From the NCBI GenBank assembly GCA_029237825.1, contig JAQZBQ010000005.1, positions 1 to 64,000 of the forward strand: a stretch of DNA of 64,000 nucleotides, read 5' to 3'. The position numbers and the translations under genes were made by a program. Source of the DNA: Bacteroidota bacterium (GTDB lineage Bacteria > Bacteroidota > Bacteroidia > B-17B0 > Aurantibacillaceae). Below the pieces are notes generated by a model. It had not been told where the DNA came from and searched no databases. It worked only from the letters and a program-made list of their open reading frames with translations. Each line of letters opens with the position of its first letter. Position 1 is the first letter of the stretch. Shown piece by piece: positions 1-64,000 of the stretch.

Positions 1-50
1 AGCGCTAGCGGAATACAAAAATTGCCTATCACAAAATCATAAGCTTTTTG

Positions 51-76
51 GATACTTTTTGGCTGCAAAAAGTATC
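51..76. other. Perfect 10-bp hairpin in repeat copy 1
   Basis: GATACTTTTT (51-60) and AAAAAGTATC (67-76) form a perfect inverted repeat around the loop GGCTGC. The same hairpin is intact in copy 3 (1034-1059) and degraded in copy 2 (about 545-568). A half-copy (TTTGGCTGCAAAAAGTATC) recurs near 1534-1552, outside the array. Confidence 0.7.
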
Positions 77-409
77 AGAAGAAAAAATAATCGTTTGCCA
101 ACGGCGTATCTTTCTTCTTACTTTTTTCATTGACGAAAAAAGCAACAAAAAAATCAAGTCAAAACGATAGCCCCCCGCTCTTCCCTTTTTTAAGATTCGC
201 ACCAAAAGAGGACTAAAGCTCTTTTTGGCTCATCTAATAAATACAAATTAGTAATAATTTGTTGGTCGTTTTTTAATGGAATTACTGAATACGCTTCGCT
301 ATTTCACAGCTCGCCGGCGCCGCGTTTTGACAGGTCAGCGCACCGTGCTGCCGGAGTTTTATAGCACATCTATGTCTACATCAGAACGTCAAATCATCGG
401 GTGTGGCGC

Positions 410-534
410 TATGATTTTGTGCAGCAATAGCTGGAAAAGCAACGAAGGGTAGACGCGCGCAAGCGGGTTGCTTTTATCAGCGGTTTTGTATGCAGCGCTA
501 GCGGAATACAAAAATTGCCTATCACAAAATCATA
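410..534. other. Three-stem cloverleaf-like inverted repeat spanning the repeat-unit junction
   Basis: An outer 12-bp perfect stem (TATGATTTTGTG at 410-421 with CACAAAATCATA at 523-534) encloses two further hairpins. Hairpin A pairs GCTGgAAAAGCAAC (430-443) with GTTGCTTTTatCAGC (467-481). Hairpin B pairs TTTTGTAT (484-491) with ATACAAAA (506-513). Copy 2 repeats the arrangement at about 901-1024, with one mismatch in the outer stem. It could be a folded RNA, or a single-stranded DNA substrate of a mobile element. Its function is not known to me. Confidence 0.6.
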
Positions 535-1462
535 AGCTTTTTGGTTACTTTTTGGCTGCAAAGTATCAGAAGAAAAAATAATCGTTTGCCTACAGCGTAT
601 CTTTCTTCTAACTTTTTTCATTGACGAAAAAAGTGACAAAAAGTCAAGTCAAAACGATAGCCCCCCCGCTCTTCCCATTTTTAAGATTCGCACCAAAAGA
701 GGGCTAAAGCTCTTTTTGGCTCATCTAATAAATACAAATTAGTAATAATTTGTTAGTCGTTTTTTAAGGGAATTACTGAATACGCTTCGCTATTTCACAG
801 CTCGCCGGCGCCACGTTTTGACAGGCCATCGCACCGTGCTGTAGGTGTTTTATAGCACATCTATATCTACATCAGTACAAAAAATCATCGGGTGTGGCGC
901 TATGATTTTGTGCAGCAATAGCTGGAAAAGCAACGAAGGGCAGGCGCGCGCAAGCGGGTTGCTTTTATCAGCTTTTTGTATGCAGCGCTAGCGGAATACA
1001 AAAATTGCCTATCACAAAATCATCAGCTTTTTGGATACTTTTTGGCTGCAAAAAGTATCAAAGAAAAAATAATTGTTTGCCTACGGCGTGTATTCTTTTT
1101 CTTTTTGCTTGAACAAAAAGAAACAAAAATTCAAGACAATTCGCCAACCACCATTTACCCCGCAAAAGCTTCTCGGAATGGCGGTTCGCACCGAATTGCC
1201 AAACCAACCGCACCATTACCAACGTATGAGTTAGGTGCTAGCGCTATGCTCTCGGAGTTTTATAACACATCTATATCTCACGAGAGCATGATGGACATCG
1301 ACTGTATACTAATGGCCTAGTAAAATTTAGCGTAAAAATCAAGCGGTATCAAAAGCGAGGGCATGTGCGGAGATGGTTTGGGCTGTTCGCGCAGCGCTTT
1401 CAAAGCATCAGCTTGATGCCGCGCAGATTTTAGCTAAATTTTAATGAGCCTTGAACTCTTTG

Positions 1463-1490
1463 TTACTTTCTGTTTCAAGACAGAAAGTAA
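1463..1490. other. 11-bp hairpin in the spacer after the repeat array
   Basis: TTACTTTCTGT (1463-1473) pairs perfectly with ACAGAAAGTAA (1480-1490) around TTCAAG. A second short hairpin, CTTTGC/GCAAAG, follows at 1501-1519. The 1321-1584 spacer holds nothing else that I can identify. Confidence 0.55.
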
Positions 1491-1584
1491 GTTCTAAAAC
1501 CTTTGCATGGCAGGCAAAGAAAGTAAGTTCTAATTTGGCTGCAAAAAGTATCAAGGAAAATATAAAAAGAAAATATAAAAAACA

Positions 1585-1616
1585 AAGAACCCTCTGTTTT
1601 TCAACAGAGGGTTCTT
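1585..1616 (-). terminator. Intrinsic terminator of the 1648-2349 gene
   Basis: A 14-bp perfect stem (AAGAACCCTCTGTT at 1585-1598 with AACAGAGGGTTCTT at 1603-1616) has a 4-nt loop. On the minus strand it is followed by a T-rich tract (TTTGTTTTTTATATTTT). It lies about 30 bp past the stop of the minus-strand gene. Confidence 0.85.
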
Positions 1617-1647
1617 ATCAGGGAAGGAAAAAAACAAAAACAAACAC

Positions 1648-2349
1648 CTACATTTTCTTGACATCCACACTGACGATGCTACTGTACAAACCAACCTGCG
1701 TATCGGCGATCACATAGATGGCCTTGTACTGCCATTCATCAAACACCTTGGGAGAGGCAACCGGTGTGGTATCCATGTACTCGTTTCTCATCAGGCGGCC
1801 TACGAGCATAAAACCATTCCCGTCGTTGTGATCTGCATACAGATCGATGGCATCAGAGTAACCTTTGATCCATTTCAGGTGTGGCCTACCTACTTCGAGC
1901 TTAACGGTGATCACGGGTTTCATGGTGGCAACGTCGATCGCCGGAGGGGCCGGCGCAATGACCCCCAGGTCGGAACCTATGTTATCTGTGTAGGTAAGGG
2001 TGGCTTTGATACGGATTACCAGTTTGGAGATACGGTCGAAGATCCCTTCTGTGACAGTCGCTGGTGCGGTGGCTAATACCGGCAGGGCAGGAATGCCACC
2101 GATATGTTGCTGACCAACGGCCCGCTTGAGCATGTTCTTGTAACCGGTGAGGTTGGCAAGGTATTGCCTGTAGGATTCGATCATGTTGATGACGTACTGA
2201 TACATAGCGTTATCTTTTTGTACGGAGCTGAGCTCCGCGGTGGTGACACCTAATGTCGTGGCATGCACGGCTAACTTGGTGGTGAAGTTGTTCAACCAGA
2301 TCACCTTATCGGCATCTGTGGTTGGGATATAACTTAGATTAGTTTTCAT
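1648..2349 (-). CDS. Bacteroidota protein of unknown function with Fn3-like C-terminus
   Basis: This 233-residue protein has no signal peptide or membrane segment. The first 90 residues look helical and carry the pattern WLNNFTTKL...ATTLG...Y..VI.M. A Pro/Ala-rich linker with IPALPVLATAPATV follows. The C-terminal part (about 145-233) is beta-rich: KPVITVKLEVGRPHLKWIKG, then a DLYADHNDG segment and a WQYKAIYVIAD segment, resembling a fibronectin type III fold. I recognise the layout from uncharacterised proteins that are common in Bacteroidota, but no function can be assigned. It has its own terminator and sits alone between two repeat regions. Its base composition is visibly more GC-rich than that of the neighbouring HNH/ATPase pair. 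Confidence 0.8.
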   Translation of the reverse strand: MKTNLSYIPTTDADKVIWLNNFTTKLAVHATTLGVTTAELSSVQKDNAMYQYVINMIESYRQYLANLTGYKNMLKRAVGQQHIGGIPALPVLATAPATVTEGIFDRISKLVIRIKATLTYTDNIGSDLGVIAPAPPAIDVATMKPVITVKLEVGRPHLKWIKGYSDAIDLYADHNDGNGFMLVGRLMRNEYMDTTPVASPKVFDEWQYKAIYVIADTQVGLYSSIVSVDVKKM

Positions 2350-2748
2350 ATTGAGTATGATTAAAATTTATGATTGATTAATTTATTGAATGAGCTTTAC
2401 TTTTTTTGAGAGAGGGAAAAGACCAGAAGACCTCTGCGCTGTAAAACCAATACTGGTTTTGTTTTACCGGTTTAAAAAGGCGGTTCCATAATGTCATTAC
2501 TTAAGGGTTAAACGTTTTTTTTATTTTTAGCTAAGCTGCTTTGGCTTGTTACCACTGTGTTTCAAGGCTTGTGCCACAAATGGATTTTAACATCCACTAA
2601 AAAAAGTTAAACACCACTTGGGTTGACAAGTGGTAGTAACTTTAAAATAAGTGGCAGGAGTAATTTCATATCCGGCACCTACTTTTTTTTGGTATACAGA
2701 CTATTACGCTGGATATTTTAACAAATGACAAATGGAAAAAATCATTTT
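2350..2748. other. Non-coding spacer with two hairpins
   Basis: No supported gene. Two hairpins are visible: AAAACCA/TGGTTTT at 2443-2460 with loop ATAC, and ACCACTTG/CAAGTGGT at 2613-2634, the latter extended by GTTA/TAAC at 2606-2609 and 2637-2640. The promoter of the leftward gene at 2349 must lie here, but I see no clear TAnnTTTG box. Confidence 0.5.
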
Positions 2749-3100
2749 GCAGCACTATGAGTGCACACCTACCCCAACTAAGGTGTACACCCGGAGCAGC
2801 TAAGATGCATACCCGGAGGAGCTAAGATGCATACCCATCGGAACTAAAGTGTATAGTTATGCGAGTATTGGTGCGCCTGTACACCTGTGTACAGGCCCAC
2901 CTGTACCGATACAAGTGCATAGTTACCCAAGAGTTTATCCATACAAATAGAGACTAAGGTGCATACCCATAGGAGTATGACTAGGCATGTACACAAGGAT
3001 GGGTGCTTACCTGTAGAAGTGTAGGTGTACACCTACAGGGGGTAAGGTGTGCATGTGTCTTTGGGTAAGTGTATACTTAACTATGGGAAGGTGAACAGAT
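2749..3100. repeat. Degenerate tandem array of 22-bp units (about 16 units)
   Basis: The sequence falls into 22-nt frames beginning at 2749, 2771, 2793, 2815 and onward. The clearest adjacent pair (2793-2814 and 2815-2836) differs at one base; each unit ends in CTAAGATGCATACCC. Other units keep a purine-rich left part and a GTGYATACYY-like right part, for example 2969-2990 and 3035-3056. Twenty-two is not a multiple of three, so this is not a coding repeat. There are no unique spacers, so it is not CRISPR. The far units are strongly diverged and the right boundary is uncertain. Confidence 0.7.
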
Positions 3101-3255
3101 ACCCGAGGGAGGGTTTGTTCGAAAAAAGATATCCGGTAAAATGAAAAATAATTTAAAGGATGCAGCAACTGATTTCTAAACTGCAGGAAATCACGTTCTG
3201 CCAGTATAAAGGTTTAGCACTCAGGTAACGGACAGCATGTCTCCGACAAATGGTG
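3101..3255. other. Spacer between the 22-bp array and the HNH gene
   Basis: About 150 bp with no gene and no strong terminator hairpin. The minus-strand HNH gene ends into it. Confidence 0.4.
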
Positions 3256-4077
3256 TTAATCAGTATGAGAGGAATTTAGTTTCATCTCCTCAAACAGCTT
3301 AAGTCCTTTTCTAATCCTAATTTCCCTATTCGGATCAGTGACTACCTTTGCTATTTTGAAAACCGGATGGACATTTAAGGAAATTGTTTTTTGGTTTGAG
3401 TTAAATTTTATAGTTGAACCAATAAAACAAGTGTTAATGGCATTTAGCTGCGTCGAAAACATTTTTGTCTCAGTTATTTTCAGTTCAATTCCGTTGTAAA
3501 GTATCGTACCCGTTAAAGAAATATAGTTTTTCCGTGTATCAACAGTAACTGCAATTTTCCCCATCTTTTGCCGAAGTTTAAGAAGTTGAAAACTGCATTC
3601 CATGTCACCAGAAATCCATTCATTCTCATCAATTTCCAATATGAGTTTATTATCACTATCAAAAAGTCTTAATGACAAATTAATAGCACCATTTTCACTT
3701 TGACTAAGTTCAATTATTTTTTCCTCGTCAATAGTTATAATTTCATTGTCATTAATAAATTCGTTGCTGCCCACTGATAATACCAACTGTTTTTGGTTAA
3801 TTTTCAATAGTCCATTAACCCGTCCCTTTTGTATATTTATTGGATTTTTTTTTAAATGTCTTTGCTCTTCTAATATCATTGCACCAACAGTAGCTTCATG
3901 ATGGCAATATGGACATAGGCACATCATGTCCTTAAATCTATAATGAGGATCTTCTTTTGTGTACGGAACAATATGATGATATTCAACTATCGGTCTCCCA
4001 CATTTGCAACAACCAAATCCAGCTTCTTGTCTTAACTGTCTCTTGATTTCCGCGGGGAATGTTTCTCTTTCTTGCAT
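3256..4077 (-). CDS. HNH endonuclease, PtuB-like partner of the adjacent AAA ATPase
   Basis: Predicted Zn-dependent HNH nuclease, probably the DNA-cutting partner of the upstream ATPase. Counting from ATG 4077, residues 2-30 read QERETFPAEIKRQLRQ then GFGCCKCG. A CxxC zinc pair (C23/C26), the HNH core EYHHIVPY (H34/H35) and a second zinc pair with trailing histidines, CLCPYCHH (C55, C58, H59, H60), are all intact. Residues about 90-273 form a long uncharacterised beta-rich domain, making the protein larger than a minimal HNH domain. A GTG at 4170 would add 31 residues and overlap the ATPase gene by 23 bp. I prefer ATG 4077 because the family usually begins just before the FPAEIK segment. Role in defence is inferred from the gene pair. 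Confidence 0.8.
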   Translation of the reverse strand: MQERETFPAEIKRQLRQEAGFGCCKCGRPIVEYHHIVPYTKEDPHYRFKDMMCLCPYCHHEATVGAMILEEQRHLKKNPINIQKGRVNGLLKINQKQLVLSVGSNEFINDNEIITIDEEKIIELSQSENGAINLSLRLFDSDNKLILEIDENEWISGDMECSFQLLKLRQKMGKIAVTVDTRKNYISLTGTILYNGIELKITETKMFSTQLNAINTCFIGSTIKFNSNQKTISLNVHPVFKIAKVVTDPNREIRIRKGLKLFEEMKLNSSHTD

Positions 4078-4147
4078 ATTAATATTTTTATCACTGTTTG
4101 CAGCCACGAAGATGTCGTTAACACTGATAGGCTGATGTAGGTTGTGT

Positions 4148-6517
4148 TTACTCTGAACCAATTTCAACACCTATGCTTGACAGCAATGCTTCATATTGTT
4201 CATTATCCTTTGCTTGGATTTTGTCCAAGATGAATGTTGCTGTTTTTTTCATTTCAGGTATATCAATTGGAGTCATGCTTCTCTCAAATAACCCCTCTAA
4301 ATGCGAAAATTCATTGTTAATTCGGTCTGTCATTGTGGAAGCCTGTCTGTTGTTACCGAAAAATTTTGTCAGTTTTTCAATTTGGTCGTTTGCATTAGGA
4401 TATTTGTAATAAAGAAACGCTTCTAAGAATTTTCGAGTGTTGTTCCCAAAGTTGTAAAACAAATTGTGTTGATTTTCATCATCTGCATCAGCAGTTGAAC
4501 ACATATAAATTTGATGAAAAAGAAAATTGAATTCAGTTACATAATCTTTCAAATATCGTGGCATCAATCTAATCCTACTGAACTCTTTTTCTCTTGAAAT
4601 CAAGAAGTAACCACATAGATTTTTATTTAAAGCATTTGGTAACCGTTTTAAATATTTTAAAAAATCAAGATTATGTGTAGAAATGAATATTTGCTCAAAT
4701 TCTTGCCTGGTAATTATTTCAGCGTTTATAAGGCTGTAAACGAAGAAAATATGATTACTGTCCAAACTTGAAATTGGATCGTCGATCCAAATGATCGGTT
4801 TGCTCCCTTTGGTTTCAACATCTTCAAGTTTAGCCATAAAGTAGCAAAATGCAATAAGGCTGCATTCTCCTTCACTTAAGTGATGAGCTTTCTTCCCGCT
4901 TCTGACAATCTCAAACCTTATTTTTTTATCTGTTTCTTCTAATGCTTGTAGTGTAAGAAAGTCGTGTCCGAAGAAGTTATTTAGGTATTCATTTACTTTT
5001 AACGCTCCTTTTTCCTCATCTTTCATCATGCGTTCTTTATCTTCAATCTGTACAATTTGTTGCTGAATTTTCTGATCTACAACATGTTTATTCTGTGCTG
5101 CAGTATCCGAAGTATCTTTTAAGATTTGAATTCTTGCTGTAACAGCTGTGTATTGGATTGTTTTTACAAAATCGCTTACTTCTCGCAATCGCAAAAGCTT
5201 TTTTGCTTCGGTTTGTTCGTTTCCTAAGGAATTACTGTAACTGTTTGTTTGAGTTCTTAAGTCCTCAAATTTTTGCCAGCAATCCTCTAGTTGTTTACTG
5301 TTATCTATTATATCTACAAATGTTTTAGCATTTAAAAGGTCATCTTTTCGTACTTGAAGACTCGCTTTAATCCTATTTAATTCCGACTTTATGCTGTCAA
5401 TTGCTTTTTGACGTTGAAGAATTAAATTATCTAGATCAGAATGAAATTTTAAGTAAAATGCACTTTTATTTATTTGTAATTGAGTGCCAACATTTAGAAT
5501 CAAACTTTCAATTTCAGAAATTAAAGAATCAATTCCCGTTTCCAATTTGGCAGATTCTTCATCAAAATGACTATCAAGTTCTTTCCAGCGTTCTTCCGAT
5601 ATATCGTTATCACAAAATGCACATTTATCGAGTTTTTCCTTGTGTATATGCCTACCTTCTTTAACCCAACGATTAAGAATAGCATCTTTTAAAAGCTGCT
5701 CGATTTTATTGGAGCTACTAATTGGTTTAGTTACAAGTTCTTTTGCTCTTATATTAAGACTTTCCAAATATAAATTTGGCTTTGCAATTGTTTGAATGTC
5801 AGCATTTGCTCTTTCATCAAGTAAATGAAGTTTTTGTGTTACTTCGTCATCTGTAAGCGGTCGAAATGAATCAGCTAAAACCGTTTCAATATCCGATGAA
5901 AGCTTCGCTTTAGTATAGTTTTGGTCGCCAAATCTATCAGACTTATACTTTATGCCTGTGGTTCTATCTAAAGCTTTTGTAGTTAATTGTTGGTCTAATT
6001 GACTATTCTCCACTTGAAATGTTTGTAAAGCATTATCAGCTATTACATTAACATTTTTAAGTTCAAGATAAAAACCACTTTCATTTCCGTCTTCGTTAAT
6101 TCCTAAATCGCTTCTAAGGGATTGTATTTCTGCTTCAATAGTCGCGTTACCACCAATTATTGCAAATGGTGTAATGCTTTCATTTGAATTTACAATAAAA
6201 CGGAGATTATCTTTTACAAAGTCTTCATTAAACACTCGGATTTTCTTTCCGTGTGCAGTTAAATTGTTTTGCGTTACATCGACAATATCTTTAAGGCAAA
6301 CTTGAAACTGGGGACTTTCATACTTGTCGGAAATATTTCCTGTTTCTAAAGCTCTGACAATGCGAGAAAGTGTTGTTTTTCCTGAGTAGTTCCTTCCATA
6401 AAAAATATTTATAGGTTTAAATAAAACTACATTATTTCCGTCATCTCGAATACTAGTGTCCCAACTAAAATTTTGGAAAACAGCAAAATTATTTATGGAT
6501 TTGAATTTTGAAATCAT
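4148..6517 (-). CDS. SMC/RloC-like AAA_13 ATPase of a putative Septu-type defence module
   Basis: This 789-residue ABC/SMC-type ATPase is split by a long coiled coil. It carries Walker A GRNYSGKT (41-48); a zinc-hook-like CAFC (299-302) inside the coiled-coil region; the signature LSEGE (S548-E551); Walker B with WIDDPISSLD (D579/D580); and an H-loop STHN (613-616). This architecture fits the AAA_13 family, which includes PrrC and RloC, and also the large ATPases paired with HNH nucleases in Septu systems. The C-terminal part holds RKFLE (R695, E699) and, 44 residues on, FSH (H739), which matches the Arg-x3-Glu...His order of the PrrC anticodon-nuclease triad. The HNH gene follows directly downstream. 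The gene is visibly more AT-rich than flanking genes. Defence function is inferred. Confidence 0.85.
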   Translation of the reverse strand: MISKFKSINNFAVFQNFSWDTSIRDDGNNVVLFKPINIFYGRNYSGKTTLSRIVRALETGNISDKYESPQFQVCLKDIVDVTQNNLTAHGKKIRVFNEDFVKDNLRFIVNSNESITPFAIIGGNATIEAEIQSLRSDLGINEDGNESGFYLELKNVNVIADNALQTFQVENSQLDQQLTTKALDRTTGIKYKSDRFGDQNYTKAKLSSDIETVLADSFRPLTDDEVTQKLHLLDERANADIQTIAKPNLYLESLNIRAKELVTKPISSSNKIEQLLKDAILNRWVKEGRHIHKEKLDKCAFCDNDISEERWKELDSHFDEESAKLETGIDSLISEIESLILNVGTQLQINKSAFYLKFHSDLDNLILQRQKAIDSIKSELNRIKASLQVRKDDLLNAKTFVDIIDNSKQLEDCWQKFEDLRTQTNSYSNSLGNEQTEAKKLLRLREVSDFVKTIQYTAVTARIQILKDTSDTAAQNKHVVDQKIQQQIVQIEDKERMMKDEEKGALKVNEYLNNFFGHDFLTLQALEETDKKIRFEIVRSGKKAHHLSEGECSLIAFCYFMAKLEDVETKGSKPIIWIDDPISSLDSNHIFFVYSLINAEIITRQEFEQIFISTHNLDFLKYLKRLPNALNKNLCGYFLISREKEFSRIRLMPRYLKDYVTEFNFLFHQIYMCSTADADDENQHNLFYNFGNNTRKFLEAFLYYKYPNANDQIEKLTKFFGNNRQASTMTDRINNEFSHLEGLFERSMTPIDIPEMKKTATFILDKIQAKDNEQYEALLSSIGVEIGSE

Positions 6518-6684
6518 TGTTTTCTTTCATTAAGTTATCGGGTTTTAAATTGACCATAATTAGCTTACATATGTATTTTTATCACCCTTGCTACACCGAA
6601 TAAAGCTAGTCTGAAAGTTTCATTATCTAATTAACCAAAGCTAAACATTTTCTTTATTCAATAAACCTCTATATATAAAACAAA

Positions 6685-6712
6685 AAAGCCCCGCTGTTTC
6701 CAGCGGGGCTTT
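6685..6712 (-). terminator. Strong intrinsic terminator after the OmpA gene
   Basis: A 12-bp perfect GC-rich stem (AAAGCCCCGCTG at 6685-6696 with CAGCGGGGCTTT at 6701-6712) has loop TTTC. Six Ts follow on the minus strand. It ends leftward transcription from 9132 and insulates the ATPase/HNH pair from it. Confidence 0.9.
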
Positions 6713-6768
6713 CATCAATAGATTTAATTTAAACCGAGGTTTCGAGAGCCTCAACCTCCGGTTTAAAC

Positions 6769-9132
6769 TTATTTTTTAAACTCTACTTTCATTTCCACAC
6801 GGCGGTTTTTCTGGCGCCCTGCTTCGGTAGCATTATCTGCAATTGGCATGTTAGGGCCAAACCATTCGGTGATGATCTTATCTGCTTTGGCGCCTTTAGT
6901 CACTAAGTATTTTTTTACTGCTTTGGCACGTTTCTCAGATAACAACATGTTCTTAGCGGCATCACCCTGGTTATCTGTATGTCCGGATAATTTCAGTGTC
7001 CAGTCGTTTTCATGTTCCTTCATCAGTTTCGCTAAATCATTTAATGATTTAAACGATACGGGTTTGATGATGTCTTTACCCGTCGCAAATTCTAAACTCG
7101 AGAAGGCTTTTTCCAGGATCTTTTGCTCTTCGGCTTTTAATACCGGTGCAGGCACACAACCTCTTAATTCTTTCACACCGGGTACTGCCGGACAATCATC
7201 ATCCTTATCCACTACTCCATCTCCATCGGTATCCGGCCAAGGACAACCTTTGTTTTCCACCGCACCAATAATTTCAGGACAGGCATCGTCTTTATCTAAA
7301 ACGGTATCACCGTCTTTATCCGGGCAACCTTTAAATTCCTTAGGTCCTTTTACATCCGGGCAAGGATCTTCCTTATCCGGTGTTAAGTCGCCATCACGGT
7401 CAGGGCATCCTTTGAAATCAAGTAAGCCTGATTCTTCCGGACATTCATCTTCTTTGTCCATGATGTTGTCACCGTCTTTATCCGGGCAACCTTTAAAGAC
7501 TGGTAAACCTTTTTCGTCCGGACAAGCATCTTCCGAATCCATGATACCATCAGCATCTTTATCCGGGCAACCACCTAAGGTTGACAAGCCTGGTGTATCC
7601 GGACATTTATCATCCAGATCTTTCACACCGTCACCGTCTTTATCCGGGCAACCCTGTAAGGCTTCCAGACCAAAGATTTCAGGACAGGCATCTTTTTTAT
7701 CGGCTACGCCGTCTTTATCTTTATCCTTCGGTTTTTTACCAATGGTTAAGTTAAAACCTACACGCACATTAATATTTTTAGTATAAGCCGGCACATACGC
7801 CTTACCATATTTATCTGCTACCAATATGCCCAGCACGTTATCAGAGATCACATACCACTGGAACCAACCCGGGTTCAGTACCAAACCTAAACCTACATTG
7901 TTGTAACTTCTGTTAAGCATGGAATAAGAAATAGAAGCATTTAACCAGCGGCCCACAGTCGTATTGAATGATAAGGAAGCAGCAGGATGTATCTTCTTAT
8001 CATAGAACTGTCCGTATAAAGTTAATGCCGCAAAATTCTTTTCGTTGATGTGGTATTTACCACCCAGGTAAATTTTAGTGCTTAAATTGGTACGGTAGGT
8101 GTTGATGTTTTCTTCCACCTGAAATTGCTCGGCAATGGAGTCAATGGTTTTAGTAAACGATTCTTCAATGGTAGTACTATCGTTAATGAAATCCTTTAAG
8201 TTCACACCGGTAAAAGTTACCGAAGAACCGGGATTGGCACTCACATAATTGCGGGTCGCTTCTTTCCATTCAATAAAACCAAGGTCGAGCACCGATGCCG
8301 ATACCGACCATTTATCGTTCACTATATAATTGGCGCCAAGGTCAATCCCTACACCCGAATTTTTGGTATTAAACAGGTAACGCATGGCATTAAAATCTTT
8401 TTGTGAACGCGCGTTGCTGTCTAAACCGGAAGTATATACAGCTATATCAGATTTGGCGGTGAGGTCAAAGTTCTGTGAACCGGTTGTTAACGACACATCT
8501 GATTTTTTGGTGTAAATGTTTTCCTGCCCCATCAGGTATTTTACTTTTCCCCCAACGGTTAATTTCTTTTCAATCACTTCACGCGCAAAACCCACGCTGA
8601 TGTCGGTATAGTGCATCATATCCGCACCGAAGTTAAATTTCTGTTCCTGGCCCAGTGTTTCATCCGCGCCATTCCCGTTGATTAATACATTTAAGAAATC
8701 CTTGGGGTAGCGTAACCTGAAATCCATTTTATTGGAAACATTAAAGCTCAGGTAATTTTTCTTTTTTACGCGGAAACCAAAGGTTAGTAAATCCAGATGA
8801 ACAGCAGTACTCAGGTAATTGTTCTTTTTGGTTTTAGAGATCATGTTATCAAAATCGTAATAGGTTTTTCCCTGGCTATCCTGTTTAATGAGGTCGGCCA
8901 GTTTAAAACCGCTGTTACTTATGTTCAGGTAAGCAGCAGGAACAGGGAACGGAGGAAACAAAGGCGCAATGGCGATGTTGATTTTGGCTCCGGGTACAAA
9001 GGCAGGGTTTACATGGGCCTGCGTTTGCTGAAGCGATGAAATATTGTACATGGTTAAATTTTGTTGTGCCAGTACGGGCAACGACAAAAGGCTTAAAAAT
9101 GATACGCTGGCTAAAAAGGATCTGAGTGTCAT
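6769..9132 (-). CDS. OmpA-family outer-membrane protein with DUF5723-type barrel and TSP type 3 repeats
   Basis: A 787-residue protein with a Sec signal peptide (LSLPVLAQQ end). Residues about 25-450 look like a Bacteroidota-specific beta-barrel of the DUF5723 type, starting at NPAFVPGAKINIA. Residues about 465-660 carry seven calcium-binding thrombospondin type 3 repeats of 25-29 residues, of the form PDKDGDGVxDxxDxCP. The last 110 residues are an OmpA peptidoglycan-binding domain: LSGHTDNQGD, then NRRVEMKV near the end. The likely role is anchoring the outer membrane to the cell wall while exposing a barrel. It lies 31 bp after the lipoprotein gene on the same strand and ends at a strong terminator, so the two probably form one transcript. 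Confidence 0.92.
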   Translation of the reverse strand: MTLRSFLASVSFLSLLSLPVLAQQNLTMYNISSLQQTQAHVNPAFVPGAKINIAIAPLFPPFPVPAAYLNISNSGFKLADLIKQDSQGKTYYDFDNMISKTKKNNYLSTAVHLDLLTFGFRVKKKNYLSFNVSNKMDFRLRYPKDFLNVLINGNGADETLGQEQKFNFGADMMHYTDISVGFAREVIEKKLTVGGKVKYLMGQENIYTKKSDVSLTTGSQNFDLTAKSDIAVYTSGLDSNARSQKDFNAMRYLFNTKNSGVGIDLGANYIVNDKWSVSASVLDLGFIEWKEATRNYVSANPGSSVTFTGVNLKDFINDSTTIEESFTKTIDSIAEQFQVEENINTYRTNLSTKIYLGGKYHINEKNFAALTLYGQFYDKKIHPAASLSFNTTVGRWLNASISYSMLNRSYNNVGLGLVLNPGWFQWYVISDNVLGILVADKYGKAYVPAYTKNINVRVGFNLTIGKKPKDKDKDGVADKKDACPEIFGLEALQGCPDKDGDGVKDLDDKCPDTPGLSTLGGCPDKDADGIMDSEDACPDEKGLPVFKGCPDKDGDNIMDKEDECPEESGLLDFKGCPDRDGDLTPDKEDPCPDVKGPKEFKGCPDKDGDTVLDKDDACPEIIGAVENKGCPWPDTDGDGVVDKDDDCPAVPGVKELRGCVPAPVLKAEEQKILEKAFSSLEFATGKDIIKPVSFKSLNDLAKLMKEHENDWTLKLSGHTDNQGDAAKNMLLSEKRAKAVKKYLVTKGAKADKIITEWFGPNMPIADNATEAGRQKNRRVEMKVEFKK

Positions 9133-9163
9133 AAATGATTTTAAAGTCGGTCGTTTTACTAAA

Positions 9164-10828
9164 TTATTTGTTTAACGGAACATTGAATTCGCCTTTCACA
9201 CCCATCCGGATATTGAGGTTGTAATGGTCATAAATTTTAATATCCGGGGCGCCATTATTTGTTGTAGCGCCTTTAGCCCGTACAATGATGTGTTTTACGG
9301 TTTTTAAATTCTCCACCTGCGCTTTGCTGAGTAAAAAATCATTGGTTTTTTCTGTTTTACCCGTTACAATGCCGTTCCCGTCAATAGGTGCCGATTTAAT
9401 TACATCGGCATAAAGTGTTCCCGGGGCAAGGGTTTGCATCACCATGTAATTGGTGTCCACAAAATCAAGGTTCATGGCCACATCAAAAGGGAAACCGTTG
9501 TTGGCATATACCCTGAATAACATGGAATTGATGTTGTCGGACGTTTGCTCGCCAAAATCAAACGGAATGGTGTCCCTGAAAATAAAATCCCAGGCACCGC
9601 CATCCAGTGGCATCCTAAGTTCCATATCCACTTTGAACTGACTTTGGTCTGTAATAAAATTCCGTTGCGATGCAGACGGAGTACCACCTGGGTTGGTTTG
9701 CGACCCCACATTATAAATAAAGTTTTTTGGTTTGGCGTTTATAATAGCATTGAGCTGCGTAGCCGTTGGGCCACCAATTTGTGGAGGATACGTATACGCC
9801 GAGGCGCCAATAACCAGCGGAGTATTGATATCTAAATTTGTATAAGCCGCAGGTAACGGTACGGAAGAGAAAGGGAAGGTTTGCCCCGGGCCGTAAGGGA
9901 ACAACTGGATGTTGTTTAAACGGATCGGGATGCCATAGGAGTTTTCTACGGTGAAATCAATGGTTGCGTAATTGATCCGGAAATCGCCTCCGCCTGGTAC
10001 AACGTTTTTAAAAATAGAAATAGTAACGGTATCCACATTGGCGCTGATGGCCTGCTGACCTACATCACCTTTAATAGTTAAGAAGCTTTGGTTCGAAAAG
10101 GATTGCGATACCTGGAACGATTCGGCCACTGTGGACAAGGCAGCGGTTTTTGTAGCCACAACTTTATAATTCACCATGAATTTATTGGTGGTGGTTCCGC
10201 CATTGGTCATATCAAACACGTATCCGGTAAGATCGACGTACTGATTGACGTTGATGTTTCCGCCGGCAGATGCAGGTACCGTAATGGTTTGTACAAAAGG
10301 CACACCCGCCTTTTTAGCATTGGGAATGGAAATGGTAATGACAGAACTCTGCTTAAATGTGGAATTAACGGCAATATTCAAATCGCCCGTTTTAAGGGTA
10401 AGTTCATCAATCTGAACAGAGGCATTTCCGGTGGCGTAGGTAACCAGGTTGCTGAAGTTCATTGTATAGGTTGAACCCGCGGGCGTGGCATTGATCCCAA
10501 CCACATCTCCGGCAGTAAGGTTGTAATTGGTATTCACGTTATTGGTAGTGAGCGGAATCAGGTCGGTTCCTTTCACTGAAAATAAATTCCCTTTATATAC
10601 CAGTGTGCAAAATCCGGTGTTATCTACTGAAATCTGCCCGGCTTTGTCGGTTTCCAGTAAAATGTCTTTAATCGTAAAATTGCTGTTCACAAGAGGGATG
10701 GCCAGTTCGGGAGTCCATTGTTGATCAGCCATGTTTTCAAAGTCAATGTTCTTTTTTACGCAGGAGTTTAACGCGAGCGCTACGATGGCCAGGGGCAACA
10801 TTCCAGCCTTAATTGTTTTTAAAGTCAT
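9164..10828 (-). CDS. Large lipoprotein of unknown function
   Basis: This 554-residue exported protein has a lipoprotein signal peptide with lipobox LALNSC, so Cys23 would be lipidated. It then starts VKKNIDFENMADQQWTPELA, a pattern I associate with Bacteroidota surface lipoproteins. The rest is beta-rich, with many Thr/Asn and short strands and no enzyme motif that I can see. It is the first gene of a probable two-gene operon with the OmpA protein downstream, so a joint envelope role is plausible. A TAnnTTTG box sits 46 bp upstream of its ATG. Confidence 0.85.
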   Translation of the reverse strand: MTLKTIKAGMLPLAIVALALNSCVKKNIDFENMADQQWTPELAIPLVNSNFTIKDILLETDKAGQISVDNTGFCTLVYKGNLFSVKGTDLIPLTTNNVNTNYNLTAGDVVGINATPAGSTYTMNFSNLVTYATGNASVQIDELTLKTGDLNIAVNSTFKQSSVITISIPNAKKAGVPFVQTITVPASAGGNINVNQYVDLTGYVFDMTNGGTTTNKFMVNYKVVATKTAALSTVAESFQVSQSFSNQSFLTIKGDVGQQAISANVDTVTISIFKNVVPGGGDFRINYATIDFTVENSYGIPIRLNNIQLFPYGPGQTFPFSSVPLPAAYTNLDINTPLVIGASAYTYPPQIGGPTATQLNAIINAKPKNFIYNVGSQTNPGGTPSASQRNFITDQSQFKVDMELRMPLDGGAWDFIFRDTIPFDFGEQTSDNINSMLFRVYANNGFPFDVAMNLDFVDTNYMVMQTLAPGTLYADVIKSAPIDGNGIVTGKTEKTNDFLLSKAQVENLKTVKHIIVRAKGATTNNGAPDIKIYDHYNLNIRMGVKGEFNVPLNK

Positions 10829-10873
10829 GATTTACGTATGTGAGATAATTGTTTAGATTTCAATATTTTAGGG

Positions 10874-10881
10874 CAAATTTA
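10874..10881 (-). promoter_or_regulatory. Bacteroidota -7 box for the lipoprotein/OmpA operon
   Basis: On the minus strand this reads TAAATTTG, a full match to TAnnTTTG, about 46 bp upstream of ATG 10828. No clear -33 TTTG was found at the usual distance. Confidence 0.5.
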
Positions 10882-10984
10882 TAATAATTAAAATAACGTG
10901 ATTGCGTTTACATGAAAATGATACCCGGATGTTTGAAAGTTGTAACATGATAGGGAGTATTTTTCCATATCACGGGGGATTTAG

Positions 10985-10992
10985 TATCTTAG
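10985..10992 (+). promoter_or_regulatory. Possible -7 box for prfA
   Basis: TATCTTAG resembles TAnnTTTG with one mismatch and lies 23 bp before the prfA ATG. It is weakly supported. Confidence 0.35.
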
Positions 10993-11015
10993 CGCCCTTA
11001 TCCTGTTAAAAAAGT

Positions 11016-12086
11016 ATGTTAGAGAAATTAGAAGAAATAAAAAGGCGTTACAATGATGTGGAAGCGAAATTGGGGGATCCGACTGTCATTGGTGATATGC
11101 GCCTGTTCAAAAAACTGAATATAGAATACAAGAGTTTACAACCTGTCGTAGAAGCGTATTACAAATACAAACAGATTACAGACAATATCAATGGCGCTAA
11201 AGAAGTATTAGCCACTGAAAAAGACAAAGAGTTTTTAGACATGGCTAAAGCCGAACTGGAAGAAAACCGTGCGGCCGAAGAGAAATTGCAAGAGGAAGTT
11301 CGTTTATTGCTGATCCCCAAAGATCCGGAAGATGCCAAGAACTGTACAATGGAAATTCGTGGCGGAACCGGTGGTGACGAAGCGGCTATTTTTGCCGGAG
11401 ATTTATTTGAGATGTACCGCCGTTACTGTGAGATCAAGGGGTTTCAGCTGGAAGTAGTGGATGAAAGCCCGGGTTCAATGGGTGGGTATAAAGAGATTGT
11501 ATTTAATGTAAAAGGCGAAAATGCCTTTGGTACCATGAAGTTTGAAAGTGGTGTTCACCGTGTGCAACGTGTGCCTGCCACCGAAGCTGCAGGTAGGGTT
11601 CATACATCTGCCGCTACCGTGGTTGTATTACCGGAAGCTGAAGAATGGGATATTGAAATTAAGCCGCAGGACGTTGAAATGGCTACGGCACGAAGCGGTG
11701 GAGCCGGCGGACAAAATGTAAATAAAGTAGAATCGAAAGTAATATTAACCCATAAGCCGTCGGGGATTGTGGTAACCTGCCAAACGCAGCGTAACCAGTT
11801 AGGAAACCGTGAAAAAGCCATGGAAATGCTACGATCGAAGTTGTATGACCTTGAGTTCCAGAAACGACTAGCGGAAACAACCGGACGCCGGAAAACAATG
11901 GTAAGTACAGGTGACCGTTCGGAGAAAATACGCACCTACAACTATCCTCAAAACAGGATTACTGATCACCGCATTGGCCTTACCTTGTACAATTTAACCG
12001 ATTTCACTAACGGGTATATTCAGCAAATGATTGACGCGTTACAGTTTGCGGAGAATGCCGAACGTTTAAAAGAAGGCGGCCTTTAA
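11016..12086 (+). CDS. prfA: Peptide chain release factor 1
   Basis: This factor ends translation at UAA and UAG codons by triggering peptidyl-tRNA hydrolysis on the ribosome. The protein has 356 residues, the normal family length. The stop-codon recognition tripeptide PAT (187-189) marks it as RF1 rather than RF2. The catalytic GGQ (231-233) sits in [14 protein letters not shown], the glutamine that is methylated in this family. The helical N-terminal domain begins right at ATG 11016. It is followed by pyrF after 105 bp on the same strand. Confidence 0.97.
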
Positions 12087-12165
12087 AACCGATATAAACG
12101 CTTTAAAATAGAAATTTAAGATACGGATTGAACTTCATGAATACCAATCTATAATCATCGGTTTT
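12085..12165 (+). other. Nested inverted repeat between prfA and pyrF
   Basis: AAAACCGAT (12085-12093) is complementary to ATCGGTTTT (12157-12165). Inside, a GATTG/CAATC pair adds a smaller stem. It overlaps the prfA stop codon and fills most of the gap to pyrF. It could be a weak attenuator, or chance pairing in AT-rich DNA. Confidence 0.3.
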
Positions 12166-12191
12166 AATCTTAGATCTAATAGAATTAACTT

Positions 12192-13004
12192 ATGACACGA
12201 GCAGAAATCATCAAAGAAATCAGGGCGAAGAAAACTTTTTTATGTGTTGGACTCGATCCCGACGTGGATAAATTACCTAAACACCTCCTGGAAGAGGATG
12301 ATCCCATTTTTGAATTTAACCGCCAGATCATTGACGCTACGGCTGAATATTGTGTATCGTTCAAGCCTAACACGGCATTTTACGAAGCTTATGGCGTAAG
12401 CGGCTATACAAGCCTTGAACGTACCATTAAATACATTCGTCAGAATTACCCGCACCATTTTTTAATAGCGGATGCCAAGCGCGGCGACATAGGAAATACA
12501 TCGGCTATGTATGCCAAAGCTTTTTTTAAACGCCTGCATGCAGATGCCATTACCATTGCTCCTTATATGGGAAGCGATTCGGTAAAACCCTTTTTGGAAT
12601 TTGATGGCAAGTGGGCGATTGTATTGGCCCTGACTTCCAACGAAGGTTCCAGAGATTTTCAAATGACCAACACCGGAAACGGAACCTGGTACGAGCAGGT
12701 TTTAAAAACCTCAAGCACCTGGGGCACCATTGATAATATGATGTATGTGATTGGCGCTACAAAAGCTGATATGTTAGCGGATGTGCGGAAAATCATCCCG
12801 CAGCATTTTCTTTTAGTTCCAGGCGTTGGAACCCAGGGTGGTTCTTTAGCGGAAGTTTGCAAATACGGGTTAATCCCGCATGACATTGGTTTACTGGTGA
12901 ACTCGTCCCGCGCAATTTTATATGCTTCTTCTGGCGAAGATTTCGCAACGGCCGCTGCGGCAGAGGCAAAAAAAATCGCCCTTGAAATGAAAGCGTATTT
13001 TTAA
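12192..13004 (+). CDS. pyrF: Orotidine 5'-phosphate decarboxylase (long, type 2 form)
   Basis: Last step of de novo UMP synthesis: decarboxylation of orotidine monophosphate. The 270-residue length fits the longer subfamily. FLCVGLDPD near the N-terminus binds substrate. The catalytic motif DAKRGDIGNT around residues 95-104 carries the Lys and Asp residues of the active site. VPGVGTQGGSL near 207-217 and NSSRAILYAS near 237-246 are the phosphate-binding segments. Start ATG 12192 is right before TRAEIIKEI, as in relatives. No other pyrimidine gene is nearby. Confidence 0.95.
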   Translation: MTRAEIIKEIRAKKTFLCVGLDPDVDKLPKHLLEEDDPIFEFNRQIIDATAEYCVSFKPNTAFYEAYGVSGYTSLERTIKYIRQNYPHHFLIADAKRGDIGNTSAMYAKAFFKRLHADAITIAPYMGSDSVKPFLEFDGKWAIVLALTSNEGSRDFQMTNTGNGTWYEQVLKTSSTWGTIDNMMYVIGATKADMLADVRKIIPQHFLLVPGVGTQGGSLAEVCKYGLIPHDIGLLVNSSRAILYASSGEDFATAAAAEAKKIALEMKAYF

Positions 13005-13104
13005 AACGTTGATTTCAATTAAATCGTAATCGGTATTCTGAATAAATTGATCGCTGACTGGTAACGCTGGTAAGGTAAATCAGGAACTGAATGTATCCTT
13101 AGTA

Positions 13105-15207
13105 TTACACCCTGATTCCGATAATTAAAACGTCGTCAACCTGTTCCAATACGCCTTTCCAGGATTCAAAGCGATCAGAGAGTACAGCAGCCTGCTCTTG
13201 CATGGACAAGGTTTTGCTTTCTTCAAGAATGTCTTTCAGTTGTTTATACTTAAACTTCTTTCCTTTTGCCCCGCCAAACTGATCGGCATATCCATCCGAG
13301 AAAAGATAGATCAGGTCGTTGCGGTGCAGCTGAAGGGTCTTGGTTGTAAAAGTCTGGATCTGTTCTTCTACAAATGCACCAACTGGGAACTTATCGGCAT
13401 TCACCTGCAAAAACTCATCATTCTTAATCACATAAATCGGGTTATTAGCGCCGGCATAATTCATTTCCAATGTAGTGGTGTTGATCACACATAACGAAAT
13501 ATCCATCCCGTCTTTAACCGATGATTCCTGGTAAGTTTGGTGAAGTGCCACAATCAGCTGATTGTTCACGTAATTTAAAATATCGGCCGGGTCGTTCAAA
13601 TCTTTTTCCAAAACAGCCTTGTTCATTAAGTTATAGTTGACAATGGAAATCAAAGCCCCCGGAACACCATGCCCGGTACAATCTGCTGCTGCTACAAATA
13701 TTAAATCCCCTTTTTGTTCAATCCAGTAAAAGTCACCGCTTAAAATATCCTTTGGTTTATAAAACACAAACGATTGTGGTAACAGGGAATTCCATTGCTT
13801 TTCAGGCGGAAGGATGGCACTTTGAATGCGTTCGGCATACCGTATACTGTCGGTAATATCTTTGTTCTGTTCTTCCACGATGTGCTTCTGATTCTCCACC
13901 GTTTGCTTCTGTTCTTCAATAATTTTATTTTTTTCTTCAAGGGCAAAGTTTGCCTTTTGTTTTTGCTTTAATCCCCGGAAAACAAAAAACACCAATACAC
14001 CAAGTATACCCGCAGCAATGATAAAAATGGTTTTAATAAAGGATTCGCTTTTTACTTTTAAGTTCAGCATCTCATTTTCCTGCTGCTTTTTCTCTGAAGC
14101 AAATCGGGTCTGCATCTCTGCGGTAATCTCTGCCTGGTCTTTGTTATAAAGGGTGTCTTTTAATCTGCAGCATAACACGCTGAAGTCAACTGCTTTTTTA
14201 TATTCACCCATATCACGGTATAATAAAGCCAGGTTTTCAAGGGTGATGATTTGTTTATAGAGGGAATTAAGTTCAAGGGAAAGTGCGTGGGCTTTTTCAA
14301 AATAGATTTTTGCTTTGGCGTAATCCTTTTTGTCGTAATAAATGGAGCCAATGTTACTGCAGGAGGGGAAGCTGCTTTTTTTATCACCCAGTGTTTCATA
14401 AATCTGGTAAGCCTGCTGAAAATATTCCAACGCTTTATCCTTATCATCCATGCCATAATAAATGGCGCCGAGGTTGTTTAAAGACGTACCCTCACCCTTC
14501 TTGTTTCCTACCTTACGTTTCAATTTCAAAGAAATCTCGAGGTACTCAATGGCTTTATCATAATTTTTCTGATTCGTAAAAATACTCGCCAGGTTGGTGT
14601 AGCAGCTGGCTTCCGATACAATGTCGTTGGTTTCTTTGGCAAGCGTGAGCGCTTTATTATAATATTCAACAGCCTGCGACTCGTTATGCGTATCCTCATA
14701 AAGTAAAGCCAGGTTAATATACAAACCGGCCAGCCCGTCTTTATACTGTATGGCTTCAAAAATTCTCAGGGCTTCACTGTAATGGGTAAGCGCCGAATCC
14801 AGTTCACCCATCTGGTAAGCTACCTTTCCAAGTCCCTGGTAGGCATCTCCGACACCAATTTTATTTTTTTCTTTATCATACTGCGAAAGTGCCTGGGTGA
14901 AATTGACTTTTGCCAAACTGTACTCCGCTAAGGAATAATTGATTTCACCCTCAACATTCAAGGCGTTGGCTTTGCCTTCCTTATATCCCGATTTCTCTGA
15001 AATGGATTTTGCAGAATTTACCAGTCGTAATGCCTGGGTTAAATCGTTTGATAAGTAATATCTGGCAAGATTAACAGAAGCGTCAACTTTATCACGGTCG
15101 CTCAAAGCTGCCTGCATTTTTTGGTGTAAACTCAGAGAATCTTCCCGTGAAGCCAGGGAAAGACTTAAAAGTATGCACGTAAAAAAAAGTAAACAGCGGT
15201 TAAACAT
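13105..15207 (-). CDS. TPR-repeat membrane protein with SpoIIE/PP2C-type phosphatase domain
   Basis: A 700-residue signalling protein. It has a signal peptide and about seven tetratricopeptide repeats (roughly 60-370). One membrane segment near 388-410 is followed by a coiled coil (EEQKQTVENQKHIVEEQ) near 415-450 and a cytoplasmic SpoIIE-type serine phosphatase domain (about 460-700). The phosphatase metal motifs are visible as GDFYW, ADCTGHGVPG and FSDGYADQFGG. This topology is common in Bacteroidota and suggests a periplasmic TPR sensor controlling dephosphorylation of an unknown anti-sigma-antagonist-like partner. No partner gene lies beside it. Confidence 0.9.
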   Translation of the reverse strand: MFNRCLLFFTCILLSLSLASREDSLSLHQKMQAALSDRDKVDASVNLARYYLSNDLTQALRLVNSAKSISEKSGYKEGKANALNVEGEINYSLAEYSLAKVNFTQALSQYDKEKNKIGVGDAYQGLGKVAYQMGELDSALTHYSEALRIFEAIQYKDGLAGLYINLALLYEDTHNESQAVEYYNKALTLAKETNDIVSEASCYTNLASIFTNQKNYDKAIEYLEISLKLKRKVGNKKGEGTSLNNLGAIYYGMDDKDKALEYFQQAYQIYETLGDKKSSFPSCSNIGSIYYDKKDYAKAKIYFEKAHALSLELNSLYKQIITLENLALLYRDMGEYKKAVDFSVLCCRLKDTLYNKDQAEITAEMQTRFASEKKQQENEMLNLKVKSESFIKTIFIIAAGILGVLVFFVFRGLKQKQKANFALEEKNKIIEEQKQTVENQKHIVEEQNKDITDSIRYAERIQSAILPPEKQWNSLLPQSFVFYKPKDILSGDFYWIEQKGDLIFVAAADCTGHGVPGALISIVNYNLMNKAVLEKDLNDPADILNYVNNQLIVALHQTYQESSVKDGMDISLCVINTTTLEMNYAGANNPIYVIKNDEFLQVNADKFPVGAFVEEQIQTFTTKTLQLHRNDLIYLFSDGYADQFGGAKGKKFKYKQLKDILEESKTLSMQEQAAVLSDRFESWKGVLEQVDDVLIIGIRV

Positions 15208-15391
15208 AAAATATAAAACAAGATAGAAATAAAATTCGGAAACGTAAAAGCTCGGACGTTATTCATGGAAGGGAACGGTTATTTCGTATATAGCAGGGAA
15301 AAAGCTGCCACTAAAAATTATGCAAGTTGATATCCTTCCTAAGGGCGTATCTTTATCTGGGTTTTTCACTTATAGATTAAAAACGAAGTAT

Positions 15392-16522
15392 ATGGTACGG
15401 TTTTTCCTTACAGCATTCCTTCTTGGTTCGGTACTTGCCTTTTCCCAGAAAACGTCGGTTTATTTTAAATTTAACCGTCATGATTTAACGTTAAGTACGC
15501 GTAAAACACTCGACAGCCTTTTGATGATAAAGGATATAGAAAAAATTGTCTTACAGGGCCATACCGATTCGATCGGGAGCCATTCCTATAATGATAAACT
15601 TTCTACGCAACGGGTAGATGAAGTGAAAAAGTATATGCTGTCGAAAAATATTCCCGAATCCCTCATTCAGGTTAAAGCCCATGGAAAGCGCGTGGCTTTA
15701 AACAAGAACGAAGGTGAACAGCAAAGGGCGTTAAACCGGAGAGTAGAAATTGAAATGGTGATAAAACCAAAAGTATTGCCGCAAAGGAAAGACACGCTGA
15801 AACCTGTTTCCAAAAAACCGCTTAATGCGCATGAAGCAGAGATTGTAATCAGTGGCAAGGTTTTAAACGAAAGGAATGAACCTTTGGCTGCTGAAATTAT
15901 TTTAAGTGATAAAAACGGGACCGAACTCAAAACCATCAGAAGCGATAAAGATGGTACCTATTCTTTTAAAGCTGTGGTGAACAAAAGGGATGCTTATACC
16001 CTTACCTACTACAACGACTCATCCTTTGTTGATGCCAGATCGATTCATTACTCCAATCCAAGGCTACCCTACACCAATCTGAAAACGGTATTACACCTTT
16101 TAAAAAGCGGGGAAAAGTATGTTCTGGAAAACTTAAATTTTGAAGGCGACACTTCCCAGTTGATCCCGGCCTCCCTGCCATCTCTGGAGGCGTTATATAA
16201 AGTGATGCATAAAAACAAACGGCTTGTTATCCGTATTGAAGGCCACGTGAATTTTCCCTACCATTGGGGAAATCCGAAAGATACAAAAGCACGCTCCGAA
16301 CGATACGTACCGCCGGGCATGAATTACGAGCAGTTTAACCAATGGCTTTCGGAAGACCGTGCCAAAGCCGTTTATAAATACCTCGTTAAACGCGGCATTG
16401 AACCGGGGCGGATGTCAACCATCGGTTTTGGCGCCAGTAAGATGCTTTATCCCGATACGCATTCGGATGTGGAAATGGCAAAGAACCGGCGAGTGGAAAT
16501 TAACGTGATCTCTATCAAATAA
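15392..16522 (+). CDS. Secreted protein with two OmpA-like domains
   Basis: About 376 residues from ATG 15392, which starts a clear signal peptide (MVRFFLTAFLLGSVLAFSQ). An earlier in-frame ATG at 15320 would place 24 non-signal residues in front and is less likely. Residues about 20-125 form an OmpA-like domain (LQGHTDSIGSHSYN, then NRRVEIEMVI). A carboxypeptidase-regulatory-like beta domain follows near 145-215. A second OmpA-like domain (about 245-376) ends in NRRVEINVISIK. Two peptidoglycan-binding domains on one chain are unusual and suggest cross-bridging or wall anchoring. It is convergent with the M42 peptidase gene. Confidence 0.87.
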   Translation: MVRFFLTAFLLGSVLAFSQKTSVYFKFNRHDLTLSTRKTLDSLLMIKDIEKIVLQGHTDSIGSHSYNDKLSTQRVDEVKKYMLSKNIPESLIQVKAHGKRVALNKNEGEQQRALNRRVEIEMVIKPKVLPQRKDTLKPVSKKPLNAHEAEIVISGKVLNERNEPLAAEIILSDKNGTELKTIRSDKDGTYSFKAVVNKRDAYTLTYYNDSSFVDARSIHYSNPRLPYTNLKTVLHLLKSGEKYVLENLNFEGDTSQLIPASLPSLEALYKVMHKNKRLVIRIEGHVNFPYHWGNPKDTKARSERYVPPGMNYEQFNQWLSEDRAKAVYKYLVKRGIEPGRMSTIGFGASKMLYPDTHSDVEMAKNRRVEINVISIK

Positions 16523-16535
16523 CCTGTAATAAAAA

Positions 16536-17450
16536 TCAGAGGTCTTTCATCAATGCACTGTAAAGAGCAATCATCCCTTCAATGTCTTTTTTATGCACTT
16601 TTTCATCCGGCGAATGCACAAACTGCTCAGCCGCGCCTACAAAGCACCAGTCCCACACGTTTTCTGCCATTTGCAATTCCTTGGCATCGCTCCCACCCGA
16701 CCCTTCTACTTCCAATTGGTGGGCCAGTTTGTGCTTCCTTGCAATCTCAATAATGCGGTTAATGTAACTTCTACGCGGAATCAGACTGTCCCGCAGGCTT
16801 ATCACCGGGCCTTTCGCCGGAAAAACGCCATCCGATATCCAGGAGATATCTGAAATTAATGCCTGTGAGATTTTGTAATTATCTGCCAGGTATTTCTGAA
16901 GGTAGGAAACGCTTCCTCCGCCATGTTCCTCCCAGGTACTGAAAACAATAACGCCATCCTTTAACGTTTCGGCAACTTTTAGCGCGCTGTAGCAGCCTAA
17001 GCGGTTATCCATGTAGCAACACTGTACATATTCCTTGTCTTCGCGCCAGTTGGGTTTAAAAACCAATTCGGTCCCGGTATCAAAATTTCTTTTGGCTTTA
17101 TATTCGAGCGCATCTTTCACAATGTTGAGTGTGGCTTCGCACTTTCCTTTACTATCATTGCCAACAAGTTCATAGCCTTTTTCCAGGCGGGGCCCTCCTA
17201 TTTTCACAAGTTGTTTCCCATAGCGCACCGTAAATCCAATACTGTCGGTATGGGCAAAAATGGCCGTGCGGGGCTTACCAAATACAAGAATGATATTGTC
17301 CTGAAACCCTTTTCCATGTATAACCTTTGGTTTGTGCTTCCAGTTTTTTCGGTTGGCTTTGATATAGTCCAATAAAAAGTTTTTCATGGCTTCTTCATTT
17401 CCACTTGGAGAATGAATGGCACACATGGTTTTTAATAATGAGAAATCCAT
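16536..17450 (-). CDS. M42-family metallopeptidase (aminopeptidase-like)
   Basis: A 304-residue co-catalytic zinc peptidase of the M42/M20 fold, expected to trim N-terminal residues from peptides in the cytoplasm. The visible metal and catalytic residues are the His and Asp of FAHTDS, the Asp of CCYMDNRLG, the Glu pair in STWEEHGG, the Asp in LISDISW and the His of FVHSPDE. It opens with CAIHSPSGNEE, typical of the family. No signal peptide is seen. It is a single gene, with the stop of the convergent OmpA gene 13 bp away. Confidence 0.88.
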   Translation of the reverse strand: MDFSLLKTMCAIHSPSGNEEAMKNFLLDYIKANRKNWKHKPKVIHGKGFQDNIILVFGKPRTAIFAHTDSIGFTVRYGKQLVKIGGPRLEKGYELVGNDSKGKCEATLNIVKDALEYKAKRNFDTGTELVFKPNWREDKEYVQCCYMDNRLGCYSALKVAETLKDGVIVFSTWEEHGGGSVSYLQKYLADNYKISQALISDISWISDGVFPAKGPVISLRDSLIPRRSYINRIIEIARKHKLAHQLEVEGSGGSDAKELQMAENVWDWCFVGAAEQFVHSPDEKVHKKDIEGMIALYSALMKDL

Positions 17451-17643
17451 AAGGGTTATGTTTGAAGAGTTAATGTTGATGAGGTTTGATTACATGTTAA
17501 TTAAATCCAGGACATTGCAATAGCACCCTAAAACGATTGTTTGTACAAATATGACAGGAGCAGTATATCCAGTTCCTGACGTATACCATGGGCCAGGGTT
17601 TTCAGCAATTCGGGCATTCGGGTATTTAAAAAAATGCTGGTAA

Positions 17644-18522
17644 TTAATAAGCGATTTTTTTAAGTTTCGCTTTCACAGCATCATTTGGTTCTACCAAGGG
17701 CAATCGCACATTAGGCTGGGTAATTTTTTTCTGAGCCAGTACTACTTTCACACCTCCGGGGTTTCCATCGGCAAACAGTTGTTCCGTAATTTCCATTAAT
17801 TTATAATGAAGTTTTTGAGCAGTTTTTAAATCATGCACGAGCGCCGATCTCACCATATCACTGAAATCTTTGGGATATGCGTTTGCCACCACTGAAATAA
17901 CACCATCACCGCCACTTGTAATAATTGGAAGGGTTAAATTGTCGTCACCGCTGATGATTAAAAAATTATCCGGACGGTGTTTAATAATTTTCATGATCTG
18001 TTCCATGTTGCCGCTCGCTTCTTTCACAGCAATGATATTTCTAAAATCCGTTGCCAGACGAATTGTTGTATCCCATGCCATATTGGACGCGGTGCGGCCC
18101 GGCACATTGTACAAGATGATTGGCAAAGGGCTTGCTTTGGCTATGGCTTTGTAATGCTGGTAAATTCCTTCCTGAGATGGTTTATTATAGTATGGCGAAA
18201 CAGAAAGAATCGCATCAAAATCAGATAATTTATCTTTTTTGAGTTGCTCAACGATTTCAGCCGTGTTATTTCCGCCAACACCCAGTACTAACGGAAGTCT
18301 TTTCTTATTTACTTTTACAATATGGGAAATCACCTGTTGTTTTTCTTCTTTGGATAAAGTAGCCGTTTCACCGGTGGTTCCCATTACTACAATATACTCT
18401 ACCCTGCCTTTAATCAGGTGTTCAACTAATTTGGTTAACGCCGGAAAATCAATATCCCCTTTTGCTGTAAAAGGCGTTACGATGGCAACTCCGGTTCCTG
18501 TAAAATTCAAGGCTTTCTTCAT
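17644..18522 (-). CDS. dapA: 4-hydroxy-tetrahydrodipicolinate synthase
   Basis: Condenses pyruvate with aspartate semialdehyde, the first committed step of lysine and diaminopimelate synthesis. It has 292 residues, the normal length. Visible motifs are GTTGETATL (substrate and phosphate loop), SPYYNKPSQEG, LYNVPGRT with the catalytic Tyr, and the Schiff-base lysine in VKEASGN (K167). GGDGVISV near 205 is also typical. The upstream DUF6913 gene overlaps it by 4 bp on the same strand, so the two are translationally coupled. Confidence 0.96.
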   Translation of the reverse strand: MKKALNFTGTGVAIVTPFTAKGDIDFPALTKLVEHLIKGRVEYIVVMGTTGETATLSKEEKQQVISHIVKVNKKRLPLVLGVGGNNTAEIVEQLKKDKLSDFDAILSVSPYYNKPSQEGIYQHYKAIAKASPLPIILYNVPGRTASNMAWDTTIRLATDFRNIIAVKEASGNMEQIMKIIKHRPDNFLIISGDDNLTLPIITSGGDGVISVVANAYPKDFSDMVRSALVHDLKTAQKLHYKLMEITEQLFADGNPGGVKVVLAQKKITQPNVRLPLVEPNDAVKAKLKKIAY

Positions 18523-19064
18523 AAGGTTTTAGGTTTAATCATTTTTAAATATACAATAACTTGTTTTAAATACTCGGAGCAATTTTTGACAACATCACAT
18601 TGTATAGAAATGTCAAATATAGAGTCATCGAAGCTTCCAACCTTACACTTAGCGGGTAAAAATTTCGCCAGCGCATACGTTTTGGCCTGATTCGAGGTCC
18701 CCAGGTTGATCAATACATCTATGGGTTTTGGATTTAATTTTAACAGAGCTTCTGGTTTGGGAATTCCGAAAAAAGAAAATTGCTTTTTATCCAGTATAAG
18801 ATGAGTGAAGGAAGGTTTGGGTGCAAGTTCCGGCCTGCCATCAAAAATGACAGCCACATTTACCAGAATGTTGTCGGCCTGACAGGCATTAATAAAATCA
18901 ACACAGTTACTTAATTGATGGTCATAAGCAATTACAACAACATTGGATAACTGTTTCCAGTTTAAAAATTGTTTCTCAACTTTTGGCGGTTCTTTTCTGG
19001 AAATCAGCCAGCTGGATATATTTTGAAAAAAAGACACTATTGATTTATTCAAACAAAAATACAA
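18519..19064 (-). CDS. DUF6913-type protein of unknown function
   Basis: A 181-residue protein without a convincing signal peptide or membrane segment. It resembles the Bacteroidota DUF6913 family: an alternating alpha/beta pattern with DVLINLGTSNQ near residues 116-126, CKVGSFDDSIFDISI near 141-155 and KNCSEYLKQVIVYLKMI at the C-terminus. No catalytic motif is evident. Its stop overlaps the dapA start (ATGA type), a linkage I associate with this family, but its biochemical role is unknown. The N-terminal 20 residues are rich in Phe and Ser, and the exact start is uncertain. Confidence 0.8.
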   Translation of the reverse strand: MYFCLNKSIVSFFQNISSWLISRKEPPKVEKQFLNWKQLSNVVVIAYDHQLSNCVDFINACQADNILVNVAVIFDGRPELAPKPSFTHLILDKKQFSFFGIPKPEALLKLNPKPIDVLINLGTSNQAKTYALAKFLPAKCKVGSFDDSIFDISIQCDVVKNCSEYLKQVIVYLKMIKPKTL

Positions 19065-19237
19065 AACACGAAAGGAATATGCTATCGACTTGTAAAAATA
19101 TCACGTTCATAAAATACTGCAATATAACCGTCAACATAAAATACGATGAACACCTATTCAATAGGGAGCTTTACCGAATAATAATCATTGAATAGCTTGA
19201 GCAATATTAACTTCAGTCATAATAAAAAAAATATCCC

Positions 19238-20872
19238 ATGAAAACAGCATTTATTTTACTTAACATTTTAATTCTAACATCAAAATACTCAGCTCAAAAC
19301 ATTATTTGGGCAAAAGAGGAAACTGGTCCGGCAACTGTTAAAGAATTGGTGTGTGGCTCAAACGGAGATTTATATATTTATGGAAATAATGCGCTAAATG
19401 GTGTAGACCCCGCTGAACCTGGATTTTCTTCTGTCCTGTCAAATCAAGCGGGAACCTACCTTACAAAATTTTCTCCACAGGGAACAATGCTATTTACAAA
19501 AAGCTGGACAAATAATTCATTTTTTATTCAAAAGATAATCTACGACGGATCCCAATACTTTTATTTTACAGGTTTCTTTGCAGGAAATTTCTCTGTTGAT
19601 GGAATTAATCTTAACAGTAAAGGAAGTGCCGATGGCATGATCGGGAAAATGGACGGGACAGGAACAATACTTTGGATTCAAACCTTTGGAAGCAGTAAAG
19701 ATGAAATTGGACAGGGTATTACCTTTAATAGTTCAAAAACAAGTTTAATTGTTACGGGAAGCGTGAGCGATAGCCTTAAAGTGAATAGCCAGTATATTGA
19801 TAAAGGAACACAAAGTACTTTAATATTACAATACTCTCTATCGGGAAACTTTCAATCCTATAAATTAATTGATTTTCTCCCACAACGTGATAACTACTTC
19901 GGAACTGAACAAGGACTGGGCAACTGTGGACGAGAAATTGTAGCAGATCTGACTGGGAATTATTTCTTATTGACCAACCGCGAAGGAAAGCACTCCGATT
20001 GCTGTTCAAGTGATACACTAAATGCACCTCTAGAAGGCGTATACATCACAAAGCTTAACAACAACTTCGATACGTTATGGTCGAAAAATATCATCGGTCC
20101 AGGTTGTTATTACGGATGGTCTATTGGAAACATGGACGTATCTGATTACGGCGACCCTTATGTGAGTGCGTATTGCGGTGCAAAATACGGAGGTAATGGT
20201 TTTATAGAGCGCTTGAACCAGATAACGGGAACTGTTGTTTGGAACGATGATAAACAGGACGGAGGTTACCATGATCTGTTTCTGGAAGGAAACACATTAT
20301 ACACATGCGGAACAGATAGCGCTAATTATTGTCCGTGTCCGGATCAACATGATGGATACCAGACTTTAAAAACATTTACTTCGGGCAATACCTTACAAAA
20401 CGAAATGAAGTTTAACGGCTCAGCGAATTATAATAATGATTTACGGTTTAAAAAACTGGTAAGGGATGGACTTGGAAACTCATATGTTTTAGGGGAGTTT
20501 TATGGAGCCACTGCAACCCTCGGAGCTGACATAGTCAATAACACAACTTCCACCAATTATACGAATTTTGTAATGAAAGTAAGTGATAATGCTACACCAA
20601 CTGCTCTTTCAAACAAGATGGTTAATCAGGAATTTGCAGTTTTTCCGAACCCAAGTACCGGGCTTGTAAAAGTAAGTTCTGGGAACATGCCGTTACAAAA
20701 CGTTTCATGCAACGTGTTTGATTGCCAGGGTAAACTCATTTATAAAAATTCTTACAAAGGAGAAAAGTTCAACGAAATAACGCTTGACTTAAGTAAAGAA
20801 CCAAAAGGCTTATACCTCATTGAATTATCCAATGGAGCTGAAAAAACCAGCCAGAAAGTGATGATCGAATAA
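19238..20872 (+). CDS. T9SS type A sorting-domain protein (secreted beta-propeller-like cargo)
   Basis: A 544-residue exported protein. An N-terminal signal peptide ends around LTSKYSAQN. The central 430 residues repeat short blocks such as DGMIGKMDGTGTILWIQTFG and GDLYIYGNNAL, which look like SBBP/beta-propeller repeats. The C-terminal 75 residues form a type A sorting signal: FAVFPNPSTGLVKV, then GKLIYKN and KGLYLIEL, ending KVMIE. It should be exported through the T9SS and released or anchored at the surface. No T9SS machinery gene lies in the window. Confidence 0.9.
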   Translation: MKTAFILLNILILTSKYSAQNIIWAKEETGPATVKELVCGSNGDLYIYGNNALNGVDPAEPGFSSVLSNQAGTYLTKFSPQGTMLFTKSWTNNSFFIQKIIYDGSQYFYFTGFFAGNFSVDGINLNSKGSADGMIGKMDGTGTILWIQTFGSSKDEIGQGITFNSSKTSLIVTGSVSDSLKVNSQYIDKGTQSTLILQYSLSGNFQSYKLIDFLPQRDNYFGTEQGLGNCGREIVADLTGNYFLLTNREGKHSDCCSSDTLNAPLEGVYITKLNNNFDTLWSKNIIGPGCYYGWSIGNMDVSDYGDPYVSAYCGAKYGGNGFIERLNQITGTVVWNDDKQDGGYHDLFLEGNTLYTCGTDSANYCPCPDQHDGYQTLKTFTSGNTLQNEMKFNGSANYNNDLRFKKLVRDGLGNSYVLGEFYGATATLGADIVNNTTSTNYTNFVMKVSDNATPTALSNKMVNQEFAVFPNPSTGLVKVSSGNMPLQNVSCNVFDCQGKLIYKNSYKGEKFNEITLDLSKEPKGLYLIELSNGAEKTSQKVMIE

Positions 20873-20882
20873 TCGGTTGCTT

Positions 20883-21695
20883 CTATTCCGCTTTACTTTC
20901 CAGCTTTTTTGCCTCGTTCCAGAATTTATCCATTTCGTCCAGGGTAGAACCAGCCAAAGTTTTACCCTGGGCTTTAATTTGTTTTTCCATGTAATTAAAG
21001 CGGAACATAAATTTCTTGTTGGTTTTCTCAAGAGCGTCCTCCGGATTAATTTTCAGGTAACGTGCGTAATTAATGAGCGAAAATAGAACATCACCAAATT
21101 CACCTTCCAGTTTCTCCTGGTTAATTTTCTTTTCAGGTTCTCCGATGACCGAGGTACTCGCCTGAGCTTCTTCATGAAATTCTCCCAGCTCCTCCTGAAC
21201 TTTTTCCCAAACCTGTTCGGGCCGGTCCCAGTCAAATCCAATAGCGCGGGCTTTGTCCTGTATACGCAGGGCTTTCAATAAAGAGGGCATACTATTTGGC
21301 ACACCCGAAAGGGCGCCTTTATCACCTTCTTTCTGTTTTAGTTTTTCCCAATTAGTTGTTACTTCATCTGCCCCTGAAACTTTAACGTCACCGTAAATGT
21401 GCGGATGGCGGAAGATCATTTTTTCACATAACGAGTTAATAACATCCGTTATATTAAAATCATTTGTTTCGCTTCCTATTTTCGAATAGAAAACGAGGTG
21501 TAGAAGAATATCGCCAATCTCCTTTTTAATTTCGTTTTTATCATTCTTTAAAATGGCATCACTTAATTCATAGGTTTCTTCAATGGTCAAATGCCGTAAC
21601 GATTCCATGGTTTGCTTCTGGTCCCACGGACATTTGGCACGCAAATCATCCATGATATTCAGAAGACGTTCAAAGGCAACTAATCGTTCGTCCAT
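20883..21695 (-). CDS. mazG: Nucleoside triphosphate pyrophosphohydrolase
   Basis: Hydrolyses (d)NTPs to monophosphates and pyrophosphate, a house-cleaning role. It has 270 residues with two MazG domains, as in the long bacterial form. The first domain shows CPWDQKQTMESLRHLTIEETYEL and the metal-binding EIGDILLHLVF. The second repeats the pattern with ELGEFHEE and EGEFGDVLFSLINYARY. It lies one base after the kmo gene on the same strand, so the two are co-transcribed. The end is convergent with the T9SS cargo gene, 10 bp apart. Confidence 0.95.
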   Translation of the reverse strand: MDERLVAFERLLNIMDDLRAKCPWDQKQTMESLRHLTIEETYELSDAILKNDKNEIKKEIGDILLHLVFYSKIGSETNDFNITDVINSLCEKMIFRHPHIYGDVKVSGADEVTTNWEKLKQKEGDKGALSGVPNSMPSLLKALRIQDKARAIGFDWDRPEQVWEKVQEELGEFHEEAQASTSVIGEPEKKINQEKLEGEFGDVLFSLINYARYLKINPEDALEKTNKKFMFRFNYMEKQIKAQGKTLAGSTLDEMDKFWNEAKKLESKAE

Positions 21696-21696
21696 C

Positions 21697-23046
21697 CTAC
21701 AATAATTTTAAAATGGCATGTTCAACTTCTGTACTGTCCCATTTCAACTCAATATCTTTCATCGCCATGATTTGATCCATGATTTCCTGCTGTTTGTTTC
21801 CGGCCACCAAAGCTTCACTGTACCTAATTGAAGGTGTGTAGGTCACCATGCTGTATAACGGAATCCATTTATCCGGATGCTTAGCACTGAAATGCGCTTC
21901 AATTTTTTTCTGGAGTAAAAAGGTTTTGTCGGCAGTCTTATCCCGCATTTCAATAAAGTTTGCAATGGCTAAATCAGCAATAGCGTCCCCGTCAGGTTTA
22001 CGCAGTTGTTCGTATTCCTTGAGGCAGGCAGCATTCAATTCGCCATGCTTATTCATGAGTTCATTTAATACCACACAGTCTTCAAACCCGCAATTCATTC
22101 CCTGGCCGTAAAAAGGTACAATGGCATGTGCAGCATCCCCGATGAGTGCAATCTTTTCATCCCAAACCCATGGTTTGCATTTCACTGTAACGAGGCTTGA
22201 TGTAGGATTGGTAAAGTAATCATCCAGTAAGGTTGGCATTAAAGGCACAGCATCCGGGAATTCATTGTTGAAGAATGTCATTACTTCTTCTCTGGTTTTC
22301 AATGCATCAAAGGAAATTTTTCCTTCCATCTGAAAAAACAAGGTGCAGGTAAAGCTTCCGTCCATGTTTGGCAACGCAATCATCATGAAGCTACCACGTG
22401 GCCAGATATGAAGGCAATTTTTCTCAATCACATGTTCGCCATTCTTACCGGCAGGAATTACCAATTCTTTATAGCCACAATCAATGTAAAATTGCTGATA
22501 ATCAAACCGGTCGGTTTGCAATTGCATCTGTGTCCGGACAGCACTAAAAGCACCATCGGCGCCTAAAATAAAATCCGACTTTACACAGTTTGTTGTTTCA
22601 CTTTTTGTATTATGAAAAAACACTTCATTCGTTTTGCGATCAATTTTATCACAACGTTCTTCAAAATGAATGTTCACATTTGGTTGTTGTTCGGCCAAAT
22701 CCATCAACCGCATATTAATGCCTCCCCGTGAAACAGAATAAATGGCTTGGTTGTCTTTGCCGTATGCCTGATAGGTGGATGATCCGTCTTTTAAATGAAT
22801 AGACCTTCCGTACATAGGAATCGCAATTTTTTTTATTTCTTCGGCTATCCCAACGCCTTCCAATCCTCTCCAGCCCCTGTCGCTTAACGCCAGGTTAATG
22901 GAGCGACCCGCCACAATATCCGCTTCCCGCATGTCGGGCCGGCGTTCATAAATATCTACTTTATATCCTTTTTTAGCCAGGTAAATTGAAACCAGCGAAC
23001 CAACTAAACCCGCGCCAACTACCGTAATATTTTTATGTGTACTCAT
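21697..23046 (-). CDS. kmo: Kynurenine 3-monooxygenase
   Basis: FAD- and NADPH-dependent hydroxylation of L-kynurenine to 3-hydroxykynurenine, in tryptophan degradation or de novo NAD synthesis. It has 449 residues. The dinucleotide-binding motif VVGAGLVGSLVSIYLAKKG starts at residue 10. RSINLALSDRG and the second FAD motif ALIGDAAHAIVPFYGQGMN are characteristic of bacterial KMO. The C-terminal region with WIPLYSMVTYTPSIRYSEAL matches the family. No kynureninase, 3-HAO or tryptophan dioxygenase gene is in the window, so the pathway partners are elsewhere. Confidence 0.93.
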   Translation of the reverse strand: MSTHKNITVVGAGLVGSLVSIYLAKKGYKVDIYERRPDMREADIVAGRSINLALSDRGWRGLEGVGIAEEIKKIAIPMYGRSIHLKDGSSTYQAYGKDNQAIYSVSRGGINMRLMDLAEQQPNVNIHFEERCDKIDRKTNEVFFHNTKSETTNCVKSDFILGADGAFSAVRTQMQLQTDRFDYQQFYIDCGYKELVIPAGKNGEHVIEKNCLHIWPRGSFMMIALPNMDGSFTCTLFFQMEGKISFDALKTREEVMTFFNNEFPDAVPLMPTLLDDYFTNPTSSLVTVKCKPWVWDEKIALIGDAAHAIVPFYGQGMNCGFEDCVVLNELMNKHGELNAACLKEYEQLRKPDGDAIADLAIANFIEMRDKTADKTFLLQKKIEAHFSAKHPDKWIPLYSMVTYTPSIRYSEALVAGNKQQEIMDQIMAMKDIELKWDSTEVEHAILKLL

Positions 23047-23265
23047 AACAATTTCTGAATTCTAACTCAGCTAATTTATCCTTTCTTTTTTAATAGAACA
23101 GTATTATCATTGAATATTTTTCCCTGATGAAATAAATCATGTGGGCGCATTCCTGCAAGTAGATAACAGGAACCGGGCTGTCGCTTCAATCTTTTGCACA
23201 GGGCCGCAAAAGTATATCCGCTTGCATCCCCTGCGCACAAGTAAAAAAGAAAAACAAAATATAAA

Positions 23266-23874
23266 TTACTTTTTATACTTATCGTGCATGGTTTGTTTTG
23301 TAGCAAGCTTCTCAATCGCCTGTGTAATCCGTTTCAAACGTGTTTCTACTTTTTTTGCCTCTTCAATCCACATGATAAATTCCTTTCGATGCGAATACGC
23401 AAGCGATTCAAAATATTCCAAAACATTGGCAGATTTAAAACTTCCTTTAACATCTTTGGGGATCGCAACGGTTTTATCCGTAGTGGTAGTTCTTTTAATA
23501 CCTTTTCTGTTATTATCAATCGCTTCAAACATATATTCTAACAGAGTTGCTTCATCAATCTGAGAAACATCCGTAAACCTGACATGACGGTTGTGAACAT
23601 TACCAGGATTTGAAATCAATATTCTTTTTTTGTCTTTTAATAATGAACCCTGAAAAAACACCAGGGAAGCATGTTTCTTAAACCCCCAGAAGCCACACAC
23701 CATACCATTGAGGAAATAATTAGGCCCCCACTTCCAATCCTCAATTAATTCGGGATCAGCACTTAAAATAATCCGTCGCAATTTAGTGCAGATTAACCGG
23801 GCAAAGGGTTCCATTTTAGCAATTCCTTCATCAATGAGCGAGGACGCATCAGGATTATGTTTTACCTTTGCCAT
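23266..23874 (-). CDS. YdeI/OmpD-associated-like protein with DUF1801-type domain
   Basis: A 202-residue cytoplasmic protein starting MAKVKHNPDASS. Residues about 15-110 look like a DUF1801 domain: WKWGPNYFLNGMVCGFWGFK, then LVFFQGSLLKD. The C-terminal part shows the YdeI pattern with AIPKDVKGSFKSANVLEYFE and SHRKEFIMWIEEAKKVETR. Function in the cell is not established. An upstream in-frame start at 23943 would run into the divergent tilS gene, so ATG 23874 is chosen. The start lies only 13 bp from the tilS start on the other strand. Confidence 0.82.
   Translation of the reverse strand: MAKVKHNPDASSLIDEGIAKMEPFARLICTKLRRIILSADPELIEDWKWGPNYFLNGMVCGFWGFKKHASLVFFQGSLLKDKKRILISNPGNVHNRHVRFTDVSQIDEATLLEYMFEAIDNNRKGIKRTTTTDKTVAIPKDVKGSFKSANVLEYFESLAYSHRKEFIMWIEEAKKVETRLKRITQAIEKLATKQTMHDKYKK
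23863..23870 (+). promoter_or_regulatory. -7 box for tilS inside the start of the divergent gene
   Basis: TACCTTTG is an exact TAnnTTTG match, ends 17 bp before the proposed tilS start and lies within codons 2-4 of the minus-strand gene that starts at 23874. Transcription from it would begin around 23876. Confidence 0.5.
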
Positions 23875-23887
23875 ATAAGATGTAGAT

Positions 23888-25213
23888 TTGGTTGTGTTTA
23901 AAAACCTCGAAGTAAACATACATAAAAACGTGCTTTTCAACAAAGCTGATAAGCTGCTGGTAGCCTTTAGCGGAGGTGTGGATTCGGTTGTTTTAACAGA
24001 TTTATTAAAAAGCGGAGGCTATCATATTGAACTTGCACACTGTAATTTTATGATCAGAGGGTCAGAGGCAAACAAGGATACTGTGTTTTGTGAAATGTAC
24101 GCTAAGGAAATTGGAGTGCCAATTCACGTCAACTATTTCGACACTAAAACTTATGCCGCGGACCATCATTTGTCAATCCAAATGGCAGCGCGTGAGTTAA
24201 GGTATAACTGGTTTAAAACCTTAAAAGCACAAAATGGCTTTGATTACATTTTAACCGCACACCATGCAAGCGACAATGTAGAAACCCTTTTAGTGAACCT
24301 CGTACGGGGAACCGGGGTGAAAGGAATGCAGGGAATTCCCGAAAAACAGAATTTTATTGTCAGACCGCTCCTGTCTGCTACCAAAGAAGAGATCTTAAAT
24401 TATGCCCGCAAAAAAAGCCTGAGTTACCGTGACGACAGCAGCAATCAGGAAGTAAAGTACAAACGTAATTTCATCCGACACAAAATTATACCTGAACTAA
24501 AAAAATTAAATCCCGCTTTAGAAGAAACCATTCACAATTCTGTTCAGTTTTTCAAGCAAGCTAGTGAAATCGTCGGCGAATTTGCGCAGATGAAATTTGG
24601 TACGATTTGCCATATGGAGAATAACCAGTTGTTTATCAACATTCAGCAGCTATTACAGGAAAAACAAAAGGAGACACTGTTATTTGAATGGCTTTATCCT
24701 AGGCAATTTAAGTCTGTTCAGATCCTGCAACTTTGCGAAGCCCTCCTGGCAGAAAACCATACAGGGAAACAATTTTCTTCTGCAACACATGACCTGGTAA
24801 TAGACCGGTCACATATCATCATTCAGCAAAAGCAGGTTCCTTCAGAAACCGAATATGTGATCCTTTCAAAAAACGACACCGGTCATTTACCGATATCTCT
24901 AGCGTTTGAAGAAACAAATGACCCTGCTTTTTCCAACGACCTGAAAACCATTACGATTCCCTCAACGATGTTGTTGTTTCCGTTAACATTACGAAGATGG
25001 CGGAAGGGAGATAGGTTTAAACCTTTTGGCATGCAGGGATTTAAAAAGCTCAGTGACTTTTTTAAAGATCAAAAAATGTCCAGATTCGATAAAGAGAACG
25101 TTTGGGTTTTAGAGAATAAAGAACATATCCTCTGGATCGTTGGTTATCGGATGGATGAACGCTGCCGTGTCGCCGACGCTTCTGCTTCAGTGGTGAAAAT
25201 TTCAATTAAATAA
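23888..25213 (+). CDS. tilS: tRNA(Ile)-lysidine synthetase
   Basis: Attaches lysine to C34 of the CAU-anticodon tRNA-Ile, changing its specificity from Met to Ile. It has about 441 residues. The ATP pyrophosphatase P-loop SGGVDS is at 28-33, preceded by LLVAF. HCNFMIRGSEAN and TAHHASDNVETLLVNL are the typical active-site segments. The C-terminal domain has LRRWRKGDRFKPFGM and KKLSDFF. There is no ATG at a suitable place: TTG 23888 and GTG 23894 are in-frame candidates, and the start is uncertain. Confidence 0.93.
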   Translation: MVVFKNLEVNIHKNVLFNKADKLLVAFSGGVDSVVLTDLLKSGGYHIELAHCNFMIRGSEANKDTVFCEMYAKEIGVPIHVNYFDTKTYAADHHLSIQMAARELRYNWFKTLKAQNGFDYILTAHHASDNVETLLVNLVRGTGVKGMQGIPEKQNFIVRPLLSATKEEILNYARKKSLSYRDDSSNQEVKYKRNFIRHKIIPELKKLNPALEETIHNSVQFFKQASEIVGEFAQMKFGTICHMENNQLFINIQQLLQEKQKETLLFEWLYPRQFKSVQILQLCEALLAENHTGKQFSSATHDLVIDRSHIIIQQKQVPSETEYVILSKNDTGHLPISLAFEETNDPAFSNDLKTITIPSTMLLFPLTLRRWRKGDRFKPFGMQGFKKLSDFFKDQKMSRFDKENVWVLENKEHILWIVGYRMDERCRVADASASVVKISIK

Positions 25214-25222
25214 ACGAAAGAA

Positions 25223-26197
25223 TCAGGGATGTGTTTTTTCAAGGAATCGTTGATCAGTCAGTGATAATAAAAACGCTTCAAGGTCTTTTTTTTCCTCTTC
25301 GGTTAAACCAAGTGGTTTAGCCAACAAGGAATCACGGTTTACGGAGTTCGCAACAAACTTATCCGGATTATCATAATAATCAATTACTTCTCGTAACGAA
25401 TTAAACATGCCGTTATGCATATATGGTTTTGTGACTTCGATATTTCTTAAACCCGGCACTTTAAAGGCACCAATCTCTTCAAGATTCCTTGTAATTAAAT
25501 AACGTCCACTGTCATTCAGGTCTTTCCCGTTAAACAAACCAATGTTTTTAAAATCATCATTTGTGAAATCGGGACCGAAGTGGCAATCAAAACACTTTCC
25601 TTTTTCGTTAAAAATCACTTGTCCACGTTTTGCGGCTAACGAAAACTTACTGGTATCCGCGCCACTATTATACAAGTCAAATGCCGATTGGTTGGTTTCT
25701 AAGGTCCTTTCAAACGCCGCGAGTGCATCCACAAGGTTCTGCTTGGTAGCTGTGGTACCGAAAATTTTTATAAAAAACCGGCGGTACTGTTGATGATTAT
25801 TTAATTTCCTTACAATAACCGATAAGGGAATATCCATTTCCACCGGGTTCTCCATTGGACCTCCTGCCTGCTCTTCCAGAGTCTCGCTTCTCCCATCATG
25901 AAAATAAAAATTACGTGCCGACATATTCATTGAACTCGGCGTGTTGCGGGTACCTTTAATACTATCAACCCCGAAACTGAACGGAACATTGTCGGCAAAT
26001 GCAAATTGCGGTTTGTGACAAGACGCACAGCTCACTTGTTCGCCTCTGGATAAAATCGAATCGTGGAAAAGCAACTCACCCAATTCTTCAATGGTTGAAG
26101 GCTCTTTTAATAATTTTTCACCACTGCTTCCGTTTTCACAAGCAAAAAAAAGGCAACAGCCTATGACAAATGAAAAAATAATCCAGGCATACTTCAT
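25223..26197 (-). CDS. Di-haem cytochrome c peroxidase (MauG family) lipoprotein
   Basis: A 324-residue periplasmic protein expected to reduce hydrogen peroxide with electrons from small cytochromes. A lipoprotein-like signal ends at FFAC (C20). Two c-type haem sites are seen: CASCH (57-61) and CFDCH (202-206). The block RNTPSSMNMSARNFYFHDGR and the later YMHNGMFNSLREVIDYYDNP are family landmarks. It is convergent with tilS, the two ends 9 bp apart. No cytochrome maturation genes are nearby. Confidence 0.93.
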   Translation of the reverse strand: MKYAWIIFSFVIGCCLFFACENGSSGEKLLKEPSTIEELGELLFHDSILSRGEQVSCASCHKPQFAFADNVPFSFGVDSIKGTRNTPSSMNMSARNFYFHDGRSETLEEQAGGPMENPVEMDIPLSVIVRKLNNHQQYRRFFIKIFGTTATKQNLVDALAAFERTLETNQSAFDLYNSGADTSKFSLAAKRGQVIFNEKGKCFDCHFGPDFTNDDFKNIGLFNGKDLNDSGRYLITRNLEEIGAFKVPGLRNIEVTKPYMHNGMFNSLREVIDYYDNPDKFVANSVNRDSLLAKPLGLTEEEKKDLEAFLLSLTDQRFLEKTHP

Positions 26198-26316
26198 CTT
26201 ACAAATATAATTTTTTTTAAAGTTTATGCCGGAGCAATCTTGTAAAGCCTAAAAAAACCGATAATTTGGTAATTAAACCTTTTGTGTATAAAAGAATTAC
26301 AACTGCATAAAAATGA

Positions 26317-26324
26317 TATTTTTG
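26317..26324 (+). promoter_or_regulatory. -7 box six bases before the CPBP protease start
   Basis: TATTTTTG matches TAnnTTTG and is followed by six bases and ATG 26331, which implies a leader of nearly zero length. The -33 element is unclear. Confidence 0.5.
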
Positions 26325-26330
26325 TATAGT

Positions 26331-27311
26331 ATGGAAGATAACAACGCAAAAGGAGCCGAACAAGCAAACCCGTTCCCGTTTAATAACCTTTTTTTAATTA
26401 AAGGATTGGTCACCGGAAAAAACGATTTTTGGCGTTATTTATTTGGAATCGTTGCCGCATTCCTTGGTTATTTATCCTTTCAGTTGATCATGATGATCCC
26501 TTTGCTTTCTTCTGCCTTGAGCAATGGTGTGACCATGGCAGAAATCACTCGTAACCCAAATCTTTTATTTAACCCGGAGGTAGTTGGAGTTAATAAATCT
26601 CTGTTGTTGGCCCTAATGATGGGTATGTTTGTTTTTACACTGTTATTTTTATGGCTGGCAATCCGTTTTGTTCAACAAAAATCACTCAGGTCAATTATAA
26701 CAGGTTTTGAAAGAATCCGCTGGAGCCGTTATTTTTTTTCGTTTTTCCTTTGGGGAACCTTGATCGTTCTGTTAACGGTTGGTACATACTTAGTGTCTCC
26801 ACAGGATATCGAATTACGATTTAATGCCGGTCCGTTTTTTACATTAGTATTTGTTGCCTTAATTTTTATCCCAATTCAGACTGCCACCGAAGAACTTATT
26901 TTTCGTGGGTATTTGATGCAGGGCCTAGCTTTATTATTTAAAAACGGAATTATCCCGTTAATCATTACATCAATTTTATTCGGCTTAATGCATGCGTCTA
27001 ATCCCGAAGCAAAAGCCCATGGTTTAATGATTATGATGCCTTACTACATCTTTTTTGGGGCCTTTTTAGCTGTACTCACCCTGCTGGATGAAGGGTCGGA
27101 ACTTGCCCTGGGGATCCATTGTGCCAATAATTTATTCTCGAGCCTTTTGGTGACATCTAAAAATTCAGTACTACAAACCGATGCTATTTTTTATACAGCT
27201 GTTGAGAATCCGGGCTCAGAATTTATTGTATGGACAATTCTGGCAGCACTCTGCTTTTTTATCCTCCAGAAAAAATACAAGCTTACAAACTGGAAACTTT
27301 TAATCCGTTAA
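26331..27311 (+). CDS. CPBP-family intramembrane metalloprotease
   Basis: A membrane protease of the type II CAAX-prenyl/bacteriocin-processing (CPBP) family, about 326 residues from ATG 26331. There are about eight hydrophobic segments. The catalytic motifs are all present: EELIFRGYLMQ (EExxxR), FGLMHASN with a metal-binding His, and the terminal HCANN. A start 18 bp upstream (26313) is in frame but lies inside the -7 promoter box region. It is the first gene of a tight run with the M61 peptidase 10 bp downstream. Its substrate is unknown. Confidence 0.9.
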   Translation: MEDNNAKGAEQANPFPFNNLFLIKGLVTGKNDFWRYLFGIVAAFLGYLSFQLIMMIPLLSSALSNGVTMAEITRNPNLLFNPEVVGVNKSLLLALMMGMFVFTLLFLWLAIRFVQQKSLRSIITGFERIRWSRYFFSFFLWGTLIVLLTVGTYLVSPQDIELRFNAGPFFTLVFVALIFIPIQTATEELIFRGYLMQGLALLFKNGIIPLIITSILFGLMHASNPEAKAHGLMIMMPYYIFFGAFLAVLTLLDEGSELALGIHCANNLFSSLLVTSKNSVLQTDAIFYTAVENPGSEFIVWTILAALCFFILQKKYKLTNWKLLIR

Positions 27312-27321
27312 ACTATTTTCT

Positions 27322-29163
27322 ATGAAAAACTTTTTAATAACACTATTAACCTTTTTGTGCGCTTATGTCTATGCAGACGGCGATTACCATTATTTTATTG
27401 ACTTAACCACTGTAAAAGAAGATAAGTTAACAGTAAAGCTGGTTCCACCTGATTTTACTGAGAACGAAACTGTTTTTATGTTCCCGGCTATGGTTCCCGG
27501 AACTTACGATGTCTATAATTTCGGAAGGTTCATTTCTAATTTTAAAGTGACCGGAAAAAACGGGCAAACCATTAAAATTGACATTCTGGATAATAACTCC
27601 TATAAGTTGTCTCCGGCAAATGCAATTCAGGAAATCAGTTATGATGTGGAAGATACCTGGGATACTGACATTAAAGATAAATTTGTATTTGAACCAGGTG
27701 GATCCAATATTGAGGCTGGAAAAAACTTTTGTTTAAATACCCATTGCTTTTTCGGTTACTTTAAAGATAAGCTCGATGCAAAATTTATACTGGAAGTTAC
27801 CAAACCGAAAGGCTTTTATGCTTCCACAAGCATGACCAATTTAATAAGTGGAGACACAAAAGATGTGATTTCTATTTTTAACTACCACAACCTTGTGGAT
27901 TCGCCAATTATGTATTCGCAACCGGATACAACCACCATACAAATTGGAAAGGCGCAGGTTTTGATTTCTGTGTATTCGCCTAACCAGGTAATCACATCGG
28001 ATTTTATAGCGCGTAATTTAAATGAATTACTGTTTGCACAGGCAGAATATTTAGGCGGAGAATTGCCAATTGAAAAATACGCTTTCCTTTTTTACTTCAC
28101 CGATAAAATGTCTTTGAGTGGATCTTCAGGCGCCCTGGAACACTCCTATTCTTCATTTTACTTTTTGCCGGAAGCAGATACAAGCGCTATTGCCCAGGAA
28201 GTAAGGGATGTTGCTGCTCATGAGTTTTTCCACATTGTTACACCCTTAAATATCCATTCAAAAGAAATTGGTGAATTTGACTTTAATAAACCCCAAATGA
28301 GCAAGCACCTATGGCTTTATGAAGGGTTAACCGAATATGCCGCCCATCATATGCAGGTTAAAACAGGCTTAATTGAGTTTGATGAATTTTTTAATGTGAT
28401 GATTACAAAAATGCAGAACGCCCGTGAAAACTTTAATGATACAGTCCCTTTCACCGTTATGAGCAAATACGCCCTTGATAAATATAAAAAGCAATACAAC
28501 AATGTTTATGAGAAAGGCGCCTTGATTGGAATGTGCCTAGACATCATGCTTCGCTATTATAGTGATGGCAAATACGGCACTCAGGAACTGATGAAAGACC
28601 TCTCCAAAAAATACGGGAAAACGGTATCATTTAACGATGAGGACTTGTTTAATGATATAGAAAAATTAACCTATAAAGAAGTACGCGATTTTTTAGACAA
28701 CCATGTTGCCGGTCCTAAACCACTTCCATTTAAAGAAGTATTTAACCTTGTGGGATTAAATTACATCGACAAACGTATTGAGGAAAAAATTACACTGGGT
28801 GGTATTTCCGTGGGTTATAACCCTGTTTCAAACAGGTTGGTTGTGGTAAACATTGATAAACTTGACGAATTTGGAAAGAAATTAAAATTTAAGGAAGAAG
28901 ACGAAATTGTGACTTTCAATAACCGTAAACTCAGCCTGGATAATATGAGGGAAGTTTTGGGTGGTTTCATGCAAAATGCAAAAGCAGGAGACAAACTTGT
29001 GATTGAAGTTTTAAGAAAGGATAAAAAAGGAAACGAAACCATTAAAGCCCTTTCTGCAAAAGTAAAACCGGTAAAAGTCACAGAAACTGATATCATTGAC
29101 GTGAACGAGCAAGCGTCGGAAAAACAGATTATAGCCAGGAAAGCATGGCTTGGCATTAACTAA
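27322..29163 (+). CDS. M61-family (glycyl aminopeptidase-like) metallopeptidase with PDZ domain
   Basis: A 613-residue exported zinc peptidase. The signal peptide ends near LCAYVYADG. The N-terminal 160 residues form the family's beta domain with FPAMVPGTYDVYNFGRFISN. The catalytic zinc motif HEFFH lies in VAAHEFFHIVTPLNIHSKEI near residues 298-302, with the distal Glu in LYEGLTEYAAHHM. A PDZ-like domain occupies about 480-580 (FKEEDEIVTFNNRKLSL). It is 10 bp after the CPBP protease and 2 bp before the sensor kinase, which points to one transcript. Confidence 0.92.
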   Translation: MKNFLITLLTFLCAYVYADGDYHYFIDLTTVKEDKLTVKLVPPDFTENETVFMFPAMVPGTYDVYNFGRFISNFKVTGKNGQTIKIDILDNNSYKLSPANAIQEISYDVEDTWDTDIKDKFVFEPGGSNIEAGKNFCLNTHCFFGYFKDKLDAKFILEVTKPKGFYASTSMTNLISGDTKDVISIFNYHNLVDSPIMYSQPDTTTIQIGKAQVLISVYSPNQVITSDFIARNLNELLFAQAEYLGGELPIEKYAFLFYFTDKMSLSGSSGALEHSYSSFYFLPEADTSAIAQEVRDVAAHEFFHIVTPLNIHSKEIGEFDFNKPQMSKHLWLYEGLTEYAAHHMQVKTGLIEFDEFFNVMITKMQNARENFNDTVPFTVMSKYALDKYKKQYNNVYEKGALIGMCLDIMLRYYSDGKYGTQELMKDLSKKYGKTVSFNDEDLFNDIEKLTYKEVRDFLDNHVAGPKPLPFKEVFNLVGLNYIDKRIEEKITLGGISVGYNPVSNRLVVVNIDKLDEFGKKLKFKEEDEIVTFNNRKLSLDNMREVLGGFMQNAKAGDKLVIEVLRKDKKGNETIKALSAKVKPVKVTETDIIDVNEQASEKQIIARKAWLGIN

Positions 29164-29165
29164 GC

Positions 29166-30194
29166 ATGACGAATAAGAAAAATATTTATTGGACCTGTCA
29201 GATCGGCGGGTGGACGTTTTTTGCCGCACTCAACCTTTTCTTCTTTAAGCTGAACTATTCCACCAATGTAAAGGATATATTAAATTATTTTATCTGGTTA
29301 CCGGTAGGTATCACAATTACCCATGTGTTCCGATATTTTGTGCTTAGGTTCAATATACTGAAGTACAATATTTTTTATCAGATTCCAATTGTTATTGTTT
29401 CCGGGTTTATAAAAGCTTTTCTGTTTTTTACTTTAACTATTGGAATTGCCAAGGGTGTGGGAATTATTGACTACGAGATTGATGTGGTGGCTGCAGTTTC
29501 AAACATACTGAGCCTTACCGTCATATTTGTATTCTGGTCACTCATCTATTTTGGATTTCATTTTTTTGATAATTACAAACGAACAGAAATTCAGAATTTA
29601 AAATTAGAAGCAAACACAAAAGAAGCTGAATTGAATAAACTGAAATCTCAACTCAATCCGCATTTTATGTTTAACAGCATGAATAGCATCAGGGCCTTGG
29701 TAGATGAAGATCCAAAGAAAGCAAAAGTTGCCATTACTCAATTATCCAACATCTTGCGAAATACCCTGATGATGCATAAAAATAAATACATTACCCTTGA
29801 GGAAGAACTGGTTCTGGTTAAAGATTACCTGGAACTCGAACACATCAGGTTTGAGGAGCGATTGTATTTTATATTTGATATTGATCCAGGCACCCTTTCT
29901 CTGAATGTTCCTCCAATGATGATTCAAACGCTGGTTGAAAATGGAATCAAGCATGGGATAAGCAAATACCCTGAAGGAGGTTCGATCACCATTCATTCAA
30001 AGAAACATGACGACACCTTTGTGATTGAAATCATCAATACCGGTCAATTACAGCCACATACAAAATCCGATTCGGGGTTTGGCCTGGAAAATACGATGAA
30101 CCGCTTGAAATTGATGTACGAAGATAAAGCTACGTTCTCACTAAAAAATCTTGATAATAAAAACGTGATCAGTAAAATCACCATCAAATCTTAA
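29166..30194 (+). CDS. LytS/YehU-type sensor histidine kinase
   Basis: A 342-residue membrane kinase. Four hydrophobic segments cover about 10-145. They are followed by a short coiled coil (IQNLKLEANTKEAELNKLK) and a His_kinase domain with the phosphorylated His in LNPHFMFNSMNSIRAL (H166). The ATP-binding part shows QTLVENGIKHGI (N box) and SGFGLENTMNRL (G box). It should phosphorylate the LytTR regulator encoded 16 bp downstream. There is no recognisable ligand-binding domain outside the membrane, so the signal is not readable. Confidence 0.93.
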   Translation: MTNKKNIYWTCQIGGWTFFAALNLFFFKLNYSTNVKDILNYFIWLPVGITITHVFRYFVLRFNILKYNIFYQIPIVIVSGFIKAFLFFTLTIGIAKGVGIIDYEIDVVAAVSNILSLTVIFVFWSLIYFGFHFFDNYKRTEIQNLKLEANTKEAELNKLKSQLNPHFMFNSMNSIRALVDEDPKKAKVAITQLSNILRNTLMMHKNKYITLEEELVLVKDYLELEHIRFEERLYFIFDIDPGTLSLNVPPMMIQTLVENGIKHGISKYPEGGSITIHSKKHDDTFVIEIINTGQLQPHTKSDSGFGLENTMNRLKLMYEDKATFSLKNLDNKNVISKITIKS

Positions 30195-30210
30195 TTAAAA
30201 TACTAAAATT

Positions 30211-30924
30211 ATGAAAGCTATCATTATCGACGATGAGCGTCTTGCAAGACAAGAATTAAAAAATCTTTTGGCAGCACATAAGGAAATTGAAGTGATTGCC
30301 GAGTGCAATAACGCGCAATCGGCAAAAGAAAAAATTGCGGAATTGAACCCTGATGTCATTTTCCTTGACATTCAGATGCCTGGAAAAACCGGACTCGAAT
30401 TAATTGAGGAAGTGTCGGCCTTACCTGACGTTGTGTTTGTAACAGCTTATGATGAGTATGCCATCAAAGCATTTGAGGTAAATGCCTATGATTATTTATT
30501 AAAGCCTGTTTCTCCGGAGCGATTGGCGGAAACCATTAAAAAACTCACACTGAAAGAAAGTTCGGAGCGCAAGGAAAACAATACGCCTTTAACCGAGAAT
30601 GATCAGGTATTTATTAAAGATGGTGAGAAAACCTGGTTTGTTCGTCTAAGTAATATCCGATTATTTGAAAGTGAAGGCAATTATGTGCGTGTTTATTTTG
30701 ATAATTTTAGGCCGCTGATTTTAAGAAGTTTAAATAGCCTCGAGGAACGATTGGATGAAAAAACGTTTTTCAGGGCGAGCCGTAAACACATTGTAAATTT
30801 AAGTTGGGTAGAAAGCATTGAAACCTGGTTCAATGGCGGTCTTATGGTGAAATTAAAGGGAGGACAGGAAATTGAAATATCAAGGCGCCAGGCTGTTAAA
30901 TTGAAAGACATGATGAGTTTATAG
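30211..30924 (+). CDS. LytTR-family response regulator
   Basis: A 237-residue DNA-binding regulator paired with the LytS-type kinase just upstream. The receiver domain (1-120) has IDDERLARQEL, the phospho-acceptor D53 in FLDIQMPGKTG, TAYDEYAIKAFEVNAYDYLLKP with the conserved Thr and Lys. The LytTR domain (about 135-237) has LFESEGNYVRVYF and FFRASRKHIVNL, the usual DNA-contact region. Targets are unknown. The preceding membrane peptidase genes and the downstream small genes are candidates because of co-orientation. Confidence 0.95.
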   Translation: MKAIIIDDERLARQELKNLLAAHKEIEVIAECNNAQSAKEKIAELNPDVIFLDIQMPGKTGLELIEEVSALPDVVFVTAYDEYAIKAFEVNAYDYLLKPVSPERLAETIKKLTLKESSERKENNTPLTENDQVFIKDGEKTWFVRLSNIRLFESEGNYVRVYFDNFRPLILRSLNSLEERLDEKTFFRASRKHIVNLSWVESIETWFNGGLMVKLKGGQEIEISRRQAVKLKDMMSL

Positions 30925-30936
30925 GGTTAAAAACCT

Positions 30937-30944
30937 TAAATTTG
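30937..30944 (+). promoter_or_regulatory. -7 box four bases before the 30949 gene
   Basis: TAAATTTG exactly matches TAnnTTTG; four bases later comes ATG 30949. It implies an internal promoter and a leaderless transcript for the small genes after the LytTR regulator. Confidence 0.45.
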
Positions 30945-30948
30945 TGTC

Positions 30949-31506
30949 ATGAAGATTCACAACGAGAATGGTTCCGACGACTTAGATGATTTATTGCCAG
31001 AAGATTTGAGAGGCGACATTGTACCTGAAATTGACCCCAAAAAACTTTTCGATGAAAAAGAATATTCTACGATTATTCTTGGTTCGGAAGGAATGTCTAA
31101 GAAAGATGCGAATAATGCTGATTTACTTGCCACACTCATAAGTAACAAATCAACAAGAGAAGAAAAGGACGACGCACTACTTCGTTTAAAAGAAAATAAC
31201 GCACAGGATTTTATCGTTACAGCTATTTCGAAAACCAAGAAACCAGAACTTAAAGCTCAAATCGTAGCTGCTTGTTGGGAAACTGGATTGGATTTTAGTA
31301 AACATTTTCCTTTTTTCATCGACCTTGTTGCTTCATCGGAATTCACTGTATCTTTTGAAGCCGTTACCGTTATACAGGAAATGGAAACAGAGATTGATCC
31401 GGTTGTTTTACAACAGTCCCTTGACAAGTTATTACTGGTTAAAAATCCTAATGTTTGTGTAAATGATGCCATGGAACACATCCGTCAAAAATTAAATCTT
31501 AGTTAA
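30949..31506 (+). CDS. Hypothetical protein with HEAT-like helices
   Basis: A 185-residue soluble protein. The first 45 residues are very acidic (DDLDDLLPEDLRGD). The remainder is made of paired amphipathic helices, for example ATLISNKSTREEKDDALLRL and KTKKPELKAQIVAACWETG, which resemble HEAT-type repeats. I do not recognise a named family. It follows the LytTR gene by 24 bp and directly abuts the next small secreted protein. It may be a co-regulated adaptor, but that rests only on position. Confidence 0.75.
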   Translation: MKIHNENGSDDLDDLLPEDLRGDIVPEIDPKKLFDEKEYSTIILGSEGMSKKDANNADLLATLISNKSTREEKDDALLRLKENNAQDFIVTAISKTKKPELKAQIVAACWETGLDFSKHFPFFIDLVASSEFTVSFEAVTVIQEMETEIDPVVLQQSLDKLLLVKNPNVCVNDAMEHIRQKLNLS

Positions 31507-31932
31507 TTGACCATTTTACGCATAGCAATTATCCTTTTTTCGCTTTTTATCACAACGACTGTGGTTGGGCAGGAGAATACGGAAGTAAAAACAATAAAAA
31601 TTAAAAAAGAATCTTTGTTTGTTAAGGCCGCATTTGATGATACGGAATTTAAGGTAATTGCTTTTGACAGGTACGGAAATCCGCATGAGAATGCCATAAA
31701 ATCGTTTGCCGTTTTTTATAAAGAAGGAAAAAACACATACCAGGCACCAGTGGTTGGAAATACATTTCCGAAAAAAACCATAGAATTTCTTACCAAAAAA
31801 AAGAAGGAGGCAACAAAAATCTGTTTAACACAACTCAAAGCTCAGGATAAAGATGGACACATTGAAGACCTGCCCGATCTCTGTGACATCGTGATTTTTC
31901 CGGACTGTAAAAAAGTAAATAAATCGAGGTAA
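31507..31932 (+). CDS. Small secreted protein with weak GldM C-terminal-like pattern
   Basis: A 141-residue protein. It starts at TTG 31507, the codon right after the stop of the previous gene. A signal peptide (ILFSLFITTTVVGQ) is evident. The mature part is beta-rich. Its ending, CLTQLKAQDKDGHIEDLPDL, recalls the last repeat of the GldM C-terminal domain (gliding/T9SS motor), but the match is by eye only. A Cys pair near the end (CLTQ and LCDIVIFPDC) could form a disulfide. Otherwise it is unknown. Confidence 0.7.
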   Translation: MTILRIAIILFSLFITTTVVGQENTEVKTIKIKKESLFVKAAFDDTEFKVIAFDRYGNPHENAIKSFAVFYKEGKNTYQAPVVGNTFPKKTIEFLTKKKKEATKICLTQLKAQDKDGHIEDLPDLCDIVIFPDCKKVNKSR

Positions 31933-31965
31933 AAATTTCCGGAGTAAACTCCGCTTTAAAATCAA

Positions 31966-32700
31966 TTAGAGTTTCTCGCCGTTGTGATAATTTTCGGTTT
32001 TTATCACATTCCCTTTCTCATCGTAATAAGTCCAGGTACCTTCCTTTTGATAATCTCCAAGTTCTTTTCTGAAAATCATCGAGCCTTCTTCTTTAACTCT
32101 GCCAGTAGGAAAAAATTCTTTTTTAATATACTTTTTTGTTTTTTTATCCACTAATTCAAACATCGATTCGGGCAAGCCATTTTCGAAATAAGAATTACGT
32201 TTAAAGAGGTACTCAATATTTTTATCATTTTCCTCAACGTATTCCGGTGAACCATTTCTAAAAAAATCATATTGATTTTGCGGATTACCTTCATAATATG
32301 AAATATTGGATCGGATTTTTCCGTCATCGTAAAAGATTTCCAGCTTGGCATGTTTTAAATCCGAACTTGAAAAGGAACGCTCAATTTGGCCGTTCTCGTA
32401 ATAGTTTTTAAAAACTTTTATAAAACCATCCGCATAAAACCCTTTATGCAATAATTTTCCACTTACGTAATAATCTTCCTGCCAGCCTTGCGCATTATAC
32501 CCGTCTTTTGTGTAACGAATGGAGTCTCCACCCATCATTGGAACTAGTTTATTGTAACGAATAATACCATAGTCCGGGTCTATGATTTCTGCAGGTGTGT
32601 AGCGTTTAATCTGGGGAACCTGACTTGAAAATGATTGAGAGTAACCCGAAAAAAACGACGCAAAAAGTAAAATAAAAAATATTGATCTAAAAAAATACAT
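31966..32700 (-). CDS. YwqK-family repeat protein, secreted
   Basis: About 244 residues from ATG 32700; an in-frame start at 32715 is possible. The signal peptide reads FILLFASFFSGYSQ. The mature chain carries MORN-like YwqK repeats: YYVSGKLLHKGFYADG, YYENGQIERSF, YYDDGKIRSNI-type, FFRNGSPEYVEE, SYFENGLPESMF, FFPTGRVKEEGS and a final TYYDEKGNVIKTENYHNGEKL. The family is often labelled an antitoxin, but export and the absence of a toxin gene make that unlikely here. The role may be protein binding at the cell envelope. Confidence 0.85.
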   Translation of the reverse strand: MYFFRSIFFILLFASFFSGYSQSFSSQVPQIKRYTPAEIIDPDYGIIRYNKLVPMMGGDSIRYTKDGYNAQGWQEDYYVSGKLLHKGFYADGFIKVFKNYYENGQIERSFSSSDLKHAKLEIFYDDGKIRSNISYYEGNPQNQYDFFRNGSPEYVEENDKNIEYLFKRNSYFENGLPESMFELVDKKTKKYIKKEFFPTGRVKEEGSMIFRKELGDYQKEGTWTYYDEKGNVIKTENYHNGEKL

Positions 32701-32763
32701 GGTTAATCTAAACACAATTTGTATGCAAAATAGTAAAAAATAGGATATAATTAACGTTAAACG

Positions 32764-33714
32764 TTAATGTTTCCCTGATGCTGCCAGGTAACGTTCTGCA
32801 TCCAAAGCGCCCATGCAACCACTTCCAGCTGCCGTTACGGCCTGGCGGTAGGTTTTATCCGCGCAATCACCAACAGCAAAAACACCCTCAATATTGGTTT
32901 TAGTTGAACCACTCACTACGTCAATGTATCCAAGGTCATCCATCTTTAACTGACCTTTAAAAATATCAGTATTGGGCTTATGGCCGATAGCAACAAAAAA
33001 ACCGGTTACCTGTAAAGTTAGCTGCTCGCCTGTTTTAGAATTTTTTACTATTACGCCTTCCACCGTTTCCTTCCCTAAAATGTCAACAGTTTCACTATTC
33101 CAAAGTACTTCTATGTTAGGAGTATTTTCTACACGATGTTGCATGGCTTTACTTGCACGCATTTCTCCTTTTCTAACAATCATGTACACTTTTTTACATA
33201 ACTTCGATAAATATGTAGCTTCTTCAGCGGCTGTATCGCCTGCTCCAACAATGGCTACATCCTGTCCTTTATAAAAAAATCCGTCACAAACCGCGCAGGC
33301 CGACACGCCGCCGGCGTTCATTCTTAAACGGTTTTCATTTTCAAGACCCAGCCATTTGGCCGATGCCCCCGTAGAAATAATAACTGTATCCGCTGTAATT
33401 TCAGTGGTTTCATCAATCCATATTCTTTTAGGCGAAGCGTTAAGATCAGCCTTTGTAGCCAAGCCAAATCTAACCTGAGTCCCAAAACGCTCTGCCTGAT
33501 TTTTCAAGTCCTCCATTAACTCCGGGCCCGTCACACCTTTTGGATAACCCGGAAAATTATCAACTTCCGTGGTTTCTGTAAGCTGCCCGCCTGGGGTTAA
33601 TCCCGTATAAACTACTGGTTTTAAATCGGCACGTGCTGCATAAATCGCTGCTGTATAGCCAGCAGGACCTGACCCAATAATTAAACATTTTATATGTTCT
33701 GGTGTAGTTGACAT
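32764..33714 (-). CDS. trxB: Thioredoxin-disulfide reductase
   Basis: FAD enzyme that passes electrons from NADPH to thioredoxin. It has 316 residues, the normal length. The FAD-binding GSGPAGYTAAIYAARA is near the N-terminus. The redox-active CAVC (C140-C143) lies in SACAVCDGFF. The NADPH motif GAGDTAAEEATYLSKL follows, and the C-terminal FAD segment VFAVGDCAD is intact. It is transcribed alone. A TAATTTCG box lies about 21-28 bp upstream of its ATG. No thioredoxin gene is in the window. Confidence 0.96.
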   Translation of the reverse strand: MSTTPEHIKCLIIGSGPAGYTAAIYAARADLKPVVYTGLTPGGQLTETTEVDNFPGYPKGVTGPELMEDLKNQAERFGTQVRFGLATKADLNASPKRIWIDETTEITADTVIISTGASAKWLGLENENRLRMNAGGVSACAVCDGFFYKGQDVAIVGAGDTAAEEATYLSKLCKKVYMIVRKGEMRASKAMQHRVENTPNIEVLWNSETVDILGKETVEGVIVKNSKTGEQLTLQVTGFFVAIGHKPNTDIFKGQLKMDDLGYIDVVSGSTKTNIEGVFAVGDCADKTYRQAVTAAGSGCMGALDAERYLAASGKH

Positions 33715-33734
33715 AGAATTAAAAATTAAGGGTA

Positions 33735-33742
33735 CGAAATTA
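33735..33742 (-). promoter_or_regulatory. Possible -7 box for trxB
   Basis: The minus strand reads TAATTTCG, one base from TAnnTTTG, and would give a leader of about 15 nt to ATG 33714. Confidence 0.4.
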
Positions 33743-33806
33743 CCGATATTAACCTTAAAATGTTTTGAAAGTTAAAAAGTTTTGAAAACCATTAACAGAA
33801 TTTGGA

Positions 33807-34196
33807 TTAGGCAATCGCTGATCTTTTAAACGACCAAAATGCAGTGAAGCAACCCACACTATTAGCAATAAAATCAAGCCAGTCGCCGCTTCTCTGGCTA
33901 AAGAGTGTTGCCTGCATAATTTCCAACAAACCACCATACAGAACACAGGTTGCAACCGTTAACATTTGAACAACAATGGAGAACTTTCCAAAACCATTTA
34001 AAGCAAGTAACCATGAAAGCGTAAGTACAAAAAAGATGCTGGCATGCACAAACTTATCGAAGCTTAATAGCTCAAGCCAATGGGTTGTTGGAATGTAGCG
34101 TCCGGGTGTACAGCATAACACAAATATTATCAGTGTCCAGGCCAGCGCCATCCACAAAGAATATTTATTAATGTAAGCTAAGATAGGATGTTTCAT
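33807..34196 (-). CDS. VanZ-family small membrane protein
   Basis: A 129-residue protein with four hydrophobic segments. The VanZ-like pattern is visible: a first helix after KYSLWMALAWTLIIFVLC, the FDKFVHASIFFVLTLSWLLAL segment with conserved Lys and His, and GGLLEIMQATLFSQRSGDWLDFIANSVGC near the C-terminus. VanZ homologues are associated with glycopeptide tolerance, but most members have unknown roles. It follows gcvH on the same strand, but a terminator lies between them. Confidence 0.85.
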   Translation of the reverse strand: MKHPILAYINKYSLWMALAWTLIIFVLCCTPGRYIPTTHWLELLSFDKFVHASIFFVLTLSWLLALNGFGKFSIVVQMLTVATCVLYGGLLEIMQATLFSQRSGDWLDFIANSVGCFTAFWSFKRSAIA

Positions 34197-34227
34197 ATAT
34201 TTTTTAACAGTTCGCTAATTTCCATAA

Positions 34228-34255
34228 AAAAGCCTTCTGTAAACAGAAGGCTTTT
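34228..34255 (-). terminator. Intrinsic terminator after gcvH
   Basis: A 12-bp stem, AAAAGCCTTCTG (34228-34239) with CAGAAGGCTTTT (34244-34255), has loop TAAA. On the minus strand it is followed by a run of Ts. It lies 23 bp past the gcvH stop. Confidence 0.9.
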
Positions 34256-34277
34256 AACTGGTATGTTTATTTTATAA

Positions 34278-34658
34278 TTATGCCCCAATCAAAGATTTAT
34301 AGGCATCAGCGGATAAAAGATCACCTAATTCTGATTCATTATCAATACTAGCCTTGATCATCCAGCCTTTTCCGTATGGGTCTGTATTTACAGATTCAGG
34401 CGCGCTGTCGATGTCTTTATTCATCTCTAACACTTTTCCGGATATAGGCATGAATAAATCAGATACTGTTTTTACTGCTTCAACTGTACCAAATATTTCT
34501 TCCCTCGCAACCGTTTCACCAATGGTAGTTATATCTACATAAACAATATCACCCAATTCCTTTTGAGCGAAATCAGTGATACCAATAGTAGCAACATTAC
34601 CTTCTACACGAATCCATTCGTGGTCTTTAGTGTACTTTAATTCTGATGGGAAATTCAT
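34278..34658 (-). CDS. gcvH: Glycine cleavage system H protein
   Basis: Lipoyl-carrier protein that shuttles the aminomethyl group between the P, T and L proteins during glycine breakdown. It has 126 residues, the normal length. The lipoylated lysine is K63 in [31 protein letters not shown] at the start and [12 protein letters not shown] near the end are family landmarks. It is monocistronic: a good -7 box lies upstream and a terminator follows. gcvP and gcvT are not in the window. Confidence 0.97.
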
Positions 34659-34692
34659 AATTGTTTATTTTAGTTATTAGCGCAAGTTTCGA

Positions 34693-34700
34693 CAAATATA
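34693..34700 (-). promoter_or_regulatory. -7 box for gcvH
   Basis: The minus strand reads TATATTTG, an exact TAnnTTTG match, 35-42 bp upstream of ATG 34658. Confidence 0.5.
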
Positions 34701-34851
34701 TTGGTTTAAATCAATTTTTTGAAGAAATTAGTTATGAAAAAAATACCGTTAAAAGGTTTAAAACTCTATTTGTATTTATGCCCACCAGATTTTAGATTTA
34801 CATCGTTTAACACACATCAAAGCCAAGTTTTAAAATTTAATATAAGAAATA

Positions 34852-35763
34852 ATGAAAAATATAACAGTGATAGGAAGCGGGACAATGGGAAATGGAATTG
34901 CCCACGTGTTTGCACAATTTGGATATGCCGTTAACCTGGTTGATATTAACGAAACCGCTCTACAAAAAGCATTGGCCACTATCTCGAAAAATATTGATCG
35001 CCAGGTAGCGAAAGGAACCGTTACAGAAAGTGAAAAAACCACTACTCTGGCTAACATTAAAACTTTTACAAAATTAGAAGACGGTGTAAAGAACGCAGAT
35101 TTGGTAGTTGAAGCTGCCAGTGAAAACGTTAATGTGAAACTGTCGATTTTTAAGCAGTTGGATGAAATTTGTCCGGCAGAAACAATTCTTGCCAGCAATA
35201 CGTCTTCTATATCTATCACGCAAATTGCTGCTGCGACTAAACGTCCTGATAAAGTAATCGGAATGCACTTTATGAACCCGGTTCCGGTTATGAAACTTGT
35301 TGAAGTGATCAGGGGTTATTCAACCAGTAATGAAGTGTGTTCCACCGTCATGGAACTTTCAAAAAAATTAAGTAAAACTCCGGTTGAAGTAAACGATTAC
35401 CCTGGTTTTGTTGCCAATAAAATTCTAATGCCGATGATTAATGAAGCAATCATTACCCTGTATGAAGGAGTTGCCGGTGTTGAAGAAATTGATACCGTTA
35501 TGAAACTTGGCATGGCCCATCCAATGGGTCCGTTGCAACTGGCCGACTTTATCGGATTGGATGTATGCCTTAATATTTTAAGGGTTTTACAGGATGGATT
35601 TGGTAACCCGAAATATGCGCCATGTCCATTGTTGGTTAACATGGTAACAGCCGGGCACCTTGGGGCAAAAAGTGGGAAGGGATTTTATGATTATTCAGGC
35701 GGATCAAAAGAACTGGTTTTAGCTGATCGCTTCAGGAAACAAAACTCTTCTGTCTTAGCTTAA
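34852..35763 (+). CDS. 3-hydroxybutyryl-CoA / 3-hydroxyacyl-CoA dehydrogenase
   Basis: NAD(P)-dependent oxidation or reduction of the 3-hydroxyacyl group in short-chain acyl-CoA metabolism. It has 303 residues. The Rossmann motif GSGTMG is at 8-13, with the adenine-ribose Asp in NLVDIN. ASNTSSISIT and the catalytic His region GMHFMNPVPVMKLVEVI are intact. NDYPGFVANKILMPMINEA and MGPLQLADFIGLD define the C-terminal dimer domain. It starts a co-directional run of four genes ending at the GAPDH terminator. Confidence 0.94.
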   Translation: MKNITVIGSGTMGNGIAHVFAQFGYAVNLVDINETALQKALATISKNIDRQVAKGTVTESEKTTTLANIKTFTKLEDGVKNADLVVEAASENVNVKLSIFKQLDEICPAETILASNTSSISITQIAAATKRPDKVIGMHFMNPVPVMKLVEVIRGYSTSNEVCSTVMELSKKLSKTPVEVNDYPGFVANKILMPMINEAIITLYEGVAGVEEIDTVMKLGMAHPMGPLQLADFIGLDVCLNILRVLQDGFGNPKYAPCPLLVNMVTAGHLGAKSGKGFYDYSGGSKELVLADRFRKQNSSVLA

Positions 35764-35768
35764 AAAAT

Positions 35769-36221
35769 ATGCCAGAAAACTCTACATTTCCCGTTGAATA
35801 TCCACCAATAAAAAGTGCGGGGGTGTACTATTTTAACACATCATCGGGTTTGCGTTATGAAGTTCGTTTTGGGCGCAGACAGGATAATATTTTGCATTCC
35901 ACCATTGTTTTCGGAGTAATTAACGAGGAGTTTGAGGGCGAGGAATACGTTACCACTAACCGTGGAGAAGTATACCGGGTTATGAATACTATCGTTAAAA
36001 TTGTAAAAGATTTTATGGAACATCACTCAAAAGTTAACATTTACGAATTCCATGCAATTGACCGTGATGATGAAGAGGCGCATTCTCCGGAAGAATTAAA
36101 AAAGAATAAAATTAAAGTGAACGCACGTTTAAAGTTATACAAGCGGTATCTGCCTAAAATTTTTGAACATGGCTGGAATTTTAATTTTGAGGGGAATAAT
36201 GCAATAGTAACTAAAATTTAA
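35769..36221 (+). CDS. Hypothetical protein (DUF6934-like layout)
   Basis: A 150-residue soluble protein. A beta-rich first half (YYFNTSSGLRYEVRFGRR) is followed by VTTNRGEVYRVMNTIVKIVKDF, a pattern seen in small Bacteroidota and plasmid proteins of the DUF6934 type. An acidic insertion (DRDDEEAHSPEE) precedes a C-terminal RLKLYKRYLPKIFEHGWNF segment. The similarity is by eye and uncertain. It lies 5 bp after the dehydrogenase gene. No function can be given. Confidence 0.7.
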   Translation: MPENSTFPVEYPPIKSAGVYYFNTSSGLRYEVRFGRRQDNILHSTIVFGVINEEFEGEEYVTTNRGEVYRVMNTIVKIVKDFMEHHSKVNIYEFHAIDRDDEEAHSPEELKKNKIKVNARLKLYKRYLPKIFEHGWNFNFEGNNAIVTKI

Positions 36222-36284
36222 TTCGCAAAATTTGACAGGCGAAAATCAATCATATTAACATCAATTCAAGGGATTAACAGGAAC

Positions 36285-36986
36285 ATGGCCGTTTATAAAT
36301 TTAAATTATTCATCGAGGATAACGAAGATATTTACAGGGAGATTGAAATATTATCCGGACAAACTTTCGAAGATTTCCATATTGCAATTCAGGAAGCATA
36401 TAAGTTTGATAAGAAACACGCAGCATCTTTTTTTGTGAGCGATGATTATTGGAGAAAAGACCAGGAAATTACGCTGAGGGAACAAGACCTGCCGTTAGAC
36501 GAGGAAGAAATACGCAAAAATGTTTCGCCGAAGAAACTCATGTCAAAAACTAAAATCGCGAAATACATTGACAGCCCGCGCCAGAGATTTATGTATGTGT
36601 TTGATCCCAGCGTTAAATGGTCGTTTTGCATCGAGTTGATGAAAATATTGCCGGATAATCCAAAGGGAAATTACCCGGCATGCGTAAAATCAATAGGATC
36701 TGCGCCTAAGCAATATAAACAGGATCTGACGCCTAAGGGTGAAATGACGCCTGAACAGGCAATGGCTGCCTTGCTGAATGAACCGGAAATTGCCGATGAA
36801 AGTGAAATTTATAAAGCCATAAAAAACGATACTATTGGAATTGATGAAGGAGATTTGAATCATCTGGAAGGTGAAGAAGGAGAAGAAGCCTTAGTGGAGG
36901 AGGATGAGGTATTTGGCGATGCCGATGAAGATTTAGACCATGATGAAGAAGTTCCTGAAGGCTATGGAACTTCTGATGAAGATTAA
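36285..36986 (+). CDS. pRiA4b ORF-3-family protein with acidic tail
   Basis: A 233-residue protein. Residues 1-150 match the pRiA4b ORF-3 pattern: YKFKLFIEDNEDIYREIEI, then LSGQTFEDFHIAIQEAY, FFVSDDYW and FMYVFDPSVKWSFCIELMKI. The last 80 residues are strongly acidic (EGEEGEEALVEEDEVFGDAD). The fold is known from plasmid and transposon contexts, but many Bacteroidota carry a chromosomal copy beside housekeeping genes, as here. It precedes the GAPDH gene by 27 bp. Function unknown. Confidence 0.8.
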   Translation: MAVYKFKLFIEDNEDIYREIEILSGQTFEDFHIAIQEAYKFDKKHAASFFVSDDYWRKDQEITLREQDLPLDEEEIRKNVSPKKLMSKTKIAKYIDSPRQRFMYVFDPSVKWSFCIELMKILPDNPKGNYPACVKSIGSAPKQYKQDLTPKGEMTPEQAMAALLNEPEIADESEIYKAIKNDTIGIDEGDLNHLEGEEGEEALVEEDEVFGDADEDLDHDEEVPEGYGTSDED

Positions 36987-37013
36987 ACATGAAAAAATAA
37001 AACACAGATAACT

Positions 37014-38477
37014 ATGCAAATCACGGAAAAAGCAAATGCTGCTTATGAAACTCAGTTGAATGAATGGATTGTTCAGGAAAAAGCAGCCATTGAATTAATT
37101 GGTACAATTGGAAAATTATGGTTCGAAAAGTCAATTGAACTCATTTTATTCAGGAATCAACTTGTTGACAGAAGTGTAAGTGAGATTATGAATCTTCACT
37201 TATACGCGAAAAACATTGTGAAAAAAACTATTTCTGTTAATGATACCCTGGCAATTGCTAACGCCATTTATGAATTAGATGTATGTCCTTCACGTGTTGA
37301 TATTGGAAAATTAGCATTTGAGTATCAACAGGAAAAAGCAAACTTTAAAACCGTAAATGATTTCATTGGAAATAAATTAAAAGATTTCATCGGATCAAAA
37401 TCAACGGTTACACCAAAAGATGTTGTGTTATTTGGTTTTGGCCGTATTGGCCGTTTAGCGGCAAGAGAATTGATTTCACAGGCTGGTAAAGGTGAGCAGC
37501 TAAGGTTACGTGCGATAGTTACCCGTGGAAATAGCAGCGAAGAAATTATTAAACGTGCCGACTTGCTACGCACTGATTCTGTTCATGGTAACTTCCCTGG
37601 AACTGTTATTGAAGACCTGGAAAATAAAGCATTAATCATTAACGGACATACCGTTCACATGATTGATGCTAAAAATCCAGAAGATGTGGATTATACCTCT
37701 TACGGAATTGATAACGCATTATTAATTGATAATACGGGTGTGTTCCGCGATGATGTTGAATTAAGCCGTCATTTGAAAGCCAAAGGTATTTCAAAAGTCC
37801 TGTTAACTGCTCCTGCAAAAGGAAATGTTCCAAATGTAGTTCATGGCGTTAACCATGAAACGGTTGATGTAAAAAATCAACAGATTTTTTCAGCAGCATC
37901 CTGTACAACCAATGCCATTATGCCAATACTTTATGTAATTGATAAGGAACTTGGAATTGAGAAAGGCCATATTGAAACTGTACACTCGTATACAAACGAT
38001 CAGAACTTACTGGATAATTACCACAAAAAATCACGTCGTGGACGCTCGGCGGCATTAAACATGGTAATTACTGAAACCGGTGCAGAAAGCGCTTTGAAAA
38101 AGGTGCTTCCGCATTTATCAGGTAAATTTACGGCTAACTCGGTAAGGGTACCAACTCCTAACGTTTCATTGGCAATTCTGAATTTGAATATCAAGAAAGA
38201 AGTAACGCAATCAGAAGTAAACGAAATTATCCGAAATTATGCCTTAAACGGATCTTTGGTTGAACAAATTCAGTACGCTTTTAGTAACGAGTTAGTTTCT
38301 TCAGATATTATTGGGAACCCTTGTCCTTCGGTATTCGATAGTAATGCAACGATCATATCCCCGGACAAAAAAAGTATAGTACTGTATGTATGGTATGATA
38401 ACGAATACGGCTATACACGCCAGGTAATTCGCTTTTCAAAACATATAGCAGAAGTTAGAAGAGCCACGTACTATTAA
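37014..38477 (+). CDS. gap: Glyceraldehyde-3-phosphate dehydrogenase, long form
   Basis: Oxidises glyceraldehyde 3-phosphate to 1,3-bisphosphoglycerate with NAD(P). It has 487 residues, about 150 longer than classical GAPDH. The extra part is an N-terminal helical domain (1-135) with KLWFEKSIELILFRNQLVD. The Rossmann domain begins with VVLFGFGRIGRLAARELI near 140. The catalytic Cys is C297 in SAASCTTNAI, followed by the catalytic His in VHSYTNDQ. The C-terminal WYDNEYGYTRQVIRF is typical. The extended form is known in Bacteroidota and some other groups. Confidence 0.93.
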   Translation: MQITEKANAAYETQLNEWIVQEKAAIELIGTIGKLWFEKSIELILFRNQLVDRSVSEIMNLHLYAKNIVKKTISVNDTLAIANAIYELDVCPSRVDIGKLAFEYQQEKANFKTVNDFIGNKLKDFIGSKSTVTPKDVVLFGFGRIGRLAARELISQAGKGEQLRLRAIVTRGNSSEEIIKRADLLRTDSVHGNFPGTVIEDLENKALIINGHTVHMIDAKNPEDVDYTSYGIDNALLIDNTGVFRDDVELSRHLKAKGISKVLLTAPAKGNVPNVVHGVNHETVDVKNQQIFSAASCTTNAIMPILYVIDKELGIEKGHIETVHSYTNDQNLLDNYHKKSRRGRSAALNMVITETGAESALKKVLPHLSGKFTANSVRVPTPNVSLAILNLNIKKEVTQSEVNEIIRNYALNGSLVEQIQYAFSNELVSSDIIGNPCPSVFDSNATIISPDKKSIVLYVWYDNEYGYTRQVIRFSKHIAEVRRATYY

Positions 38478-38495
38478 TCATATTACTAAAAAAAC

Positions 38496-38522
38496 AAAAC
38501 CCTGGTTGATAGCCAGGGTTTT
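38496..38522 (+). terminator. Intrinsic terminator after the GAPDH gene
   Basis: AAAACCCTGG (38496-38505) pairs with CCAGGGTTTT (38513-38522) and is followed by further Ts. It lies 18 bp past the GAPDH stop and ends the run begun at 34852. Confidence 0.9.
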
Positions 38523-38609
38523 TTGTTGAACAACGTTATCCATTCGGATAAAGTAATACTATCTAAATAATCCAAAACAAAAACAGAGTATAGAAATTAA
38601 CCAATAATG

Positions 38610-39020
38610 TTATTTCTTTAACGGACTACGAGAGTGCTTTTGATAATTTTGAAAACCCTCTAAAATGTACCCTTTCAAAAGTTGTTCATTCAATGGTTTC
38701 TCAATGGTTTTGTAAATGAAATTCCTTTTTCCAGCTTCCAATACTTCTTGGTCGTCGGTAAAAGCACTCAATAAAATCCCTGTCTGATAAGGACGTGTTT
38801 TAATTGTCTCTTCCAGGAATTGAGTTCCCAGTTTCCCCGGCATCCGCTAATCAGATACAATAACCTGAATCTCCTTATTGGATTCTAGAATATTCTCAGC
38901 ATCATGAGCTGATAGCGCAGTTAAAACAGTGAAATCCCTTCTAAACGCAGCTTTAAAGGATTCAAGATTTTTAATCTCATCATCCACAAACAACACATTT
39001 ATTTCATGTCTTTCACTCAT
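38610..39020 (-). pseudogene. Response-regulator receiver protein interrupted by an in-frame TAG
   Basis: Read from ATG 39020 on the minus strand, this is a 136-codon single-domain receiver: MSERHEINVLFVDDE with the acidic pair D13/D14, the phospho-acceptor D57 in VIVSD, and after the break RMPGKLGTQFLEE, LLSAFTDD and YKTIEKPL with the conserved Lys. Codon 58 (38847-38849) is TAG where relatives have Gln (SDQRMPG), a single CAG or CAA to TAG change. Everything else is intact, so the loss is recent or a sequencing error. A downstream ATG at 38843 could only yield a fragment lacking the active-site Asp. Confidence 0.85.
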
Positions 39021-39135
39021 AAACTGATAATCCTCAAAAGCAATATTAGGAAAAAATTATGAATTCATCCGAAACCGCTTTATATCTGGTTAGATTTTTT
39101 TGATAAGTGGTCAGGATATCCATTTCTTCAAACTC

Positions 39136-41697
39136 CTAAAATATAATTTCGTTTTTCTTTTTTGCCAGGTAAAAACCCATACCCACTGCTAATAATAACA
39201 CTATGGATCCAATCATAGCAATCCGGTTTCCTGTTTTATAAATCTGAGGCTCAAACTTAAATTCTACTTTGTGCTTTCCAGCCGGAATCTCCATCCCGCG
39301 CAAAACATAATTCACTGCCGTGTGCGGGGTTAATACACCATCAACATATGCGTTCCAACCTTTCGGGTAAAAAATTTCGGAAAAAACAGCAAATCCTTTT
39401 TCCTTGGCTTCAGTTTCGTAAAGCAAATTATTTGGTTTATAAGATTGAAGAGTAATTTTGCCGTCGTTATTATAACCATTGCTTACCGCAACCATCTCTT
39501 TATTTTTTTGCTGAATTACCGCTTCGCGTTTTGTGTCTAAATTAAAAAGTGCAACAATTTCCGAATCCGCATTAGGTACAGTTTTGATTCTTTTCACAAA
39601 CCATGCATTTCCATTGGCTTGTGGGTTAGGTATAGCAAATACCTGATCTTTTGCCGGAACAATTACATATTTAGTGTTTAACATATTTAGCACACCCAAT
39701 TTTTGCATATGAACCATCATTAAAGAATCATTTTGGATGGCAGAATTTAAACCATCATAAAAAGCATTAATCTCTTTACCTAAATGAAAATCGATAATTT
39801 CCTGATACTTTTTGAGTTTTGCACCATGGTAGCCCCCAACCGACTTGTGATAATAGGACGTGGCTGCGTCATTAAAAGTGCTTGTGGATAGGTTAAGGAC
39901 GCGGTAATCAAGGCTTTTATCCTGCAATATTTGTTCGTCGGCCTCAGATTTTGCGGGCGGAGCATTGTATTGCGCTTTTGGAACGAAATTTTTTTCGTCC
40001 AAATACCTTCCTGCAATTGGCCATAAATCTGCCAAAAAGAAAATGCCCATCGTTACCAGGAACAATTCAAGCTTTAACTTTTTTGTTAGAAATAAAAACA
40101 AAAAAATTGATGCCAAACCTATAAAAATTAAGGAGCGACGGGCATCACTTTTGAAAATAGCTTCCCGTGCCTTTTCAATGTTAGCAAGAAAATCGGGCAT
40201 AAACTGAACAATCTGGGCGTCAGGAGCCCCGCTTTGCTTAAATTGATTGATAATCTGAGTTTCTTCACCTGGCGGAATAAAAGAATTGGTAACAGAAGGC
40301 ATGAACGCGCTTATTAAACAAAATCCGCCAATAACCACAATAGAAATAATCAACACTTTTTTCAATTCCAGCTGCTTATTTATAAAGGGCAATTGAAAAT
40401 TCTCATTTTTCTGAGAAGCCTTAATAAATTTATCTAAAGCCAGAACGGCTAATAGCGGAATTGTAAGTTCAGCAATAACCAGGATCATCGACACGGCTCT
40501 GAATTTATTATAACCGGGGAGGTAATCCATGAATATGTTGGTTAGTCCCATAAAATTTTTCCCCCAGGCAAGCATAACTGACAGGAGCGTTCCTAATACC
40601 AAAGGCCACTTCAAAGGGTGATCAATTATAAAAAGTCCTAAAAAGGCAAGTAAAACTACAATGGCACCAATATAAACCGGTCCGCTGGTGAAAGGTTGCT
40701 CTCCAAAATAAGCACTGCTTTGAGCAACCTGCTCCCGCATTTGCGGATCCACATGCTTCAACGCATCTTTATCTGCTCTTCCAATAGCATCAGAAGGTCC
40801 ACCTTTAAAATTAGGAATTAGAAAAGTAAACGTCTCTCCTACCCCATAACTCCATTGCGTTGCGTAATCACGATCAAGGCCTGAAGTAGTATTTGCTTTA
40901 TTTGTTTGAAGATCAGCATTAATTGTAAGTTCCGTTTTTCCTCTTGTGGTATACTGACCGTATTCATAAGTGGTTAGAAGGTTACCGGCGTTTGGCAAAA
41001 CCCCTATAACGGATGCTAAAATAAATAATCCGACAGCCATGAAAAATGGTTTCAAAGATTTTTGCTTTACAGCCATGATGAAATAAGTAATAAAGACCAA
41101 GGCAAACAGCATAAAACCATAATATGAAATCTGAACGTGATTAGCGTTTAATTCTAATCCCATAAACAAGGTTGTAACCGCAAAACCAAGCCAGTGCTTC
41201 CCTCGCAACAATAAAATAATTCCGCCTAATAAAGGAGCCAGATAGCCAATAGCGTTGGCTTTGGAGTTATGGCCGGCCTCCAGAATGATAAAGAAATAAG
41301 ACGAAAAACCGTATGCTAGAGCTCCCACGATTGCAAGCCACGGGCTTATCTCCAAACACAACAATAAAATGAAAAAACCAATAAAACATAGAAAAATATA
41401 GCCACTTGGATGTGGCAAAAACAAATGAAAAATCTGATCAATATGGCCTAACCAATTACCCGGGTGTAAGGTAGAAACCTGATAGGCGGGCATTCCACCA
41501 AACATCGAATTCGTCCACAATGCCTCGGCACCTTCGGTTTTCCTGAAGTCAATTACTTCCTGACTCATTCCGCGGTGCCTAACGATATCTCCCTGTTGTA
41601 AAGCTTTACCTGATAATAACGGACTAAAATGCACCAGGGTTATAACAGCAAATAAAACAACTGCTATAAGGTGTGGCAAATACTTTTTTAAGTTCAT
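39136..41697 (-). CDS. YfhO-family-like polytopic membrane protein
   Basis: A large, 853-residue membrane protein with about 13 hydrophobic segments. The first extracellular loop has the pattern GDIVRHRGMSQEVIDFRK followed by LWTNSMFGGMPAYQ, as in YfhO/GT-C-like proteins that use lipid-linked sugars. A large soluble domain (about 560-820) ends with KGWNAYVDGVLTPHTAVNY and LRGMEIPAGKHKVEFKFEP, a typical YfhO ending. The final hydrophobic helix is followed by LAKKKNE. A role in glycosyl transfer onto cell-surface polymers is inferred from family data only. The divergent ABC exporter begins 86 bp away. Confidence 0.88.
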   Translation of the reverse strand: MNLKKYLPHLIAVVLFAVITLVHFSPLLSGKALQQGDIVRHRGMSQEVIDFRKTEGAEALWTNSMFGGMPAYQVSTLHPGNWLGHIDQIFHLFLPHPSGYIFLCFIGFFILLLCLEISPWLAIVGALAYGFSSYFFIILEAGHNSKANAIGYLAPLLGGIILLLRGKHWLGFAVTTLFMGLELNANHVQISYYGFMLFALVFITYFIMAVKQKSLKPFFMAVGLFILASVIGVLPNAGNLLTTYEYGQYTTRGKTELTINADLQTNKANTTSGLDRDYATQWSYGVGETFTFLIPNFKGGPSDAIGRADKDALKHVDPQMREQVAQSSAYFGEQPFTSGPVYIGAIVVLLAFLGLFIIDHPLKWPLVLGTLLSVMLAWGKNFMGLTNIFMDYLPGYNKFRAVSMILVIAELTIPLLAVLALDKFIKASQKNENFQLPFINKQLELKKVLIISIVVIGGFCLISAFMPSVTNSFIPPGEETQIINQFKQSGAPDAQIVQFMPDFLANIEKAREAIFKSDARRSLIFIGLASIFLFLFLTKKLKLELFLVTMGIFFLADLWPIAGRYLDEKNFVPKAQYNAPPAKSEADEQILQDKSLDYRVLNLSTSTFNDAATSYYHKSVGGYHGAKLKKYQEIIDFHLGKEINAFYDGLNSAIQNDSLMMVHMQKLGVLNMLNTKYVIVPAKDQVFAIPNPQANGNAWFVKRIKTVPNADSEIVALFNLDTKREAVIQQKNKEMVAVSNGYNNDGKITLQSYKPNNLLYETEAKEKGFAVFSEIFYPKGWNAYVDGVLTPHTAVNYVLRGMEIPAGKHKVEFKFEPQIYKTGNRIAMIGSIVLLLAVGMGFYLAKKKNEIIF

Positions 41698-41769
41698 ATA
41701 ATTGGTTTTTAGGCAAATATAAGAAACTGTTTAACTTAATAATACCAGGGAAAAGGATAATTTTATTTG

Positions 41770-41777
41770 TATTTTCG
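41770..41777 (+). promoter_or_regulatory. -7-like box six bases before the ABC exporter start
   Basis: TATTTTCG differs from TAnnTTTG at one base and is followed by six bases and ATG 41784. Confidence 0.4.
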
Positions 41778-41783
41778 TGACCA

Positions 41784-43631
41784 ATGAAGAAGCTTTTTTC
41801 GGTTTTAAAATATACAAGAGAATATAAAAAATTTACCGCGTTAAACATTATCTTTAATATTCTCTTTTCGGTGTTTTCTGTATTTTCCATTTCATTGGTC
41901 ATTCCATTTTTAGATCTTCTATTCAAAAGCAATTTATTAGACTACCAGGTTATTGTGAGCAAAGGAGAACCGATTTTAGGTTTTTCCATGAAAGGCGCAA
42001 TTGATTGGGCTTATTACCACATGTCCTTTATTATCATCGGGCAGGGAAAAGCACATGCACTTTTTTTAATTTGTGTAGTTGTGTTTATAGCTACGTTTTT
42101 AAAAAATACCTCACGGTATTTTGCGATGTATTTTTTGGCGCCAATCCGAAATGGCGTTGTGAAAGATTTACGTAATAAAATGATGAGAAAAGCACTTCAT
42201 TTACCATTATCTTATTTCAGCGATGAACGGAAAGGCGATATGATGAGCAGGATGACCACGGATGTAATTGAAATTGAATGGTCTATCATGCAGTCGCTTG
42301 AACTTATTTTCAGGGAACCTTTGATTATTTTATTTTCATTAGCGGCTCTTATTTTCATCAGTCCATACCTTACTCTTTACGTTTTTTTGCTTTTACCAGT
42401 AGCTGGCCTGGTAGTAGCCCTGGTGAGCAAAAGCCTTAAAAGCCGCTCAACTAAAGGAAAAATAGTTTTCGGGCAGTTATTTAATATCATGGAAGAAACA
42501 TTAGGTGCCATGAAGGTTATTAAAGCATTTACAGGCGAGAGTTTTGTTCAGCGTAAATTTGAAAAAGTAAATGAGGAGTATAACAACATTTCCGTTGGAT
42601 TATATCGCCGGGCCGATTTAACCTCTCCCATCAGTGAAACGGTAGTGCTTGGGGTGTTATTATTGATTTTATATATTGGTGGAACAATGGTTTTTAATGG
42701 AACGGGCGGTTTATCCGGAGCTGAATTTATTGGGTATTTCGCCGTCGCCTCTCAGATTGTACCTCCTATAAAACAAATTACGCTGGCTTATAATAACCTT
42801 CAAAAAGGATTAGCCTCGGAGGAGCGCATTGAAAAAATATTAAATGCAGACAATCCTATTGTCAGTATGCCAAATGCGAAAAATATTAATCAATTTACGC
42901 ACCAAATCGAATTTAGAAACGTTTCGTTTGCTTACCACAAAGGCGATACTGGATACGTTTTAAAAAATATCAATTTAAATATACCCAAAGGAAAAACAAT
43001 TGCACTGGTGGGACAAAGTGGAAGCGGAAAAACTACACTGGCTGATATGATTCCACGCTTTTATGATACGGATCTTGGGGAAATCAGGATAGATGGCGTT
43101 TTATTAAAAGAAATTGATCTTGAAAGTTTAAGAAAGCAGATTGGCGTCGTAACTCAGGAAAGCATTTTATTTAATGATACAATCGAAAACAATATCACGT
43201 TTGGGATCGAGGCAATTGATAAGGAAAAAATTGTGGAGGCAGCACAAATTGCCAACGCCCACGAATTTATCATGAACCAACCTAATGGCTACCAAACAAA
43301 TATTGGCGATCGGGGAGGAAAGTTAAGCGGCGGCCAACGGCAACGTATCAGTATTGCGCGGGCCATCCTCAAAAATCCACCTATTTTAATTTTAGATGAA
43401 GCCACCAGTGCGTTGGATACAGAAAGTGAAAAATTAGTTCAAGATGCACTTGCTAATTTGATGAAGAACCGAACCAGTATCGTTATTGCCCACAGACTCT
43501 CTACAATTGCTAATGCCGACGAAATCATTGTCATGAACAACGGCGACATTATAGAGCGGGGAAATCACACTGAACTCTTACTCTTAAACGGTTTTTATAA
43601 AAAACTGTGCGATATGCAAAGCTTTAAATAA
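41784..43631 (+). CDS. MsbA-like ABC exporter (fused permease and ATPase)
   Basis: A 615-residue half-transporter that should work as a homodimer. Residues about 20-330 hold six membrane segments with the loop MTTDVIEIEWSIMQSLELIF. The nucleotide-binding domain has Walker A GQSGSGKTT near 412-420, the Q-loop VTQESILFND, the signature LSGGQRQRISIARAI and Walker B LILDEATSALDTE. Such proteins in Bacteroidota often export lipid A-core or other lipids, but the substrate cannot be read from sequence. It is a single gene, convergent with the sigma factor gene. Confidence 0.92.
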   Translation: MKKLFSVLKYTREYKKFTALNIIFNILFSVFSVFSISLVIPFLDLLFKSNLLDYQVIVSKGEPILGFSMKGAIDWAYYHMSFIIIGQGKAHALFLICVVVFIATFLKNTSRYFAMYFLAPIRNGVVKDLRNKMMRKALHLPLSYFSDERKGDMMSRMTTDVIEIEWSIMQSLELIFREPLIILFSLAALIFISPYLTLYVFLLLPVAGLVVALVSKSLKSRSTKGKIVFGQLFNIMEETLGAMKVIKAFTGESFVQRKFEKVNEEYNNISVGLYRRADLTSPISETVVLGVLLLILYIGGTMVFNGTGGLSGAEFIGYFAVASQIVPPIKQITLAYNNLQKGLASEERIEKILNADNPIVSMPNAKNINQFTHQIEFRNVSFAYHKGDTGYVLKNINLNIPKGKTIALVGQSGSGKTTLADMIPRFYDTDLGEIRIDGVLLKEIDLESLRKQIGVVTQESILFNDTIENNITFGIEAIDKEKIVEAAQIANAHEFIMNQPNGYQTNIGDRGGKLSGGQRQRISIARAILKNPPILILDEATSALDTESEKLVQDALANLMKNRTSIVIAHRLSTIANADEIIVMNNGDIIERGNHTELLLLNGFYKKLCDMQSFK

Positions 43632-43657
43632 TCAGCTCATTTGATCCTGCAACAAAA

Positions 43658-43679
43658 AGCCTCTTCAACTGAAGAGGCT
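43658..43679 (-). terminator. Intrinsic terminator after the ECF sigma gene
   Basis: AGCCTCTTC (43658-43666) pairs with GAAGAGGCT (43671-43679), loop AACT, followed by five Ts on the minus strand. It may also end the convergent ABC gene, but the plus strand has no T-run. Confidence 0.85.
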
Positions 43680-43710
43680 CCTCGAAAACAAAAAACAAAA
43701 AACAAAATTC

Positions 43711-44307
43711 CTAAATGTAGATCTCCACATTTTTTTCCTCTATCATTTTCTTAAGATTTATCAGCGCATAACGCATTCTGCCCAACGACGTATTGATAGA
43801 AACATTAGTCACTTCGGCAATTTCTTTGAAACTCATATCATAATATGTCCTCATAATCACAACTTCCTTTTGATCAGGTGGCAAATCCCCCACGATTGAC
43901 CGGATTGAATTCTTGAATTGTTTTGATTGAGGAGAGTCTCTGCTGGAGGAAGTTTCAGGAATAATATCAAAAATACAGGTATGCTCTCCTTCATCATTAA
44001 TCACTGATGACACGGAAGGCATTTTCTTCACTTTCCGGAAATGATCAATAATTAAATTTTTTGCAATTCTCAATACCCACGGCAAAAACTTTCCTTCTTC
44101 GTTGTATTGATTACGTTTTAATGTTTGAATTACTTTAAAAAAAGTTTCCTGGAAAATATCTTCCGTAAGCACCTTATCTCTTGTAATTAAATATACATAA
44201 GAAAAAATGCGCCGCTTGTGACGTTTTACAAGAATTGAAAGTGATTCTTCATTACCATCCATATAGAGCTTAACCAGCTCGTTATCTGAAAGAAGTTGTA
44301 TAGACAT
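43711..44307 (-). CDS. ECF-type RNA polymerase sigma factor
   Basis: A 198-residue sigma-70 family protein of the ECF group. Region 2 is visible as FSYVYLITRDKVLTEDIFQE, followed by FLPWVLRIAKNLIIDHFRK. Region 4 has LPPDQKEVVIMRTYYDMSFK and EVTNVSINTSLGRMRYAL, the helix-turn-helix contacting the -35 region. A roughly 35-residue linker separates them. No adjacent anti-sigma factor is present, so the control mode is unclear. The upstream spacer (44308-44454) shows no exact -7 box that I trust. Confidence 0.93.
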   Translation of the reverse strand: MSIQLLSDNELVKLYMDGNEESLSILVKRHKRRIFSYVYLITRDKVLTEDIFQETFFKVIQTLKRNQYNEEGKFLPWVLRIAKNLIIDHFRKVKKMPSVSSVINDEGEHTCIFDIIPETSSSRDSPQSKQFKNSIRSIVGDLPPDQKEVVIMRTYYDMSFKEIAEVTNVSINTSLGRMRYALINLKKMIEEKNVEIYI

Positions 44308-44454
44308 TGGCTACAATTAAATTATTTGTTCAATAAAAATTTAAGTAGATGTCTATGCGATGGTAATTTTTTTAAGATTTATAATACAATAACCGAATTT
44401 ACAATTTTTTAAAATTGCTGAAACCACAATAGGGTGAAACCTATGTTTTAATTA

Positions 44455-45504
44455 TTAAAAGAAGGATCCCAGTACGTGAAGTAATTTATCAACCTGGCTT
44501 TGCCACAGCAAGCGAGCTGAAATCTCATCAGCCTTATCAGACGCAAAGTCCGTGATAATCAATGAGATGTCATTGGTTAATTCATCTTTCTGAATCCGAA
44601 ATTCAAAAAAACTACCGTCATTTTTATCGAGCCATTGGTAACGGATGAGCATTGGCGGTATTTCCTTTACAAGTTTTGCCTGCTGCACCTGTCCATCCCA
44701 ATCAAAGGTAAACACACCATCCCTGATATTTACATCATCACAAAACCATTCTGACAAACCGCTTTCTGTACTAACAAATTCAAAAACCATGTCTTCCGAA
44801 GCACGGATTACAAATTCCATCTCAAATTTTCCAGGAGGCTCTTTCATTACTTTAGTCGAAACAGGATTTGGATCTGGATTTCGGAAGGTCGTTGGAGCCA
44901 CTATCGGTTTCTTAATAATGGGAGCTTTTTCCTTCTTATGTTTTACAGGTTTTTCAATGTTAACGATTGGAGCTTTTTCAATGATTGGCTTGGCATTTTT
45001 CTCAAGCGGAGTTTTATTTTTTGCTACAGGTTTAGCAATAGAAATAACACTCTTTTTAACAACCGGCTTGCTTAATGGCTTATTAGTTTTCTTAGCAATT
45101 GCTTTTTTCTCAACTTTTTTAGCCGCCGTTTTCTTTACTGGCTTAACGGCTACCTTTTTGGCAACTATTTTCTTTACAGCTTTCTTTATTACTTTTTTAA
45201 CTGTTTTCTTAGGCGATACCTTTTTTAAGTTTGTATTTTTAACTGCTTTTGTTCTACTGATTGGCATTTTAGAAGGTGCTTTTTTAGCAACTTTCTTAGC
45301 ATCCTTTTTAGGCGCTACTTTTTTAGGGGCAATCTTCTTAGCTGGAATTTTGGGTTGAGCGGTCGATTTTTTAACTGGCTTCTTTTTCTCAGCTTTTTTT
45401 ACTGGTTTGTTTTTAACAACACTTTTTTTTGCAACCGATTTTTTAGTTGCGATTTTTTTAGATGATGCTTTCTTTTTTGACGAAGCCTTTGTTTTTGTCG
45501 ACAT
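44455..45504 (-). CDS. Lysine-rich histone H1-like tail fused to a START-like domain
   Basis: A 349-residue protein with two unlike parts. Residues 1-205 are a low-complexity Lys/Ala/Pro/Val chain (KKASSKKIATKKSVAKKS and similar AKK/PVKK blocks), like histone H1 or the tails of Bacteroidota HU-type proteins. Residues about 222-349 form a START-like SRPBCC domain: KFEMEFVIRASEDMVFEFVS, GLSEWFCDDV, FTFDWDG, IRYQWLDKNDGSFFEFRI and LLWQSQVDKLLHVLGSFF. In Bacteroidota that domain normally stands alone at about 130 residues. One uninterrupted frame joins both here. DNA or RNA binding by the tail is inferred from composition. Confidence 0.9.
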   Translation of the reverse strand: MSTKTKASSKKKASSKKIATKKSVAKKSVVKNKPVKKAEKKKPVKKSTAQPKIPAKKIAPKKVAPKKDAKKVAKKAPSKMPISRTKAVKNTNLKKVSPKKTVKKVIKKAVKKIVAKKVAVKPVKKTAAKKVEKKAIAKKTNKPLSKPVVKKSVISIAKPVAKNKTPLEKNAKPIIEKAPIVNIEKPVKHKKEKAPIIKKPIVAPTTFRNPDPNPVSTKVMKEPPGKFEMEFVIRASEDMVFEFVSTESGLSEWFCDDVNIRDGVFTFDWDGQVQQAKLVKEIPPMLIRYQWLDKNDGSFFEFRIQKDELTNDISLIITDFASDKADEISARLLWQSQVDKLLHVLGSFF

Positions 45505-45622
45505 AACCCATTTATTTTTTCGGAAATATATAAAAAAAATTCTTCGTTGTAAAATTTAAATGTTAAAATGAATCGCTTCCTTTAAAAAATCCCTCTTTCT
45601 TAGGCGAAGTGAAGTAAAAAAT

Positions 45623-45630
45623 TACCTTTG
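45623..45630 (+). promoter_or_regulatory. -7 box five bases before mutL ATG
   Basis: TACCTTTG is an exact TAnnTTTG match followed by five bases and ATG 45636, so mutL would have almost no 5' leader. A -33 TTTG at standard spacing is not clear. Confidence 0.5.
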
Positions 45631-45635
45631 CAGCC

Positions 45636-47486
45636 ATGCAAAATGTGATAACTCTTTTACCGGAAAGCGTAGCGAACCAAATAGCTGCCGGAGAGGTGGT
45701 TCAAAGGCCAGCCTCTATCGTAAAAGAATTATTGGAAAACGCAATTGACGCTAAAGCAACTTTTATTAAATTGATTGTAAAGGATGCCGGAAAAACGCTT
45801 GTGCAGGTAATCGACAACGGCTGCGGCATGAACCCGGTGGACGCGCGAATGGCTTTTGAAAGGCATGCAACTTCTAAGATAAAAAAGGCAGAAGACCTTT
45901 TTCAATTACATACCAGAGGTTTCAGAGGAGAAGCCCTTGCCAGCATCGCCGCAGTTGCGCAGGTTGAGTTAAAAACCAGACGTAACGAGGACATTGTGGG
46001 CCAGCTTATTGAAATTGAAGGGAATCGCTTTGTGCGCCAGGAAGAATGTCAGGCGCCGGTTGGATCTTCATTTAGTGTTAAAAACCTTTTTTTTAATATT
46101 CCAGCCCGCAGAAATTTTTTAAAGGATGACGGTGTGGAACTTAAACACATCATTGACGAATTTGAGAGGGTAAGTTTACCACATCCAAATGTTCATTTTC
46201 AGCTTTATAGTAACGGGAACGAGATTTATAATCTTCCGCCTGCAAATCTGATTGAACGGATTTCGGGCTTATTCAGTAAAAACCTTCAGGGAAAATTAGT
46301 GCAGATCAATGAAGAAACCGATGTTGTTAAAATATCCGGCTATGTTGGAAAACCTGAAAACGCTAAAAAACGCCGGGGAGACCAATATTTTTTTGTGAAT
46401 GAACGGTTTATTAAAAGTCCTTACCTGCACCACGCAATTGCAGAAGCATACCGTGAATTAATTGCCTCAGATGCGCATCCTGCATATTATTTGTTTCTTG
46501 AAGTAAATCCAGAATTCATTGATATCAATATTCATCCAACTAAAACCGAAATTAAGTTTCAGGACGAAAAAATAATTTACGCTTTATTACACAGTGCTGT
46601 GAAACGCGCGTTAGGGAAAGCGAACCTTGCTCCTAGCCTCGATTTCAATAGTGAGATGAGCTTTGAAATTGATTACACAAAGTCGGTTAGCCAACCTACA
46701 GTAACAGTAAACAAAGATTACAATCCATTTAACTCAGGTCCATCGTCATCGCAGTTGGGACAAAGCCGCGGCACCCATGAAACGCCGAATCAACATTCCA
46801 ACCGGCAGAATTGGGAGTACCTCTATCAGAATTATACCAGCACGGATTACAAGGGTGAAAATGAAACTTTACAATTGGAGAAGAAAGTTGAACAATATAA
46901 GCTGGATCATGATGTGATTGCACACAAAGGATTTCAATTGTATAATAAATATATTGTATCTGCACATGATTCGGGTTTATTGGTTATTGATCAACAACGC
47001 GCGCATGAACGCATTTTATACGATCATTATATTGCGACAAAAGAAAAAAACAGCCCATCATCTTCACAACAAATTCTATTTCCTGTTACTATTGAATTAA
47101 CACCCAACGATTATGTTCTTTTGGAAACATTGATGCCCCATTTTAAAATTCTTGGTTTTGAGATTGAACCCTTTGGTAAGAACACCATAGTTGTTCAGGG
47201 AACCCCAGCGGAATTAGGAGAATTTAACACACAGGAAATGGTAGAAGGGATTCTGGAAACATACAAATTGAATACATTTGATATAAAAATTGACCCTTTT
47301 GAAAACATGTGTAAAAGCATGGCCAAAAATGCAGGTATAAAATACGGGAAAATACTCGATGACCAGGAAATCGCTTTGATTCTTGAACATTTATTTCTTT
47401 GCGAAAATCCAATGTATTCACCTAATGGAAAACCTGTAATAATGGAAATGAGTAAACTTGAACTTGATGCATTTTTTAAACGCTAA
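45636..47486 (+). CDS. mutL: DNA mismatch repair protein MutL
   Basis: Couples mismatch recognition by MutS to strand removal. It has 616 residues. The GHKL ATPase is intact: NQIAAGEVVQRPASIVKELL, ELLENAIDAKAT, DNGCGM, and the ATP-lid TRGFRGEALASI. The C-terminal dimer domain starts near 430. The endonuclease motif of classical MutL (DQHAxxExxxxE) reads DQQRAHERILYD at 452-463, and the C-terminal SPNGKP (595-600) replaces the usual PHGRP-like metal motif. This variant form appears usual for Bacteroidota, so nicking activity is uncertain. Two rhomboid genes follow after 9 bp. Confidence 0.96.
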   Translation: MQNVITLLPESVANQIAAGEVVQRPASIVKELLENAIDAKATFIKLIVKDAGKTLVQVIDNGCGMNPVDARMAFERHATSKIKKAEDLFQLHTRGFRGEALASIAAVAQVELKTRRNEDIVGQLIEIEGNRFVRQEECQAPVGSSFSVKNLFFNIPARRNFLKDDGVELKHIIDEFERVSLPHPNVHFQLYSNGNEIYNLPPANLIERISGLFSKNLQGKLVQINEETDVVKISGYVGKPENAKKRRGDQYFFVNERFIKSPYLHHAIAEAYRELIASDAHPAYYLFLEVNPEFIDINIHPTKTEIKFQDEKIIYALLHSAVKRALGKANLAPSLDFNSEMSFEIDYTKSVSQPTVTVNKDYNPFNSGPSSSQLGQSRGTHETPNQHSNRQNWEYLYQNYTSTDYKGENETLQLEKKVEQYKLDHDVIAHKGFQLYNKYIVSAHDSGLLVIDQQRAHERILYDHYIATKEKNSPSSSQQILFPVTIELTPNDYVLLETLMPHFKILGFEIEPFGKNTIVVQGTPAELGEFNTQEMVEGILETYKLNTFDIKIDPFENMCKSMAKNAGIKYGKILDDQEIALILEHLFLCENPMYSPNGKPVIMEMSKLELDAFFKR

Positions 47487-47495
47487 CTTTATACT

Positions 47496-48110
47496 ATGAG
47501 TTTTCAGGAATTTAAGCCCCGTCAATTTCAACAGATACCTTTGGTTGTAAAAAACATTTTAATCATTAATGTTTTGCTCTATGTTGGAAGTTTGGTTTTT
47601 AGCGGCCCATTGCACCGCTATCTGGATCTTTATCCAATTGGAACTGAATATTTCAAGCCTTACCAGTTTATTACCTACATGTTTATGCATGCCGACGTTC
47701 CTCATATTTTATTTAACATGCTTGCCGTTTACATGTTTGGTTCAATACTGGAAAATATCTGGGGTCCTAAGCGTTTTCTAAATTTTTACCTGCTGTGTGG
47801 ACTAGGCGCAGCATTTCTACAGTTGGGGATTAGCTACCTGAATAACGAATACACCATTTTGCTGGGCGCCTCCGGAGCAGTTTTTGGTTTATTGGTTGCA
47901 TTTGCCATGATGTTCCCAAATACTGAACTCCAGATTTATTTTATCATTCCGGTAAAAGCAAAATACCTCGTGATCGGGTATGCACTATTCGAACTTTACA
48001 ATGGGTTCTTTTCTCGTGATAATGTGGCTCATTTTGCTCATTTAGGCGGACTGGCGGTTGGAATCATCATCATGCTAATCTGGAGAAAAAACAAAACATT
48101 TTTCTATTAA
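47496..48110 (+). CDS. Rhomboid-family intramembrane serine protease
   Basis: A 204-residue protease with six hydrophobic segments. The catalytic Ser is S126 in LLGASGAVFGLL and the catalytic His is H182 in HFAHLGGLAVG; H179 lies nearby. The loop motif with FMHADVPHILFNMLAVYMFG is typical of GlpG-type rhomboids. The stop overlaps the next gene's ATG by one base (TAATG), so translation is coupled to the second rhomboid. It lies 9 bp after mutL. Confidence 0.94.
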   Translation: MSFQEFKPRQFQQIPLVVKNILIINVLLYVGSLVFSGPLHRYLDLYPIGTEYFKPYQFITYMFMHADVPHILFNMLAVYMFGSILENIWGPKRFLNFYLLCGLGAAFLQLGISYLNNEYTILLGASGAVFGLLVAFAMMFPNTELQIYFIIPVKAKYLVIGYALFELYNGFFSRDNVAHFAHLGGLAVGIIIMLIWRKNKTFFY

Positions 48111-48937
48111 TGTCGTTTCTTCACAATCTTAAATACGAGTTACAAAAGCACAGCAAGCTAACACTTTTGCTAATAATTAATATCTCCGTTTTTTTGATTA
48201 TTAATATCAGTTCTGGTGTTTTTAAAACGGATATTATCGCCTTGAATATGGCCTTGCCGCTTAATCTTAATGATTTTGTTTTCAAGTTCTGGACATTGTT
48301 TACCTATATGTTCTCTCACAAAGATTTGGGGCATGTGTTTTATAATATGCTCTTGCTTTATTTTTCAGCGCATACATTTCTCAATTTTATGTCCGAAAAA
48401 AAATTCATGTTTGTTTACATCATGAGTGGATTGATGGGCGGAATCATTCTTTTATTTCTTTCTTTCCTTTTCCCTGCCTCCTTTTCAAATTCCATTTTAT
48501 TTGGTGCATCAGCAGCAGTAATTGGAATTGTAACCAGCCTTGCCATTTATGTTCCCAATTTACCAATAAGCCTGTTTGGTATTATTGAAATGCGGTATAA
48601 GTATTATGCCATTTTAATTTTCGTTATTTCAACCATCATTGATTTCAATATCAACACTGGTGGAAAAATTTCTCATTTTGGAGGCGCGTGCTTTGGCTTG
48701 TTCTTTGGTTACATGCTGAAAAACGGTAAAGACTTATCTGGTTTCCTGAACTTTCATAAGCAGAAGGTATCGCCAATTAAAATTGTTCATCAAAATAAGT
48801 CAGCGCCGTCTACTTCCAGGGAATTAAGCACTCAGCAAACCATTGATGCGTTACTCGATAAAATATCAAAATCAGGATATGAAAACCTAACTAAGGCGGA
48901 AAAAGAGTTGTTGTTTAAACTGTCGCAGAAAAAATAA
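48110..48937 (+). CDS. Second rhomboid-family intramembrane protease
   Basis: A 275-residue relative of the preceding protein. The catalytic Ser S134 is in LFGASAAVIGIV, and the His H189 is in SHFGGACFGLFFGY. MFSHKDLGHVFYNMLLLYF is the family loop helix. The last 60 residues are a cytoplasmic tail, polar and proline/serine-rich, ending in an amphipathic helix (NLTKAEKELLFKLSQKK). Start codon overlaps the first rhomboid stop. Having two rhomboids in tandem after mutL is a conserved-looking arrangement, but I cannot verify that. Confidence 0.92.
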   Translation: MSFLHNLKYELQKHSKLTLLLIINISVFLIINISSGVFKTDIIALNMALPLNLNDFVFKFWTLFTYMFSHKDLGHVFYNMLLLYFSAHTFLNFMSEKKFMFVYIMSGLMGGIILLFLSFLFPASFSNSILFGASAAVIGIVTSLAIYVPNLPISLFGIIEMRYKYYAILIFVISTIIDFNINTGGKISHFGGACFGLFFGYMLKNGKDLSGFLNFHKQKVSPIKIVHQNKSAPSTSRELSTQQTIDALLDKISKSGYENLTKAEKELLFKLSQKK

Positions 48938-48978
48938 CTTTTGTTATTTAATATTTTTTGCTAAATTGTAAACCAATT

Positions 48979-50520
48979 ATGTTTAGGTATCTGGCAATTA
49001 GTTGTTTATCTGTTTCCATTTCCTTTGCTCAGCCGGGCAAATCCAAATACGATATTGCCGATGCCGACGAGCACTACAGCCACCATAACTTTTTAATGGC
49101 TTTGCCTGTTTATAAGGAACTTTTAAAAGCTGATAAAAATAACGCGACCATCCAATACAAAATTGCTGAATGCTACCTGAATACAAACATCAACAAAGCA
49201 GAAGCTGTTAAATACCTTGAGTTTTGTATAAAAGAGCCTAAAGCTGAATCCAATGTATGGTTGCGGTTAGGAGAAGCATACCGGCTTTCCAATAAAATTG
49301 ATGAGGCGATCAAGGCATTTGAGAAATATAAAGAACTTGAACCTAAGAAGAAAAAAATTGCCGAAAGACAAATCGAGATTTGCAATAACGCGAAAATATT
49401 GATGCGTTCCCCCGTAAACGTTTCGTTTACAAACCTGGGAAAAGATATTAATTCGGAGTTCGCGGATTATTACCCTTGGATTACGCAGGACGAAAGCTTT
49501 CTTGCTTTTACAACACGGAGAAAAGGCCAAACGGCCAGTCGCGTGGAAGTAGATGGATATTACGCGTCCGACATTTATACATCCAAACTGGAAGGCGGCA
49601 AATGGTTGAAGGCTGAAAATCCCGGATCAAAAATTAATTCATCACTCGATGAACAGGTAGTCGGTTTGAAAGCGGATGGCTCCGAAATGCTGGTTTACAT
49701 TGATCATATCGACAAGTACGGAGATATTTATACCGCCGGAAAGAAAAATGGGCTGTGGGCTAAATACCTACCTTTTCCTCCACACATCAATAAAGAGATT
49801 GAGCATTCTGCCTCAATTAGCGCAGATGGTAATACATTATTTTTTGTTAGAGGGGAAAACCGTGAGGCACAAACGGATATCTTCATATGCCGAAAATTAC
49901 CGAATGGCAACTGGAGCGAACCTTTGAAATTGGGCCCGGAAATAAATTCTGAGTATCATGAAGACTTTCCTTACCTATCAACGGACGGTGTTACGCTTTA
50001 TTTCTCGTCTGAAGGACACAATACAATGGGAGGATTTGACTTATTTAAAAGCACATGGAACCCTGATGAAAACACCTGGACAAAAGCTGAAAATCTTGGG
50101 TTTCCGGTAAACACAACCGACAACGACAGAAGTATTTCTTTAACGCCGGATAACCGGGCAGGCTATATCAGCGCGTTACGGCCGGGAGGTCAGGGAGACT
50201 TGGATATTTACCGTATCAAATTTAATGATATGGATCAAAAACTGACTCTGTTTTTAGGGGCGATGGTGCTTGGCGATTCATTGAATCAACCAAAAGAGTA
50301 TATAGCTAATATTTTAGCAGTAAACGTGGTAACAAACGAGGAGTTTAGCTTTGCGCCTAATCCAACGAATGGCAGGTTTGTTATGGCTTTACCAGCAGGA
50401 AATTACGACATCACCGTAACTGCGGATGGGTTTGCCGATTATACAGACAAACTAACGGTCTCCGATCTGGGCCTGCCTATTTCCGAGGAAAAGAAAAACT
50501 ATAAACTGGCAAAACGATGA
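48979..50520 (+). CDS. PD40 beta-propeller protein with TPR-like N-terminus
   Basis: About 513 residues from ATG 48979; an in-frame TTG at 48958 is less likely. The signal peptide ends FAQPGKS. Residues 20-130 are TPR-like (YDIADADEHYSHHNFLMALP, LRLGEAYRLSNKIDEAIKAF). Residues 140-410 carry WD40-like PD40 repeats (YPWITQDESFLAFTTRRKG, FPYLSTDGVTLYFSSEGH, SISLTPDNRAGYISALRPGG). A small beta sandwich follows. This matches the N-terminal half of Bacteroidota OmpA/PorE-type proteins but lacks their peptidoglycan-binding OmpA domain. It overlaps the next gene by 4 bp. Confidence 0.88.
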   Translation: MFRYLAISCLSVSISFAQPGKSKYDIADADEHYSHHNFLMALPVYKELLKADKNNATIQYKIAECYLNTNINKAEAVKYLEFCIKEPKAESNVWLRLGEAYRLSNKIDEAIKAFEKYKELEPKKKKIAERQIEICNNAKILMRSPVNVSFTNLGKDINSEFADYYPWITQDESFLAFTTRRKGQTASRVEVDGYYASDIYTSKLEGGKWLKAENPGSKINSSLDEQVVGLKADGSEMLVYIDHIDKYGDIYTAGKKNGLWAKYLPFPPHINKEIEHSASISADGNTLFFVRGENREAQTDIFICRKLPNGNWSEPLKLGPEINSEYHEDFPYLSTDGVTLYFSSEGHNTMGGFDLFKSTWNPDENTWTKAENLGFPVNTTDNDRSISLTPDNRAGYISALRPGGQGDLDIYRIKFNDMDQKLTLFLGAMVLGDSLNQPKEYIANILAVNVVTNEEFSFAPNPTNGRFVMALPAGNYDITVTADGFADYTDKLTVSDLGLPISEEKKNYKLAKR

Positions 50521-51185
50521 CCTCTATAAAACTCGCTTTTACCTTTATTTTGGTATTTCTCGCTTCATTACTTTTTCCTCAATCTTATCAAATTGGATTA
50601 TTAAAATACAGCGGTGGAGGTGATTGGTACGCCAACCTGGAAACCTCATTACCAAACCTGATCAAATTCTGCAATGCCAACCTCAAAACATCCATTAATC
50701 CTGAGCAGGCAATTGTTGAAGTAGGAAGTTCAGAAATATTTAACTATCCTTTTATACATATGACTGGCCATGGCAACGTTTATTTCACAAATCAGGAAGC
50801 TGACAATCTTAGGAAATACCTTATTGCCGGCGGATTTCTTCATGTGTCGGATAATTATGGTATGGATAAATTTGTGAGGACAGAATTAAAAAAAGTTTTC
50901 CCGGAACTGGAATTCGTTGAACTGCCGTTTTCTCATCCGATTTATCATCAAACCTATCAGTTCGAAAGGGGCTTACCTAAAGTTCATGAACACGAGAATA
51001 AAGCACCTCAGGGATTTGGATTGATTTATAAAGGCCGCTTAGTTTGTTTTTATGATGCGGAATGTGATTTAGGAGATGGTTGGGAAAGTTATGAAATTCA
51101 TAAAGACAGTCCAGAAACCCATGAAAAAGCGCTAAGAATGGGAGCGAATATTATCAGCTACGCATTTATGAATTCTCAGAAGTAA
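50517..51185 (+). CDS. DUF4159 secreted protein
   Basis: A 222-residue exported protein. The signal peptide reads TFILVFLASLLFPQS. The mature region matches DUF4159: LLKYSGGGDWYANLETSLPN, the motif YPFIHMTGHGNVYFT, LRKYLIAGGFLHVSDNYGMD, and DLGDGWESYEIH. It resembles a glutamine-amidotransferase-like fold of unknown activity. The start overlaps the upstream stop by 4 bp (ATGA), so it belongs to the mutL-rhomboid run. Confidence 0.9.
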   Translation: MTSIKLAFTFILVFLASLLFPQSYQIGLLKYSGGGDWYANLETSLPNLIKFCNANLKTSINPEQAIVEVGSSEIFNYPFIHMTGHGNVYFTNQEADNLRKYLIAGGFLHVSDNYGMDKFVRTELKKVFPELEFVELPFSHPIYHQTYQFERGLPKVHEHENKAPQGFGLIYKGRLVCFYDAECDLGDGWESYEIHKDSPETHEKALRMGANIISYAFMNSQK

Positions 51186-51227
51186 CTGCAATTCCGCCAC
51201 AGGTTTAGAATAAACATCAAAAAAAAA

Positions 51228-51249
51228 CCTTCGCTTTTTAAAACGAAGG
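51228..51249 (-). terminator. Intrinsic terminator after the ferredoxin gene
   Basis: CCTTCG (51228-51233) pairs with CGAAGG (51244-51249) around an A/T-rich loop that can pair further. On the minus strand it is followed by eight or more Ts. It lies about 25 bp past the ferredoxin stop. Confidence 0.8.
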
Positions 51250-51274
51250 CTTCTTTTAAAATATCTTATACAGA

Positions 51275-51625
51275 TTATAAATGCATGCTATCTTTTTTCG
51301 CAATTAAGGTTGCTTCCGCCTCTACATGATCTTCATCTGGGACACAGCAATCTACAGGGCAAACGGCTGCACATTGGGGTTCATCATGAAATCCAGCGCA
51401 CTCCGTACATTTATCCGTTGCAATGTAATAAATATCCATACTGTAGGGCGTTTGCGGATCATTGGCGTCTGCAGTAATTCCTGTGTTTTTACCCGTAAAC
51501 TCGCCTTTTACTTTGGTACCATCAGCAAAACGCCATTCCGCGCCGCCTTCATATATCGCATTATTCGGACACTCTGGTTCGCATGCCCCGCAATTAATGC
51601 ACTCATCTGTAATTTTAATAGCCAT
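51275..51625 (-). CDS. 4Fe-4S dicluster ferredoxin
   Basis: A 116-residue electron carrier. The first cluster motif is [13 protein letters not shown] (C11, C14, C17, C21-type spacing). The second is [22 protein letters not shown], with the insertion that is typical of the Bacteroidota/FdxA-like group. The strand also has [16 protein letters not shown] between the clusters. It has its own promoter and terminator and is divergent from the LuxC-like acyl-CoA reductase, a pairing I recall from other Bacteroidota. Confidence 0.93.
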
Positions 51626-51657
51626 TTTTGTTAGTTTTGTAATCGTAATTAAGACTA

Positions 51658-51665
51658 CAAATATA
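51658..51665 (-). promoter_or_regulatory. -7 box for ferredoxin
   Basis: The minus strand reads TATATTTG, an exact match to TAnnTTTG, 33-40 bp upstream of ATG 51625, in the 51-bp divergent gap. Confidence 0.5.
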
Positions 51666-51676
51666 AGATTTTTTTC

Positions 51677-52723
51677 ATGACCTTAAAACAACGCGAACAA
51701 GCTTTTGTGCAACTGGGATTGTTTATTGACAGGCATTTTTCGAAGGAATGGTTGACAAAAGAGGAACGCTTTCATAACGATTTAAATAAGCTATCCGATA
51801 TTGCTTATTCCTATAACGGCTGGTTTACACCCGATAGTATTAAAATGGCACTAAAGGGCATTTCCAGGATGCTGAATGAAAAAGACCTCCGGGAATTTAC
51901 AACTTCCATCACTGATCCTCAACAGCCTAAAACGGTTGCTGTGATCATGGCAGGAAATATCCCTGCAGTTGGCTTCCATGATTTGCTTTGCGTACTTTTA
52001 AGCGGCCATCATGTGCTCGTTAAAGTTTCCAGTGATGATCCTGCGCTTATTCCGTTCCTGGCCGGAATGCTCATCTACTTTGAACCATTGTTTGCTCCAC
52101 GGATAAATTTTTCTGAAGGAAAACTGATCAATTTTGACGCAGTCATTGCCACGGGAAGTGACAGTACAGGCAAACATTTCGAATATTACTTTTCTAAATA
52201 TCCACATATCATTCGTAAAAACCGTACTTCCATAGCTATTTTAAACGGGAAAGAAAACCACGACGACTTAAAAGAGCTTGGTAAAGATATTTTCTATTAT
52301 TATGGCCTTGGTTGCCGTAATGTTAGTAAAGTATTTGTTCCGGAAGGCTACAAATTTGACAAATTTTTTGAAGCGTTATATGATTTCAAATATGTTATCG
52401 ACAATAAGAAATACAATAATAACTATGAATACAATCGAGCTATTTATCTTCTTGACCTCATTCCGTTTCTTGACAATAATTTTTTTATGATTAAAGAAAG
52501 TACCGAATTACACGCGCCAACCTCGGTACTTTATTATGAAAATTATACTAATGAAGAACAAGTTGTTGAAAAGATAAGATCCGTTGAACAGAATTTGCAA
52601 TGTATTGTTGCTAACTTTGATATAAAGGGTGTAAAAACACTTGCTTTCGGAACCAGTCAGGAACCAAAAATTTTTGATTTTGCCGATAATGTGAACACAC
52701 TTGAATTTTTAAAAAACATTTAA
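51677..52723 (+). CDS. LuxC-type acyl-CoA reductase
   Basis: A 348-residue aldehyde-dehydrogenase-fold protein of the LuxC family (PF05893 type), predicted to reduce an acyl-CoA or acyl-ACP to an aldehyde. Key blocks are [59 protein letters not shown], and the active-site Cys region [15 protein letters not shown] (Cys near 213). It is 6 bp from the next gene. Its physiological substrate is unknown; the divergent ferredoxin could provide redox context. Confidence 0.9.
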
Positions 52724-52729
52724 TCAAAG

Positions 52730-53125
52730 GTGAATCGGATCAGGTATACATTTTTACTACTGTTTTTTGCCGGGTGTTTTTTTCAATCGCAGGCGCAAAT
52801 CACGTCTTTGTATGACACCAACGATTCTATTTCCAATATTATAGTTCCCAACGTTTTCACACCTGATTTTGATAGTATCAACGATGTATTTAAACCTTAT
52901 CTGGATGAAATCGTTGAATTGAATCTCAGCATATTTAACCGTTATGGAAACGTGGTTTTTGAAACCACGCGCCTGAACGGGTTTTGGGACGGACGCACCA
53001 CAAGCGGTGAGCCCTGTAAAGACGGAGTATACTTTTGCATTTTAAATGCGACAGGCATAGAGGGGAAAAAGTACAAGGAAAAAACTTTTGTACAATTGTT
53101 TACAAATGGATTTTACAATAAGTAA
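52730..53125 (+). CDS. Minimal T9SS type B sorting-domain protein
   Basis: A 131-residue protein that is almost only an export tag. It starts at GTG 52730 (MNRIRYTFLLLFFAGCFFQS is the signal peptide). After about 15 linker residues, the whole rest is the gliding-motility-associated C-terminal (type B sorting) domain: IVPNVFTPDFDSINDVFKPY, LSIFNRYGNVVFE, GFWDGRTTSGEPCKDGVYFC and KEKTFVQLFTNGFYNK. Normally this domain ends a large cargo of hundreds of residues. The next gene begins inside its last codons. Confidence 0.88.
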   Translation: MNRIRYTFLLLFFAGCFFQSQAQITSLYDTNDSISNIIVPNVFTPDFDSINDVFKPYLDEIVELNLSIFNRYGNVVFETTRLNGFWDGRTTSGEPCKDGVYFCILNATGIEGKKYKEKTFVQLFTNGFYNK

Positions 53126-54110
53126 CGCTATTTTAACGGTTAATAAAATAGCGTTTAACTATCCCCACTCTACTCAGTTCAAAGGTATTTCAAATGTTTC
53201 GCTGCAGGCCGAACCGGGCAAGATACTTGCTATTATTGGAAAAAGTGGGAGTGGTAAAACTACATTACTAAAATGTATTTACGGATTAGAAGATCTTCAG
53301 GAAGGAAAAATTACAATTGGAAACAAATTAGTTCTTGGTCCGGCTTATAATCTAATTCCTGGCCACAGCGACATGCGTTTTGTAAGCCAGGACTTTTATG
53401 TTCTCGATAACCACACGGTTGAAGAAAATATAAAAGATAAATTAATGGGCTACACCGACGAGTATAAACATAAGCGGAGCAATCAGCTCCTTCGGTTATT
53501 AGACCTTACTTCTTTCAGGAATCTTAAAGCAATTACACTTTCATCTGGTCAAAAACAACGCGTTGCAATCGCGAGGTCTCTGGCGGAATTTCCTAAAGTC
53601 TTGCTCCTTGACGAACCCTTTAGCAATCTTGATTTACCATTACGTGATAAAATTTTCACCTATATCCGTCAGCAGATAAAAAAGGAGAATTCAGCCGTTA
53701 TCTTAGTAACCCATCAGCCAGAAGAAGCCCTCCGCTACGCAGATGAAACGGCGGTTATGGAAAATGGCAAACTCATACAGCATGATAAAACCTTCCACGT
53801 TTATTACCATCCAAAAACAAAAAACGTGGCAGCATTAATGGGACGCTATTTCATCTTAGATCAAAATGATCTGATTTCCACAAAAATAAAAGTTTTAAGA
53901 AATCAAACGTACATAAGGCCTAATCAGTTACAAATAGTAGATAATAAAACCCATGCACAATTACAGGTAACTGTAACCAATGTGTTTTTTAACGGGTACG
54001 GCTTTGAGTATTTTGCAGAAACCAAGCAAGGTAACAGTGTGTACTTTTATTCAAAAGACAATTCTATCCAAATTGACGACGCCGTTTATCTGAAAGTAAA
54101 TTGGTATTAA
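53106..54110 (+). CDS. ABC transporter ATP-binding protein with TOBE-like C-terminus
   Basis: About 334 residues from ATG 53106, overlapping the previous gene by 20 bp; an earlier in-frame start at 53088 is possible. Walker A is IIGKSGSGKTTLLK near 44-57, signature LSSGQKQRVAIARSL, Walker B VLLLDEPFSNLDLP, and H-loop LVTHQPEEAL. The C-terminal 90 residues resemble a TOBE domain (YIRPNQLQIVD), as in importers of the MalK/PotA type. No permease or binding-protein gene is adjacent, so the transporter is incomplete here. Confidence 0.9.
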   Translation: MDFTISNAILTVNKIAFNYPHSTQFKGISNVSLQAEPGKILAIIGKSGSGKTTLLKCIYGLEDLQEGKITIGNKLVLGPAYNLIPGHSDMRFVSQDFYVLDNHTVEENIKDKLMGYTDEYKHKRSNQLLRLLDLTSFRNLKAITLSSGQKQRVAIARSLAEFPKVLLLDEPFSNLDLPLRDKIFTYIRQQIKKENSAVILVTHQPEEALRYADETAVMENGKLIQHDKTFHVYYHPKTKNVAALMGRYFILDQNDLISTKIKVLRNQTYIRPNQLQIVDNKTHAQLQVTVTNVFFNGYGFEYFAETKQGNSVYFYSKDNSIQIDDAVYLKVNWY

Positions 54111-54115
54111 AACCA

Positions 54116-54619
54116 TTAATGTACTTGGTCGGATTTAAAAACCCTTTCCAACTTATCAAACATCGATTGCCATCCTTTAATGCAATCCTCGGCCTGGTTA
54201 AGCGGCAAACCTTCATGTAGCAAGTGTAAATGCGTTTTACCGTTCAATTCTTCAAATTTTACAGTTACTAAAAGTTCTTCAGGCCATTCTCCGGTCATGC
54301 CATAAAATGAAGCATCAACAGTGTTTCCGTTATGGTCGGAAAAGCTATCGGTGCAAACAATTTTCTTATGAGGCACAATTTCTCTATAGGTTCCCTTCGA
54401 CCAAATTTCTTTTCCATCCGGAGACATCATAGAATTTAAATAATGGCCGCCCTCACGAAAATCGATGGTACAGGATGGGCATGTAAATCCTTCCGGCCCC
54501 CACCATTTTTTACACGATTCAGGCTCTGTCCATGCCCTCCAAACAGTTGAGAGTGGAAGGTTCACGGTTCTTAAAATTGAAATGGTTTTGTGTTTCTCGG
54601 TGGTTAATTGATTTTCCAT
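54116..54619 (-). CDS. SRPBCC/AHSA1-domain protein
   Basis: A 167-residue protein of the Aha1-like (activator of Hsp90 ATPase homologue 1) START superfamily. The ligand-fold landmarks are ISILRTVNLPLSTVWRAWTE, KKWWGPEGFTCPSCTIDFRE, and WPEELLVTVKFEELNGKTHL. The last 30 residues, WQSMFDKLERVFKSD, are the C-terminal helix. The ligand is unknown; the family includes stress-related proteins. It is convergent with the ABC ATPase gene, 5 bp apart. Confidence 0.88.
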   Translation of the reverse strand: MENQLTTEKHKTISILRTVNLPLSTVWRAWTEPESCKKWWGPEGFTCPSCTIDFREGGHYLNSMMSPDGKEIWSKGTYREIVPHKKIVCTDSFSDHNGNTVDASFYGMTGEWPEELLVTVKFEELNGKTHLHLLHEGLPLNQAEDCIKGWQSMFDKLERVFKSDQVH

Positions 54620-54796
54620 AGGCTTAAAATTAAATGTGGAAGGAAATTATTAAATTATTAAATCCACGCTTTTAAATGAGGCTTCAATGGGAGAAATTCG
54701 TCGCCCGAAACCCTCTTTCAATAGCTGTGGACATATCCCAGGAAACTAAGAGGACGAACTGTAATTTTTATAAATTCCATCGTGAAAAAGATAAGG

Positions 54797-54824
54797 TTTG
54801 GTGATCGTTACTGTCGTACCTTAG
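54797..54824 (+). promoter_or_regulatory. Possible promoter of the alpha/beta hydrolase
   Basis: TTTG (54797-54800), a 16-bp gap and TACCTTAG (54817-54824) approximate the Bacteroidota pair TTTG/TAnnTTTG, with one mismatch and slightly short spacing. ATG is 36 bp downstream. Confidence 0.35.
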
Positions 54825-54860
54825 ACTTGATTACTGGTTATTAACAAAAAATTACTTCTC

Positions 54861-55733
54861 ATGAGCACAACTACGAAAGGATACAATTTAACACTTAACG
54901 TAAACGGAGTTAAATTATGCTACGATGATTTAGGTGAAGGACAAGTGCCAATGATTTTTCTGCACGGCTTTCCTTTTAATAAGACGATGTGGCATTCACA
55001 GATGGAATTTTTCAAATCCTCGAACAGAGTGATAGCATACGATATCAGAGGCTTTGGGAAGTCCCACGACCACGGTACAAGCTTAAGTATTGACCAGTTT
55101 GGTGAAGATCTTATTCGCTTTATGGACCTTTTAAGTATTGACCAGGCAATAGTATGTGGCTTATCGATGGGTGGATACATTGCCATGACCGCACAAAAAC
55201 GCGCACCCAACCGTTTCAAAGCTCTAATTTTATGTGATACACAATGTGTTGCTGATACAGCGGAAGGAAAGAAAAAGCGCTATGAGAATATTGATCAGAT
55301 TAATGCGGAGGGTATAAAAAAATTTGCTGAGGGGTTTATTGATAAGATATTTTGCAAAGAAACGTTCTCTCAAAAACCTGAAGTGGTGCAGGAGATTAAA
55401 GAGGTTATTTATTCCACATCACCAAGAATAATAACCCAGGGATTGAAAGCTCTGGCAGAACGGCGTGAGACATGTTCAACCTTATGCAAGGTAAATGTAC
55501 CAGCCTTGATTATTTGTGGCAATGAAGATGAACTAACGCCTGTTATCCAGTCCGAGTATATGAAACAGAACATTGCAGGGTCGCAATTGTGTATCATTGA
55601 AAAAGCAGGACATATTTCAAATCTTGAACAGTCTGAAATTTTTAATACCCACGTATCAAATTTTCTTCAGTTAGTAACAAATTCTGAGACGGGCGTTCTT
55701 GAAAAACAGGAAACCCAACAGGGAAATAGCTGA
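54861..55733 (+). CDS. Alpha/beta-fold hydrolase
   Basis: A 290-residue hydrolase. The oxyanion motif FLHGFPFNKTMW and the nucleophile elbow GLSMGGY (S102) are intact. The Asp in IICGNEDELTPV and the His in EKAGHISNLEQSE complete the triad. The chain begins YNLTLNVNGVKLCYDDLGEG, like the esterase/epoxide-hydrolase type. It is flanked by converging genes on both sides, so it is monocistronic. Substrate unknown. Confidence 0.92.
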   Translation: MSTTTKGYNLTLNVNGVKLCYDDLGEGQVPMIFLHGFPFNKTMWHSQMEFFKSSNRVIAYDIRGFGKSHDHGTSLSIDQFGEDLIRFMDLLSIDQAIVCGLSMGGYIAMTAQKRAPNRFKALILCDTQCVADTAEGKKKRYENIDQINAEGIKKFAEGFIDKIFCKETFSQKPEVVQEIKEVIYSTSPRIITQGLKALAERRETCSTLCKVNVPALIICGNEDELTPVIQSEYMKQNIAGSQLCIIEKAGHISNLEQSEIFNTHVSNFLQLVTNSETGVLEKQETQQGNS

Positions 55734-55737
55734 GAAA

Positions 55738-56607
55738 TTAACAAATGATTTTAAGAGCCAGTGGCATAATCGAAATGGAAATGCTTTCGGAAACAGTCAT
55801 AGGTTCACCGTCGAAATGCACGGGTAAAGTTCCATTGAAACGGATATCAATTTGTTTTCCGTGTTTAGAAATAAGATGGCTGCAGGTATGAATTTTTCTT
55901 GAAAATAATTTATACCCAAGAACAGGGATTGAAAAGTAACTGAATGGTTTTAAGATACTAACGTTTAATATACCGTCACTCAACTCCGCTTGAGGCGCAA
56001 TAAAAACATCGTTTCCCCATTGACCGGCGTTGGCCACCGTAATTAAAAAAGCTTTCGTATTCAATTTTTCTCCATCAATGGTAACTTCATAGCTTTGGGG
56101 CTTATAACTAAAAAATTCCTTTATGGTTGTACTTAAGTAGGTTAAAAAGCCACGCTTGGTGCTCAAAGCAAATTGATGGGCAATGTGCGCGTCAAAACCA
56201 ATTCCAGCTGTGCAGAAAAATGTTTTCCCGTTAATTAAAGCTCCATCAATCTGACTAACCTTTCCCTGTTCAATCAGTTTTAATGCTTTTAGTGGCTCTA
56301 ACGGTATACGGTTACTTCGGGCCAGGCCATTTCCTGAACCTAAAGGAAATATTCCTAACGACATGTCGCTGCGTGCGATCACAGACGCTACTTCATTCAC
56401 AGTACCGTCACCACCACAGGCAACCACCGTGGTATAATTTCCATTTAGAAGAGTTTGTCGTATCGATTCAAAATCATTTTTATCTTTCCAAATGATAAGA
56501 TCATAAGAAATATCTTTCGGAAAGTTCAACGTAATGAACTCACTGATATTCAACTTTTTTTTTATCCCTGCTTTGGGATTAATTACAAACGCAATTTTCT
56601 GACCCAT
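55738..56607 (-). CDS. YegS-type lipid (diacylglycerol-like) kinase
   Basis: About 289 residues from ATG 56607 (an ATG at 56622 would overlap tsaB by 14 bp). The nucleotide-binding motif is GGDGTVNEVASVI and the lipid-binding block is FPLGSGNGLARS. IDGALINGKTFFCTAGIGFDAH continues the family pattern. The C-terminal domain ends with PVHFDGEP and ISIMP. Such kinases phosphorylate diacylglycerol, sphingoid bases or related lipids. It follows tsaB on the same strand. Confidence 0.9.
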   Translation of the reverse strand: MGQKIAFVINPKAGIKKKLNISEFITLNFPKDISYDLIIWKDKNDFESIRQTLLNGNYTTVVACGGDGTVNEVASVIARSDMSLGIFPLGSGNGLARSNRIPLEPLKALKLIEQGKVSQIDGALINGKTFFCTAGIGFDAHIAHQFALSTKRGFLTYLSTTIKEFFSYKPQSYEVTIDGEKLNTKAFLITVANAGQWGNDVFIAPQAELSDGILNVSILKPFSYFSIPVLGYKLFSRKIHTCSHLISKHGKQIDIRFNGTLPVHFDGEPMTVSESISISIMPLALKIIC

Positions 56608-56608
56608 T

Positions 56609-57289
56609 TTATTTTTTATCACTGGTAAAATAAAACTCCTTTAAATAATTAGGCTCCGTGTAGGCTACGTCTGCAAATTCATTTGATATATATTTCTGAT
56701 ATGCCAGGGCGACCATAGCTTCTGAAGAGGCGGCTATGCCATCAATAAAATTTACATTTTCTAAACCACTCAACAGCACCCTGGATTTGGGCATTCCATC
56801 ACCGAAAAAATACAGTGGTTTGTACTCCCTAAACATTTCGATTGCTTCGTCAGTTAAAATTAATGCCCGCCCGGACAAAACTTCCCTTAAGCTTTTGTCA
56901 TAGACCGCACAATATACCTCCATTCTCCTTGCATCCATCAATGGAACATATATAGCATCTGCTTTTACAAGATATATCGCCTGGACTGCCAGAATTTTAA
57001 GGGTATCAACTGTAATCAATGGAATGTTTAACGCGAATGCAATTCCCTTAGCGGCTGAAAAGCCAATGCGTAATCCCGTATATGAACCCGGCCCTGAACT
57101 TACCGATATGGCACCTAACTGGCTCATTTGCAAATGGTTTTCATCCATTAATTGCTGGATAAACACATGAAGGTTTTCAGCATGGGAATATCCGTTATTA
57201 ATTTCCTTTAATGCAATCAGCTCATCATTCTTTGAAAGTGCCACCGAACACACCGTGGATGAGGATTCTATATGTAAAAGATACGCCAC
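56609..57289 (-). CDS. tsaB: tRNA threonylcarbamoyladenosine biosynthesis protein TsaB
   Basis: Helper of TsaD/TsaE in making the universal t6A37 modification on ANN-decoding tRNAs. It has 226 residues. The opening LHIESSSTVCSVALSKNDEL is the glycoprotease-like fold without catalytic metal sites. ISVSSGPGSYTGLRIGFSAAKGIAFAL is the most conserved block. DARRMEVYCAVYD follows. The C-terminal EPNYLKEFYF is typical. The lipid kinase start is at its stop, so they are coupled; the RND adaptor lies 6 bp upstream. Confidence 0.95.
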   Translation of the reverse strand: MAYLLHIESSSTVCSVALSKNDELIALKEINNGYSHAENLHVFIQQLMDENHLQMSQLGAISVSSGPGSYTGLRIGFSAAKGIAFALNIPLITVDTLKILAVQAIYLVKADAIYVPLMDARRMEVYCAVYDKSLREVLSGRALILTDEAIEMFREYKPLYFFGDGMPKSRVLLSGLENVNFIDGIAASSEAMVALAYQKYISNEFADVAYTEPNYLKEFYFTSDKK

Positions 57290-57295
57290 GGTTTA

Positions 57296-58645
57296 TTACT
57301 TTTTATCAGAAAAAAGTTCTTCCTTATCCACTACGCTTATCTTTTTACCATCTTTCAATATTTTAGACACTGCCCCATAAGGACCGGAGATCACTTCATC
57401 ACCTACCTTTATCCCGGATTTAATTTCAATGTAGTCGTTGTCCTGAATTCCGGTGGTAACATAAACCATACGAGCTACACCGTCACGGTTTACAAATACA
57501 CACTCCTTAATTTCTTCTTTTTTGTTGGCGTTTAACTTTTCCTGCTTTTCATCTTTAACAACAACCCCATTTTCGTCTTCTTCAAATCCCTCTTTGGTTT
57601 TGGTACTATCCGCACTTCGCGTTGTAACTGCAGGAATAGGAACCGTGATGCGGTTTGAAGCTCTCATGGTTTGAATATCAACGCTGGCACTCATTCCGGG
57701 TCTGAATGGTGCAGGGTTTTCTTCTGTGATAAGGTCCAAATAGGACTCTCTCAGCATCCGAATTTTTACTACAAAATTCGTTACCTGGTCAATAGATATT
57801 CCTGTTGTATTAGCAGAATTAGCAACCTCTGTAACAATACCCCTGAACTTCTTGCCTATGTAAGCGTCTACCTCAATGATGGCCGTATCATTTTTATGGA
57901 TGCGTATGATATCGTTCTCATTCACTTCAACACTCGCTTCCATTTCATTTAAATTTGCTAAGCGAAGGATTTCCGTTCCCTGTAAGCCCTGCACACCAAC
58001 AACACGTTCTCCTTTTTCAACATTTAATTTTGAAACGGTACCATCTACCGGAGCATAAATAAAAGTTTTGTCGAGATTTGTATTTGCCTCTTTTAAAGAC
58101 GCTTCCACGCTTTTAACGTTGTAATCAGACGCACTTATACTTTCCGTGATACCAACAACGTTTGCCTTAGCTGCTTCAAATGTAGCTTTCGAAGCGTCAA
58201 ATTCCTGCTGTGAGATAACATTTTGATCAAATAATTTTTTACTACGCGCATATGAGGCTTCCGCATTGGCCAGGTTTGCCTGCGCCTGCGCTAATTGCGC
58301 AACGGTAGTTTTTAGATTAGCCTTGGAACTGTTTACTGTGGCATTTACCCGTTCAAGGTTACTTTCGTAAATATCAGGGCGAATCCGGCAAAGCAATTGG
58401 CCTTTCTTTACATTATCTCCTTCTTTCACAAGCATTTCAACAATCTCCCCTGAAACATCCGATGTAATTTTTAATTCGGCTTCGGGCTGTATTTTCCCAT
58501 TTGCGGATACAGATTCAATGATATTTCGTTTGGCAGCTATTTCTGTGGTTACCTTTGTAGGTTCGGCACCTTTAAAAAATTTAAAAAGAATAACCGCTAC
58601 CAGGGCAGCGATACACAATCCAATAATCCAATACAGTTTTTTCAT
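57296..58645 (-). CDS. Periplasmic adaptor of an efflux system (HlyD/MacA type)
   Basis: A 449-residue membrane-fusion protein. A single N-terminal membrane anchor (IIGLCIAALVAVILFKFF) is followed by the lipoyl half-motif SANGKIQPEAELKITSDVSG, an alpha-hairpin (about 95-200) and the second lipoyl half TFIYAPVDGTVSKLNVEKGE. The beta-barrel domain and the C-terminal membrane-proximal domain follow (GDEVISGPYGAVSKIL). An unusual charged insertion (EGFEEDENGVVVKDEKQEKL) sits in the last third. No pump gene lies beside it; TolC follows upstream after 68 bp. Confidence 0.91.
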   Translation of the reverse strand: MKKLYWIIGLCIAALVAVILFKFFKGAEPTKVTTEIAAKRNIIESVSANGKIQPEAELKITSDVSGEIVEMLVKEGDNVKKGQLLCRIRPDIYESNLERVNATVNSSKANLKTTVAQLAQAQANLANAEASYARSKKLFDQNVISQQEFDASKATFEAAKANVVGITESISASDYNVKSVEASLKEANTNLDKTFIYAPVDGTVSKLNVEKGERVVGVQGLQGTEILRLANLNEMEASVEVNENDIIRIHKNDTAIIEVDAYIGKKFRGIVTEVANSANTTGISIDQVTNFVVKIRMLRESYLDLITEENPAPFRPGMSASVDIQTMRASNRITVPIPAVTTRSADSTKTKEGFEEDENGVVVKDEKQEKLNANKKEEIKECVFVNRDGVARMVYVTTGIQDNDYIEIKSGIKVGDEVISGPYGAVSKILKDGKKISVVDKEELFSDKK

Positions 58646-58713
58646 AAATAAACTTATTTCCCTTTTGTAATACTTTGTATACGTAACAAAAACTTTACCT
58701 GAATGTTCCTCTT

Positions 58714-60153
58714 CTAAAATTTAAGTTCTTTCCCCTGGTAATAATCAAGAACTTTCAGTTTAAACACATAATCATATTTAGCCTGAACCATGTTCCCGAG
58801 CGCATTTTGGGAGCGAACTTTTGCGTTGTTATAATCAAAAGTACTGATCGCGCCCACATTAAATTTTTGTTCAGCGTAAAAGAAAGACTGTTCGGAGGCC
58901 TCTACAGCCAATTTACTGGCGTGGTATTTATTTAGCGCTGCCCTTGCATTTGCATAAGACTGCGCAATGGTTTTATAAAGGTTTTGCTCCAGGAGATCCT
59001 GGGAATAACGGGCATTTAAAGCGTTAAGCTTCGCGTTTTTCACGCCCGTAATCGTTTGCAACCCATTAAAAATGGGGATAGACAAGGTGAAACCAACACT
59101 TTTATTCACATTATCTTTAAACTGGTCGGCGAACGGTTTTTTTGAAGTGATGACCTCGGTTTTAGGCTGATAAACAGGGTAAGGTGCGGCTGTTGGATCA
59201 ATTGGGTTAGGAATAAAATAAGGAGATTGCTCGATGTCCACAATATTTACAGCATCAATATTCCGGTCGAGTTCGGAAGTTCCGGTTCCCAAACTACCTG
59301 TTGCGGAAAGCGTAGGACTAATTCTTCCTTTGGCAACTGCCAAACTGCGTTCAGACGCCATAACATTATATTCTGCACCCTTTACTGAGTGCTGATTTTT
59401 TAAGGCCATCTCGTATATTCCCTGAACCGATAAGGTTGCCAATTCATTATTCAGAATGTCTACTTCAGGTCTCGAAATTTTAAAATCCTGTAAGGTGTCA
59501 AGGTTTAAAAGTTGTTTAAGGCTCAGTAAAGCAATCTGATAGTTATTATCTGAACTAATTACATTTACATCTTCATTGGCAAGTTGTGCTTTCAGATCAA
59601 ACACAGCACTTTTAGCAAGCGTTCCGGCATCGGCTAATTTTTGAGTTCGTTCCAGTTGCTCTTCCGTTATCTTATACTGCGCTTTTGCAATCTGAAGAAT
59701 CTCATCACTGAAAATTACATTGATATATGCTGTTGCAACATTCAGGGCCAAATCGTTCCGCTGCTGCTGATAATTTTCAGCACTTGACAAATACAAATAT
59801 TGGTTTGCTTTTATATTATTGTATTGAGCCAGGCCCGACCACAAAACTACATTTGACGAAACATAAAAATTTTGGGACAAAACCTGAGAATTAGCGAAGG
59901 TATTTGTATACCGGTCAATGGTTCTACCGAAATTATAAGTATGCTGGGCGCCCGCATTTACAGTTGGTAAAATAGATGCTTTACTTTGGGTTGCGTTGTT
60001 ATAATTGATTCTGGTGCTTATTTCTGACTGCTTCAGTGCAATGTTATTTTTTTGGGCATAATCCACACATTTTTGCAAGTCCCAGGCAGAATTCTGTGCC
60101 GGTGCTAAATAAATAATGAATATTAGAAAACAAATAGATAAAGTGTTTTTCAT
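58714..60153 (-). CDS. TolC-family outer-membrane channel
   Basis: A 479-residue outer-membrane efflux protein with a signal peptide (FLIFIIYLAPAQNS). It shows the two structural repeats of TolC: KASILPTVNAGAQHTYNFGR with the long hairpin QRTQKLADAGTLAKS-type segment, and KGRISPTLSATGSLGTG with FNVGAISTFDYNNAK. The final segment FKLKVLDYYQGKELKF is typical of Bacteroidota members. It is upstream of the adaptor gene on the same strand, the usual TolC-adaptor order of this phylum. Confidence 0.92.
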   Translation of the reverse strand: MKNTLSICFLIFIIYLAPAQNSAWDLQKCVDYAQKNNIALKQSEISTRINYNNATQSKASILPTVNAGAQHTYNFGRTIDRYTNTFANSQVLSQNFYVSSNVVLWSGLAQYNNIKANQYLYLSSAENYQQQRNDLALNVATAYINVIFSDEILQIAKAQYKITEEQLERTQKLADAGTLAKSAVFDLKAQLANEDVNVISSDNNYQIALLSLKQLLNLDTLQDFKISRPEVDILNNELATLSVQGIYEMALKNQHSVKGAEYNVMASERSLAVAKGRISPTLSATGSLGTGTSELDRNIDAVNIVDIEQSPYFIPNPIDPTAAPYPVYQPKTEVITSKKPFADQFKDNVNKSVGFTLSIPIFNGLQTITGVKNAKLNALNARYSQDLLEQNLYKTIAQSYANARAALNKYHASKLAVEASEQSFFYAEQKFNVGAISTFDYNNAKVRSQNALGNMVQAKYDYVFKLKVLDYYQGKELKF

Positions 60154-60424
60154 AGAAATATATAAATCGGGTAAATTTACTCAAAAAAGTCCTCCAATTC
60201 ACTCAGTTACATAAACGGTAAAAACAGCTTAATTGGAAACTCATTACATAATACATTAAAGGACAGGTTTGGTGCTTCTTACTTGCGGGTTTCGGTATTA
60301 CCTTTAGCAACCACTTAATTGTAATACAATTAACAGGTAATGGTTAGCTTTAATTAAACTGTGTTTCTTGTTTTTATTCAAATATCTTTTAACTTTATAG
60401 TTTGTACGCAAAACCACTCAATCG

Positions 60425-61312
60425 ATGAAAAAAGCATTTGTATTTCCCGGACAAGGGTCTCAGTTTTCCGGAATGGGTAAAGATCTTTACGACAATTCTG
60501 AATTAGCAAAAAAAATGTTTCATCAGGCCAATGAAATCCTTGGTTTTAATATCACTGACACCATGTTTTCTGGAACTGATGAAGAGTTAAAACAAACTAA
60601 AGTAACACAGCCTGCAATATTTTTACATTCAGTAATTCTTTCCGCAACAATGGATTCATCACTTGTTCCTGATATGGTTGCGGGACATTCTTTAGGAGAA
60701 TTTTCGGCACTGGTTGCTAATAAAACACTCAGTTTTGAGAGCGCTTTAACCCTTGTTTCAAAACGGGCATTGGCAATGCAAAAAGCATGTGAAATTAATC
60801 CTTCCACCATGGCGGCGGTATTAAATCTTTCAGATGATGTAATTGAATCGATATGCAAAGAAGTGACGGAAAGCGGACATGTAGTTGTGGCTGCAAATTA
60901 TAATTGCCCGGGGCAGTTGGTTATTTCAGGTTCAACGGAAGGAATAAATATTGCCTGTGAAAAAATGAAAGCTGCCGGTGCAAAACGTGCGTTAGTATTA
61001 CCTGTTGGGGGAGCGTTTCATTCTCCACTAATGGAACCCGCTCGTATTGAACTTGAATCAGCCATCAATTCAACCACATTTAATCAGCCTATTTGTCCTG
61101 TTTATCAAAACGTCACAGCCAACGCCGTTTCGAACCCAACTGAGATCAAGAAAAACCTGATCTTACAATTAACTGCGCCGGTAAAATGGACCCAGACTGT
61201 GGTACAAATGATTGAGGATGGCGCGACACATTTTACAGAAGTAGGCCCGGGCAAAGTATTACAAGGTCTTATTAAGAAGGTTAATCAGTCTATGGAAACC
61301 ATTAGCGCTTAA
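60425..61312 (+). CDS. fabD: ACP S-malonyltransferase
   Basis: Transfers malonate from malonyl-CoA to acyl carrier protein to feed fatty-acid synthesis. It has 295 residues, the usual length. FPGQGSQFSGMGKDLYDN is the start, the catalytic Ser is S89 in GHSLGEFSALVA, and the catalytic His is in VGGAFHSPLM. The C-terminal EVGPGKVLQGLIKKV is intact. It is followed 4 bp downstream by an outer-membrane barrel-like gene. The 271-bp upstream spacer has no exact -7 box; TATAGTTTG is close but misspaced. Confidence 0.96.
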   Translation: MKKAFVFPGQGSQFSGMGKDLYDNSELAKKMFHQANEILGFNITDTMFSGTDEELKQTKVTQPAIFLHSVILSATMDSSLVPDMVAGHSLGEFSALVANKTLSFESALTLVSKRALAMQKACEINPSTMAAVLNLSDDVIESICKEVTESGHVVVAANYNCPGQLVISGSTEGINIACEKMKAAGAKRALVLPVGGAFHSPLMEPARIELESAINSTTFNQPICPVYQNVTANAVSNPTEIKKNLILQLTAPVKWTQTVVQMIEDGATHFTEVGPGKVLQGLIKKVNQSMETISA

Positions 61313-61316
61313 TTCT

Positions 61317-62030
61317 ATGATAAAAAAAATCATTTTAAGTATTTCTTTAGTGTATATTTCAACCGATCTAAGCGCCCAGTTTTTCAGGGGTGTTGGTCTT
61401 TTTGTTGGAGCAACTACCTCCAGTCATCGTTACAGAAACCTGAATCCTGTTGATAATGTTACTTACGCGCACACATTTCCGGCGCCTTCACATCGCTCGG
61501 GTGAATTTATTAGCTTCAGCGTTGGTGTTCTGGGAGAATTTCTGCGGTATGAACACATCCGCTGGCAGACTGAATTTGAATACGCTACCAAAGGCGGTAT
61601 TGAACAACCATCATTGTTTCCGGGGAGCGGATTAAGAGGCCCTGCTACGCCAAATACATTTACAAATATCCAATGGAATAATTTCGCTAAAATTTTTGGA
61701 AATGAAGGTTACCGTGGAACGCCCTATTTAATGCTGGGAGCCAGATTGGAGTACAATATGGCCAGGTCAATAACAGCTTATCCAACGATTGCCGGTATTG
61801 TTCCCAAAATTAACCTTACTCCCGACGTTGGATTAGGTTATGAATTTGCGTCGTATAGTAAGTTCCATTTTTTTACAGAACTTCATTATAACCCGGACGC
61901 AATTAAGATGGTTTCGCAAAACGTGGTATTCTGGCAACGGATGTGGGAATTACGGATCGGAATCATTTACAGGCCCCGAAAAGCAATAGACGATTGCAAC
62001 GCACCAAGGTATCACGGAAGTAACTATTAA
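61317..62030 (+). CDS. Outer-membrane beta-barrel protein (PorT-like)
   Basis: A 237-residue exported protein with signal peptide ISLVYISTDLSAQ. Alternating beta strands follow, such as GVGLFVGATTSSHRYR, GEFLRYEHIRWQTEFEYATK, PYLMLGARLEYNMARS and FASYSKFHFFTELHYN, ending with LRIGIIYRPRK. This is the pattern of small PorT/OmpW-type barrels in Bacteroidota. No catalytic residues are seen. It lies between fabD and the alanine-dehydrogenase-like gene, spaced 4 and 19 bp, so one transcript is likely. Confidence 0.8.
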   Translation: MIKKIILSISLVYISTDLSAQFFRGVGLFVGATTSSHRYRNLNPVDNVTYAHTFPAPSHRSGEFISFSVGVLGEFLRYEHIRWQTEFEYATKGGIEQPSLFPGSGLRGPATPNTFTNIQWNNFAKIFGNEGYRGTPYLMLGARLEYNMARSITAYPTIAGIVPKINLTPDVGLGYEFASYSKFHFFTELHYNPDAIKMVSQNVVFWQRMWELRIGIIYRPRKAIDDCNAPRYHGSNY

Positions 62031-62049
62031 TTAAAGAAACCGATCAGTT

Positions 62050-63267
62050 ATGGTAATGAGTAAAGATGTTTTATTTTCTTTAACTAAAGGTGGTTATGCA
62101 CCTCAGGAAGAAATGCTGGAAGTAGCCCGGAAAAAGGGAAAACTTTATATAGGGATTCCTAAAGAAATGGCTTTTCAGGAAAACAGGGTACCGTTAGTTC
62201 CCGATGCGGTTGCACTGCTTGTAAATAACGGACATAAGATAGTTGTAGAAGCCGGTGCGGGAACCAACGCGCATTTTGAAGATACAGATTACAGCGAGGC
62301 CGGTGCTGAAATTGCTTATTCGGCCGAAGAAGTTTATAAAGCAGACATTATCTTAAAAATTGCCCCTCCAACACTGGAAGAAATTGAATGCATGAAAACA
62401 AAACAAACCTTGTTTTCTGCACTCCAACTTACAGTACAACCGGAGGATTTTTTGAAAAAGCTGGTAGCAAAAAAATTAAATTGTGTTGCTTTTGATTTAA
62501 TTACCGATGACGCAGGTATTTTTCCTGTGATCCGTGCGATGGGTGAAATTGCAGGTGGTGCATCTATTTTGGTTGCCGCCGAATTGCTAAGTAACGCCAA
62601 TAATGGGGTAGGTTCTTTGCTGGGCGGTATTAGCGGTATTTCGCCTACGGAAGTGGTAATTATTGGTGCAGGAACTGTTGGTGAATTTGCAGCGAGGGCT
62701 GCTTTAGGCTTAGGTGCTACCGTGAAAGTGTTTGATAATTCAACTTCACGGTTGAGGCGATTACAAAGCCAACTCGGCACGCGAATCTTTACTTCGGTTA
62801 TTGTACCAAAAGTTTTGGAAAAACATTTAAAATCTGCTGACGTGGCAATTGGCGCGCTCCGGGCATCAAAAGGAAGAACGCCCTGTATAGTTTCAGATGA
62901 AATGGTAACCGAAATGAAAGCCGGTTCTGTTATTATTGATGTAAGTATTGACCAGGGTGGAGTGTTTGAAACTTCTTCTGTTACTAATCACACTAAGCCT
63001 GTATTTAGAAAACATGGAGTAATTCACTATTGTGTACCTAATATCCCTTCGCGTGTAGCACGAACGGCCTCATACGCGTTCAGTAATATATTTCAGCAGA
63101 TTTTGATGAACATGGGTGATGAAGGCGGCTTTGACAGTCTCGTGAGAAAAGATGCCGGTGTTCGAACAGGTGTTTATATTTATAACGGTATCCTTACTAA
63201 TCAATACCTTGGAGAAACATTTAACCTGCCTCATAAAGACATTAACCTTTTGATGGCAGCCATGTAA
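62050..63267 (+). CDS. Alanine dehydrogenase-like protein lacking two catalytic residues
   Basis: A 405-residue protein of the alanine dehydrogenase/PntA superfamily. The domain-1 core YIGIPKEMAFQENRVPLVPD keeps the substrate Arg (NRV). The Rossmann domain has VVIIGAGTVGEFAARAALGLG. IIDVSIDQGGVFETS keeps the catalytic Asp of the family. However, where AlaDH has the catalytic Lys (KVKEP) and His (FTYLHLA), this protein has Ala (A105 in LKIAPP) and Gln (Q126 in SALQLT), at the same 21-residue spacing. The blocks resemble PntA more. Bacteroidota carry this form widely under the AlaDH name; activity is uncertain. Confidence 0.88.
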   Translation: MVMSKDVLFSLTKGGYAPQEEMLEVARKKGKLYIGIPKEMAFQENRVPLVPDAVALLVNNGHKIVVEAGAGTNAHFEDTDYSEAGAEIAYSAEEVYKADIILKIAPPTLEEIECMKTKQTLFSALQLTVQPEDFLKKLVAKKLNCVAFDLITDDAGIFPVIRAMGEIAGGASILVAAELLSNANNGVGSLLGGISGISPTEVVIIGAGTVGEFAARAALGLGATVKVFDNSTSRLRRLQSQLGTRIFTSVIVPKVLEKHLKSADVAIGALRASKGRTPCIVSDEMVTEMKAGSVIIDVSIDQGGVFETSSVTNHTKPVFRKHGVIHYCVPNIPSRVARTASYAFSNIFQQILMNMGDEGGFDSLVRKDAGVRTGVYIYNGILTNQYLGETFNLPHKDINLLMAAM

Positions 63268-63340
63268 TCTTAAGCATTTACGTGATTATTTTTTATGCAT
63301 TCACTTACTTCTTTAAGCACTTTAATTTCAATTTAACCTT

Positions 63341-63742
63341 ATGTCTTTTTGGCAACGTTTTCGACTCTTCCTTATTGGCTTTGTTCCCGGATGCATCATT
63401 TTGTTCTTTATTGTTAAGAAAACAGGTTGTACCAGCCCGAATGAATTAAAAATGCTGGAATTGCAACATCAATATTTAGTGCTCGGAGATAAAGCCGCGT
63501 GCAAATTAAAATGCCTTGTAATGATTGATAAAGGCTTCAAAGTTAACATGCGAAATTTTCAGGTAAACTATGACTTGAGTGATGTTCACAGGAAACCCTA
63601 CGGCATGTATTACCTTCAAGCAAAAAATGCGAAGGATGCACGTTATGAATTTATAGCGGAAGATAAAGACACGGTTACTTTCGTCAGTGATATCAAATTA
63701 CTTCAAAATTCTGGAAACTGTTCTTGTGACATACTTCACTAA
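63341..63742 (+). CDS. DUF4258-like small membrane-anchored protein
   Basis: A 133-residue protein with one N-terminal membrane segment (RFRLFLIGFVPGCIILFFIV) and a small soluble domain. Cys residues recur: KTGCTSP, AACKLKCLVMID and the C-terminal NSGNCSCDI. The layout resembles Bacteroidota DUF4258 proteins, whose function is not known. Its stop overlaps the start of the acetyltransferase by one base (TAATG), indicating coupling with a surface-polysaccharide enzyme gene. Confidence 0.7.
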   Translation: MSFWQRFRLFLIGFVPGCIILFFIVKKTGCTSPNELKMLELQHQYLVLGDKAACKLKCLVMIDKGFKVNMRNFQVNYDLSDVHRKPYGMYYLQAKNAKDARYEFIAEDKDTVTFVSDIKLLQNSGNCSCDILH

Positions 63743-64000
63743 TGGAAAGCAGATTTAAGACCGATTTATCCAAATTTAATAACGACTGGTACAAAAAAGG
63801 TGGCGGATCGGTAAAACGCATATCCTGGTATATCATAAATGCGCTTTTCTTCAATTCCGCTTTTCCCATCATTTCTTTTAAACGTTTCTTATTACGCTTG
63901 TTTGGCGCAAAAATCGGAAAAAACGTCATTATTAAACCATATGTAAATATTAAATATCCATGGCACCTTCGAATAGGCAACCAGGTTTGGATTGGAGAAC
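63742..64000 (+). CDS. WcaF-type acetyltransferase, partial at window edge
   Basis: The first 86 codons of a gene run off the right edge. It starts MESRFKTDLSKFNNDWYKKG, then SWYIINALFFNSAFPIISFK, FLLRLFGAKIGKNVIIKPYV, NIKYPWHLRIGNQVWIGE. This is the N-terminus of a left-handed parallel beta-helix (hexapeptide) acyltransferase of the colanic-acid WcaF type, which O-acetylates sugars of exopolysaccharides. A surface-polysaccharide gene set may continue to the right. Confidence 0.88.
   Translation, partial: MESRFKTDLSKFNNDWYKKGGGSVKRISWYIINALFFNSAFPIISFKRFLLRLFGAKIGKNVIIKPYVNIKYPWHLRIGNQVWIGE

Follow-up and report, generated by a model that had tools for sequence, protein, structure and literature searches.

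A probable RloC anticodon nuclease gene and its probable chance HNH neighbour in a member of the Aurantibacillaceae (Bacteroidota)

RloC is an anticodon nuclease in which a coiled coil with a CxxC zinc hook splits an ABC ATPase of the Rad50 type, and its members range from 658 to 897 amino acids (PMC2610378). The Rad50-like part silences the nuclease, linear DNA or DNA breaks activate it, and the cleavage of anticodons disables the tRNAs (PMC3874168). Cleavage of the tRNA anticodon with excision of the wobble nucleotide has been published for the proteins of G. kaustophilus (GkaRloC) and A. baylyi (AbaRloC), and rloC often lies outside restriction-modification (R-M) operons (PMC2610378; PMC3874168); the A. 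baylyi protein is activated without R-M proteins (PMC3874168). GkaRloC has a zinc hook at C288/C291 and a catalytic triad, R692/E696/H737, proven by mutagenesis (PMC2610378). A survey of HEPN proteins placed the RNase domain of PrrC and RloC in this superfamily, with the motif Rx4-6H (PMC3710099). PrrC shares the ABC motifs and the HEPN anticodon-nuclease domain, but it is half the size (341-416 amino acids), has neither coiled coil nor zinc hook, and is linked to a type Ic R-M enzyme (PMC2610378). In Septu, a gene for an ABC-type ATPase (PtuA) lies beside one for an HNH nuclease (PtuB); PtuA and PtuB act as a pair (PMC11555353) and the activities of both are essential for defence (PMC13096335). 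Finally, PADLOC includes PDC-S06, an unnamed candidate for single-gene defence, calls of which were merged into DefenseFinder system names in one B. cereus study (PMC11811056).

The stretch of DNA analysed here, referred to as the window, comprises 64,000 nucleotides at one end of a contig from a Bacteroidota bacterium of the family Aurantibacillaceae. A preliminary description, made from the sequence, had read two neighbouring genes on its reverse strand as a Septu variant with an ATPase that might derive from RloC. The ATPase gene is a real open reading frame (4148-6517, reverse strand) encoding 789 amino acids from an ATG start, a size within the RloC range. The protein matches the PDC-S06 model of PADLOC over its full length (1031.6 bits, residues 1-785 of 789) and the Pfam family AAA_13 over nearly all of it (437 bits, cut-off 36); the PADLOC model of PrrC matches residues 496-770 (E=1.1e-12), the match to RecF is weak, and none of the PtuA models of PADLOC reaches E<=0.1. 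All the ATPase motifs reported beforehand were recovered: Walker A (GRNYSGKT, residues 41-48, at 6374-6397), the ABC signature LSEGE (residues 547-551, at 4865-4879), the Walker B/D-loop DDP (residues 579-581, at 4775-4783), the switch histidine motif STHN (residues 613-616) and the zinc hook CAFC (residues 299-302, at 5612-5623), each encoded on the reverse strand. The first four are essentially invariant in an alignment of 67 homologues; in the hook, which lies in the loop between predicted coiled-coil helices, both cysteines (C299 and C302) are invariant. The gene was annotated as rloC, for a Rad50-like ABC ATPase that carries a zinc hook and ends in a HEPN/anticodon-nuclease domain, on the basis of this alignment and the PDC-S06, PrrC and AAA_13 matches.

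One feature had been overlooked in the preliminary description, whose mention of RloC features was correct and understated. The C-terminus of the ATPase contains a complete anticodon-nuclease/HEPN triad, formed by R695-x3-E699 (RKFLE, at 4421-4435, reverse strand) and, 40 residues further on, the predicted catalytic H739 in RINNEFSH (at 4301-4324, reverse strand), which fits the HEPN motif as Rx6H. R695 and E699 are invariant in all 67 aligned sequences, and H739 is absent solely from two sequences on contigs that end early. Set side by side by published residue numbers, the triad lies within 3 residues of that of GkaRloC (R695/E699/H739 versus R692/E696/H737) and the hook C299/C302 corresponds to C288/C291. 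Elsewhere in the Bacteroidota, relatives of about 25% identity retain the hook, and also the triad where the sequence is complete; in this comparison the sequences of loci L025 and L027 stop short of the triad, and the row for L116 represents a wrong ORF.

The predicted structure has the same architecture. The AlphaFold model of the ATPase (mean pLDDT 82, pTM only 0.48) consists of a split Rad50-like ABC head, a long coiled-coil insert with long helices flanking the CAFC hook, and a C-terminal helical bundle carrying the triad. R695 and E699 share one helix and R732-H739 lies at the end of another, in a region where residues 736-749 have a pLDDT below 50. A structure search with the model returned the heads of Rad50 and SMC proteins as best PDB matches, with no solved RloC or PrrC among the matches listed, and a sequence search of the PDB with the ATPase profile gave coiled-coil noise only. 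Because the hook, triad and ABC motifs are conserved, the predicted fold agrees with them and both PDC-S06 and PrrC models match, the ATPase is read as RloC. It has every RloC feature that a sequence can reveal, and no structural difference from RloC was found; the HNH gene downstream happens to be present. As is often the case for rloC, the gene lies outside an R-M operon. Assignment to PrrC was ruled out by the 789-residue length, the hook and flanks that are not of R-M type (the HNH gene and an OmpA-family gene). We consider it very probable that the gene encodes an ordinary RloC, complete as a single gene; the HNH gene probably arrived independently.

The HNH open reading frame follows immediately downstream, also on the reverse strand (3256-4170, 304 amino acids if read from its GTG). 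The intact Cys/His motifs described earlier are indeed there (CxxC at 54-57 and 86-89, H65/H66 and H90/H91), and C54, C57, H66 and C86 are invariant in 59 distinct members of the family. Its homologues, found on plasmids and in one phage, occur singly, encode about 245-295 amino acids and start at a point near residue 32 of the ORF. The true start is thus likely to be the ATG at 4077, giving a gene at 3256-4077 and a protein of 273 amino acids, with the GTG called 31 codons too early; consequently, the 23-nt overlap with the ATPase gene becomes a 70-nt gap, and the idea of overlapping, translationally coupled genes was rejected. The Pfam HNH model scores 19.2 bits, under its gathering cut-off of 21.4, and PDB searches with the HNH profile gave weak HNH-domain matches only (IscB, McrA); the protein folded alone has a pLDDT of 31. 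A scan of viral contigs yielded 109 relatives. The plasmid and phage homologues have toxin-antitoxin, replication, transposase and phage genes as neighbours, and no ATPases of RloC type. The HNH gene, probably a chance neighbour outside the RloC system, is not a PtuB; by the Pfam result, the homologue starts and the viral-locus scan, it belongs to an unrelated stand-alone family carried by phages and plasmids.

The question of whether the two genes form a pair was addressed from both sides. Across 79 loci with RloC, all in named genomes (up to 6 kb each side where the contig allows), no relative of the HNH gene adjoins RloC; many of these loci encode proteins 75-82% identical to that of the window; one weak match to the HNH profile lies about 5 kb upstream of RloC in locus L074. 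Conversely, a search with the RloC profile found no RloC near the viral HNH relatives in the best 80 of the 109 loci, and the HNH gene is found in none of the 86 other genomes of the host's family. Widening the search to the order added no genomes to the 87 of the family. A functional pair is therefore unlikely, and the HNH gene most likely stands beside RloC by chance. Nevertheless, it could be argued that RloC has recently captured a phage-derived HNH DNase, forming a two-effector operon in which the sensing of DNA ends would lead to cleavage of both tRNA and DNA. The genes run in the same direction, are separated by 70 nt and are similarly AT-rich, with no terminator predicted between them, so that co-transcription is possible, and RloC relatives do gain other downstream partners, such as SbcD. 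We regard this operon as improbable, since the arrangement was seen in one genome only, the HNH family is stand-alone elsewhere, and RloC proteins of about 80% identity occur without the HNH gene.

The Septu variant, in which the ATPase would act as a PtuA recruiting the HNH protein as its PtuB nuclease, is less probable still, to the point of being hardly credible. It draws on the adjoining, co-directional ATPase and HNH genes with their intact Cys/His motifs, an arrangement that is the same in Septu. However, in addition to the missing PtuA match, the PADLOC PtuB1 model matches the HNH protein over residues 33-68 only (36 residues, 11.8 bits, E=0.047), the ATPase already has its own predicted RNase site, and the pairing is not conserved: the combination recurred nowhere in the collections searched, an outcome that the preliminary description had itself named as refuting its reading. 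Of the preliminary reading, the RloC part thus holds and Septu membership falls. Equally hard to credit is a DNA-repair ATPase of SbcC/Rad50 type without a role in defence. In its favour, Rad50 is the best structural match and RecF a weak one. Against it, the locus in the window lacks an SbcD/Mre11 partner, the nuclease triad at the C-terminus does not vary, the gene is an accessory one, present at full length in 3 of the 87 genomes of the family, and its relatives adjoin R-M genes.

The genomic context is that of an acquired island, as had been proposed, in view of its composition, its patchy distribution and the different genes that sister genomes carry there. The GC content is 31-36% over 3.5-6.5 kb, against 39-47% in the surroundings. 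Two sister genomes, whose adjacent OmpA-family protein is 89-91% identical to that of the window, can be aligned as far as 6679-6682 and differ from there on; the right-hand edge of the variable insertion coincides with an intrinsic terminator belonging to the OmpA-family gene upstream (6684-6713, reverse strand). Since the sister genomes carry different genes past this terminator (an unrelated ATPase with hypothetical genes in one, a fatty-acid desaturase in the other), the RloC/HNH locus is a variable spot. This, together with the lack of recurrent pairing, makes RloC and the HNH gene best read as separate arrivals. The flanking repeat arrays that had been cited for the island exist, but on the HNH side only. 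A 491-bp tandem repeat (positions 1-1139) recurs in scattered fragments across many contigs of the host genome and therefore does not mark the island, for which reason the arrays were rejected as its borders; a 22-bp array (2776-2847) is local. The window starts at a contig end, inside repeats that many contigs share, and no left border was fixed. Pieces of the 491-bp repeat are also present in a sister genome, and several copies lie at contig ends. Between the two arrays, the reverse strand (1648-2349) encodes a 233-amino-acid protein with no convincing Pfam match, whose family is represented in 8 of 20 genomes from this genus and is multicopy in some.

Defence and mobility genes abound around the RloC relatives. 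HsdS, the type I specificity subunit, adjoins RloC upstream in 12 of 62 relatives, and other neighbours include HsdR/restriction helicases, integrases, BrxL and further defence genes. In five loci (L073, L074, L079, L093 and L103) the end of RloC overlaps the start of an SbcD-like gene by 4 nt, followed by SbcC in L074, L093 and L103; in L074, HsdR lies 2 nt upstream of RloC. This arrangement, which would couple the translation of a break-sensing tRNase to that of a DNA-end nuclease, looks like a recurring RloC-SbcD(-SbcC) operon. In three loci of flavobacterial type (L069, L070 and L071), a DUF2130 gene follows RloC after 18-35 nt. The RloC of Chlorobaculum thiosulfatiphilum (L110/L015) is split near residue 339, within the coiled coil, into two called ORFs that are 227 nt apart; either the gene is broken or the protein consists of two subunits.

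By analogy with published work on RloC, DNA-end sensing, tRNA cleavage and a role in defence are expected of the window protein. It would act as a dimer, with a Rad50-like ABC ATPase that bears a coiled-coil/zinc-hook arm and, at the C-terminus, a HEPN anticodon nuclease, which the ATPase and hook would hold silent until the protein meets DNA ends, whether these arise by restriction, during phage replication or through DNA damage. Hydrolysis of ATP would then free the nuclease, which would cut tRNA anticodons and stop translation in the infected cell. RloC would act alone in this, as a single-gene, break-triggered stop of translation. A type I specificity subunit is encoded elsewhere in the host genome, and a link in trans between both is possible.

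The analysis removes a false Septu variant from consideration: the locus is not a new two-gene system of Septu type, and the window ATPase is very probably a further member of the known RloC family, with a probable chance HNH neighbour. The RloC-SbcD(-SbcC) operon looks more interesting than this finding itself. With regard to PDC-S06, the residues of the ATPase suggest that it corresponds to RloC; at least in this large clade it carries the RloC signature, namely the zinc hook and the R/E/H triad, and the PDC-S06 counts may be RloC counted under another name.
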